Origin: a virus
DNA: 35,437 bases
Direction: 5' to 3' (one strand)
Virus record (IMG/VR): IMGVR_UViG_3300047478_000058
Location: 1 to 35,437 of that record
Below, piece by piece: positions 1 to 35,437 of this stretch (positions within the stretch are counted from its first letter, which is position 1; the number at the start of each line of letters is the position of its first letter). The notes below the pieces were generated by a model. The model did not search any database. It saw nothing but the letters and a program-made list of their open reading frames with translations, and was not told the origin of the DNA. Made by a program: the position numbers and the translations under genes.

Positions 1-127
1 ATCGCCTGTGTTGTAAGCTAGTTTAACTGAAGCACGATTGCCAGTAGCTTGATACAAGTACACAGCTTGACCAGCAGTAATCGTTACTGATTCGGCATTG
101 GTTACATAGGCATACATTTGTTGGCCA
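1..127. repeat. Terminal direct repeat, copy 1 (contig end overlap)
   Basis: Bases 1-127 are identical to 35311-35437. The repeat lies inside the tail-fibre gene, which stays in frame across the joined ends, so the molecule is best read as circular with 35310 unique bases. The length of 127 equals a commonly used maximum assembly k-mer, so it is more likely an assembly overlap of a circular or circularly permuted genome than a biological terminal repeat. Confidence 0.95.
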
Positions 128-1350
128 ATGTTGACCTCTGTCGTGCCATCAATAATGCCAAAAGCAGCAGTAGCTGTATCAACATTCCAACGCAATTTAC
201 CTAACGCAATAGACGCTGCAGCCGTAGTATCTAGTTGTGCATAATCAAGCGTAGATATAGAGTTTGCACCGCTAATGTTGCCACTATCGTCTATCGTGAC
301 AGTAGAGTTTTGTATTAGCTTACCAGTAGTCGTGTCAAAGCGAGCAATAGCATTATCAGTTGCGCTTGCTGGGCCAGTTACATCGCCACCACCACTAGCA
401 GTTGATGACAGAGTACCACCAGTAAATGATATGCCAGTGCCTATCGTTACATTGCTGAAGCCACCAGTGCCGTTACCGTATAGGATAGCTGTGCCTGAGG
501 TAGCAGGAGCTGCACCTACATCTGTGGCCGTTAGGACTACAGTGCCAGTAAAACCGTTTACAGAGGTAACAGCGTCAGTGTTGTCTATCTTTTCCCATAC
601 TGAGCCGTTGAACACAGCCCAATCGCCAATCTTCCAATCGGTAATGCCGTTTAGGTTAGTAGAGCCAGCAACTGCCACGACATAGTAAAAGCCTTTAGTG
701 CCAGCAGAGCTAGTCAATGTAGGGCTGTTAGTAGAAGCGTTCCATGTGCCTTGGTAGTTTAAGTCACCCATCTGTGGGATTTGACTTGTTGGCACCTTAC
801 CGCCAGCGTCTAGTGTAGCTACACCTAATGCAGAGCCAGCGTCTAAGTAGGCAGCAGTGCCTAAGTCACCTGGTTGTATAGCAGTGTCAGCCAATGTACC
901 TTGAGCAGCCGTAGCAAAGCTAGAAGCGTTATAGCCACTATCCTTAATCAACTTGCCTGTGGTCATATTGAACGCAGCAAAGTTGTTGGCTACAGCACTA
1001 GCAGGGCCAGTTACATCACCAGCAGACAATAGGACTTCTTCAGACGGTAGGTCTAGAAAAATATCCTTAGTGCCAGAAGCGAAGTAAACCTTAGCACCGC
1101 CATTAGATGAGGACAATACTGTGTCACGAGATATATAGTTCCCAGTAGACACATAAGTACCAATGCCAACTTCCCACTCACCTGTCGGTTGATGGTTGTC
1201 ATCTACACCTACAATCGTATAATAAGTTGTTGAGCCATTACCAATGACGGAAAATGGTTGGAAGCCTGTTTGTGCGCCACCTAGGGCTGCATCTCCTGTA
1301 CCAGCGACAGAAGTCGTTTCTAATACTCTATCCGCTAGAACTAATGCCAT
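1..1350 (-). CDS. Tail fibre with S74 chaperone domain, N-terminal part (cut by window end)
   Basis: This is residues 1-450 of a tail-fibre protein whose remainder is at 33364-35310. The ATG at 1350 overlaps the portal stop as TAATG. I translated every codon from 1350 to 1 and found no stop; the frame matches the reading frame at the other end, giving 1098 aa (3297 nt). The segment is rich in Gly, Thr, Ser and Ala, as phage fibres are. A motif, GDVTGPASA followed by a TTGKLI segment, occurs twice (about residues 111-137 and 322-346), a repeat common in phage fibres. Its role should be host recognition at the tail. Position directly after the portal and ahead of the scaffold gene is unusual for a fibre but consistent with one long late transcript. 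Confidence 0.9.
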   Translation of the reverse strand, partial: MALVLADRVLETTSVAGTGDAALGGAQTGFQPFSVIGNGSTTYYTIVGVDDNHQPTGEWEVGIGTYVSTGNYISRDTVLSSSNGGAKVYFASGTKDIFLDLPSEEVLLSAGDVTGPASAVANNFAAFNMTTGKLIKDSGYNASSFATAAQGTLADTAIQPGDLGTAAYLDAGSALGVATLDAGGKVPTSQIPQMGDLNYQGTWNASTNSPTLTSSAGTKGFYYVVAVAGSTNLNGITDWKIGDWAVFNGSVWEKIDNTDAVTSVNGFTGTVVLTATDVGAAPATSGTAILYGNGTGGFSNVTIGTGISFTGGTLSSTASGGGDVTGPASATDNAIARFDTTTGKLIQNSTVTIDDSGNISGANSISTLDYAQLDTTAAASIALGKLRWNVDTATAAFGIIDGTTEVNIGQQMYAYVTNAESVTITAGQAVYLYQATGNRASVKLAYNTGD

Positions 1351-3527
1351 TATTGGACTCCGACTATTTTACCATCTGCACCACGCACTACTTGTTTAGG
1401 TTTGGTCAATTGTTGCACCAAGTTTTGGTGAGCCATTTGTTGTTGCGTTAATAGGTCTGTGTTGTGTTGAGCTTGAACCGCAACCATTGTGGCCATGTTG
1501 TTGTTGATTGAATCAACCAAGCTAGATAACGCAGATGTAGGTTGCTCAATGCCACCAGGAGTGACCTCAGTAAGCGTTTCCTGCTCTTTAGCCGCATTAA
1601 TATCCAATGACTTGAGGTGTAGGTCTGTTTTAGCAGACATCTCAGCAATAAGAACCTTAGTGTTGTTTTCTAGCTCTAGCTTGTACTTGTCAAACTCTAG
1701 GCGTTGAGCTTCACGCTCCGCTTCAGCTTGCATCTCCATTTGCTTGATTTGCGCTTGCATCTGCATTTTTTGCTGTTCAGCTTGTGCTTTAATCATCTCA
1801 GGGTCTGGAGCTGGTGGTTGTGGGTTAGCTTGTGCTTGTGCTTGTTTTTCTTTCTCAGCGTCAGCAAATGTATCAAACTCACCCTCTAATGTACGGCCAA
1901 CACGGAAGCCTTGGACACCAAACTTGAGCAAGTCCATCAACAATGGGGTCAACTCAGGCACAGCTTGAGCGCCTTGTATTGCTTTCTCGATGAACGAGCT
2001 AGTGGCCTGTAAGAATTCTACACGGTCTTGCTTCTCTTGAGCTTCATCAGCATACAACATAGAGTCAGTAGCAATCTCAATGCGGAATGTACGCATAGGA
2101 CTGTCTTGTAACAACTGAATAGCTTGTGGTACCAATTGTTGGTCTGTTTGACTTAACAACTCTGCACCACCAATCTTCATAATGGTTTCAGGTTGGAAGT
2201 GTTGGCAGATAATCTGAGCTTTAATCTTAAGTATTTGTGACGCAAAACGAGCAACCTCGTCTTGGTAGGTCTTTAGACGCAATGTAGCGTATTGACCCTT
2301 GATTTGTTGAGCAGTAGCTGTTTCAGACGCAACACTAGCACCACGAATGATGTCAGATATACCTGTAATGTCGTAGATTTGTTGCTTAACCTGGCCCATA
2401 GCTTGATAAGCCATGTTCAATGCGTTAGCAATAGGTGTTAAATCAACGAACTCTACAGCACCACCTAAGCCACCTTTTTCAGCAAAGGCAGCGTAGTTCT
2501 TAACAGGGATAAGTGTATTGTTGTCACCCTCTGTAAATAGACGGCCTAGGTCAGCATTTGCAGCGTCATAGAAGCCACGAACCTTCATAGCGTCTACTAG
2601 ACCCTTAATACGGTCTGATAGCGTGTCTAGCTCGTTAGCTTGGTCTTGGTATAGAGTGAAGTCAGGAACTGGTACAAGTGTTTCGTTAGTCAATGTAGAG
2701 AACATTGGCTCTGGACATGGGAAGAACTCTTCTAATTGTAGTGGGTCTTCACGCTTGTCTAGTATCTTGCCCATGGATTTACTAATCCAATAGACGCACT
2801 TCTCTTCTTTATCCCATACCTCGTAGATAAGACCACGCTTAGTGACACCCTCTGTCATCTTAGTGCGAGGCTCATCAGGTGAAGCGTCTAGTGGTATTCT
2901 TTTCCACAAGTCATCAAACTTGTCTTCAGGGAATCGCTCTTTAAGCATAGGGCGAGTCATGTAGACCTTACGCCATACACATGATACCTCGTCCCATGTC
3001 CTAGCAGAGTTATGACCAAAGTCACGCCAATGCACATAGTCTACAGGTGTTTGCTCAATGTCTAGGTATTCAGATACATTGTCAGAGTCTAGCTCGTCTT
3101 CAGAGATGAATGTGTCATCTGTTTCAATGATAGGCTCATAGCGTATCCATGATGTACCACGACCACCTAAGAAGCGGTCATAGACGCATGAGTTAAGCGA
3201 GTGATAGAAGTCTTCGGTGTTAGTAATCTCAAAGTCTAAGGCACGCTCTAGCAACATAGACGCAACACGGGCAACTGGGTCACTGTCCTTATGTCTGCGA
3301 GATACATCAGGCTTAGGCATACGGCTAAATGTTGCAGCCTTCAGAGTCTGTACATTAGCCCAAAGAATGTTGTAGTGAGATTGAGCCGTAGTTGTAGTAC
3401 GGTCATCACGATAGCGTTTGAGTATCTTCTCTACACGCCCTTCCCACTTAGCAAACTCCTTGTCGTACTGGCTAAACATATCAAGGTATGTTTGTACCTC
3501 TGACATTATTTGCGAAACCTTAGCCAT
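1350..3527 (-). CDS. Portal protein (head-to-tail connector)
   Basis: A 725-residue protein that should form the dodecameric portal through which DNA is packaged and ejected. Its length suits the large portals of P22- and T7-like podoviruses, and it follows the terminase genes, the usual place. The N-terminal half carries conserved-looking portal features (aromatic and acidic stretches such as SWIRYEP), while the last 150 residues are a Gln/Ala/Lys-rich predicted coiled coil, as in podoviral portal barrels. A GGAT Shine-Dalgarno sits before the ATG. The stop overlaps the fibre start (TAATG), suggesting coupled translation. Assigned from composition, length and gene order; a distant family name is not certain. 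Confidence 0.85.
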   Translation of the reverse strand: MAKVSQIMSEVQTYLDMFSQYDKEFAKWEGRVEKILKRYRDDRTTTTAQSHYNILWANVQTLKAATFSRMPKPDVSRRHKDSDPVARVASMLLERALDFEITNTEDFYHSLNSCVYDRFLGGRGTSWIRYEPIIETDDTFISEDELDSDNVSEYLDIEQTPVDYVHWRDFGHNSARTWDEVSCVWRKVYMTRPMLKERFPEDKFDDLWKRIPLDASPDEPRTKMTEGVTKRGLIYEVWDKEEKCVYWISKSMGKILDKREDPLQLEEFFPCPEPMFSTLTNETLVPVPDFTLYQDQANELDTLSDRIKGLVDAMKVRGFYDAANADLGRLFTEGDNNTLIPVKNYAAFAEKGGLGGAVEFVDLTPIANALNMAYQAMGQVKQQIYDITGISDIIRGASVASETATAQQIKGQYATLRLKTYQDEVARFASQILKIKAQIICQHFQPETIMKIGGAELLSQTDQQLVPQAIQLLQDSPMRTFRIEIATDSMLYADEAQEKQDRVEFLQATSSFIEKAIQGAQAVPELTPLLMDLLKFGVQGFRVGRTLEGEFDTFADAEKEKQAQAQANPQPPAPDPEMIKAQAEQQKMQMQAQIKQMEMQAEAEREAQRLEFDKYKLELENNTKVLIAEMSAKTDLHLKSLDINAAKEQETLTEVTPGGIEQPTSALSSLVDSINNNMATMVAVQAQHNTDLLTQQQMAHQNLVQQLTKPKQVVRGADGKIVGVQ

Positions 3528-3536
3528 GAGTTATCC

Positions 3537-3812
3537 TTATGCGTAAACTACAGTTGCGCTTAATGTGCCACCAACAACGATGTATACGCCAGAAGCGAAG
3601 CCAATAGGCATAGGCAACCATGTGCCAGCAGTCAATGTAACTGTGTCTACGACCTTAGTTGTTGTAGTTGTAGTAGCTGAATCGTAGATAGTTACTGTAC
3701 CAACGGTTGATGATGATACAAGTATACCCAATAGCTTACAGCCGATAGGTGATACATTTCCAGTAGCTGTTATTTGTTTGTAGCCACCAACATAATTAGC
3801 AATACCGCTCAT
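3537..3812 (-). CDS. Small virion-type protein between terminase and portal
   Basis: A 91-residue protein rich in Thr, Val and Gly with alternating hydrophobic residues and a run of six Thr, consistent with an all-beta structural protein. There is no signal peptide or metal motif. It is packed between the large terminase (2 bases upstream) and the portal (9 bases downstream), so it is co-transcribed with packaging genes and may decorate the head or tail. Function is not recognised from sequence. Confidence 0.75.
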   Translation of the reverse strand: MSGIANYVGGYKQITATGNVSPIGCKLLGILVSSSTVGTVTIYDSATTTTTTKVVDTVTLTAGTWLPMPIGFASGVYIVVGGTLSATVVYA

Positions 3813-3814
3813 AA

Positions 3815-5158
3815 TTAAATCCTTTTTGGTTGTTTGTTAGGCTGTTTAGCCCATAGTTCATTTAGAGTTACATCTGTCTGTCCGACATGGATTCCACGAA
3901 TCGGTATATCAACCTCTTTGGGAACTTCCACAAACTCTTGCATAACTTGACAGCCGTAAGCAAAAGCATCGCTAGGGTGAGAAGCCCAATTATGATTTGG
4001 CTCCCTACTAAATACATTATTAACTTCATCATATACATATTCCCAAGCTCTCAAGCCTTCTAAGCCATCATCACAAAGTGTTTCGTTAAATGAACAGCGT
4101 TGAATAACCAATCGTGCAGCATTGATTTGGTCTTGCTTTTTAGACTGTGGTACGACTTCCACCTTGTCAGGGCCAAAGTAATCAACAAAGCGTTCCATAG
4201 TGGTATGGCGTGATTGGAATGTCTTAGCCCTAGCATCGTGAGGTAACCATATCTTGCCTAGCTTACCAAACTTCAAGATGTTCTCTTTAATGCGTGGTAT
4301 CCACTCATCAGCGTCTAGCCCTGTATCAGCATCGTACTGTAGCAACTTAAAACCACCAGGGACTCGTTGCCAATACCAAAAGCTTGCAGTATCTCTAAAG
4401 CCTAAGTCAGCACTAATCTCAATAGGATGTGCAAACTCATCGTATACCACATCATTGCTGATGCGACCTTCTCTCTGTGCTTGGTTAACAAACCTAGCTA
4501 AGATTGCGCCTTGTGACGAACCGTAAGAGCCGTTCCATATATGCTCTGCCCTATCAGGGTCATTACCAAAGTCAAACTCCATCTCGTCCTTTAAGACTTG
4601 TGGGAACCATGGGTTGTCGTACCAGTTAGCTTGTATAACGATTGACTTGGGTGGTGGATTCTTTCTGAACAACATATCCACAGGGTCAGTCTTGTAGCGA
4701 GGATTCCAACTGAATAGAATCTCTGAATTCTCTTTACGCAATGTAGGGCGTAATAGCTCTAAGCTGTATGCGCTGAATGTTTGGGCTTCTTCTACCCATG
4801 CTCTGTCAAAGCCTTCTAATGACTTAATAGAGTCAGCGGTATGGTTTTGCATACCCTGAAAGATGATGATGCCATCACCGTATTTAGATTTAATCTTAGC
4901 GTCCTGGATGTCAAAGTACCAACCAGCGTTCATGCTTTCAATCTTTTGCTCAATCAATCTCTTTACTGATTGGCCTAATGACTTCTGTATCTCACGAACA
5001 CAGACTGTAGATTCGTTAGGGTTAGCTATGTGGCGTTCTACTACATACTCACCGAAGAAGTGTGACTTACCTGAACCTCGGCCACCATGGACAGCTTTAT
5101 AACGAGCGTCCGCTAATAATGGTACAGCCCACCGTGGAGTTGATATGTTCAACTTCAT
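3815..5158 (-). CDS. terL: Terminase large subunit (packaging ATPase/nuclease)
   Basis: A 447-residue PBSX/Terminase_3-type large subunit that would cut concatemeric DNA and pump it into the prohead. The Walker A motif GGRGSGKS is at residues 25-32 and a Walker B with catalytic acids (RAWVEEAQ) lies near residue 120. The C-terminal RNase-H-like nuclease shows spaced acidic residues in ISADLGFRD, LPHDAR and HPSDAF. The length is normal for the family. Its ATG overlaps the small-subunit stop as ATGA. This family often accompanies headful packaging, which fits the circularly closing contig, but the packaging mode is an inference. Confidence 0.96.
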   Translation of the reverse strand: MKLNISTPRWAVPLLADARYKAVHGGRGSGKSHFFGEYVVERHIANPNESTVCVREIQKSLGQSVKRLIEQKIESMNAGWYFDIQDAKIKSKYGDGIIIFQGMQNHTADSIKSLEGFDRAWVEEAQTFSAYSLELLRPTLRKENSEILFSWNPRYKTDPVDMLFRKNPPPKSIVIQANWYDNPWFPQVLKDEMEFDFGNDPDRAEHIWNGSYGSSQGAILARFVNQAQREGRISNDVVYDEFAHPIEISADLGFRDTASFWYWQRVPGGFKLLQYDADTGLDADEWIPRIKENILKFGKLGKIWLPHDARAKTFQSRHTTMERFVDYFGPDKVEVVPQSKKQDQINAARLVIQRCSFNETLCDDGLEGLRAWEYVYDEVNNVFSREPNHNWASHPSDAFAYGCQVMQEFVEVPKEVDIPIRGIHVGQTDVTLNELWAKQPNKQPKRI

Positions 5159-5409
5159 TGCTTGTATGGGTCAACAATAACTCTTTCAATAGCCGTAATA
5201 GCTAATGGACTATCCTCATTACCTGTCACTTCAACAGCTTTTAAATCAGGCGCTACTTTCTTTAGTAGTATCTCTATAGCCCTCATCTGTGTAGGACTTA
5301 TCTCTAAATCCTCAAATATATGACTATTAAGGCGATTTATGAGCATGCTGGTACGGATTTTCTCTTTCCAGCTATCTGATAATGTAGTCTTTCTTGTTCT
5401 TGCCGCCAT
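5155..5409 (-). CDS. terS: Probable terminase small subunit
   Basis: An 84-residue protein with a basic N-terminus (residues 1-20) and a predicted helical middle, placed immediately before the large terminase with a 4-base ATGA overlap. This is the normal position of the DNA-recognition small subunit. It is short for the family (often 120-180 aa), so it may be a minimal version. No strong Shine-Dalgarno precedes the ATG at 5409; an out-of-frame ATG with GAGG upstream lies in the leader. It is the first gene after the leader terminator at 5477-5507. Assignment rests mainly on position. Confidence 0.7.
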   Translation of the reverse strand: MAARTRKTTLSDSWKEKIRTSMLINRLNSHIFEDLEISPTQMRAIEILLKKVAPDLKAVEVTGNEDSPLAITAIERVIVDPYKQ

Positions 5410-5476
5410 GTATGTTCATAAGAGTGGTCTTACGCCTCATAATAGAATAGATGGGCTACTTGCATAGCTTTCACCC

Positions 5477-5507
5477 AAAAAAATGGACTCTGTCTTTAGG
5501 AGAGTCC
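5477..5507 (-). terminator. Intrinsic terminator in the late leader (tR'-like)
   Basis: On the minus strand a perfect 7-bp stem (GGACTCT at 5507-5501 with AGAGTCC at 5491-5485, 9-base loop) is followed by A and seven T residues (5483-5477). It lies about 65 bases downstream of the expected start of the promoter at 5578-5606 and upstream of the terminase genes. It would stop late transcripts unless RNA polymerase is made termination resistant. Confidence 0.82.
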
Positions 5508-5577
5508 GAACCCAACGGAGATTAGGTTAAATGCTTGGAATATGAATCATATAGACGCAACTATACCAGCAAGTCGT

Positions 5578-5606
5578 ATATTACCACAAATTGGCTCGTT
5601 TGTCAA
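5578..5606 (-). promoter_or_regulatory. Sigma-70-type late promoter
   Basis: On the minus strand a perfect -35 TTGACA (5606-5601), 17-base spacer and -10 TAATAT (5583-5578, four of six consensus). Transcription should start near 5571 and run into the terminase and structural genes. It sits directly after the Q-like gene, the position of pR' in lambdoid phages. Confidence 0.8.
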
Positions 5607-5613
5607 GTAGTAT

Positions 5614-5940
5614 TTAGTATAAGTTCTTTTCAGTTAGTTTTTGCTGCAACATAGCCATTGCATTGTCGTAATAGCGGTCTAATACTTTCATGTCCATCAT
5701 AGTCTTTTGGCCTAGGTAGATTACATAGATAGCATTACGCTGAAACGCTGGCAGGTCATCTATCACTTTGTCTACTACTCTTACGCTGTGATTGTCTACC
5801 TCGTCAGCTATATCATCAAACGAGTGTACGCCACCTGTATGAAAGCCAGAAGACCTAGACTTGTAGCCCAGCTTGTTGTTGTCTGACTTCATGTACTCAC
5901 GCCACATATCTAAATAATATATTACTCTACCTAGTTCCAT
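5614..5940 (-). CDS. Putative late-gene antiterminator (Q-like position)
   Basis: A 108-residue protein; the start chosen is the ATG at 5940, which overlaps the RusA stop as TAATG, rather than an upstream start inside rusA. The C-terminal half (VVDKVIDDLPAFQRNAIYVI and onward) resembles the helical, sigma-region-4-like segments of small phage antiterminators and transcription regulators that act on RNA polymerase. It is the last gene of the replication/recombination operon and is followed at once by the late promoter and a leader terminator, exactly where lambda carries Q, pR' and tR'. Function is inferred from position and weak sequence feel; no catalytic or zinc motif is visible. Confidence 0.55.
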   Translation of the reverse strand: MELGRVIYYLDMWREYMKSDNNKLGYKSRSSGFHTGGVHSFDDIADEVDNHSVRVVDKVIDDLPAFQRNAIYVIYLGQKTMMDMKVLDRYYDNAMAMLQQKLTEKNLY

Positions 5941-6323
5941 TAAATGTAATCCTCGTATTTTTCTAGCATTTGGTGTACCTCTGTGTATGGCACAATAACA
6001 GCCTTGCACATACCGCCTTTGATTATGTGCCTACGCACTAGCCATATAAAGTCTATCTGCTCATCGTCTAAAAACACACCAGCAGCTTGTAGTGCATCTG
6101 TGGCTTGCTTTTCGTAGTTAGCTATGTCCCTGCGTCTGCGGTCTGGTGGATAGAACGCATAGAACACTGCCAGCCTTCCATCTATCTTAGCTTTAGCATC
6201 TACCACGATGTTTTGCACATCCTCCCTAAACTTCTGCGTAGGTTTGCTTAAGAACTTACGCTTGCCTCCGTAGTGGTGTGAATGGTTAGTGCTTGGCGGC
6301 CAAGGCAGTGTTAGTTTAATCAT
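5940..6323 (-). CDS. rusA: RusA-family Holliday junction resolvase
   Basis: A 127-residue protein of the RusA family, which cuts four-way DNA junctions formed in recombination and replication. The family hallmarks are clear: LPWPPSTNH at the N-terminus, then a DRRRRDIANY segment (residues 61-70), DAL at 76-78 and LDDEQI at 85-90. Compared with E. coli RusA, whose metal-binding acids are Asp70, Asp72 and Asp91, this protein keeps the first (Asp66) and third (Asp87) but has Ala68 in place of the second. It might therefore have altered activity. It is followed by the Q-like gene and belongs to a lambda-nin-like group with NinB and the YbcO-like nuclease. Confidence 0.93.
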   Translation of the reverse strand: MIKLTLPWPPSTNHSHHYGGKRKFLSKPTQKFREDVQNIVVDAKAKIDGRLAVFYAFYPPDRRRRDIANYEKQATDALQAAGVFLDDEQIDFIWLVRRHIIKGGMCKAVIVPYTEVHQMLEKYEDYI

Positions 6324-6347
6324 TATGGTTTATATTTTTTCCTATAT

Positions 6348-6431
6348 CTAAACTATTAGTTTAGTTTTATGTCCGCAAACAATGCTCATGTTATGTGCAT
6401 CAAACCAAGTTGCACCAACGGTTTCAAGCAT
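6348..6431 (-). CDS. Possible 27-residue peptide in a leader between genes
   Basis: A short open frame in the 155-base gap upstream of rusA, with a Cys-Gly-His segment near its C-terminus. The ribosome site is weak (AAGTGA), and a hairpin (AGTCGC / GTGACT) lies directly before the start. The gap also holds a 10-bp palindrome, AGTCGCGACT, at 6469-6478 just after the preceding stop. It could be a microprotein or merely untranslated spacer; I favour neither strongly. Confidence 0.25.
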   Translation of the reverse strand: MLETVGATWFDAHNMSIVCGHKTKLIV

Positions 6432-6478
6432 AGTCACTTAAAGCGACTTTTATGAACCACTTTGCAAGATAGTCGCGA

Positions 6479-6703
6479 CTAAATTGAAGTGCCAAGGTAA
6501 GTTGCCTTAACACCACCTGCAAATTGAACTTCTACAGCACAGTCTTGGCCTGTGTTTCCATTAATTAGCCTATAAAACCCAAAACACATGGAAAAAATGC
6601 AAATAAGTAGCAATGTCGCTACAACTACGGTAGCTCTGTCTACGCTTGAATTTTTTTTGCAATTACAGTTACGGCCTTGGTTACAGTTTTGATTACACGG
6701 CAT
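6479..6703 (-). CDS. Small membrane protein with Cys/Asn-rich N-terminus
   Basis: A 74-residue protein with a cytoplasmic-looking N-terminus holding four Cys (CNQNC and CNCK, residues 3-15), one strong membrane helix at about residues 25-47 and a short C-terminal tail. The start has an AAAGGAG Shine-Dalgarno identical, through the ATG, to that of the preceding 30-residue membrane gene. Function is unknown; phages often keep such proteins near the replication genes for host membrane effects. Confidence 0.7.
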   Translation of the reverse strand: MPCNQNCNQGRNCNCKKNSSVDRATVVVATLLLICIFSMCFGFYRLINGNTGQDCAVEVQFAGGVKATYLGTSI

Positions 6704-6715
6704 TGTTCTTCTCCT

Positions 6716-6808
6716 TTATCCTATACAACCAAACATAAATCCAATTACAATCATTGTTGCAGTCCATAAAATAAATAATGCTGGACACATATACATTTCT
6801 TTAAACAT
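6716..6808 (-). CDS. 30-residue transmembrane microprotein
   Basis: A very short gene with a near-ideal Shine-Dalgarno (AAGGAG, 6 bases before ATG at 6808). The product is almost entirely one hydrophobic helix (about residues 8-30) with two Cys. It overlaps the end of the upstream gene by 8 bases, and its ribosome site is encoded by that gene's last codons. The next gene starts 13 bases downstream. Translation signals and packing support it as real; its job is unknown. Confidence 0.65.
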   Translation of the reverse strand: MFKEMYMCPALFILWTATMIVIGFMFGCIG

Positions 6809-7118
6809 TGTTCTTCTCCTTTAATACTTGTTCAATAGCACGGGCAAACACTAAATCTATTTCTTTATTAGGTAATTTAGCAGCCATTTTTGCACATATT
6901 ATGAGTATCTCATAATCACTTAATCCTTGCCATGATGGTGCATCAGCAGTTAAATTCCAAACAGTAGCTTTTTCATTAAATAGTTTATCGTAATCATCTT
7001 GCATATCTTTAATTTCATCACGCAATCTATCAATGTAATCTTGTGGCTGACAATATCTGCATCCGTCTCCCACTAATGATTGTGCCAATGTACATTTACA
7101 CTTACTGTCTTTACGCAT
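6801..7118 (-). CDS. Small Cys-containing protein sharing a C-terminal module with its neighbour
   Basis: A 105-residue protein. The N-terminus holds Cys8, Cys10, Cys20 and Cys23 (CKC and CRYC), a possible zinc site, followed by a charged helix (residues 28-50). The last 44 residues (WQGLSDYEI ... EQVLKEKN) match the C-terminus of the gene upstream (GLSDDEI ... EQALKEKN), so the pair share a duplicated module. Its stop codon region overlaps the next gene by 8 bases. Function is not known; similar modular small proteins with ALEQP/QALKEKN ends are common in tailed phages. Confidence 0.75.
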   Translation of the reverse strand: MRKDSKCKCTLAQSLVGDGCRYCQPQDYIDRLRDEIKDMQDDYDKLFNEKATVWNLTADAPSWQGLSDYEILIICAKMAAKLPNKEIDLVFARAIEQVLKEKNNV

Positions 7119-7773
7119 GATTCTTTTCCTTTAATGCTTGTTCAATAGTTTTAGCAAACATAACTGGATAATCCCATTCTTTATTTTTACCTAAAAAATT
7201 TGCTATATTCCATATTTCATCATCACTTAATCCAACAAATTCTTTGTTTCCTTGCCATGCGGGTGTAGGGTGGGTGTAAAGTGGGATTGGCATCCATTTA
7301 GTAATTTTTAACCTTTCAAGCGTTGGTAATCCTGTGCTATTTAAAGGATTACTACTATACATAGATACTTGATAGCCAAATGTTTCAGAAAAACTTAAAA
7401 AGTTAATTTCTTGTGGTGGCAATTTATCTTTAACATTAATCCACGCAACAGGTTCTTGTGCTGGCTGCGATAACCCTTGCACATGAGTATCACGCAAGTA
7501 TTCGTCATTCAATTCTGCAACACTTGGCTGTTCTAGGGCTTGCTTAAACGCATTATCTTTAGCAATGCGTTCGTCTATTGTTTCTTTCCAATCCCTTGTT
7601 AATGGCTGTTCTAATGCTTCTTTACAGGCTTGTAATGCTTTAAACAGCTTGGCATCACATCCATGATACAGCCATGCGTCTTGCGCTGGATTACTTTGCA
7701 ACATTAGCCCATGATTGCTATAAGCAGAACTCATCGCGTCAATCGCCATCTTTAATGCTTCGTCTTTAGTCAT
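7111..7773 (-). CDS. Modular accessory protein with DUF551-like domain
   Basis: A 220-residue protein. I chose the ATG at 7773 because GGAG lies 5 bases before it and it follows the previous stop; a longer frame would start inside the upstream gene. It begins with a DEALKMAIDAM segment common to many phage accessory proteins, has two ALEQP repeats (about residues 55 and 80), then a DUF551-like stretch (EPVAWINVKDKLPP ... TKWMPIP, about residues 115-175), and ends with a GLSDDEI ... EQALKEKN module shared with the next gene. Proteins of this mosaic type vary widely between phages and lack known function. It overlaps the next gene by 8 bases. Confidence 0.78.
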   Translation of the reverse strand: MTKDEALKMAIDAMSSAYSNHGLMLQSNPAQDAWLYHGCDAKLFKALQACKEALEQPLTRDWKETIDERIAKDNAFKQALEQPSVAELNDEYLRDTHVQGLSQPAQEPVAWINVKDKLPPQEINFLSFSETFGYQVSMYSSNPLNSTGLPTLERLKITKWMPIPLYTHPTPAWQGNKEFVGLSDDEIWNIANFLGKNKEWDYPVMFAKTIEQALKEKNHA

Positions 7774-7775
7774 AG

Positions 7776-7964
7776 TTACTCCATTATCTCTGCAATAGTT
7801 GGAATATCTATCCAATCAGCCCCGCCATTACCTTTATCATCTGTCCAGTAAAATAATCCTTGTAGTATTAACCCAAAAAGTTGTCCTCCTGGTAAATATT
7901 TTTGACAAAGCCTATATTGTTTTGGGTTTAAATCCATTGTTTTTCTTACTATATCTTTAGTCAT
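7776..7964 (-). CDS. Small hypothetical protein (62 aa)
   Basis: A 62-residue protein without a recognised domain, overlapping the upstream gene as ATGA and followed 2 bases later by the next start. AGGAG lies 11 bases before the ATG, a slightly long spacing, so coupling from the upstream gene is likely. It begins with the same MTKD codons as the genes on either side. Function unknown. Confidence 0.65.
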   Translation of the reverse strand: MTKDIVRKTMDLNPKQYRLCQKYLPGGQLFGLILQGLFYWTDDKGNGGADWIDIPTIAEIME

Positions 7965-8092
7965 TGCGGTCTATTCTCCTCGTCAAATGTCATGTCACCA
8001 TGTGGTATGTCATCATGCACAATCAACCCATCTTCATCTGCCTCAATAAAGCGTTGGCATATCACACACCAATATCCGTTGTCTTTAGTCAT
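7961..8092 (-). CDS. Zinc-ribbon-like microprotein (43 aa)
   Basis: A 43-residue gene linked by ATGA overlaps to both neighbours (8092 start inside the nuclease stop, 7961 stop inside the next start). It carries a CVIC pair at residues 9-12 followed by an acidic stretch ending HDDIPHGDMTFDEEN, a pattern I recognise from small phage proteins with a single Cys-x2-Cys and downstream His residues that may bind zinc. Translation coupling and the unbroken chain of overlaps support it despite the length. Role unknown. Confidence 0.7.
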   Translation of the reverse strand: MTKDNGYWCVICQRFIEADEDGLIVHDDIPHGDMTFDEENRPQ

Positions 8093-8394
8093 TTTTTCAC
8101 CACCAGCATATCGTTTTCAATAAAATACTTCATTGTCATTCTGTAAGCTAATTCAAACATATCTTTACGGTCTTGCTTGTTTAAGGCCATGCCATTGTCT
8201 AACTCAAAGTGGCATCTTGCACACATAGCGGCAACCATAGCATCGCTGGCCTTAATTCCTGTGCCCTTACCATCACGCAACTGGTTTGAATGAGCAGCGC
8301 ATACTGTCCCATCCATTGCACCGCATGACTGACATGGTATGTCACGGCACAGTTCAAGTAAAGATTTATTCCGATAATTAGGCACTATACTCAC
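8089..8394 (-). CDS. YbcO/DUF1364-like HNH-type nuclease
   Basis: A 101-residue protein with the DUF1364 pattern of E. coli prophage YbcO: CQSCG near residue 21, CAAHSNQ near 32-38, then CARCH near 58-62 and an acidic C-terminal helix. These Cys/His residues form a zinc-bound HNH-like nuclease fold thought to act in phage recombination. The start is GTG at 8394, the only start before the first Cys pair, overlapping the upstream gene by 17 bases. It fits with NinB and RusA in the same operon as a recombination set. Confidence 0.85.
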   Translation of the reverse strand: MSIVPNYRNKSLLELCRDIPCQSCGAMDGTVCAAHSNQLRDGKGTGIKASDAMVAAMCARCHFELDNGMALNKQDRKDMFELAYRMTMKYFIENDMLVVKK

Positions 8395-8869
8395 CGCTTA
8401 AACTAGATTGAAAGTTTCCCCTGTATTTTGAGCCATCTTTCTTAGGTATAACCCAGTGGTCTGTTTCTAATTCTTTGTGCGACCTAATTATATTAGGGCT
8501 TATACGGCCTTCGTATATAGCATCTCTTAGCTCTTGATGTATGCCTGGGTAATTAGCGTCAAAGTATGCTCTTTTTAAGTTTGTTAAATCTTTACATTGC
8601 TTAGGCCATGGGAAGTTATCTTTTTCTGTGGTGTGATACAGTTTTGACCTAGCTCTGCCTTCTGATATAAATTCAGACCACAAATAGCCTTGAGCTTCAA
8701 GATGTTTACAGTATTCCGTAATAATAGCTGGCGTTAAATTCATTTTTATAGCAAGATTTACTGCAATAGATGGCTCATCTTTTAAATGTAAATACACTAC
8801 CGCCAGGTTTAAAGCTCTGCTTTCTTCTTTAAGTTTATGAGCTTTTTCTAAATTGTTTGGGTTTGCCAT
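8378..8869 (-). CDS. Hypothetical protein with possible winged-helix N-terminus
   Basis: A 163-residue protein. Residues 20-65 (helical, with NLTPAIITEYCKHLEAQGYL) read like a winged helix-turn-helix that recognises DNA, so a regulatory or replication accessory role is possible. The C-terminal half is charged and unrecognised. An AGGA ribosome site lies 6 bases before the ATG, which follows the NinB stop by 2 bases. Function is unassigned. Confidence 0.7.
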   Translation of the reverse strand: MANPNNLEKAHKLKEESRALNLAVVYLHLKDEPSIAVNLAIKMNLTPAIITEYCKHLEAQGYLWSEFISEGRARSKLYHTTEKDNFPWPKQCKDLTNLKRAYFDANYPGIHQELRDAIYEGRISPNIIRSHKELETDHWVIPKKDGSKYRGNFQSSLSGEYSA

Positions 8870-8871
8870 AA

Positions 8872-9195
8872 TTAGTCCTGTAAATAAACACCACGCACAG
8901 CGCAGTATCGTTCAACTTCATTCATAAAGTTATTAAGTTCTTCTACGCTTAAATCAGCAGTAGATTTCAGAGCGTATATTGTTTGGCCATCAGGTGCTGC
9001 AAATTCATTGTAGCCCAAAAAATAATGTTTGCACATCGTTTTCCACCATTGGTTTGGATGGTATAAATCATCTTTACCTTTAAGACCTTCAGCCATTAAT
9101 TGAAACAATTTATGAAGCCTTGAATTTTGTGGCAATGACCGTCTTTGACTTTGACCGCATGACGGACAAACTTTGGGTTGGCTCTTCTGCAACAT
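8872..9195 (-). CDS. ninB: NinB-family recombination protein
   Basis: A 107-residue protein of the NinB family of lambdoid phages, which bind single-stranded DNA and support recombination. The hallmark RSLPQN is at residues 19-24, followed by a WWKTMCKHYF segment and the family's closing STADLS ... Val-Glu-Arg-Tyr ... ARGVYL-like pattern. A CPSC pair at 10-13 gives a small Cys knuckle at the N-terminus. I chose the ATG at 9195 because GGAGG sits 9 bases upstream; a longer frame to 9267 lacks such a site. The gene overlaps its upstream neighbour by 86 bases in another frame. Confidence 0.85.
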   Translation of the reverse strand: MLQKSQPKVCPSCGQSQRRSLPQNSRLHKLFQLMAEGLKGKDDLYHPNQWWKTMCKHYFLGYNEFAAPDGQTIYALKSTADLSVEELNNFMNEVERYCAVRGVYLQD

Positions 9196-9340
9196 ATAGT
9201 GTTGCCTCCTTGTAATTTGAGTCTTCGTATTCTTGTTTCCAGCCTTTACCAACATAAACTTTTCCATCGTTGGTTACTACTTTCCACTCTTCGGCATTAT
9301 TGCCAAACTCTTTGTAATATGTTGTGTCTTTAAAACTCAT
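9110..9340 (-). CDS. Small hypothetical protein overlapping ninB
   Basis: A 76-residue protein starting at ATG 9340, which overlaps the helicase stop as ATGA and has AAGGAA upstream. The first 55 residues are balanced and acidic with many Tyr and Lys (for example KVYVGKGW), while the last 28 are Ser/Lys-rich and lie entirely within the start of ninB. The conserved core is probably the N-terminal part, with the tail drifting where the genes overlap. No recognised domain. Confidence 0.65.
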   Translation of the reverse strand: MSFKDTTYYKEFGNNAEEWKVVTNDGKVYVGKGWKQEYEDSNYKEATLYVAEEPTQSLSVMRSKSKTVIATKFKAS

Positions 9341-10317
9341 GATTTTTCCTTAAAGTTTAACTGCCAAACCTTTTCATGCTGGCTGGCCTTGTATCGCATA
9401 GACGGTGCATCAAACCACAATGCTATCTCGCCTTCCCATTCACCGTGACGCTGCTTATCACATATCAGCAAACAATCAGGTGCGTTTAACTCTTCCTCTT
9501 TAGCCTTACCACTACGCACCGACTTCTCTTTACGCTTGTTACGCCATACAGTCATAACATTATCTACCTGGTTAGTTATGTCAGCAGAGCCAGCCACATC
9601 CATCTTGTTAGGTGGGCTAAACTCATCCTCACCCTTACGGCTGTGTGCAATCAAATGCACATGAACATTTAAATCCCTTGCTGCTGCACATAGCTTATCC
9701 AAAAACTCTTTCTGTGCGTTCATGTCATCAGACCTTACGCCACACTTCATTAAGCTGTCAATCACAAAATGCTGCACACCTAGCGTTTCAGCCACATAAT
9801 ACAGAACTGCAATTACTCGTTCACCGTTTACAGTGCCTTGCTGGTCATACATCCATAACCTGTCGTTAAGAAAGGTAAAGTATTCACCAATAAACTTTTC
9901 TGTCGGCTTCTCTGTCCCTGTGGCTTGTCTAGTCATACGCTGTAAGGTTGAGTATGGGTGCATCTCAAACGAAGCCACACAGACCTTAAAGTCTTGTTGC
10001 ACGATAGAGTTAATCACTTGGCCAACTAGCTGGCTCTTACCATGTCCGTTAATACCCGACCACAAGCTAACCTCACCTAAACGCAACCTAAACTGGTCAA
10101 AGGTCTTTTCCCACGGCAACTTGACACCTTGCATTTGCTCGTCTTTATAGAAGTAGTCTATAACCTCAGCTTGATACTGACTAGCGTTCTTAACATTAGC
10201 CTTGTCTTCCTCTCTAGCTTTCATAAAGCCTTCAAAGTCAATCTTAGGCAACATCATGCCAGCTCGTTTGCGTCTAGCTTCGTCTAAAGCTGTAGCGCCT
10301 CTCTCTAAGTTACTCAT
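9337..10317 (-). CDS. DnaB-like replicative helicase (RecA-fold ATPase)
   Basis: A 326-residue protein with a single RecA-like ATPase core. Walker A GINGHGKS is at residues 88-95, Walker B FVIDS at 184-188, and a HLIAHSRK sensor-like segment at 221-228. This is the DnaB C-terminal/T7 gp4 helicase type, which unwinds the fork on single-stranded DNA. It lacks the DnaB N-terminal domain; residues 1-65 are charged and helical. It overlaps the separate primase zinc-domain gene by 8 bases, so the two may work together like the fused primase-helicases of T7. It is the core replication enzyme of the phage; no DNA polymerase is encoded. Confidence 0.9.
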   Translation of the reverse strand: MSNLERGATALDEARRKRAGMMLPKIDFEGFMKAREEDKANVKNASQYQAEVIDYFYKDEQMQGVKLPWEKTFDQFRLRLGEVSLWSGINGHGKSQLVGQVINSIVQQDFKVCVASFEMHPYSTLQRMTRQATGTEKPTEKFIGEYFTFLNDRLWMYDQQGTVNGERVIAVLYYVAETLGVQHFVIDSLMKCGVRSDDMNAQKEFLDKLCAAARDLNVHVHLIAHSRKGEDEFSPPNKMDVAGSADITNQVDNVMTVWRNKRKEKSVRSGKAKEEELNAPDCLLICDKQRHGEWEGEIALWFDAPSMRYKASQHEKVWQLNFKEKS

Positions 10318-10717
10318 AATCTACCGCCTCTCTAATTCTTTCGTAAGCTAACTGTAAACGCTGCAAGTCAGTTTCGTCAAGCGGTTTATTTTTCTTTAGC
10401 TCAAACGCAGCTAGGAGAACGATTTGCGACTCAAATTTAATGGCTTGCAATATGTCTGTGGCGTAAAACTTCTTACGAACTGGCGCTTTGTGGTGAACTA
10501 CCTCATCAGGAAATAAGTCAGCTATGTCAACACCTATCGCCCCGACAACATCCACAGCACTGCACCCTGCAAAGCAATGCAATAGTATGTGGCCGTCTGC
10601 TTCCTCTTTAATGGATAGGCTAGGGCTTCTGTCATCATGTGCGGGGCAACACGCTAGATAGGAGTTGCGACCAGTAGACTTAACCTTGTTTAAGCGACCT
10701 AATAGATTGTTTATCAT
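10310..10717 (-). CDS. Stand-alone primase zinc-finger (CHC2-type) protein
   Basis: A 135-residue protein whose residues 20-70 match the CHC2-like zinc finger at the N-terminus of phage TOPRIM primases: CPAH at 24-27, DRSPSLSI, then LLHCFAGC with Cys48 and Cys52. The rest (70-135) is a short helical tail. No TOPRIM or primase catalytic domain follows in this frame or nearby, so it is either a truncated primase or a DNA-template-recognition subunit. It lies between the initiator (ATGA overlap) and the helicase (8-base overlap), supporting a role in replication. Confidence 0.82.
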   Translation of the reverse strand: MINNLLGRLNKVKSTGRNSYLACCPAHDDRSPSLSIKEEADGHILLHCFAGCSAVDVVGAIGVDIADLFPDEVVHHKAPVRKKFYATDILQAIKFESQIVLLAAFELKKNKPLDETDLQRLQLAYERIREAVDYE

Positions 10718-11430
10718 ATAGCCCCCTCAAATATCTCATTAGGGTTAGGTGTTACATCAGCAACTCGCTTAATCCAGTTAAGCATAAACTTGTTGTAGTC
10801 TGTCTTTAACCTTTGGCTAGGCTTCTGCTTAATCCATGCACCAGCTTTGTCAAACTCTTTCAAAATATCCACATAAGGAAAATCAACCTCTGCTTTCTCT
10901 AGGAAAACCTGGTAATTAACCCATCCATAACCTAATTCATAAGAAAGCTTATTGGTCGTGTTCTTAGGTCTTTTGTCTTCTAATCTGTTCTCTTCTATTC
11001 TCTTCTCTTCTGCCGTGATGAAATCTGACGGCGTCATGATAGCGTCATGACGGTTAGTGTCTAATGCCGTATCATACTGTTGCTTAATGTCTTGTATTAG
11101 GTGCCTCATCTTGGGATTGCTAGTGGCCGAACTCATTAAACGCTTGGCTACTTTCAGGCAGGTAATCTTGTTTTCTTCATTCTCAAACAGACCTAAGGTG
11201 ATAAAACGCTTCATCATCTCTTCAACTTTCTGTGGTGTTGAGTTAGTGTTGCGAGCTATTACCCTGGCATCATGCTTTAACTCAAAGGTAATGTTGTCTG
11301 CCGATGTCTTCCCTACAATCAACTCTATGCAATACCAATATAAGCCATAACCTTCTAATCCGTAATCAAGCAAGACCTCTTGTAGCTTTTCGTCTAAGTT
11401 TGCATTACTGTCGTGTCTAAACCATTCCAT
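10714..11430 (-). CDS. DUF4373-type replication initiation protein
   Basis: A 238-residue protein opening with MEWFRHDSNANLDEKLQEVL, the N-terminal pattern of DUF4373 (Lin1244/Lin1753-like), a winged-helix domain found in phage replication initiators. Residues 40-110 continue that domain, and residues 150-238 contain a Trp/Lys-rich tail as seen in primosomal proteins. The start at 11430 has GGAG 7 bases upstream, directly after the terminator U-tract; a longer frame to 11508 would run through the hairpin and is unlikely. It is the first gene of the leftward early operon. Confidence 0.85.
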   Translation of the reverse strand: MEWFRHDSNANLDEKLQEVLLDYGLEGYGLYWYCIELIVGKTSADNITFELKHDARVIARNTNSTPQKVEEMMKRFITLGLFENEENKITCLKVAKRLMSSATSNPKMRHLIQDIKQQYDTALDTNRHDAIMTPSDFITAEEKRIEENRLEDKRPKNTTNKLSYELGYGWVNYQVFLEKAEVDFPYVDILKEFDKAGAWIKQKPSQRLKTDYNKFMLNWIKRVADVTPNPNEIFEGAI

Positions 11431-11441
11431 TTGTTTGCTCC

Positions 11442-11490
11442 AAAAAAAAGGGCTGCTAGATAGGTGGGACAAGCACCTAAATAACAACCC
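11442..11490 (-). terminator. Intrinsic terminator in the leader of the replication operon
   Basis: In minus-strand RNA two 17-base arms (11490-11474 and 11466-11450) pair at 15 positions, two of them G-U, around a 7-base loop, followed by eight U residues (11449-11442) and at once the GGAG of the first gene. The G-U pairs become C-A mismatches in plus-strand RNA, so it is built for leftward transcription. It lies between promoter and first gene, so it can act as an attenuator. Confidence 0.85.
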
Positions 11491-11554
11491 TGATACCAGA
11501 GGCATCAATAATCACGACTTCTTGTCCAAGCCATTATTCATACCACTAACCATC

Positions 11555-11583
11555 ATGCTACCACAAATGGCATTAAAAGTCAA
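11555..11583 (-). promoter_or_regulatory. Leftward early promoter
   Basis: On the minus strand TTGACT (11583-11578), a 17-base spacer and TAGCAT (11560-11555). The -35 matches five of six consensus bases and the -10 four of six. It would drive the replication operon, with a leader of roughly 115 bases that contains the terminator at 11442-11490. Confidence 0.7.
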
Positions 11584-11627
11584 GGTATATATGTTTTAAA
11601 TAATTATAAAATAATTGCAAATAATGC

Positions 11628-11655
11628 TTGACAGCTTCCAAGACTGGAATATAAT
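11628..11655 (+). promoter_or_regulatory. Rightward early promoter, perfect consensus
   Basis: TTGACA (11628-11633), 16-base spacer, TATAAT (11650-11655), both hexamers perfect. AGGAG at 11676-11680 and ATG at 11687 follow. This should be a very strong, host sigma-70-dependent promoter for the rightward early operon, back to back with the leftward promoter. No obvious operator repeats are seen between the two. Confidence 0.88.
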
Positions 11656-11686
11656 GGACACATCAACAACGCAATAGGAGATAAAA

Positions 11687-12022
11687 ATGGACTACAACAC
11701 AGACTGGTATCCAGGTTGCACCAACGACCCAGATTGGCAAGACCGTGATAATCATTATGATAACCATGAAGAGCGTGTGTATGACCGTGTTACTGAAACA
11801 TTACAGCTACCAGCTAACGATGTATTTGCAACAGTGTTAGATTACGCTGACGAAACAAAAATAGCAGAAACATTAAAAGCAATGATTATTGCATACGACA
11901 ATTCTGTTAATGCAAGTAAAAAAATAAACCGTGAGCAAAGTGAGCAAGATTTTATTGTGTTTGCTAAATCATTTGCTCGTGTATGTATAACTGGTATTGA
12001 AAGTGAGGCTAAAAATGACTGA
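11687..12022 (+). CDS. First rightward early protein (111 aa, unknown)
   Basis: The first gene after the consensus promoter, with AGGAG 6 bases before its ATG. The 111-residue product is acidic with a Trp/Asp/Tyr-rich N-terminus (residues 1-30) and a helical C-terminal half. It has no membrane segment and no recognised domain. As the first protein made after infection it could be a host-takeover factor, but that is only inferred from position. It overlaps the next gene by 8 bases. Confidence 0.78.
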   Translation: MDYNTDWYPGCTNDPDWQDRDNHYDNHEERVYDRVTETLQLPANDVFATVLDYADETKIAETLKAMIIAYDNSVNASKKINREQSEQDFIVFAKSFARVCITGIESEAKND

Positions 12023-12131
12023 TTACAAAAATTACAAACCTAAAACAGACTTAACACCATGGATAGAAGGCATTTGCTTTGTGTGTGCTGTTTTATTGTT
12101 AGCGTTTACTTACTTATTATTGGTGGTTTAA
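12015..12131 (+). CDS. 38-residue early membrane protein
   Basis: A short gene with GAGG 6 bases upstream of ATG 12015, overlapping the previous gene by 8 bases and ending 1 base before the next start. The product has a charged N-terminus of about 15 residues and one hydrophobic helix to the end (about residues 17-38). A small early inner-membrane protein of unknown role. Confidence 0.68.
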   Translation: MTDYKNYKPKTDLTPWIEGICFVCAVLLLAFTYLLLVV

Positions 12132-12132
12132 T

Positions 12133-12417
12133 ATGACTGTTAAACACAAATGGCACAAAGAAATTAAAGCGTGGGCTGAAGGTGCAGAAATTGAATATAA
12201 ATCTGACAATATTTGGTTAGATATAAGTCACCCAGCTTGGAACGCTAAAAATGCAGAATACCGAATTAAACCGCAATTTAAAAACACACAATATTTATAT
12301 GCTTATAGAAAAAGTAATAACGAAGTTGAATTAGATTTTGAATTTATTGAAAAAAATGAATTAGATGATGATTATCAATACATAGGCAAAATTAAATTGG
12401 AGGTTGATGATGTGTGA
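12133..12417 (+). CDS. Small conserved-type phage protein (94 aa)
   Basis: A 94-residue protein with the pattern of a widespread phage family: an N-terminal HKEIKAWAEGAEIEYKS segment, a Trp-x2-Asp turn (IWLDISHPAW) and a closing AEYRIKP at about residues 40-46, followed by an acidic tail. Members are common in early regions of tailed phages and have no settled function. Start ATG follows the upstream stop by 1 base. Its end overlaps the next possible gene by 8 bases. Confidence 0.75.
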   Translation: MTVKHKWHKEIKAWAEGAEIEYKSDNIWLDISHPAWNAKNAEYRIKPQFKNTQYLYAYRKSNNEVELDFEFIEKNELDDDYQYIGKIKLEVDDV

Positions 12418-12598
12418 ACAACAGAGATATCAATCGGAAGTGATGGACGAGTTACAAATGCAAGAGTATAATACCAACTTTGGAACAACAGGAGAAAGTA
12501 GTGTCAATTTACACAGTAGAAGAAATAGCAACGCAGATGGGCAAATCAGGTCGCTGGGTGAGGTATTTATGCTCACACGGCAAACTAAAAGCAGTTAA
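12410..12598 (+). CDS. Uncertain ORF upstream of and overlapping the HTH gene
   Basis: A 62-residue frame starting at ATG 12410 with GGAGG 6 bases upstream, so initiation looks real. The first 30 residues are Gln/Glu-rich and plausible; from 12501 on it overlaps the HTH gene in another frame and becomes Ser/Arg/Asn-rich, as a shadow would. It may be a genuine short protein with an overlapping tail, or a leader that couples translation to the HTH gene. Confidence 0.4.
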   Translation: MCEQQRYQSEVMDELQMQEYNTNFGTTGESSVNLHSRRNSNADGQIRSLGEVFMLTRQTKSS

Positions 12599-12638
12599 AA
12601 AAGGCCATTCTTGGGTCATATTGGAGGCATGGAAATGA
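12501..12638 (+). CDS. Excisionase-like helix-turn-helix protein (45 aa, GTG start)
   Basis: A 45-residue protein beginning at GTG 12501 with GGAG 6 bases upstream. The sequence YTVEEIATQMGKSGRWVRYL, then a GKLKAVKKGHSWVI wing, is the classic HTH_17/MerR-type excisionase fold, covering the whole chain. Such proteins bind DNA as small regulators or recombination directionality factors. No integrase is present, so regulation is likelier. It overlaps the next gene as ATGA. This is the only clear DNA-binding regulator in the rightward operon. Confidence 0.8.
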   Translation: MSIYTVEEIATQMGKSGRWVRYLCSHGKLKAVKKGHSWVILEAWK

Positions 12639-12865
12639 TTACACATTTAAACTTGGAAGCTGGCGTCACATTAGAAGTAGAATACGATTACGAACAACCA
12701 ACCTACGCTTACTTTGGCGATTTGGAAGCTTTAACAGAACCACGGGCAGAGTCTAAATCAGCTTTGTATTTAGGCATTGATGTATTGCCATTGATTCGTG
12801 CATTAGGCTTGTATAACGAACTTAACTTGATTCTAGTGGCAAACATGGAGGCTATTGACGAATGA
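12635..12865 (+). CDS. Small acidic hypothetical protein (76 aa)
   Basis: A 76-residue acidic protein. ATG 12635 is chosen because GGAGG lies 7-8 bases upstream and the start overlaps the HTH stop as ATGA. It ends inside the start of the annealing-protein gene (ATGA). It has alternating beta-like segments and no recognised domain. Neighbours suggest a recombination or early role. Confidence 0.68.
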   Translation: MITHLNLEAGVTLEVEYDYEQPTYAYFGDLEALTEPRAESKSALYLGIDVLPLIRALGLYNELNLILVANMEAIDE

Positions 12866-13452
12866 ACTACTCATCCTTAAGAAAGGTTAATGTCAACGAG
12901 CATATTGAAAAGAAAAATGGCTTGTCATATCTTTCATGGGCTTGGGCTGTTGACACTCTATTGCAGAATGATTCTGCAGCAACATGGACTTATGGTGAAC
13001 CAGTAAAGTTTGGCGAAACCTTGATGGTGTTTTGTACAGTAACAGCTTTTGGCAAAAACATGACTGCACAATTGCCTGTAATGGATTATCGCAATAAAGC
13101 TATACCTAACCCTGACGCTATGAGCGTTAATACAGCAATGCAACGCTGTTTAGCAAAAGCAATAGCACTTCATGGACTAGGGCTTTACATTTATGCTGGT
13201 GAAGATTTGCCAGAGGAAGATTCTGCAAAAAAGCCTGAAACGCCAGAACTTAAAATGCCTCAATTCAGCAAAGAAGAGATGGAGATTTTAGGTGAGATGG
13301 CTGCTCAATTTACCGAATATGTAGCTGCTGAAAAATTTGCTGATGCAAAAGCTTTGGGCGATACATTAGACAACGAACAAAAACTCGCAATGTGGGGTTT
13401 TTTAGATAGTAAGATTAGAACATCATTTAAGAAATATCAAAAAGGGAACTAA
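12862..13452 (+). CDS. DUF1071 (Sak/Rad52-like) single-strand annealing protein
   Basis: A 196-residue protein matching the DUF1071 family: [16 protein letters not shown] near residues 13-28, [13 protein letters not shown], and [33 protein letters not shown] near residues 76-108. This family anneals complementary single strands in phage recombination and repair. The C-terminal 80 residues are acidic and helical, a region that often contacts SSB. The next gene encodes an SSB-like protein, forming a typical annealase-SSB pair. No exonuclease partner of the lambda type is visible. Confidence 0.88.
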
Positions 13453-13453
13453 C

Positions 13454-13696
13454 ATGGCACAATATGAACAACGAGATAACAGCGGCAGTCTTTTTAAGAA
13501 CAACCGTAAAGAAAAAGATACACACCCTGACTACACAGGTAACTGCATGGTCAACGGCAAAGAGATGCGTATGTCAGCCTGGTTAAAAGAAGGCAAAGCT
13601 GGCAAGTTCTTTAGCTTCTCATTTAGTGAGCCGTATGTTAGTGAGCCAGTTCAAACTAACAAACCTGAAGACATCGAAAGTGACATTCCATTTTAA
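13454..13696 (+). CDS. Miniature SSB-like protein with DIPF tail
   Basis: An 80-residue protein that starts 1 base after the annealing-protein stop. The middle (about residues 25-60: [20 protein letters not shown] ... [10 protein letters not shown]) looks like a short OB-fold strand set found in small phage DNA-binding proteins. It ends ESDIPF, the acidic tip by which bacterial SSB docks its partners. At 80 residues it is less than half of a normal SSB, so it may bind single-stranded DNA weakly or only recruit proteins. Pairing with the annealase supports a recombination role. Confidence 0.72.
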
Positions 13697-13699
13697 GAA

Positions 13700-13715
13700 A
13701 AGGGCGAAAGCCCTT
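13700..13715 (+). other. GNRA-loop hairpin between genes
   Basis: AAGGGC (13700-13705), GAAA loop, GCCCTT (13710-13715): a perfect 6-bp stem capped by a stable GAAA tetraloop, just after the SSB-like stop and before the GGAGG of the next gene. No T-run follows, so it is more likely an RNA stability or processing element than a terminator. Confidence 0.65.
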
Positions 13716-13727
13716 CTAGGAGGCAAT

Positions 13728-13910
13728 ATGTTAAATATCTTACCGTATTATCCATCTGTAGGCATGATTAATGATTTAAGACTACTTTCACCACCTCCAG
13801 AAGGGGTCGTAGAGGCTCGTAGAGAGGCCGTAGAGCTGTTAAAAATTAGAATTGATAGTAAGTATCGTCTGCACCCTGAAAACTTCGTTAAACACATCAA
13901 AATGAGATAA
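13728..13910 (+). CDS. Small hypothetical protein (60 aa)
   Basis: A 60-residue basic, helical protein. The start at 13728 has a strong GGAGG 4 bases upstream; a longer frame reaching back into the SSB-like gene has no ribosome site. It carries a Pro-Pro-Pro-Glu segment at about 22-25. No recognised function. Confidence 0.65.
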   Translation: MLNILPYYPSVGMINDLRLLSPPPEGVVEARREAVELLKIRIDSKYRLHPENFVKHIKMR

Positions 13911-13912
13911 AC

Positions 13913-14119
13913 ATGAAAATAACATTCGAGCTTGACGATAACAATGTAATTGCAGAAGCGCTAGATACGATGGTGGCTTGTCATTTACGCAGCAGTAAAA
14001 CTTCTATTTTAAATTGGGCTTCTAATCACCCAATTGACATGGCTAACGATGCAGAGATTGTAGCTGCCATTGATGTGTTGTTAAGATATTACACGGGTGA
14101 AGACGATGGACAAGCTTGA
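13913..14119 (+). CDS. Small hypothetical protein (68 aa)
   Basis: A 68-residue acidic protein that begins 2 bases after the previous stop with a weak GAGA site. It is mostly helical by composition, with an ITFELDDNNVIAEALD opening. It overlaps the next small gene by 14 bases. No recognised domain. Confidence 0.65.
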   Translation: MKITFELDDNNVIAEALDTMVACHLRSSKTSILNWASNHPIDMANDAEIVAAIDVLLRYYTGEDDGQA

Positions 14120-14276
14120 TGATAGGAATGTAGAGAGTTTTGGCGAAACCGTGCGTAGAATAGTCTTGAGTGTGCCTAATACATCCAACAGTAACTTAGG
14201 CCAGTTAGTTGAGAACATCTACCTGCGGTTTCAAGGAGAAGCTGAACGAGATGCTAGGGAGGCTAGGAACAAATGA
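14106..14276 (+). CDS. Short hypothetical protein (56 aa)
   Basis: A 56-residue frame fitted between two real genes: it starts inside the end of the previous gene and its TGA overlaps the next ATG as ATGA. The product is charged and helical, with an Arg/Glu-rich C-terminus. The ribosome site is weak (GAAGA), so coupled translation is likely. Without this gene there would be a 150-base hole in an otherwise gapless operon. Confidence 0.6.
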   Translation: MDKLDDRNVESFGETVRRIVLSVPNTSNSNLGQLVENIYLRFQGEAERDAREARNK

Positions 14277-14491
14277 TTATTAATGTAAAAAAGGTAAAAG
14301 AGCTAGAGGATGGTAGTGCTATCTGTGAAATAGATTTAGATGGCGATGCTAAACGATGGTTGATTGAGCGAGGCTTTATCTCTTTAATGACGGACGCTTT
14401 AAAGAAAGACCCAGCCTGGTGGACTGAAGAGGATGAGAAACGCATGGACACAGTAGGTCAAAACGGCCCAACAGGAGAACACTATGAGTGA
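14273..14491 (+). CDS. Small acidic hypothetical protein (72 aa)
   Basis: A 72-residue acidic protein with GGGAGG about 10 bases before its ATG. Residues 1-30 look like beta strands (IINVKKVKELEDGSAICEID), the rest helical with a Trp-Trp pair near residue 49. It overlaps the DUF3310 gene by 8 bases. Function unknown. Confidence 0.68.
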   Translation: MIINVKKVKELEDGSAICEIDLDGDAKRWLIERGFISLMTDALKKDPAWWTEEDEKRMDTVGQNGPTGEHYE

Positions 14492-14753
14492 TGGTATGTC
14501 AGAACAAGCATGGGAAGAGTCTATGGAGCAAGTAGACGCTTTAATGAAGCAGGTAGGTGGCAATCACTACGCTAGTATGGCTATACAGCCAGTAGAGTTT
14601 ATAGTGGCTAATAACCTAACTTTTCTTGAGGGTAATGTAGTTAAGTATATATCCAGGCATCATGCTAAGAACGGTGCTGATGATGTTAGAAAAGCTATAC
14701 ACTATTGTGAATTAATCTTACGGACGGTATACCATGATTCAGACTATAACTGA
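14484..14753 (+). CDS. DUF3310 protein
   Basis: An 89-residue protein with the DUF3310 signature: GGNHYASMAIQPVEFI near residues 25-40, then GNVVKYISRHHAKNG and DVRKAIHYCELIL. This family is widespread in tailed phages, often near or fused to nucleotide-metabolism enzymes, but its reaction is not established. It is the last sizeable gene of the rightward operon. A GGAG lies 7 bases upstream of the ATG. Confidence 0.88.
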   Translation: MSDGMSEQAWEESMEQVDALMKQVGGNHYASMAIQPVEFIVANNLTFLEGNVVKYISRHHAKNGADDVRKAIHYCELILRTVYHDSDYN

Positions 14754-14835
14754 ATATGTCCTATGCTACAGCACAGCTTTTGGGTTGGGGCTGGTTTGTG
14801 GCTTGTTTATTGCGTATAAAACAAGTAAGGCGTAG
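14734..14835 (+). CDS. 33-residue membrane microprotein
   Basis: A short frame overlapping the end of the DUF3310 gene by 20 bases. The product is mostly one Gly-rich hydrophobic helix (about residues 8-28, FGLGLVCGLFIAY) with a basic tail (YKTSKA). The ribosome site is weak. It is the last rightward gene before the convergent region. Its membrane helix and placement make it plausible but not proven. Confidence 0.5.
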   Translation: MIQTITEYVLCYSTAFGLGLVCGLFIAYKTSKA

Positions 14836-14846
14836 ATTTGGTAGTT

Positions 14847-14907
14847 GTTACATGTAACGCAGAAAGCCGAAAAACTCGTTACTTACTACATCCTCTAATG
14901 TCGGCTT
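14847..14907. other. Structured spacer between convergent operons (interleaved inverted repeats)
   Basis: The region holds GTTACATGTAAC (14847-14858, a perfect palindrome), GTAACG/CGTTAC (14854-14859 with 14877-14882) and AAGCCGA/TCGGCTT (14864-14870 with 14901-14907). The last two stems interleave, which is a pseudoknot topology. Only a TTTTTT run at 14929-14934 follows. It may serve as a two-way transcription end or as a folded 3' region of the pqqA message; no classic terminator is present. Confidence 0.4.
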
Positions 14908-14942
14908 AACCGCCTATAGATATATCACTTTTTTGCGTTTAA

Positions 14943-15014
14943 TTATTTATTCATAACATACATTGTTACTTCAAAGCCAAAACGCATTTCAGTAGCTGCT
15001 GGTTTAGTCCACAT
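14943..15014 (-). CDS. pqqA: PqqA: precursor peptide of pyrroloquinoline quinone
   Basis: A 23-residue peptide, the exact usual length of PqqA. It starts MWTKPA and carries the invariant core RFGFEVTMY: Glu15 and Tyr19 are the two residues joined by the radical-SAM enzyme PqqE (with chaperone PqqD) and then processed to PQQ. Against Klebsiella PqqA as I remember it, 12 of 23 positions are identical and most others conservative. AGGAGA lies 6 bases before the ATG, an ideal ribosome site. A TATAAG box (minus strand, 15058-15053) has only a poor -35, so read-through from late transcription is likelier. No pqqB-E genes are in the window, so host enzymes would be needed. Because each PQQ consumes one PqqA, supplying only this peptide makes biochemical sense. 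Confidence 0.9.
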
Positions 15015-15118
15015 GATAATTCTCCTGTTAGTTAGCTCTTAATTGAGCGTATCTTATAGTAACAGAATTGGGTTTTTTACACATCGGTAGGATTATTAAT
15101 GCAATCTAGTGAAAAACA

Positions 15119-15511
15119 CTATTTTAATGTTGGTGCTATTTTGTAATCCATTAACAATTTGGCTCTATCCATGATTTGCTGTAAGTCTTTAGCGTCAGAA
15201 CCAATGTAACGACCATACTTGTTGTTTGTTGCGTCCATGTTACCTTCAGCTTCAGGTTGTCCAGGCTCAATAAACTCATGGAAAGCGCCTAACACAGCAG
15301 GAACGGTATTGCCGTATTTCTTAGCAGCCATGCCAGACCAAACTAAATGCCTAAAAGCGTCAGCAGCACCATTATGCTCTGTGTCTTTGCCGTAGCGTTT
15401 AATTGCCTCTTGCTCTGCTAGTGATTTAGCATCAATCATGCCTGGAACTTCTTGCCCTGCAAAATTAGTTTCACTTAACAATGCTTTAGCTAGTTTTTTA
15501 CGGTCTGCCAT
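15119..15511 (-). CDS. DUF6973-like protein next to lysis genes
   Basis: A 130-residue protein with a pattern I associate with DUF6973: DAFRHLVWSG (His55), then AFHEF with His78-Glu79, and a PEAEGNMDATNN segment near residues 86-97. The conserved His, Glu and Asn residues suggest an enzyme active site, but no reaction is established. It begins 3 bases after the lysozyme stop and has no signal peptide. Located between the lysozyme and pqqA, it may act in lysis or be a late accessory gene. A short TAGTG/CACTA hairpin follows its stop. Confidence 0.65.
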   Translation of the reverse strand: MADRKKLAKALLSETNFAGQEVPGMIDAKSLAEQEAIKRYGKDTEHNGAADAFRHLVWSGMAAKKYGNTVPAVLGAFHEFIEPGQPEAEGNMDATNNKYGRYIGSDAKDLQQIMDRAKLLMDYKIAPTLK

Positions 15512-15514
15512 AAC

Positions 15515-16006
15515 TTATCCTCTAAATAATGCTGCTTCGTCTTTACGCCTATTGTCTAAACCTTTTAAGACCTTACCACCAGCCTTGTTATACTTGAGCA
15601 AGCTTTCCATAGCCGTGATTTTATCCCCACGCAAAAGCGCTTGACGGATGGTTGACCGCTGAAATGTGCCAAGACCAAGATTAAAGCAAAAGCTAAGAAT
15701 AGCATCGTATTCATTCTGTGAAAGTCGTATAGGTAAGTAACGGGCAAGCCCTCGTTCAAATCGTGCGACATCCTTAGCCAATAATGCGTCAACTTCTTCC
15801 TCACTCCATCTGCGATTGTCTTCAGGGTTTAATGGCCATGCTTTACGCCTAACCATTCCCTCAACACTAGATGGTATCTTTGCTTGTTCATGGTACATTA
15901 CACTGCCAACACCAATAGTCCACAACCTAGCAGGGCATTGATACGGCTTGTATCTAACACCCTCATGGTGCTTAAGCATTTTAAACAGTTCTTTACTTGC
16001 CTTCAC
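15515..16006 (-). CDS. Endolysin, glycoside hydrolase family 24 lysozyme
   Basis: A 163-residue T4/P22-type lysozyme that cleaves peptidoglycan glycan strands. I chose the GTG at 16006, giving the usual opening before HHEG; a TTG at 16045 and an ATG at 15979 are alternatives, the latter cutting too close to the catalytic Glu. The catalytic pattern is Glu15, eight residues, Cys24, five residues, Thr30, so the usual Asp is Cys, a known active variant. The chain continues with LWTIGVG, then FCFNLGLGTF and a NRRKDEAALF end typical of the family. There is no signal or SAR sequence, so it needs a holin to reach the wall. It overlaps the holin gene by 14 bases. Confidence 0.93.
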   Translation of the reverse strand: MKASKELFKMLKHHEGVRYKPYQCPARLWTIGVGSVMYHEQAKIPSSVEGMVRRKAWPLNPEDNRRWSEEEVDALLAKDVARFERGLARYLPIRLSQNEYDAILSFCFNLGLGTFQRSTIRQALLRGDKITAMESLLKYNKAGGKVLKGLDNRRKDEAALFRG

Positions 16007-16490
16007 GGTGTTTTTCCCATTGACGAGAACCAAAGTAGAAGCCAATTATACTAGACACTATAGCCATTTCGTCATCAGAGAATACTAAGTTCATGGCAGT
16101 AGTAAATTCTACGCCAGTATAAATAGCCCAAGCAAGACCAGCAACATCAACAAGCACTAGCAAACCAACAAATGTAAACGCAATGTATGGTCGTACTCTA
16201 GCGTTTAAATCAACCGTTGATTGCGATGCCTTATCCATGATTTTCATGTCATGTGCATATAAAGCCTCACGCTCTTGTGCATAAGTCTGCACTTCAATCT
16301 CATCTAACTTAATAGCCTCAATCTTTTCTTGTGACGCAAAGCCAGCAGCAGCCATAGCAGCTTCACGCTCTGTTTGCAAACGAGCCATAGCCATCTCATG
16401 CTTTTGGTCTCCCTTTTGTTGGAAGAAACCTAATATACTTGGTAACGCTGATGAGCCTATGCCTAATAAGCCTGAAATAATAGATAACAT
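15993..16490 (-). CDS. Holin of the GTA/3TM type
   Basis: A 165-residue membrane protein matching the 3TM holin family known from gene transfer agents. An N-terminal hydrophobic stretch (residues 1-24) is followed by a charged helical region (30-92), then ARVRPYIAFTFVGLLVLVDV and further membrane segments (about 98-122 and 140-155), closing with GFYFGSRQWEK, the family signature. Holins pierce the inner membrane to release endolysin; the lysozyme gene follows directly with overlap. Confidence 0.85.
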   Translation of the reverse strand: MLSIISGLLGIGSSALPSILGFFQQKGDQKHEMAMARLQTEREAAMAAAGFASQEKIEAIKLDEIEVQTYAQEREALYAHDMKIMDKASQSTVDLNARVRPYIAFTFVGLLVLVDVAGLAWAIYTGVEFTTAMNLVFSDDEMAIVSSIIGFYFGSRQWEKHREGK

Positions 16491-16491
16491 A

Positions 16492-16962
16492 TTAATTTCC
16501 TAAAGGGTTAGAGGTTGCTCGTTTAAGAGCTTTAAGTTGCGATTCTATGCCTTCACGGGTAGCTTTCATCTCTTCACGCACACCCATTAAAGACGCTGCT
16601 GTTTCACGAACATTACCGTTAGTGATAGCCTTGGCTTCGTTAGCCGTCCCTATGGCGTTAGATACCTTTTCTTGCATAGATACAAGTTGATTTGATGTAA
16701 CAACCATGGAGTCTTTAACTACATTGACTGACGCTTGCTGTGCAGATAGCTGAACCTTTAACGCATTAACCTCTGCTCGTAACTCTGCATCGTCATAAGG
16801 CTTTGCTGCCTCAATAGCTTCAGTCGCAGCTATAACACGATTGTAAGTCGTTATTCCTAAGTAAGCTGTCCCACTTATCGCTGGCAAGATTATTGAAAGC
16901 GTCAGAAATATCGCTTTCGGTGATAAGTTGGAGTAAGACTCCTTGATTTCCTCTAAGCTCAT
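16492..16962 (-). CDS. Membrane-anchored coiled-coil protein, possible spanin-like
   Basis: A 156-residue protein with one membrane helix near residues 16-38 and a long Ala/Glu/Lys/Gln-rich predicted coiled coil for the rest. AGGAG lies 7 bases before the ATG. Topology and position directly before holin and endolysin resemble inner-membrane spanins, which disrupt the outer membrane after wall cutting; no embedded lipoprotein partner is evident. It overlaps the preceding secreted-protein gene by 143 bases in another frame. Confidence 0.65.
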   Translation of the reverse strand: MSLEEIKESYSNLSPKAIFLTLSIILPAISGTAYLGITTYNRVIAATEAIEAAKPYDDAELRAEVNALKVQLSAQQASVNVVKDSMVVTSNQLVSMQEKVSNAIGTANEAKAITNGNVRETAASLMGVREEMKATREGIESQLKALKRATSNPLGN

Positions 16963-17863
16963 ACGGTAACTCCTGTTGATATGCTAATGCGTCACTCAAC
17001 TCAGTTTGTTGAGTTTGCATCGGTTTGTTTAAAATTTCTAGGCTCATCACTACCCCGAAGCCTGGTACTAGCGTCTTTCCTGCTGGCACTGGTGCTGGCG
17101 AGGTATTCGTTGTAGTCTCGTTGGAGGATGTCGTTGGCACACTCACGGTTGGTGGTGGTGCTTGCTCCACTGGAGGTGGTGGCGGTGGAGGCTCTGGTGG
17201 AGGCTCTGCCATATCGGGGGGAGGCTCTGCCAAAGGCTCTGGTGCAGGTGGCGGTGCGTTTGGTACGCTTAACGGACTTGCTGGGTTTACTGGACTGCTC
17301 ATGTTCGTTGGATTTGTTGCACTCTTTACGCAAGAGTTTAATGATTCTATCCAAGGCGAAACGACAGGCTGACTGTATGGTGTCGCACAAGCTGTTGTTT
17401 GCTGCTCCGTTATTGCACCTACAAACCCTTGTTGACAAGCTACTTGCCTTTCTTCAACACGAGGGATACAGCTTGGCGGATTTGGGCTACAATTGTTCGA
17501 AGTAGTGACCCAATCTGTCCACTGGTTGTTGCTGCAAGTTTTAGTCCTAGTTTGATTGACTGAACCTGAGTAGTTAGGCTCACAAGCAAGGCTTTGATTT
17601 TCGACAATGTCAGTGCAAGTGGGTTGAGCAGGTTGACCACACTCTGGTATGCCTGGGTAATACTGACACGCAAGCTGTTGACAAGCTTGGATAGTAGTGC
17701 CTTGAGCGACACCAAGGCTTGAGTAAACAGGGCCGTAATCTGCCCACTGAGTTGCATAACAATACGCTTGAGCATAATTACTCCTTAGTAGAATTAGAAA
17801 TAGGAGTGATAAGAACAAAGTCCTTACCATAGATACTTTCAAACCAATCTGGGTGTAAGTCAT
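16820..17863 (-). CDS. Secreted Cys-rich, proline-rich protein
   Basis: A 347-residue predicted export protein. The start at 17863 has AGG 6 bases upstream (ATG 17830 is an alternative). A signal peptide ends AQA before YCYATQW. The mature part opens with a Cys-rich domain containing two repeats of the form Cys-x-Val-Glu ... Ala-Cys ... Gly ... Gln ... Cys ... Trp ... Asn-x-Cys (about residues 80-180), a thrombospondin-like layout, then a Pro/Glu-rich stretch with runs of Pro (about 195-240) and a helical C-terminus. Role unknown; an envelope-spanning or receptor-related function is possible. It overlaps both neighbours (86 and 143 bases). Confidence 0.72.
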   Translation of the reverse strand: MTYTQIGLKVSMVRTLFLSLLFLILLRSNYAQAYCYATQWADYGPVYSSLGVAQGTTIQACQQLACQYYPGIPECGQPAQPTCTDIVENQSLACEPNYSGSVNQTRTKTCSNNQWTDWVTTSNNCSPNPPSCIPRVEERQVACQQGFVGAITEQQTTACATPYSQPVVSPWIESLNSCVKSATNPTNMSSPVNPASPLSVPNAPPPAPEPLAEPPPDMAEPPPEPPPPPPPVEQAPPPTVSVPTTSSNETTTNTSPAPVPAGKTLVPGFGVVMSLEILNKPMQTQQTELSDALAYQQELPYELRGNQGVLLQLITESDISDAFNNLASDKWDSLLRNNDLQSCYSCD

Positions 17864-18263
17864 ACCAAGCCTTTCTTGCTGCGTCACCAATAGCGCCTCC
17901 TATGGGACAGGGAGAACCTGACATTTCCATAGCAACCCAGTTTTCATGGGTGGCTGCACAGGCTAATGAAACTGCTGCTACTTTGAGTCCACTGTCACTT
18001 AAAAACTTCGCCCACCGTAACCGAACGCAATTGTTATCAGTAACCATTGTGCCACCAGCTACAGAAAATACGCCCCCATTAACAGCACCGCTGATACCAA
18101 TGCCGCAAACATCTTGACTGAAAGCCGACATCGAAGGAGCCATAGCAGAGGAGACAGGTTGACCTTTATAATTAATTGTTGTTTCATCCGCATAGCAAAG
18201 CCCATAAGCTAAAAAGCCCCCAATAAGGAGGCCTATTACAAACAAAGACAAACGCTTAATCAT
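17778..18263 (-). CDS. Secreted hypothetical protein (161 aa)
   Basis: A 161-residue protein with a clear signal peptide (residues 1-25, ending CYA before DETT). The mature part has five Cys and a Gly/Ser/Ala-rich middle (GISGAVNGGVFSVAGGTM), with a Trp-containing C-terminus. The start overlaps the upstream stop as ATGA. It probably acts in the periplasm or virion; no known domain. It pairs with the secreted Cys-rich protein downstream, whose signal peptide coding lies inside this gene's end. Confidence 0.72.
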   Translation of the reverse strand: MIKRLSLFVIGLLIGGFLAYGLCYADETTINYKGQPVSSAMAPSMSAFSQDVCGIGISGAVNGGVFSVAGGTMVTDNNCVRLRWAKFLSDSGLKVAAVSLACAATHENWVAMEMSGSPCPIGGAIGDAARKAWYDLHPDWFESIYGKDFVLITPISNSTKE

Positions 18264-18622
18264 TTTAAATTTTCCAACTTGTAGATTAAAGATAAAAACT
18301 CACCTACTACTTCGTCCACAATGTTCTGTAACGCAGAATCATCTTTAGGAATACATTTGTAACGGTTTTTCTCTATGTAAGCTAACTTGTCAGCTATGCA
18401 ATATAAAGGCTCTTTATACTTTTCTTCTTCGGTTAGTATGGGTATCTCTTTAATGATTCCATGACGGCCTTGGTAGGCTTCTGTTAGCTTGTCAGCTAGG
18501 CCAGCTATGTCTTCATAGAAGTGGCCTAAAGCTTTGTGTTGAGAATAGCTTTTGGTGCGTAAGTGTTCTCTGTGTGCTACATCTCTAGCTAAAAACAATG
18601 TTGCTATAAATTCACCAATCAT
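18260..18622 (-). CDS. DUF5856-like helical protein
   Basis: A 120-residue all-helical protein opening MIGEFIATLFLARDVAHREH and containing GHFYEDIAGLADKLTEAYQG, a spacing of His and Glu residues that resembles Dps/ferritin-like helices. This pattern is what I know as DUF5856, found in diverse tailed phages, with no settled function. It starts within the stop of the preceding zinc microprotein (ATGA) and ends inside the next start (ATGA). Confidence 0.7.
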   Translation of the reverse strand: MIGEFIATLFLARDVAHREHLRTKSYSQHKALGHFYEDIAGLADKLTEAYQGRHGIIKEIPILTEEEKYKEPLYCIADKLAYIEKNRYKCIPKDDSALQNIVDEVVGEFLSLIYKLENLK

Positions 18623-18759
18623 ATCTCATCCTCAATATCAATAATTCCAATTAAATCTTCATCAAAAATGTTGCACTCTTGACATACTTCAAAATGTTCA
18701 ATGGCGTCATCATATTCAAATGGTGTTCCACATTCGCTACAAACGCCAATTCGCATCAT
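18619..18759 (-). CDS. Acidic zinc-ribbon microprotein (46 aa)
   Basis: A 46-residue protein with two Cys pairs, CSEC (residues 7-10) and CQEC (26-29), spaced as in a zinc ribbon, and a very acidic tail (residues 31-46). ATG 18759 overlaps the previous stop as ATGA, and its TGA overlaps the next start as ATGA. GGAAG lies 8 bases upstream. It may bind protein or nucleic acid; function unknown. Confidence 0.75.
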   Translation of the reverse strand: MMRIGVCSECGTPFEYDDAIEHFEVCQECNIFDEDLIGIIDIEDEI

Positions 18760-18890
18760 AATTTTAACTTCCCTCGTAGTTTGTATAGACGAGCAATTTT
18801 ACGAGCTGTCCTATCTAAACGCCTGACTTTACGACCTCTACCGTTTAACAGGTTTTTGCCGTTTAGTTTACGTATGCGGTGTAGTATCAT
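18756..18890 (-). CDS. Highly basic microprotein (44 aa)
   Basis: A 44-residue protein in which nearly half the residues are Arg or Lys, including GRGRKVRRLDRTARKIARL. It starts at ATG 18890, directly after the U-tract of a terminator, whose GGGG may act as the Shine-Dalgarno 8 bases upstream. The stop overlaps the following zinc microprotein start as ATGA. Such a charge suggests binding to nucleic acid, for example DNA condensation or RNA contact. Confidence 0.65.
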   Translation of the reverse strand: MILHRIRKLNGKNLLNGRGRKVRRLDRTARKIARLYKLRGKLKL

Positions 18891-18910
18891 AAAAAAAGCC
18901 CCGCAGGGCT
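18891..18910 (-). terminator. Intrinsic terminator after the phosphoesterase gene
   Basis: In minus-strand RNA AGCCC-UGCG-GGGCU (18910-18897, 5-bp stem closed as C(UGCG)G, a UNCG-type loop) followed by seven U (18897-18891 region). It begins within the phosphoesterase stop and ends at the next ATG, dividing the late transcript between fibre/ejection genes and the lysis block with pqqA. Confidence 0.8.
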
Positions 18911-19688
18911 AGGCATACTTATTCTTAAGGTATTTGAGCGTCAATGGCAACTCGTCAAAGCGACCATCCTCTACATCATAAAGCATATATGCGCCCCTAA
19001 AATGATTGTTGCCTTGAGCGCCTAAATAAGCCTCACTATGCTCGTAACACGACCCACATATAATGGCTGTCATCTCTTGGCCGTTAGCCTTCATAGCGTA
19101 AGATATTTGCCTACCTTGTTGGTGGCCAGCAAAACAACTCATGTGCTTTTTAGATAGCAGTGCTGCACTAGAGCCAATAGGTCTGCCCATAGCACCAGAT
19201 GTAAAGTAGTGAGCGTAGGCTATACCGTCAATCACTATCACCTCTAGGAATGGGATAACTTCCCAATCTTGGTAAGGCAAGTCATCAATGGATATTAAGC
19301 CATCTAGCTTCCTATCCTCGTTGATAGCACGATTAATGCGGTCTTCATGGTTACCAAGGGTTAGCACCATACGAGGCTTGTATTGTTTGTGTTTAAAACT
19401 TTTAGCTTGTTTGTTGTAGTCATATAGAGGCTGTAGAAGGGCATCCATAGCCTCTCTAGCAGCCCAAATATCTTTTTGGTAGCTACGACCTTCAAATGAC
19501 TTTTTACCCACATCATAAGAAGAAAGGGACTCCATATCAGCGAAGTCCCCTATACATATAATTACATCAGGCTTTTTATCAACTATGTATTTGCCTATAC
19601 AAGTTAAGAATGTAAAGTCATTACCATCTTTAGCCTGGACATCAGGCAACACAAAATGCGTCTTAGTGGGTTTTGTCAGGAAGCTCAT
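18909..19688 (-). CDS. Calcineurin-like metallophosphoesterase
   Basis: A 259-residue protein of the metallophosphatase fold. The metal motifs appear in order: LPDVQ (Asp16), CIGDFAD, LGNHEDR and a later GHQQG. This enzyme class hydrolyses phosphate esters or diesters; in phages the substrate is usually unknown and may be a nucleotide or a nucleic acid end. I prefer ATG 19688 (MSFLTKPT) over ATG 19709 because it reduces overlap with the upstream gene, though neither has a good ribosome site. It is followed at once by a terminator. Confidence 0.88.
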   Translation of the reverse strand: MSFLTKPTKTHFVLPDVQAKDGNDFTFLTCIGKYIVDKKPDVIICIGDFADMESLSSYDVGKKSFEGRSYQKDIWAAREAMDALLQPLYDYNKQAKSFKHKQYKPRMVLTLGNHEDRINRAINEDRKLDGLISIDDLPYQDWEVIPFLEVIVIDGIAYAHYFTSGAMGRPIGSSAALLSKKHMSCFAGHQQGRQISYAMKANGQEMTAIICGSCYEHSEAYLGAQGNNHFRGAYMLYDVEDGRFDELPLTLKYLKNKYA

Positions 19689-19839
19689 AATATAGTTGTA
19701 AGTCCTCATCAGAGAAAAGCACTATGCAAGTGCCATCCTCTGTATACATTACAAACTCATCGTTGTCAATACCTACTTCGTCAATCTTTTGACCTATTAG
19801 CTTGTCAAAGAGAGCTTCTAACTTTTGTTGTTGATTCAT
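19663..19839 (-). CDS. Small acidic hypothetical protein (58 aa)
   Basis: A 58-residue acidic protein starting at ATG 19839, which overlaps the preceding stop as ATGA. The end overlaps the phosphoesterase start by 26 bases. The pattern (LIGQKIDEVGIDNDEFVMYTEDGT) suggests alternating strands and helices; no domain recognised. Coupling at both ends makes it a convincing gene. Confidence 0.7.
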   Translation of the reverse strand: MNQQQKLEALFDKLIGQKIDEVGIDNDEFVMYTEDGTCIVLFSDEDLQLYYELPDKTH

Positions 19840-20069
19840 TTGTCAGCTTTGTGGTCTAACTTCTCAAAGATACGGTTAAGCACAGCTTCTAGGCGGTCTA
19901 GTCTAGCCTCTAAGTCTTCTTTACGAACATAGAATGTAGGTAGGTCAACCTCAATAGCTTTTACATCACGCTTGAGGTCTTGGACAGCATCCCATAACTG
20001 ACGAGCAAACCAGCCCAAAACAGAAAGAACTGTACCGCCTACAATGTTGATTAAGTTTTGGGTTTCCAT
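19836..20069 (-). CDS. Small protein with N-terminal hydrophobic helix and coiled coil
   Basis: A 77-residue protein with a hydrophobic stretch at residues 7-24 (IVGGTVLSVLGWFARQLW), then a heptad-rich coiled coil (LKRDVKAIEVDL and EDLEARLDRLEAVLNRIFEKL). Similar small proteins lie near fibres or lysis genes in many phages. It may be membrane associated. It starts 1 base after the upstream stop. Confidence 0.72.
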   Translation of the reverse strand: METQNLINIVGGTVLSVLGWFARQLWDAVQDLKRDVKAIEVDLPTFYVRKEDLEARLDRLEAVLNRIFEKLDHKADK

Positions 20070-20070
20070 G

Positions 20071-20463
20071 TTACACCTTTACCCAGTTTTCATCTGGCTC
20101 TGTAGGCCATGTGATATTACCAGCTACAGGGTAAACAGCATATTGACGGACAGCATCACGATACTGGTCAAAGGCTAATTTGTTAGACAAGTAAGGGTTG
20201 CTTAGTGATGGGTCGCTAACACTAGGTATTTGTGTCCAATCGGTTGCCTCTAATAAAGTAACAGCAGTAGCCTTGTTTTCTTCTGCTGTTGGCTCTGGTA
20301 TTGCAGGAGCTACAAAAGCTCCATTGACATAACCCCAACCAATTCCCACATCTAAATTATTTGGAATTTCCACTAAATCTGGCAAGAAATTTATGTCTGT
20401 TACTACAATAACATTAACAACTAATTCATTTTCTATCTGCGCTGCGTTGATGATATTTTCCAT
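20071..20463 (-). CDS. Tail fibre assembly/chaperone-like protein
   Basis: A 130-residue protein with VGIGWGYVNGAFVAP in the middle, a Pro/Glu hinge and a C-terminal helical section with LLEATDWTQIPSV and YRDAVRQYAV, the layout of tail-fibre assembly and XkdW-like proteins. It directly follows two fibre genes, which fits a chaperone or a fibre-associated subunit. Start ATG lies 9 bases after the fibre stop. Confidence 0.7.
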   Translation of the reverse strand: MENIINAAQIENELVVNVIVVTDINFLPDLVEIPNNLDVGIGWGYVNGAFVAPAIPEPTAEENKATAVTLLEATDWTQIPSVSDPSLSNPYLSNKLAFDQYRDAVRQYAVYPVAGNITWPTEPDENWVKV

Positions 20464-20472
20464 TTTTATTCC

Positions 20473-21381
20473 TTACCAAGTAGTAGTAACAGTTACACGG
20501 CCAGTTGCACCTGCACCTGATGTATTTGAGCCGTTAGCGCAACACCCACCGCCACCGCCACCAGGAGCAGTTCCAGCAGTTCCGTTGCTTGTAGATATAT
20601 TTAGACTTCCAACCCCACCAGCGCCTCCATATACAGAAGTTCCTGCTTGTCCTGCAAATACAGCATTAACAGGGTTAGTAGTAGTAGAAGATGCGCCTCC
20701 TCCACCGCCACCCCAATAAGTAGAACCCCCATTACCAGCATAACTTATATTATCATTAGCTGTGCCACCACCACCACCACCAAATGGGCTGCTGCCGCCT
20801 ACACCACCATTATATGTAAGATATGGAGTTAATCCTGGCCCAATACCAACCCCACCATTAGTTCCATTAACGGTGCCAGAACCACCAGAACCACCACCAC
20901 CACCTGCATATAATCCATTTCCACCCCAACCGCTAGAAGCTCCTCCACCAGTTGCACCTGCGGTTGGAATAAGTCCGCTACCTCCACCGCCTCCTCCACC
21001 GCCACCAACCATAGAAATAACAGAACCAAATGAAGATGTTCCTCCAGGATTGCCAGCAACGCTAGTTGTAACCGCAGTGCCTCCAGCGCCAACCGTAACG
21101 GAAACTGTGGAAGCTAAAGATGATGCTAAAACAGTAGTGCTTATGTAAGCACCGCCACCACCGCCACCGCCACCTCTATTGGAGTTTACTGCTCTTCCAC
21201 CGCTACCGCCACCTGATACTACCTCAATAAAAACCCTAGCACTTGCAGGTGCGCCAGCAGGTTTAGTCCAAGTGCCTGAAGCGTTAAATGTTTGTACATT
21301 GCTACTGCCGCCTGTTGCAGCAGTTGTTTGAATTGATGAATCTGGAAATTGAACCCCAGTGCTTACTAATGATGTTGGCAT
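20473..21381 (-). CDS. Glycine-rich tail fibre adhesin
   Basis: A 302-residue protein. Residues 1-60 include GVQFPDSSIQTTA, a common fibre linker, and NASGTWTKPAGA, a beta-sandwich motif. From residue 65 the chain is dominated by Gly runs interrupted by Ser, Ala and variable loops (for example RGGGGGGGGAY and GGGGGSGGSG), ending with a Cys-Cys pair and a beta-strand tail. This resembles adhesins that fold as polyglycine-II sheets and present loops to the receptor. It is the probable receptor-binding tip. Confidence 0.82.
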   Translation of the reverse strand: MPTSLVSTGVQFPDSSIQTTAATGGSSNVQTFNASGTWTKPAGAPASARVFIEVVSGGGSGGRAVNSNRGGGGGGGGAYISTTVLASSLASTVSVTVGAGGTAVTTSVAGNPGGTSSFGSVISMVGGGGGGGGGSGLIPTAGATGGGASSGWGGNGLYAGGGGGSGGSGTVNGTNGGVGIGPGLTPYLTYNGGVGGSSPFGGGGGGTANDNISYAGNGGSTYWGGGGGGASSTTTNPVNAVFAGQAGTSVYGGAGGVGSLNISTSNGTAGTAPGGGGGGCCANGSNTSGAGATGRVTVTTTW

Positions 21382-21391
21382 TTATTGCTCC

Positions 21392-22102
21392 TTAAACTGT
21401 TCCGTTTGCGATGACATCGCCTATTACTGTAAATACACCTGCCGAAGTTAGCTTCCCTACATTTGTACCATTATAGTTAAAAAACAATGTAGTGCCACTA
21501 GGGGTTATGTTCCATCCGCCAGCATTTGCAATAGCACCTGCTGTACCTGCTGTACCTGCTGTAGTAGCATAAGACACGGTACCAGCAGTCAAACTAACTA
21601 TTTGAAACTGTGTGCCATCGTAAAACACTTCTACAGCAGCACCAGAAGCAATATCGCCAGCAATTAATGCCGTAGCACCATTCTTAGTAATTGCTTTAGC
21701 GCCAATGCTGTTTATGTTTATTGTACATGCACCTGTGTTAGCGCCAGCCGATATAAATGTAAATTTTTGACCCGTAGCATAGGCAATCATACCTACTGCG
21801 CCCACTGCTGTTATTGTGTTCGTTCCAGACACACTTGTGAGGTAGGTTATAACACCATCTTGCAATTGACCTGCTGAAGGGTACATTGTTCTTACGGTAG
21901 CGTTACCCACATTGGTGTGAGCAAAGGTACCCATAGGAAGGTTAGCAGTTGGAGTTGTTTGACCGTCAGAAGCTACAGAACCTGTAAGAGCTGTGGCCAT
22001 ATCTGCTAGGGTATTGTTAGCCCATGTTGACGATATAGTTGTCCCTGTGGTGACAGGATTACCCGATGGCAGATTGTATGTGCCTGAACCGTTGCGTGCC
22101 AT
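21392..22102 (-). CDS. Tail fibre protein
   Basis: A 236-residue Thr/Ala/Gly-rich beta protein with GTYNLPSGNPVTTGTTISSTWANNTLADMA near the N-terminus, a widespread fibre/appendage opening in podophages, then FHA-like repeats of Gly-Asn-x and a TAGTAGTAG stretch. It lies directly before the glycine-rich adhesin and likely forms the fibre shaft or its base. The start is 1 base before the upstream ejection-protein stop region. Confidence 0.78.
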   Translation of the reverse strand: MARNGSGTYNLPSGNPVTTGTTISSTWANNTLADMATALTGSVASDGQTTPTANLPMGTFAHTNVGNATVRTMYPSAGQLQDGVITYLTSVSGTNTITAVGAVGMIAYATGQKFTFISAGANTGACTININSIGAKAITKNGATALIAGDIASGAAVEVFYDGTQFQIVSLTAGTVSYATTAGTAGTAGAIANAGGWNITPSGTTLFFNYNGTNVGKLTSAGVFTVIGDVIANGTV

Positions 22103-23749
22103 TTATTGCTCTCCTTGTTGTGCTTCATTAGCTTGGTTGGCTTGCATTAGCATTAGGCCAATCTTTCTTGCTTGTTCTTTATTAACAGGTAGTTTTTGTC
22201 CTACTTTCTTAACTGCGCCTTTACCTTTACCGTAAGCATAAGCAGCCTCACCGACAACTTTAGGCATAGCTGCTGGAGCAGCCATTAAAGCAGTTCCTAA
22301 TGCGGCGGGGTTAGTAAGTAAATAAGCTAAACCACCAGCCATCTCCAAATTACCTAACATACCTCTAGGCTTCCATGAACTTAATGCTTGTCCTGCTAAA
22401 GCTGGCATTAAGTCTTCAGCGCCATTCTCTATAAGCTTTTCAGCTAATTGTTTACGATGGCCAAAACTAGAACTTACATCATCACGCAATATAGATTGCA
22501 ATTTTTTAAGTGAAGTATCAGCAGAAGCTTTTTCTTTTAATGATAATGCTTTTTTAATCTCATCAATTGTGTCAGCAGCTTCACCGTAGTTCTTCATTAC
22601 TTTGGCATATTCAGGAGCTTGATTGTTGATTGAACCTTTAATGCCACTGTAAATATCGCCAACAATGTTGCGAGCAAATGCGTCTTTTTGAAAGTCTAAT
22701 TTACCCAATACTTCGTTGTAAACTTTTTGTTTAAGCGCATCAAAACCTTCTGGAGTATGTGCGTCACCTGATTTAGTTTTCCATTTATTGACAATGCCTT
22801 CGGCTTTTAATAAAGCTTTATGTGCATCTTCATCAATGTATTCACCAAACTTAATGTTTTTATCTTTGGCGCTTTGTATTGCTGAATCAATATCGTCAAA
22901 GCTTAAGACTGATTTGTCTTGAGATATGTCATACATACCAGAACGATATTCTGCGTTTTTCTTACTACGCATTTTATCCAAACCTGTTTTAGCAATATCT
23001 ACAGCTTCTTCCATATTGCTTGCTTTACGCAAGTTACCTAAGAAAGCTTTGTTGCTTGTTTCGCCAGCTTTAACTGCTTGCGTAATAGCTTCACCACCTG
23101 CTCCAGTAGTAACGCCTAAAGTACCTTTAGTCATTGTTCCAGCTAAACTAGCAGGAGCTGTTACAAGCTTTTCTGCCATGGTGATAGGGTTTGTTACATT
23201 ACTTGCAGTCTTTAATGCAGACGCTAATTTAGGGGCTTTAGAAGCCAAACTAGCACCACCTGAAAGTATTGTAGATAAGTCAGCAAGTACGGCTTCAGGA
23301 TGTTCAGCAAATTTCCTTTTAGCGCCTTCCCATGAGCCGTATTCAGCATAATCTTTATTAACAACATCAGCAATATTAGCCATTTGTTGACGAGCTGCTT
23401 GAGATTGCTCTTTACCAAGATAAGCTTCATCAGCACGATTAATTGCATTTGTTACTGATTCAGGCAATACTTTTTGCAATTCACCAGCACCTAAGTCAAG
23501 CAATGCTTTGCCTGTACGAACTGGATTTAGTAGCGCTTTACCTGTTTCTACGGCAGCACTTAAAGTACCACCTGGCAAACCTTTAATACCTTGCCATGCA
23601 GCTTCACCTGCTGTATAACTTTTAGGGGCTTCAGGCATTGCAACTTGTGACATTGTAGATTTAATTGCAGAAGCAATTTCATCATTAGACATGGTATCGG
23701 GAAAAGCAATGTTTCCCTTACCAGGAACTGCAATAATTTTTTGGCCCAT
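22103..23749 (-). CDS. Putative ejected virion protein (548 aa)
   Basis: A 548-residue, mostly helical, Ala/Lys/Glu-rich protein. The N-terminus (residues 1-35, KIIAVPGKGNIAFPDTMSNDEIASAI) matches a short beta motif followed by helix seen in large podophage internal proteins. Hydrophobic Ala/Gly stretches occur near residues 185-225 and 460-500, as in proteins that form a channel across the cell envelope. It is the third of three helical virion genes between tail hub and fibres. It overlaps the upstream gene by 1 base. Confidence 0.72.
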   Translation of the reverse strand: MGQKIIAVPGKGNIAFPDTMSNDEIASAIKSTMSQVAMPEAPKSYTAGEAAWQGIKGLPGGTLSAAVETGKALLNPVRTGKALLDLGAGELQKVLPESVTNAINRADEAYLGKEQSQAARQQMANIADVVNKDYAEYGSWEGAKRKFAEHPEAVLADLSTILSGGASLASKAPKLASALKTASNVTNPITMAEKLVTAPASLAGTMTKGTLGVTTGAGGEAITQAVKAGETSNKAFLGNLRKASNMEEAVDIAKTGLDKMRSKKNAEYRSGMYDISQDKSVLSFDDIDSAIQSAKDKNIKFGEYIDEDAHKALLKAEGIVNKWKTKSGDAHTPEGFDALKQKVYNEVLGKLDFQKDAFARNIVGDIYSGIKGSINNQAPEYAKVMKNYGEAADTIDEIKKALSLKEKASADTSLKKLQSILRDDVSSSFGHRKQLAEKLIENGAEDLMPALAGQALSSWKPRGMLGNLEMAGGLAYLLTNPAALGTALMAAPAAMPKVVGEAAYAYGKGKGAVKKVGQKLPVNKEQARKIGLMLMQANQANEAQQGEQ

Positions 23750-25026
23750 TATTCAATTCTTCCAGTTTGAGGATTATAAGTACCATCAATTTTTCCAGCA
23801 GATTGCAATGAAGGTCTAGTTTGACCAGGCATATAACCTGCATCCATAATACCTTGTATAGCAGTTTCTCTGTTTGCTTGTTTTTGTGCTGTTACTTTTT
23901 TGTCTTCCCCTATTTGTGGGAAGTATTGTTTCATAGCACTATCATACTCACTAGCAGAAATTGCAGCACCTGATTCACGCCTCAATGTAGCATTAATAAA
24001 GTCACGCATGGCTTGTGCAGCACTTTGAGTGTCGGTATCTGCTTGACCATAAGCAAAATCAGAAATACCAGCTGGGCCAGTAATAATTGCTTTTATTGTT
24101 AATGGGTTATATTTAGGCTTGCCATCTGCTTCAAGTTTATTCACGATATTATGTGAAGCTGTCATACGATTACCGTATAAACGAGCATTAGCTTGACCTT
24201 CGTTTAAAGGCTTCATGTCAGGGTCAGCAGGGCCACCTTTAATAAAGGTTAAACTGCCATCAGCATTTTTCTTATACCCACTAGGTGCAGCATTTTGTGA
24301 AGCTTGACGAGTAAGTGCATTTTGACCAGCTTGGAAGTTTTGACTAGATTGTTGCATTTCTTGGTCATGTTTAAAGCGTTTTTCAGTTAAAGTTAGCTCT
24401 TGATTGTTTCGCTCTTTATCTCGTATGCGTTGGAATTCTTGGTCATTAGCAGTTTGTTTTTCACGCCATGCACGCTCACCAGCAGTTTCTTCACCTTTGT
24501 TTGCATACTCTAAACCGCCAACCATAGCTTTTTGCAACAAATCTTGATTGTTTGTTTTGCCAGCAAATCCTAATAACGCAGCATAACGGTCAGCACCTGT
24601 AACTGGAACTTGACGAGGTGGTGCATTAACCATACCCATGTTAGGTGCCATTTCACCAGTAGAACCAACAACTGTTGTAGGTTGTTGAGGAGCTTGCTCT
24701 GTGCGAGGCATTAATTTCTTTTGATATTCATCTAAAGCTTCAGCCAATTTAGCTTGTTTACCTTTAGTGTATTCGCCATATTGTTTCATAGCGCCTTTTT
24801 CTTGTTGACCAGCCATGTATTTGTTAGCCAAGCCAGCCAATTGTTGCGTTATTGATGGGGCTACATAATGACCTGATACCATTTGACCTTGAGGCGCTTC
24901 TTGTTGACGCAAAGCATCAGCAAACTTCATTCTGCGCTGCATTTCAAGTTGCATCATAGTATCGTCTTGAGGCATTGCTGTTTGTTGGGTAGGCATAAAA
25001 CTTTGCATAAAATCATTCCAAGCCAT
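23749..25026 (-). CDS. Putative ejected virion protein (425 aa)
   Basis: A 425-residue Gln/Ala/Met-rich protein with long helical, charged central segments (about residues 175-250) and low-complexity Gln and Pro stretches near 105-140. No enzyme motif is present. The composition and the place between two similar helical genes suggest an internal protein injected with the DNA, like P22 gp7/16/20 or T7 gp14-16. Start ATG follows the upstream stop by 1 base. Confidence 0.7.
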   Translation of the reverse strand: MAWNDFMQSFMPTQQTAMPQDDTMMQLEMQRRMKFADALRQQEAPQGQMVSGHYVAPSITQQLAGLANKYMAGQQEKGAMKQYGEYTKGKQAKLAEALDEYQKKLMPRTEQAPQQPTTVVGSTGEMAPNMGMVNAPPRQVPVTGADRYAALLGFAGKTNNQDLLQKAMVGGLEYANKGEETAGERAWREKQTANDQEFQRIRDKERNNQELTLTEKRFKHDQEMQQSSQNFQAGQNALTRQASQNAAPSGYKKNADGSLTFIKGGPADPDMKPLNEGQANARLYGNRMTASHNIVNKLEADGKPKYNPLTIKAIITGPAGISDFAYGQADTDTQSAAQAMRDFINATLRRESGAAISASEYDSAMKQYFPQIGEDKKVTAQKQANRETAIQGIMDAGYMPGQTRPSLQSAGKIDGTYNPQTGRIE

Positions 25027-25027
25027 A

Positions 25028-25912
25028 TTATCGGCCTCCCATTAAGTATGCACCACCAAGACCCATTAAACCACTCATAAAGCCACCTTTAGACGCATTA
25101 GCAGCGTTTGTAGCAGCCAATTGAGCATTGTAACCTTGTTGAGTAGCGCCAAGTATATCAGGGCCAGCGGTTTGAGCTTGTTGAGGTGTATTGGCAAATT
25201 GTGGGTTTTGCACTTGTGAACCTGTACGCAATGCGTTGATGACATTGATAGGTTGCATTTGGTTGTAAGCTTCTTGTTGAAATGCTTGTTGATTAGCGCC
25301 TAAGCCAACATTCATACCGCTTGTAATAGCGGCAAGTTGACGGTCATTTTGGCTCATAGCCAATTGTCGTTTAGCGTTCTCATAGGCTTGTGTGCCTTGA
25401 GCAATACCTTGGTTAGCTAGTTGAGCGTCAGACATCTCGCTCTCTTGGGCAATTTGTGGAGCTAACCTACGCATGATAGCGTCAGAGTATGTTTCGCCAG
25501 GATTAATGCCATAAGATGGCAACTTGGACATATCTACGCCAGGCTCGCTTAACATATCGTTAGCGTAAGTTAAGCCTCTATTGGCAGTAGACATTAAGCC
25601 TTCATTTAACTTACTTTCCTGCTCATAAATTGCTTGCTGTTCGGGAGATAGTGTTTGAGTGGCCGTGTACAGCGTATTGCCGTAAGGGTCAGTGCCTGGG
25701 TTTGCTGTGTATGTTAAGTTGCCGTATGGAGTAACTTGGTTGGTACGGTTAGCAGCAGCAGTAGCCCTTGCAGCTTCAACATTGCCAGCAGATGTTTCTT
25801 TGGCTGCACCTACATAGTCAGGCGCTGGTGGTGCTTTAGCCTTACCGTTGGCCATTGATATAAATGGGTCACGAACACCTTGCAATCTTAATTGCACAAA
25901 TTTACCTAGCAT
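25028..25912 (-). CDS. Putative ejected virion protein (294 aa)
   Basis: A 294-residue Ala/Gln/Asn-rich protein; GGAG lies 8 bases before the ATG. The region PYGNLTYTANPGTDPYG followed by QTLSPEQQAIYEQE (about residues 65-100) is a pattern common in podophage virion proteins near the tail hub. The C-terminal end is a Gly/Ala/Met-rich hydrophobic helix (GGFMSGLMGLGGAYLMGG), possibly membrane interacting. It overlaps the acetyltransferase gene by 11 bases. Confidence 0.72.
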   Translation of the reverse strand: MLGKFVQLRLQGVRDPFISMANGKAKAPPAPDYVGAAKETSAGNVEAARATAAANRTNQVTPYGNLTYTANPGTDPYGNTLYTATQTLSPEQQAIYEQESKLNEGLMSTANRGLTYANDMLSEPGVDMSKLPSYGINPGETYSDAIMRRLAPQIAQESEMSDAQLANQGIAQGTQAYENAKRQLAMSQNDRQLAAITSGMNVGLGANQQAFQQEAYNQMQPINVINALRTGSQVQNPQFANTPQQAQTAGPDILGATQQGYNAQLAATNAANASKGGFMSGLMGLGGAYLMGGR

Positions 25913-26309
25913 TTTTTTTACTCCAGTTTAACATTTTGCAGTTTTCAGGCCACAAGGTCATTATAAGTAAATCACCGTTACGACCTGCGTCTTTTAAAGT
26001 TGTTTCTATTACAAAACCTATCTTGTGGTTAAGGCTTATTGCTTTGTGGTTATCGGCTTCTACGGTAGCTGTAAAGCGTTTAACTTTTACCTGATTAAAT
26101 ATATAATCAACTACTGTAATCCAATAGCCTTTAGTAGGTGGTGAGTCTATCCTTTGATGGCCAAACATATTGTTGCCATTCCAGTTCTCAAACGCTGTAC
26201 CAGCTACAATAACACCGTCTATCTCCCAACCTAAGGCTGTCATGCCTTCTGTGTAAGAGCCTACCTTTTCCATCACCCACCGAGCGACATATTCGCCTTG
26301 AACTAGCAT
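25902..26309 (-). CDS. GNAT-family acetyltransferase-like protein
   Basis: A 135-residue protein with the C-terminal GNAT pattern VEADNHKAISLNHKIGF (about residues 83-99), where the Asn-x2-Ala and Gly-Phe spacing marks the acetyl-CoA-binding helix and following strand. The substrate is unknown; it may modify a virion or host protein. It sits inside the tail module between the tail hub and ejection proteins, overlapping the hub stop as TAATG. Such insertions are known in phages but odd in a structural block. Confidence 0.78.
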   Translation of the reverse strand: MLVQGEYVARWVMEKVGSYTEGMTALGWEIDGVIVAGTAFENWNGNNMFGHQRIDSPPTKGYWITVVDYIFNQVKVKRFTATVEADNHKAISLNHKIGFVIETTLKDAGRNGDLLIMTLWPENCKMLNWSKKNAR

Positions 26310-27829
26310 TATAGAATTGCACCGCCCTCTATAACAATGTCTGTAGACACCCAGCGAACTTGTATGCCAGAGGCCGCAGTTTGCACAATAGGTGCGCCAT
26401 AATAGCCAACACCATTTAGACCTTGCCAGTTTTGTAAAACAGATAGATTACCACCCCAGTTACTTGCATCCCATAAAGCTGAATCCCACTTAGCAAAGCT
26501 AGATGGGCTAAAGTTTAATGATGTTGTTGGAGTGGATGTATTAAAGTCAATGTTTATTCCAGCAAAAATAGCTGGAGAACCATCTGTCCTAAATATAGGA
26601 CGGCTCATTGTAAAGCGTTTAAGCTTACCCGCACTGCTAAAGTTGTTAAAAGCTTGTAAGCCTAAAGCTGTAATGTTGTTGCCATCGTCAGCGCCACTAA
26701 ACCAAGCGTGAGCTACATAGCCGTCACCGCCAAAGTAAGGCTCGTCATCAAACATCTCCATGCAGTTAGCGTTCCAGCCAGTGTAATTGCACCACGCACC
26801 TGTAATGGTATTCATTGCATATTGCTGTTGATTTTTGCCTTCTTCCACAGGTACATTTAACCACAATTGATTGATACCAGGCACATACATTAATTGCCAA
26901 CCAAAGTTAGTGCCGTAATCTGTTATTGCAGCACTAATGGCAAACTGTATCTTGTCGGTAATGGCAACCCTAGGTTGAACCCTAGATGATTGTAAAGCGC
27001 CTGATAATGGCACTACACCGTCTTGGCAGATAATAAGCATATCGCCAGCGTACTTGTATAAGCTTCTACGGCCTACTGGAGAACCAATGTCCCACACACC
27101 GACCATAGACCAAGTTGTTATAGATGAAGGGTCTATGCCTTGATACACGATGATTTGACCTTTGTTGGTCATAATTACATAGTGGTCGTTTACGCCTTGG
27201 CCAGCATCGATTGTCCAAGTGCCGTGAGCTACAATGTAGCCACCCTTAGTCATAAATGAAGACACATCTACAACATTAGCAGCCCCAGCAATTGAATCTA
27301 CTGGCAAATACCACACCTTTAGTGTGTTATCTTGTATAAAAAACTGTCTTTCAGCGTACAGTATAGGGTCACGCAATGTAGTAGCAGTAACGCCTGTTAT
27401 GGTAGGCGTAGTCCATGTAGAGCCGTTATAGTTGCGAGGTGCATCTACACCATTAGCCATGGATAAAAAGTTGCCACCTGCCGTTGCTATGTTGCAATAA
27501 CCCCAGCGTGAATTAGATAGGCCAGTAACTACAGCAGCACCTACAGCGCCAGCACTTGTTGCATCGTATACTTTGCCCCCAGCGATAGCAAATAACTTGT
27601 CTGTGGCCGCTCCAGAGTATGCCATGAGCGTTTCTACTTGACCTGTAATGCCTGTGGTGTGTTTTTCGTAACCATCTCGCAAAGCAACTTCAGTTGTAGC
27701 TGGGTACCAGTTCTCAAGGATAACAGCGTCAGAAGGGGCCATTGATGGCAATGCGTCCCTAGCGTTCCAACCACCTACTGGTGCTGGTAGCGATACTGGC
27801 TGTGATACAGCTCTTTTAGCTATAGCCAT
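26309..27829 (-). CDS. Tail hub/nozzle protein (P22 gp10 or T7 gp12-like)
   Basis: A 506-residue all-beta protein opening with PVGGWNARDALPSMAPSDAVILENWYP, a strong signature of podophage tail-hub proteins that plug the portal channel and stabilise packaged DNA. The rest is rich in Gly, Trp, Asn and Tyr, consistent with a large beta-propeller. It follows the adaptor gene, as in P22-like and T7-like genomes. Confidence 0.85.
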   Translation of the reverse strand: MAIAKRAVSQPVSLPAPVGGWNARDALPSMAPSDAVILENWYPATTEVALRDGYEKHTTGITGQVETLMAYSGAATDKLFAIAGGKVYDATSAGAVGAAVVTGLSNSRWGYCNIATAGGNFLSMANGVDAPRNYNGSTWTTPTITGVTATTLRDPILYAERQFFIQDNTLKVWYLPVDSIAGAANVVDVSSFMTKGGYIVAHGTWTIDAGQGVNDHYVIMTNKGQIIVYQGIDPSSITTWSMVGVWDIGSPVGRRSLYKYAGDMLIICQDGVVPLSGALQSSRVQPRVAITDKIQFAISAAITDYGTNFGWQLMYVPGINQLWLNVPVEEGKNQQQYAMNTITGAWCNYTGWNANCMEMFDDEPYFGGDGYVAHAWFSGADDGNNITALGLQAFNNFSSAGKLKRFTMSRPIFRTDGSPAIFAGINIDFNTSTPTTSLNFSPSSFAKWDSALWDASNWGGNLSVLQNWQGLNGVGYYGAPIVQTAASGIQVRWVSTDIVIEGGAIL

Positions 27830-27831
27830 TA

Positions 27832-28749
27832 TTAAGCTCCGTAGTTAGCGTCTGGTATGTTTTCCCAACCAATTAAAACATTGGCTGTTCTTGGTGCTAG
27901 TGATAGTGTAGCAGAGCCAGCATCGTTAGCTTTAGCGATGTTAAGTTGCATATCGTAATCACGCTGATAAGATGATGTGTCAAAACCTTTTACTTCAAAG
28001 TATTTCTTTTTAAGCGCCAACACCATCAAACGGTTAGGGAATATGCAAGTGTCAGTATCTTGTATAAATTGAGTTTGGCCTGTGCCTGATGATGATTGCG
28101 CCCAGTTGCCTGAGATGTACTCAAAGCTTAAGTATTCGTTAGTAGATGTAAGTGGCCATATTTGAAACTTTTGACCCATAATACGCCAACGGATACGAGG
28201 GCCAGTTGAGATGTAGCTAGACTTCAACCATTGCCATTGTTGAGGTGTTTCAGGGCCTAACATCTCCCAGCGTTTAGACTTGTCGTATTGTGTGCGGTCA
28301 GTGATACGGTCAAACCCTGCTGGCAAGTCATACATAACTTGACCAAATACATAGTTGCCATTGCCGTCACTTGTTGCAGCACTATTGATTGTAACGGTAG
28401 TGCCTAATGCAGACACGACTTGTGTGCTTTGGATAACGCCTTCACCTTGCACTTGGAAGTTTTCTGCACCAGCAGCATTGATAAACGCTACAGTAGCAGG
28501 GTCTACGCCTGTGATAACGCTAGTGCCATAAAGAATAGCACCGTCTGATTCAGAGTATTGTGAATACCAATCGTACTCGGTATTCATCGCTTCCCATGGG
28601 TACTCTCTCGCAAGTTCGTTACCTGCCGCATTGATAAGATAGTACATTTGCGTAACATCAGTTGAGGTGTTGCCAGCTACCGTATTAGGGATAGCCAAGC
28701 CCATCTCGGCTGATGCTTGTTGCACTAATTGCAAGAGAGTTGTTGCCAT
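27832..28749 (-). CDS. Head-tail adaptor / tail tubular protein A-like
   Basis: A 305-residue protein opening with TLLQLVQQASAEMGLAIP, then YYLINAAGNELAREYPWEAM, the pattern of adaptor proteins (P22 gp4, T7 gp11) that ring the portal base. The middle is beta-rich (about residues 85-200), and the C-terminus has a helical RLMVLALKKKYFEVKGFD segment. It lies directly before the hub gene, as expected. Confidence 0.85.
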   Translation of the reverse strand: MATTLLQLVQQASAEMGLAIPNTVAGNTSTDVTQMYYLINAAGNELAREYPWEAMNTEYDWYSQYSESDGAILYGTSVITGVDPATVAFINAAGAENFQVQGEGVIQSTQVVSALGTTVTINSAATSDGNGNYVFGQVMYDLPAGFDRITDRTQYDKSKRWEMLGPETPQQWQWLKSSYISTGPRIRWRIMGQKFQIWPLTSTNEYLSFEYISGNWAQSSSGTGQTQFIQDTDTCIFPNRLMVLALKKKYFEVKGFDTSSYQRDYDMQLNIAKANDAGSATLSLAPRTANVLIGWENIPDANYGA

Positions 28750-28750
28750 A

Positions 28751-29344
28751 TTATTCCTCTAATTCCTCTGCTTTAGCCTTCTTAGGCGCAGCTTTAGGTT
28801 GATTCATTTTCTGTGCTAACTCTGCTAGTTGAGCCTTGACTGCTGATAGTTCTTCATCACGCTTACGAAGCTCGTCTGCTTGTTGTTGAACTAATGCTGT
28901 GCCTTTGGCGCTAGATAAGAAAGCTTTTGCCTTGTCACGCAGAGCTAGTGGGGACATACCTGCTGCCATACCCATTGAACTTAATTGGGAGTCAGAGGCT
29001 TCTGCAACCTGCTCTACTGTGTAAAATTTAAAGTGTTTTAATTCAGCCGCTGAAGCTGCATTTAATACTGGCCAGTCGTGAAGCAATGTGCCTTCAATAT
29101 CGCCATCTGTTTTCTCGTTTTGATACCTTGCCCATTGTATAGGGAAGCGTGTTTTATGCTCTGCCGCAGCAAAGGTGTCAATTACTGTGTGAGTGTTGCC
29201 TGGGACTTCTATTAAAATAAAGTCTGCCATCTCCATGATAGGACGGCCTTCTAAAGCACTCTTAAACTCGTTACTTACTGCTCGTTGGTAAAACTTCACA
29301 TTTAATCGTGAATCGGGGTTATTTACATCTGTGTTGTATTGCAT
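28751..29344 (-). CDS. Hypothetical virion-region protein (197 aa)
   Basis: A 197-residue protein; the start at 29344 is preferred because GGAG is 6 bases upstream. Residues 1-90 look globular, with VDNPDSRLNVKFYQ-like acidic and aromatic content; residues 135-197 form a Lys/Glu/Ala-rich coiled coil ending in an acidic tail. Its place between the capsid and adaptor genes suggests a head or connector accessory. Function unknown. Confidence 0.7.
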   Translation of the reverse strand: MQYNTDVNNPDSRLNVKFYQRAVSNEFKSALEGRPIMEMADFILIEVPGNTHTVIDTFAAAEHKTRFPIQWARYQNEKTDGDIEGTLLHDWPVLNAASAAELKHFKFYTVEQVAEASDSQLSSMGMAAGMSPLALRDKAKAFLSSAKGTALVQQQADELRKRDEELSAVKAQLAELAQKMNQPKAAPKKAKAEELEE

Positions 29345-29405
29345 TTGAATCTCCAAAGTGGTTTGGGGTTTGTAGGTAACTCTCGAAATGAAAGCAACCT
29401 AGAAA

Positions 29406-29425
29406 CCCTCCCCCGAAGGGGAGAG
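29406..29425 (-). other. UUCG-loop hairpin downstream of head genes
   Basis: In minus-strand RNA CUCCCC-UUCG-GGGGAG, extendable by U-G and C-G pairs, a very stable hairpin, followed by only UUU. It lies after the small head gene and before the 197-aa gene. It could be a partial terminator or a 3'-end stabiliser that raises capsid protein yield. Confidence 0.7.
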
Positions 29426-29436
29426 AGTCTTTTAGA

Positions 29437-29727
29437 TTACACTGATGCTTCGCTGAACCAGCCGTAGTCACCTGCAACCATTGCTGTTGCTGGTGAATCG
29501 TATGTACCGCCAACATTTGATGCTACGAATGTTGTTGCATCTACAGAGCAAGTTGTATCAGAAGCACTGATAGAATCGCCAGCTTTTGCAAATACATAAC
29601 GACGGCCATCTGAACCCCATACTTGAGTACCAAGTAAAGCGTTTACAGGTGAGCCAGCAGCAATTTCTACTGCCGTTACGGTGTCAACTAAATCAATCCC
29701 AGCAAGTGGGGTTACTGAATATGCCAT
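29437..29727 (-). CDS. Small head/decoration-type protein (96 aa)
   Basis: A 96-residue beta-rich protein just after the major capsid gene, with AYSVTPLAGIDLVDTVTA and many Ala, Thr, Ser and Gly. Position and composition suit a capsid decoration or head-completion protein. No domain name is certain. Confidence 0.72.
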   Translation of the reverse strand: MAYSVTPLAGIDLVDTVTAVEIAAGSPVNALLGTQVWGSDGRRYVFAKAGDSISASDTTCSVDATTFVASNVGGTYDSPATAMVAGDYGWFSEASV

Positions 29728-29738
29728 GTTATTTCCCC

Positions 29739-30734
29739 TTAAGCCTTAAGAACGCCACTGAATTGTGGACCAGAGCTAGTTAAGTTACCAGCCCAACCGA
29801 TTAGTTTAACTACAGCGTCTTGGTTTACAGATTGACGCTCGCCACCGATAGGGGCAAAGTTACGGTCTGTATGTGGACGGAAGTAGATGTAGTTAGTGTT
29901 CAAGAACCACATATGGTTTGCAGTTGCTTGAGAACCAATACCACCACCTAAAACTACATCGGCAGATGTACCACCACCGTAGAATTTCAATGAAGCGAAA
30001 CCAGCAGCACCTTCATCAACTGAAGTTACACGCTGAATAGCTTGCAATGAGTTCACATATAGTGAGTAGTAGTTGTTGTCAGCTACAATCAAGTCAGCCT
30101 TATCTTGACCACGAACTAATTTAATAGCTAGTTGAGTCATGTAAGATTGAATGTTTGCAGCAGAAACAGCAGCACCGCCATTGGTTACGCCAGAGAAAGC
30201 TTGGTTTTGCCAGAATGACCATGTTGCACGGTTAATACCACCGTATACACCAGTAGATGGACTATCTGCAACTGCAGCAGCCAAACCAGTTAAGTTTTTA
30301 CCACCGTTACCAGTACCGTCACCGTAGATGTCAGTTTGGATACGATTCATCAATTGACCTTCAGCAACTTGTACACGACCTTCTAACAAGTCGATGATTG
30401 CCTCTTTAGAACTGTTTTGCAACATTTCCAAGCCAGAGATGGTAACAGCAGACGCATACTGAGCGATAGAGAATTGAGCTGCTGAGATTGGGCTGTTAGG
30501 CGCAATGTTCAGAGTTTCATAACCACTGTATGAGTTTGTGTTGTTTGTGTTGCTGTCGTTGTACATGATTTCTTCTAAAATCACATTACCGCCAGAGAAT
30601 GGGCGTACATTGCCACGCTTGCGTAAACGGTCTAATACTGCGTTGTTTAATGTTACATTATCAGCCAGTTTGCCACTACGACTTTGGATGGTAGTTGCAA
30701 TAATGTCTGACACGGTTGAATTGGCAAAAGCCAT
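29739..30734 (-). CDS. Major capsid protein
   Basis: A 331-residue protein with HK97-fold capsid features: an N-terminal helical arm, AQFSIAQYASAVTISGLEMLQNS (about residues 85-107), the RVQVAEGQLMNRIQTDIYGDGTG helix-loop (about 120-142) and a beta-rich C-terminus with FRPHTDRNFAPIGGERQ. It follows a scaffold gene and is followed by a small head gene, the standard order. Shine-Dalgarno GGAG precedes the ATG. Confidence 0.92.
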   Translation of the reverse strand: MAFANSTVSDIIATTIQSRSGKLADNVTLNNAVLDRLRKRGNVRPFSGGNVILEEIMYNDSNTNNTNSYSGYETLNIAPNSPISAAQFSIAQYASAVTISGLEMLQNSSKEAIIDLLEGRVQVAEGQLMNRIQTDIYGDGTGNGGKNLTGLAAAVADSPSTGVYGGINRATWSFWQNQAFSGVTNGGAAVSAANIQSYMTQLAIKLVRGQDKADLIVADNNYYSLYVNSLQAIQRVTSVDEGAAGFASLKFYGGGTSADVVLGGGIGSQATANHMWFLNTNYIYFRPHTDRNFAPIGGERQSVNQDAVVKLIGWAGNLTSSGPQFSGVLKA

Positions 30735-30755
30735 AATGTCACTCCTTATTTATTG

Positions 30756-31787
30756 TCAGATTAAACCACTAGAGTGCTGTTCAAAAGCTTGCATAATTGC
30801 ATCTCTAGCAGAACTTGCGGACTTACCACCATTAGACGCTGACGCTGTAGGCGTTGTTGACTTAGGTGAAAGTACCTTTGCTTTTGCGGCTGCTACCTTT
30901 TCTCGTTGAGCTGCTTCAGATTTCTGCGCTTGTGTAGCGTTTACTTTTTGAAATACATCATCGTTTAATCGGATAGCTTTGTCATAAGCTGATTGTAAGT
31001 CGTTTGCCATTCCGCTTTGGAGTAATCCAGCCATGGTTTCACGAACTTCCTCAAAATAAGGTTTGTCATCTTTAAATGACGAAATCTCATTCTGCAATTG
31101 GGCTTGCTCTATCTGTTCTTGCGAACTTTGAAAGCTTGACCATTGATTCTTTATTTGCGCCAACTCTTGAGCTAATTGTGAGAACTGTGGGTCATAACCT
31201 GTTTGGCCAGTTACTGCACCAAGGTTAATTCCATAGTCATTAGCTAATTGCTGGAATGTCTGCATTTTCTGTTCAGGTGTACCCATAACCAGTTTGGCAT
31301 GAGCATTACCTAGTTGTGTAATCCACTGCTGTGGAGCTACACCGTATTGCTGTAACAATGGCTCAAACTGACGCAAGCTTTCCATTACTGGTTGCGCCAT
31401 ATCCCATTGATTCTTGTAAGTTGACACGCCTTTAGCGTAATCAGCCTCACGCTGCTGAATATAATCCTGCAAAGTTGGGTCTAACTTACCCCAATGCTCT
31501 TCATAGTCCTTTTTCCATGAACTAGGACGAGGTTTTGTGTTTATTTCTGCTACATTTGTATCTTTTTCGGCAACATTACCATCAGATGCCTCTGTAAGCT
31601 CTTGTGAAGCGTTTTGAGAGGTTTTAGCGAATTTACCTGACTCATCCCTAGGGCGAGAGGCTTTGTCGCTTTCTACAGCGTCCTGTGAGGTCGTATTTTC
31701 TGTTACTGCTGATTCTGTTGATTCAATAGCATTTTCGATTGTATCTCGAAGGCTAATTGGCTCTTCCAGAGTAGTCTGGTTATCCAT
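30756..31787 (-). CDS. Capsid scaffolding protein
   Basis: A 343-residue acidic, Gln/Ala-rich, mostly helical protein placed directly upstream of the capsid gene. Residues 1-85 are disordered and acidic with many Ser, Thr and Glu; KKDYEEHWGKLDPTLQDYI and the following QRE segment (about 94-120) is a common scaffold motif in related podophages. The last third is helical and Lys-rich, as expected for capsid contact. No protease domain is present. Confidence 0.87.
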   Translation of the reverse strand: MDNQTTLEEPISLRDTIENAIESTESAVTENTTSQDAVESDKASRPRDESGKFAKTSQNASQELTEASDGNVAEKDTNVAEINTKPRPSSWKKDYEEHWGKLDPTLQDYIQQREADYAKGVSTYKNQWDMAQPVMESLRQFEPLLQQYGVAPQQWITQLGNAHAKLVMGTPEQKMQTFQQLANDYGINLGAVTGQTGYDPQFSQLAQELAQIKNQWSSFQSSQEQIEQAQLQNEISSFKDDKPYFEEVRETMAGLLQSGMANDLQSAYDKAIRLNDDVFQKVNATQAQKSEAAQREKVAAAKAKVLSPKSTTPTASASNGGKSASSARDAIMQAFEQHSSGLI

Positions 31788-31820
31788 TTTGCTTTCCTTG
31801 TGTTTAAAAAACTGTTTTAC

Positions 31821-31847
31821 ATCGACATAACTGAGTTATGTGTCGAT
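31821..31847 (-). other. Long hairpin between structural genes
   Basis: Minus-strand RNA forms an 11-bp stem (ATCGACA then TAAC with GTTA then TGTCGAT) with a 2-base bulge and 3-base loop. A T6 run starts about ten bases after it, too far for a usual terminator. It stands in the 63-base gap between the 118-aa gene and the scaffold, and may be an RNA processing or weak termination site. Confidence 0.6.
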
Positions 31848-31850
31848 TGC

Positions 31851-32207
31851 TTATACTGTTACCCAGTTACCGTTACCTAATGAAACATATTGTCTCGTTA
31901 CTAAGGTTGCTTGAGTTACTGCAGCGTCTGCTGTACCACCATCAATTGAAAAGCCAACGCCTGGCCATACTTTAATTGTGTTAGCTGAACCATTCACGAT
32001 AGTTACTGTGTCACCAGGTGCGGCAGTAGCTGATAGTGTAGGGCCGTAGTTAGCGGTAGATAAAGTGTATTGCACGATGTCGCTAACAACTGTTTGACCG
32101 CCTTGTGCAGTACCAGTAGCTGTTTGAGCTAATGATACATAACCAACTACAGATTGAGCAGCGCCACCAGCGATACCTGAACCCGTTAAATTTGAAACTT
32201 TTGCCAT
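31851..32207 (-). CDS. Small structural protein (118 aa)
   Basis: A 118-residue Gly/Ala/Thr/Val-rich beta protein upstream of the scaffold. The start at 32207 has AGGAG 6 bases upstream; the longer frame to 32255 has none. The sequence (LTGSGIAGGAAQSVVGY, then GDTVTIVNGSANTIKVWPG) resembles decoration or cement proteins. Function assigned by context only. Confidence 0.72.
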   Translation of the reverse strand: MAKVSNLTGSGIAGGAAQSVVGYVSLAQTATGTAQGGQTVVSDIVQYTLSTANYGPTLSATAAPGDTVTIVNGSANTIKVWPGVGFSIDGGTADAAVTQATLVTRQYVSLGNGNWVTV

Positions 32208-32220
32208 TTGTTGCTCCTTA

Positions 32221-32667
32221 TTAATAACGCAATTTGTTATAAACTTCTCTAGCAATATGCTCTTTCAAGTTATCCTTTGGTCTTTCGGGATTCTTTATGG
32301 GCATATCACCTGCCTCTATGCAGTTGTTACGCTTTAGATGCTCTCTATGGGCTTTCTTGCCCTCTATCATGCGTCCATCAATCATTGACTGATAGGGCTT
32401 GTAGTCTTCACGAACATAAGGCAATGAAACAGTCCCTTGCCTATACATCATTTTTAACTTCTCTTCCCAGACCTTTTCACCTTCTTCACCGCTAAGATTC
32501 CATCTTTCTAAGAACTCAGCTTTCATGGTGACTAGGTCATCCTCTTGCTCTTCTTTTTTTTCTTCTAACTTTACTGTTCTGTCTATCTTGTCGTAATTGT
32601 CATCGAAGGTTTTACCCTTCATGCGAGTCTGTATAGAATCGCCTGTTATCTCATTAATAGCCGCCAT
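32221..32667 (-). CDS. Hypothetical charged protein (148 aa)
   Basis: A 148-residue very charged, helical protein with Lys/Glu/Asp-rich stretches (EEKKEEQEDDL near residue 36) and a basic C-terminus. The start at 32667 has a weak GGAA. It overlaps the previous gene's end by 14 bases. It precedes the head genes, so it may assist head assembly; no domain is recognised. Confidence 0.65.
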   Translation of the reverse strand: MAAINEITGDSIQTRMKGKTFDDNYDKIDRTVKLEEKKEEQEDDLVTMKAEFLERWNLSGEEGEKVWEEKLKMMYRQGTVSLPYVREDYKPYQSMIDGRMIEGKKAHREHLKRNNCIEAGDMPIKNPERPKDNLKEHIAREVYNKLRY

Positions 32668-32995
32668 AGGTTTTATTCCAGTTAGGCATAATCTGCCCAT
32701 TAGGACTCATCGTGTTAGGGTTGTTTACTTGACCCATGTTAGGGCCAACTGGTTGAGTTTGCTGTGGTGTGTAATTAGGCATAGCGTTAGACATAGGCAT
32801 CGATTGCTCAGGCATACCTTGGTCAGCAGTCTTTTCACCACCACTACGCAACATAGCAATCAATTTAGGCAAGTAACCGCCAAAGTCACCTTGTTGCTCT
32901 GCTGTAGGTTTGTTAAACATTGCAGCGGTACCAAAACCACCGTTTGCATCTTGTGCTGTAACGCCTTTTGAGTACCACTCTGGTAAAAATGACAT
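32654..32995 (-). CDS. Hypothetical Met/Pro/Gln-rich protein (113 aa)
   Basis: A 113-residue protein; ATG 32995 has AGGAT 5 bases upstream. Residues 1-50 contain SFLPEWYSKGV and a Gly-rich loop, while residues 55-113 are low in complexity (Met, Pro, Asn, Gln), suggesting a flexible tail. Located among head genes. Function unknown. Confidence 0.68.
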   Translation of the reverse strand: MSFLPEWYSKGVTAQDANGGFGTAAMFNKPTAEQQGDFGGYLPKLIAMLRSGGEKTADQGMPEQSMPMSNAMPNYTPQQTQPVGPNMGQVNNPNTMSPNGQIMPNWNKTYGGY

Positions 32996-33004
32996 AGCCA
33001 ATCC

Positions 33005-33364
33005 TTATGTAAACATTAAAATAAGAGCTTCGTCTTCCTGCTCTTGTTGCATCTCTTTATATCTGCTGATAATACGCTGCACTAGCTCTGCATCTTGAGC
33101 AAGCTTGCCGTAGTCAATAGAGTGGATAGACAAGCCTTGTGATGGCTTGACATACTTAGCGACCTCTTCCTGCAAGTCTGCTGCTACTGGCTCTGCAAAT
33201 AGCTCTTTAACATGGTCTTGCATCTCAGCCCTAGCTGATTTGCGTATATGCTCTTTCTTCTTGCGACCTAGACCGCCTTTAGAACCCCATACATCGGGGC
33301 TAACCATAATTGCATTTTTTAAGGCATTAAACGCTGTGGTAGCAAATGGATTAAACCCAAACAT
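33005..33364 (-). CDS. Hypothetical virion-region protein (119 aa)
   Basis: A 119-residue protein whose N-terminus, FGFNPFATTAFNALKNAI, is hydrophobic and helical, followed by a basic stretch (GLGRKKKEHIRKSARAEM) and an acidic helical tail. It starts within the fibre stop (TAATG-type overlap). It belongs to the head/tail block; function unknown. Confidence 0.68.
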   Translation of the reverse strand: MFGFNPFATTAFNALKNAIMVSPDVWGSKGGLGRKKKEHIRKSARAEMQDHVKELFAEPVAADLQEEVAKYVKPSQGLSIHSIDYGKLAQDAELVQRIISRYKEMQQEQEDEALILMFT

Positions 33365-35437
33365 TATTTACCTTTCAGCGAATCAACTTCTGCTTTTAAT
33401 TCCTTAACTTCTGCCTTTAATTCTTTTATTGATTCAATAAGAATACCTACAATATTTCCGTAAGAAACACCATACTCGTCTAAATCTTCTGCATAACTAA
33501 CAGCTTCTGGCAAAACCTCTTGCATCTCTTGCGCAATAACACCGACCTGACGAGTTTTCTTTTCATCGTCAATTTTGTTGTAATATACGCCACGCATTTG
33601 ACATACTTTGTCTAACGCATTATCAATCGTGACAATATTTTCTTTTTTGCGTTTATCCGAAAAAGCTACAATGCTGGCTGTAGCAAAAATTGCGCCTGTT
33701 ACATACAAAGCATATGAAGCTGAGGTTGTTGCACTTGCAATTCCTAATGAATTATTTCCGTAATGATAATAATAACTCCAAAAAGCGTTGCTTTCTCTAT
33801 ACAATCCAGCCCCTGTTACATCAGCCATTATTGCTGGAGCTGTAGTAGCTGAACCTAAAAGCATCCCATTCCAGCCACCTTTTGCTGTAGTTGAAGCTAT
33901 GTTAGTGTATGTTGTATAAGTATTTGCTACTAAACCAGCCACATTAGAAGCCGTTGCCGCATTGCCTGTGCATGATGTTGATGAGCCAGCAATGTTCATT
34001 GTTTGACCAGATAAAGCCGTAGCTGCTGCCGCTGCTGTATAAGAACGACCGTAGGTATCAGTGCCGTTAGTGCCAGTAAAGCGAGCCATTCCCGATGTAG
34101 CGCCAGTAGTAGCAAATGTTCCTGAACCATTAAAATAACTAGCAAATAAATATCCGCTTGCATTGCGTGTTGCTAATGTATTAGCTGATTCAGCTTGGCT
34201 AGCATGATAGGTATCTACCGTATCAGCATTGACAGCATTTGTAGCATTTGTTACCGCAGTTGTACCTATTACAGAAACAACTTGAGCTGCTGTAGCTGCT
34301 GTAAATGCACTTGTAGCATTACCGTAAGCCAAGCCAGTAAGTGTTGTAACACCTGTACCACCATTACCTACTGCTAATGTACCTGATACATGGGTAGTTA
34401 AACCAATTTTACCGTAACTAGGAGCTACACCTACACCGCCAGATATCAATGCGTTACCTGTTGCTACATCTGCAAGCTTAGATAAGGCTGTCGTAGTTGA
34501 TGCGTAAACAATGTCACCAACTGCGTATGAGCTTTGACCTGTACCACCGTTTACTGCCGCTACAATACCTGTCACATTGGCAGCAGTGCCTGTAGTGTTT
34601 TGATTTAGCGTAGGGATGTCAGCTGCTACAACTGCCCTAAATGTAGGTACACCAGCAGCCCCATTAGGTGCCGCCAATACAAAGTTAGCTGTCTTACTTG
34701 CGTATGGGTTTTGTGTGTCACCATAACTCGCTGCTAAACTGATAGCAGGTGTAGCACCGCCAGTAGAGTTTACTGGAGCCGTACCTGTTACGCTTGTTAC
34801 CGTACCGCTAGGTGTCGTAATAGTAAAGTTAGGGTATGTCCCTGTCACTACTGCACCACCAGCACCTGTAATTGCTACAGTTTGGTCAGGGGCAGAGTTG
34901 GTTATAGTCGCTGACGCTGCACCATTGCTAATGCTAATGCCTGTACCAGCAGTTAAGTTAGCGTTTTTCCAAAGGCTGGTTGATGCGTCATAAAGAATAG
35001 TTTGACCATTGGCAGGGCTATTAATCTGCACATCATGTATTTCGTCTAATTCGTATCCGTTTTGCACACGAACATATATTTGACCATTACCGTTATTGGC
35101 TCTCTCAACCACACCAATATACACAAGGTGATTAGGTGCTTTAGGTTTGGTGACAGTTAAGCTGCCAGCAGTTGCGCCTAAATAAAGAGTATCGCCTTCA
35201 GTATAAGAGCCTGTGTTTAGCTTGCCCAATACGCCTTGAGTTGTTACAAAGCCAGTTGCACCTGCTGTAATATCAGCAGTTACTAAGCCTAATGTTTTAG
35301 CAGAGGTAGCATCGCCTGTGTTGTAAGCTAGTTTAACTGAAGCACGATTGCCAGTAGCTTGATACAAGTACACAGCTTGACCAGCAGTAATCGTTACTGA
35401 TTCGGCATTGGTTACATAGGCATACATTTGTTGGCCA
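33364..35437 (-). CDS. Tail fibre with S74 chaperone domain, C-terminal part (cut by window end)
   Basis: Continuation of the fibre gene at 1-1350; the full protein is 1098 aa once the 127-base overlap is removed. Middle residues are Gly/Thr/Ala repeats with GNGGTG-type motifs, a trimeric shaft pattern. The last 100 residues are a Peptidase_S74 intramolecular chaperone: FSDKRKKENI carries the Ser-Asp and Lys residues for self-cleavage, then GVIAQEMQEVLPEAV and a terminal coiled coil (IKELKAEVKELKAEV). Such domains fold the trimer and are then cut off. The window break inside this gene is artificial. Confidence 0.92.
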   Translation of the reverse strand, partial: GQQMYAYVTNAESVTITAGQAVYLYQATGNRASVKLAYNTGDATSAKTLGLVTADITAGATGFVTTQGVLGKLNTGSYTEGDTLYLGATAGSLTVTKPKAPNHLVYIGVVERANNGNGQIYVRVQNGYELDEIHDVQINSPANGQTILYDASTSLWKNANLTAGTGISISNGAASATITNSAPDQTVAITGAGGAVVTGTYPNFTITTPSGTVTSVTGTAPVNSTGGATPAISLAASYGDTQNPYASKTANFVLAAPNGAAGVPTFRAVVAADIPTLNQNTTGTAANVTGIVAAVNGGTGQSSYAVGDIVYASTTTALSKLADVATGNALISGGVGVAPSYGKIGLTTHVSGTLAVGNGGTGVTTLTGLAYGNATSAFTAATAAQVVSVIGTTAVTNATNAVNADTVDTYHASQAESANTLATRNASGYLFASYFNGSGTFATTGATSGMARFTGTNGTDTYGRSYTAAAAATALSGQTMNIAGSSTSCTGNAATASNVAGLVANTYTTYTNIASTTAKGGWNGMLLGSATTAPAIMADVTGAGLYRESNAFWSYYYHYGNNSLGIASATTSASYALYVTGAIFATASIVAFSDKRKKENIVTIDNALDKVCQMRGVYYNKIDDEKKTRQVGVIAQEMQEVLPEAVSYAEDLDEYGVSYGNIVGILIESIKELKAEVKELKAEVDSLKGK
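35311..35437. repeat. Terminal direct repeat, copy 2 (contig end overlap)
   Basis: Identical to bases 1-127. One copy should be dropped to obtain the 35310-base circle. Confidence 0.95.

What the first reader, a model, noticed from the sequence alone, without database searches (positions are those of the whole stretch)
14943..15014. Phage-encoded PqqA: a precursor peptide for the cofactor PQQ
The sequence shows a 23-codon gene with AGGAGA 6 bases before ATG, at the end of the leftward gene set just after the lysis genes. It keeps the length and key residues of PqqA (MWTKPA start, Arg11, Gly13, Glu15-Val-Thr, Tyr19, Asn22). Known biology: PqqE, with PqqD, joins Glu to Tyr in PqqA, and further steps with PqqB and PqqC give PQQ; each PQQ uses up one PqqA. 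Inference: the phage supplies only the consumable precursor and uses host PqqB-E, raising PQQ for dehydrogenases such as methanol dehydrogenase during infection. It could also act as a decoy that ties up PqqE. Easily missed because it is under any normal ORF length cutoff. I cannot tell whether phage pqqA has been described before.
Basis: partly seen in the sequence, partly recalled or inferred. Interest (0 to 1): 0.93.

Follow-up and report, generated by a model that had tools for sequence, protein, structure and literature searches.

The report
Phage gene for PQQ precursor peptide
This virus of methanol-eating bacteria carries a 23-amino-acid gene identical in product to its hosts' PqqA, the raw material that cells use up to make the cofactor PQQ; many unrelated viruses of the same bacteria keep it too, almost always unannotated, so it is probably a widespread way of keeping methanol-based energy supply running during infection.

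Summary
Window 14943-15014 (-) encodes [23 protein letters not shown], a PqqA by Pfam (42.4 bits, cut-off 21.1) and NCBIfam (40.4, cut-off 20), identical to the commonest PqqA of Methylophilaceae, whose genomes carry 1-12 copies each. The same gene lies, mostly unannotated, in nine Methylophilales phage isolate records (Venkman, P19250A, MEP301, MEP401, MEP402, four Melnitz) and in at least 118 IMG/VR contigs of about 20 gene-content groups. In 124 phage copies dN/dS is about 0.04 and Glu15 and Tyr19 never vary. PqqB-E were not found nearby, nor PqqE or a PQQ methanol/ethanol dehydrogenase in 50 whole records. Phage copies form their own small transcription unit: a long upstream gap, often a -10 box, and a hairpin just upstream of the ribosome site. 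Best explanation: a precursor-only auxiliary metabolic gene that tops up a consumable substrate for host PqqB-E. A decoy is disfavoured. The effect on PQQ or phage yield is untested. Phage pqqA is not new in itself (one Lake Baikal T4-like contig, PMC7678222, which wrongly says P19250A lacks it); its breadth, the precursor-only pattern, the selection and the leader structure appear to be.

The parts
14943..15014 (-). pqqA: 23-aa PQQ precursor peptide [23 protein letters not shown]
   Evidence: Pfam PF08042 and NCBIfam TIGR02107 far above cut-offs; identical to the commonest Methylophilaceae peptide
15021..15026 (-). Shine-Dalgarno AGGAGA, 6 nt before ATG
   Evidence: sequence
15035..15048 (-). 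short hairpin GCTC-AATTAA-GAGC in the presumed 5' leader
   Evidence: hairpins in this position are a feature of phage pqqA genes
15053..15058 (-). -10-like hexamer TATAAG, 4 nt before the stem
   Evidence: single site is weak, no good -35, not picked up by the generic scan
15015..15118 (-). 104-nt upstream gap that holds the presumed promoter and leader
15119..15511 (-). upstream neighbour, DUF6973 protein (context)
   Evidence: Pfam PF22322 1.8e-15
15515..16045 (-). lysozyme/endolysin (context; end of the lysis cassette)
   Evidence: Pfam PF00959 3.9e-34, phrog_7
15993..16490 (-). holin, three transmembrane type (context)
   Evidence: Pfam PF11351 2.8e-6
14484..14753 (+). DUF3310 protein, convergent neighbour downstream (context)
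   Evidence: Pfam PF11753 6.3e-10; same neighbour in relatives

Best explanation
The gene makes authentic PqqA. During infection of a Methylophilaceae (methylotroph) cell it is transcribed from its own small unit, probably as a short mRNA that begins with a protective hairpin. Host PqqD/PqqE cross-link Glu15 to Tyr19 of the peptide and host PqqB and PqqC finish PQQ. Each PQQ consumes one PqqA, and hosts meet this demand with many pqqA copies, so a phage that shuts down or degrades the host genome would lose the consumable first while the enzymes persist. The phage copy keeps PQQ and thus PQQ-dependent methanol dehydrogenase supplied until lysis, much as cyanophage psbA replaces a short-lived photosystem protein. 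Shown here: identity, host match, breadth, purifying selection, absence of the other pathway genes, own gap and hairpin. Inferred: host assignment of the window, promoter use, modification by host PqqE, higher PQQ and benefit to the phage.
For: Profile matches. Exact identity with the commonest host peptide, 95 of 164 host copies; 142 of 142 Methylophilaceae genomes carry PqqA, 1-12 copies; multi-copy pqqA with single pqqBCDE is published for this family (PMC4109929). Nine Methylophilales phage isolate records carry it, and apart from one spring virus (MW202481) and mislabelled Acinetobacter chromosome no other of 50,697 phage records does. At least 118 IMG/VR contigs, about 20 gene-sharing groups with the isolates. 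Pooled dN/dS 0.04, 0.01-0.06 within groups; 77 identical peptides written in 63 different DNA sequences; E9, R11-T17 and Y19 invariant in 124 copies (E15-V16-T17 were fixed by the search pattern). No E15 or Y19 substitution in IMG/VR scans that look for such variants, and independently found copies keep both. No pqqB-E nearby, no true PqqE and no PQQ alcohol dehydrogenase in 50 records. Same place after the lysis cassette in relatives. Presence follows MCP kinship: 7 of 12 records of 25 kb or more with MCP at least 85% alike, 0 of 12 with MCP under 82%. Upstream gap median 141 nt, upstream gene on the other strand in 39 of 112; hairpin score median 14 against 10 in other phage genes.
Against: No expression, PQQ or infection data. 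Window host is inferred. Some close relatives lack the gene (5 of 12 records, though possibly fragments), so it is not essential. Low dN/dS among phages may partly reflect repeated capture from hosts under selection, although phage-specific codons argue for long residence. Promoter match in the window is weak. Position 4 (Lys to Thr/Ser) varies in phages, which could alter processing.
Confidence: 0.72

Rival explanations
1. Decoy: the peptide occupies PqqD/PqqE and lowers host PQQ, to starve competitors or change redox state.
For: A phage over-producing PqqA could saturate PqqE; phages carry no downstream enzymes.
Against: A decoy should lose or blur the cross-linking residues; none of 124 phage copies lacks Glu15 or Tyr19 (Glu15 was part of the first pattern, but scans for variants found none). 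The peptide is a plain copy of the host's, and hosts themselves raise pqqA copy number.
Confidence: 0.05
2. Neutral or selfish passenger: pieces of the many host pqqA loci are captured often and carried without function.
For: Hosts have many small, stand-alone pqqA units, easy to capture; patchy presence.
Against: Within phage groups synonymous change is near saturation while the peptide hardly changes (dN/dS 0.01-0.06); AGA at codon 11 in 33 of 98 phage sequences and in none of 32 low-GC host sequences; same locus kept in relatives.
Confidence: 0.08
3. The conserved segment is an attachment or recombination site shared with host pqqA, not a gene.
For: Two enterobacterial prophage-like contigs have pqqA near a contig end (L063, L076).
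Against: Phage and host copies differ at about 5 of 69 bases, nearly all synonymous, and share no flanks; no integrase was found among the window genes tested; start, Shine-Dalgarno and stop are always kept.
Confidence: 0.02
4. The peptide is real PqqA but its main benefit lies elsewhere, for example in another PQQ dehydrogenase, PQQ as antioxidant, or a different radical-SAM product.
For: A 202-kb virus has PqqA followed after about 80 nt by a radical-SAM gene that is not PqqE.
Against: Restricted, as far as seen, to phages of methylotrophs, whose dominant PQQ use is methanol dehydrogenase (PMC4109929).
Confidence: 0.13

Closest known systems
PqqA family (PF08042, TIGR02107), Methylophilaceae solo pqqA copies
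   Same: Identical peptide, length, Glu15-x3-Tyr19, stand-alone single-gene unit
   Different: Lies in phage genomes; codon choices differ from hosts (AGA11, TAT19); stronger leader hairpin; no pqqBCDE in the genome
PqqA of Lake Baikal viral population VP_266 (PMC7678222)
   Same: Phage-encoded PqqA, Methylophilaceae host
   Different: T4-like virus that also encodes methanol dehydrogenase; the 50 whole records tested here carry neither that enzyme nor PqqE. That paper states P19250A lacks such genes, but pqqA is at KX815270 28085-28153
Virus-encoded pqqA/pqqD/pqqE in reservoir sediments (PMC13188868)
   Same: Listed as viral auxiliary genes
   Different: Read as phosphate solubilisation genes; no analysis of precursor-only carriage
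Cyanophage psbA (from general knowledge)
   Same: Phage supplies the fast-consumed part of a host energy system
   Different: psbA is a protein subunit; PqqA is a peptide substrate that is destroyed to make a cofactor

Membership tests
PqqA | Match to the family profile above the curated cut-off | tested here: met
   42.4 vs 21.1 bits; 40.4 vs 20 bits, equivalog model
PqqA | Glu and Tyr separated by three residues (cross-link sites) | tested here: met
   E15-V-T-M-Y19 in the window; invariant in 124 phage copies
PqqA | Short peptide, about 22-29 aa, translated from its own start | tested here: met
   23 aa with Shine-Dalgarno
PqqA | Genetic link to pqqBCDE (usual, not required) | tested here: not met
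   None in phages; most Methylophilaceae copies are solo too (PMC4109929), so this is not a defining feature in the strict sense
PqqA | Cross-linked by PqqE with PqqD and converted to PQQ | not testable with these tools
   Needs biochemistry
Phage auxiliary metabolic gene | Host-type metabolic gene inside a genuine phage genome | tested here: met
   Window has portal, terminase, capsid, tail and lysis genes; nine phage isolate records carry the gene
Phage auxiliary metabolic gene | Kept by selection in phages | tested here: met
   dN/dS 0.01-0.06 within phage groups, same locus in relatives
Phage auxiliary metabolic gene | Changes host metabolism during infection | not testable with these tools
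   No expression or metabolite data

The most novel reading that the evidence does not exclude
Phages of an entire bacterial family have convergently acquired or long kept only the consumable precursor peptide of a redox cofactor, each as a dedicated hairpin-led mini-gene, because substrate supply rather than enzyme is what limits cofactor synthesis in infected methylotrophs. This would be a class of auxiliary gene, 'consumable substrate supply', hidden below gene-calling length limits.
Probability: 0.5. Interest if true: 0.85.

Novelty: new variant of a known kind. Interest (0 to 1): 0.74.

Why it matters
OM43 and Methylopumilus are among the most abundant methylotrophs of coasts and lakes, and every Methylophilales phage isolate found in this search carries this gene, yet the record annotations and the papers consulted here overlooked it. 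It gives a directly testable question in existing phage-host pairs: is PQQ precursor supply limiting during infection? It also shows that auxiliary metabolic genes under 30 codons are easily missed.

Tried and rejected
First IMG/VR pattern had the gap one base short; it serves as a chance control. Acinetobacter 'phage' hits are bacterial chromosome with a full pqq operon and were excluded. Contigs L063 and L076 carry an enterobacterial-type pqqA near the contig end (read directly in L063, beside host-like sequence) and were excluded. The search for related loci refuses a 23-aa query. The generic promoter and terminator scan found nothing convincing in the window. No Rfam family matched. No PDB chain matched by sequence. 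Codon contrast between phages and all hosts is confounded by host G+C, so it was repeated with low-GC hosts. No structure prediction was run: the peptide is 23 aa, below the tool's minimum.

Full report
WHAT IS THERE. On the minus strand at 15014-14943 lies ATGTGGACTAAACCAGCAGCTACTGAAATGCGTTTTGGCTTTGAAGTAACAATGTATGTTATGAATAAATAA, with AGGAGA six bases upstream. The 23-aa product matches Pfam PqqA over the whole model (42.4 bits, cut-off 21.1, E 6.4e-11) and the NCBIfam equivalog TIGR02107 (40.4 bits, cut-off 20). No PHROG family covers it. The window is a 35,437-base IMG/VR virus record with portal, terminase, capsid, tail, holin and lysozyme genes; pqqA is the last gene of the leftward unit after the lysis genes and faces rightward early genes (Sak annealing protein, DUF3310).

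HOST SIDE. The peptide is letter for letter the commonest PqqA of Methylophilaceae (95 of 164 copies read). All 142 Methylophilaceae genomes searched have it, in 1 to 12 copies, even at genome sizes listed as 1.1-1.3 Mb. The literature already notes 3-12 pqqA copies with usually a single pqqBCDE set (PMC4109929) and unequal expression of five copies in a methylotroph (PMC9851590). That fits a stoichiometric, consumable precursor. The Methylophilaceae host of the window is inferred from the peptide and from kinship to phage Venkman (Sak 63%, helicase 33%, terminase 31%).

OTHER PHAGES. tblastn of 50,697 phage records finds the peptide in Venkman, P19250A, MEP301, MEP401, MEP402, four Melnitz isolates and one spring virus; the two Acinetobacter hits are chromosomal contigs, the one read having a full pqq operon. 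In nearly all of these records the gene is unannotated, or a spurious gene is drawn over it on the other strand. The papers on MEP301, MEP401/402 and Melnitz do not mention a viral pqqA. With the isolates, contigs fall into about 20 gene-sharing groups (11-39 depending on threshold). Contigs are partial, so this number is approximate, and the pattern itself favours this peptide type.

SELECTION. In 124 phage copies (98 distinct DNA sequences) pS is 0.58 and pN 0.043, dN/dS about 0.04; within phage groups it is 0.01-0.06. Seventy-seven copies of one identical peptide use 63 different DNA sequences. E9, R11 to T17 and Y19 are invariant; the first pattern fixed E15-V16-T17 but not Y19. Three further scans for variants at codon 15 (first base not G, or second base not A) or codon 19 (first base not T) found none. 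Copies found through lysozyme or capsid kinship, without that pattern, also keep both residues while position 4 varies (Lys, Thr, Ser). Phage genes use AGA for Arg11 in 33 of 98 sequences, against 0 of 32 in low-GC hosts (p 3e-5), which suggests long residence in phages.

PRECURSOR ONLY. tblastn with PqqB, C, D and E finds none in the 120 viral loci, but finds one or more of them in 21 host loci (the 22 counted there include the Acinetobacter contig). Over 50 whole records, PqqE is absent apart from two weak radical-SAM matches far below the cut-off, and no PQQ methanol/ethanol dehydrogenase was found (TIGR03075). Copy number is one in 49 of 50; one relative outside that set has two different copies.

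PLACE AND EXPRESSION. In relatives that keep lysozyme, holin or DUF3310 the gene stays in the same place although the intervening genes differ. The gap upstream is long for a phage (median 141 nt) and the upstream gene is on the opposite strand in 39 of 112. An exact TATAAT lies 39-60 nt before the start in 16 of 84 non-redundant phage leaders (19%), against 4% of other phage genes and 8% of genes with intergenic upstream regions. A hairpin usually precedes the Shine-Dalgarno site (median score 14 against 10, Mann-Whitney p 1e-16 and 1e-11 against these controls); where a -10 box is seen, the stem starts a median of 7 nt after it, that is, near the expected transcript start. Hairpin sequences differ between phages. 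Shared ancestry inflates these p-values. In the window the parts are TATAAG 15058-15053 and GCTC-AATTAA-GAGC 15048-15035; alone they would be weak evidence. I read this as a dedicated short mRNA with a 5' stabilising stem; that is inference.

DISTRIBUTION AMONG RELATIVES. Records of 25 kb or more with capsid protein at least 85% like the window's carry pqqA in 7 of 12 cases; those under 82% in 0 of 12. Records sharing the lysozyme carry it in 18 of 48. The gene is therefore common but dispensable, and some absences may be missing sequence.

MECHANISM. PqqE with PqqD cross-links the Glu and Tyr of PqqA, and PqqB and PqqC complete PQQ (established knowledge). The most likely role is to keep PQQ synthesis, and so methanol oxidation, running to lysis. 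A decoy is unlikely because the reactive residues are never lost. A neutral passenger is unlikely given selection and locus conservation.

NOVELTY. One viral contig with PqqA plus methanol dehydrogenase was described from Lake Baikal (PMC7678222); that paper states that P19250A has none of these genes, but its record contains pqqA at 28085-28153. A 2026 paper lists viral pqqA, pqqD and pqqE as phosphorus genes (PMC13188868). The library holds only open-licence papers, so other reports may exist. New here, as far as found: the breadth across Methylophilales phages, the precursor-only pattern, the selection analysis and the leader structure.

Noticed in passing
L289:5797-6853 (G171, 202-kb virus): PqqA variant [23 protein letters not shown] with a terminator, followed after about 80 nt by a 298-aa radical-SAM protein that is not PqqE; possibly a different PqqA-modifying enzyme or chance neighbours.
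   Followed up: partly
L454 and L458 (one 36.5-kb record, G238): A close relative of the window's phage carries two different pqqA genes (MWITP... and MWTSP...) with different leader hairpins, near the two ends of the contig.
   Followed up: no
L063:11950-12320; L076: Two prophage-like contigs with an enterobacterial-type pqqA near the contig end; in L063 it lies beside host-like sequence, so a temperate phage may integrate next to host pqqA.
   Followed up: partly
window 15515-16045 relatives L290-L369: The lysozyme is 75-94% identical across at least 80 contigs whose other genes and pqqA status differ, so the lysis genes seem to move between phages.
   Followed up: partly
L476, L479 (streamlined Methylophilaceae, 1.2-1.3 Mb): Two pqqA genes in tandem about 200 nt apart, one with Gln at positions 4 and 6 (MWTQPQATEMRF...) and one standard, suggesting division of labour between host copies.
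   Followed up: no
L003:2067-2195 and L008:3961-4056: Public annotation draws a hypothetical gene on the opposite strand over pqqA in MW202481 and Melnitz.
   Followed up: yes
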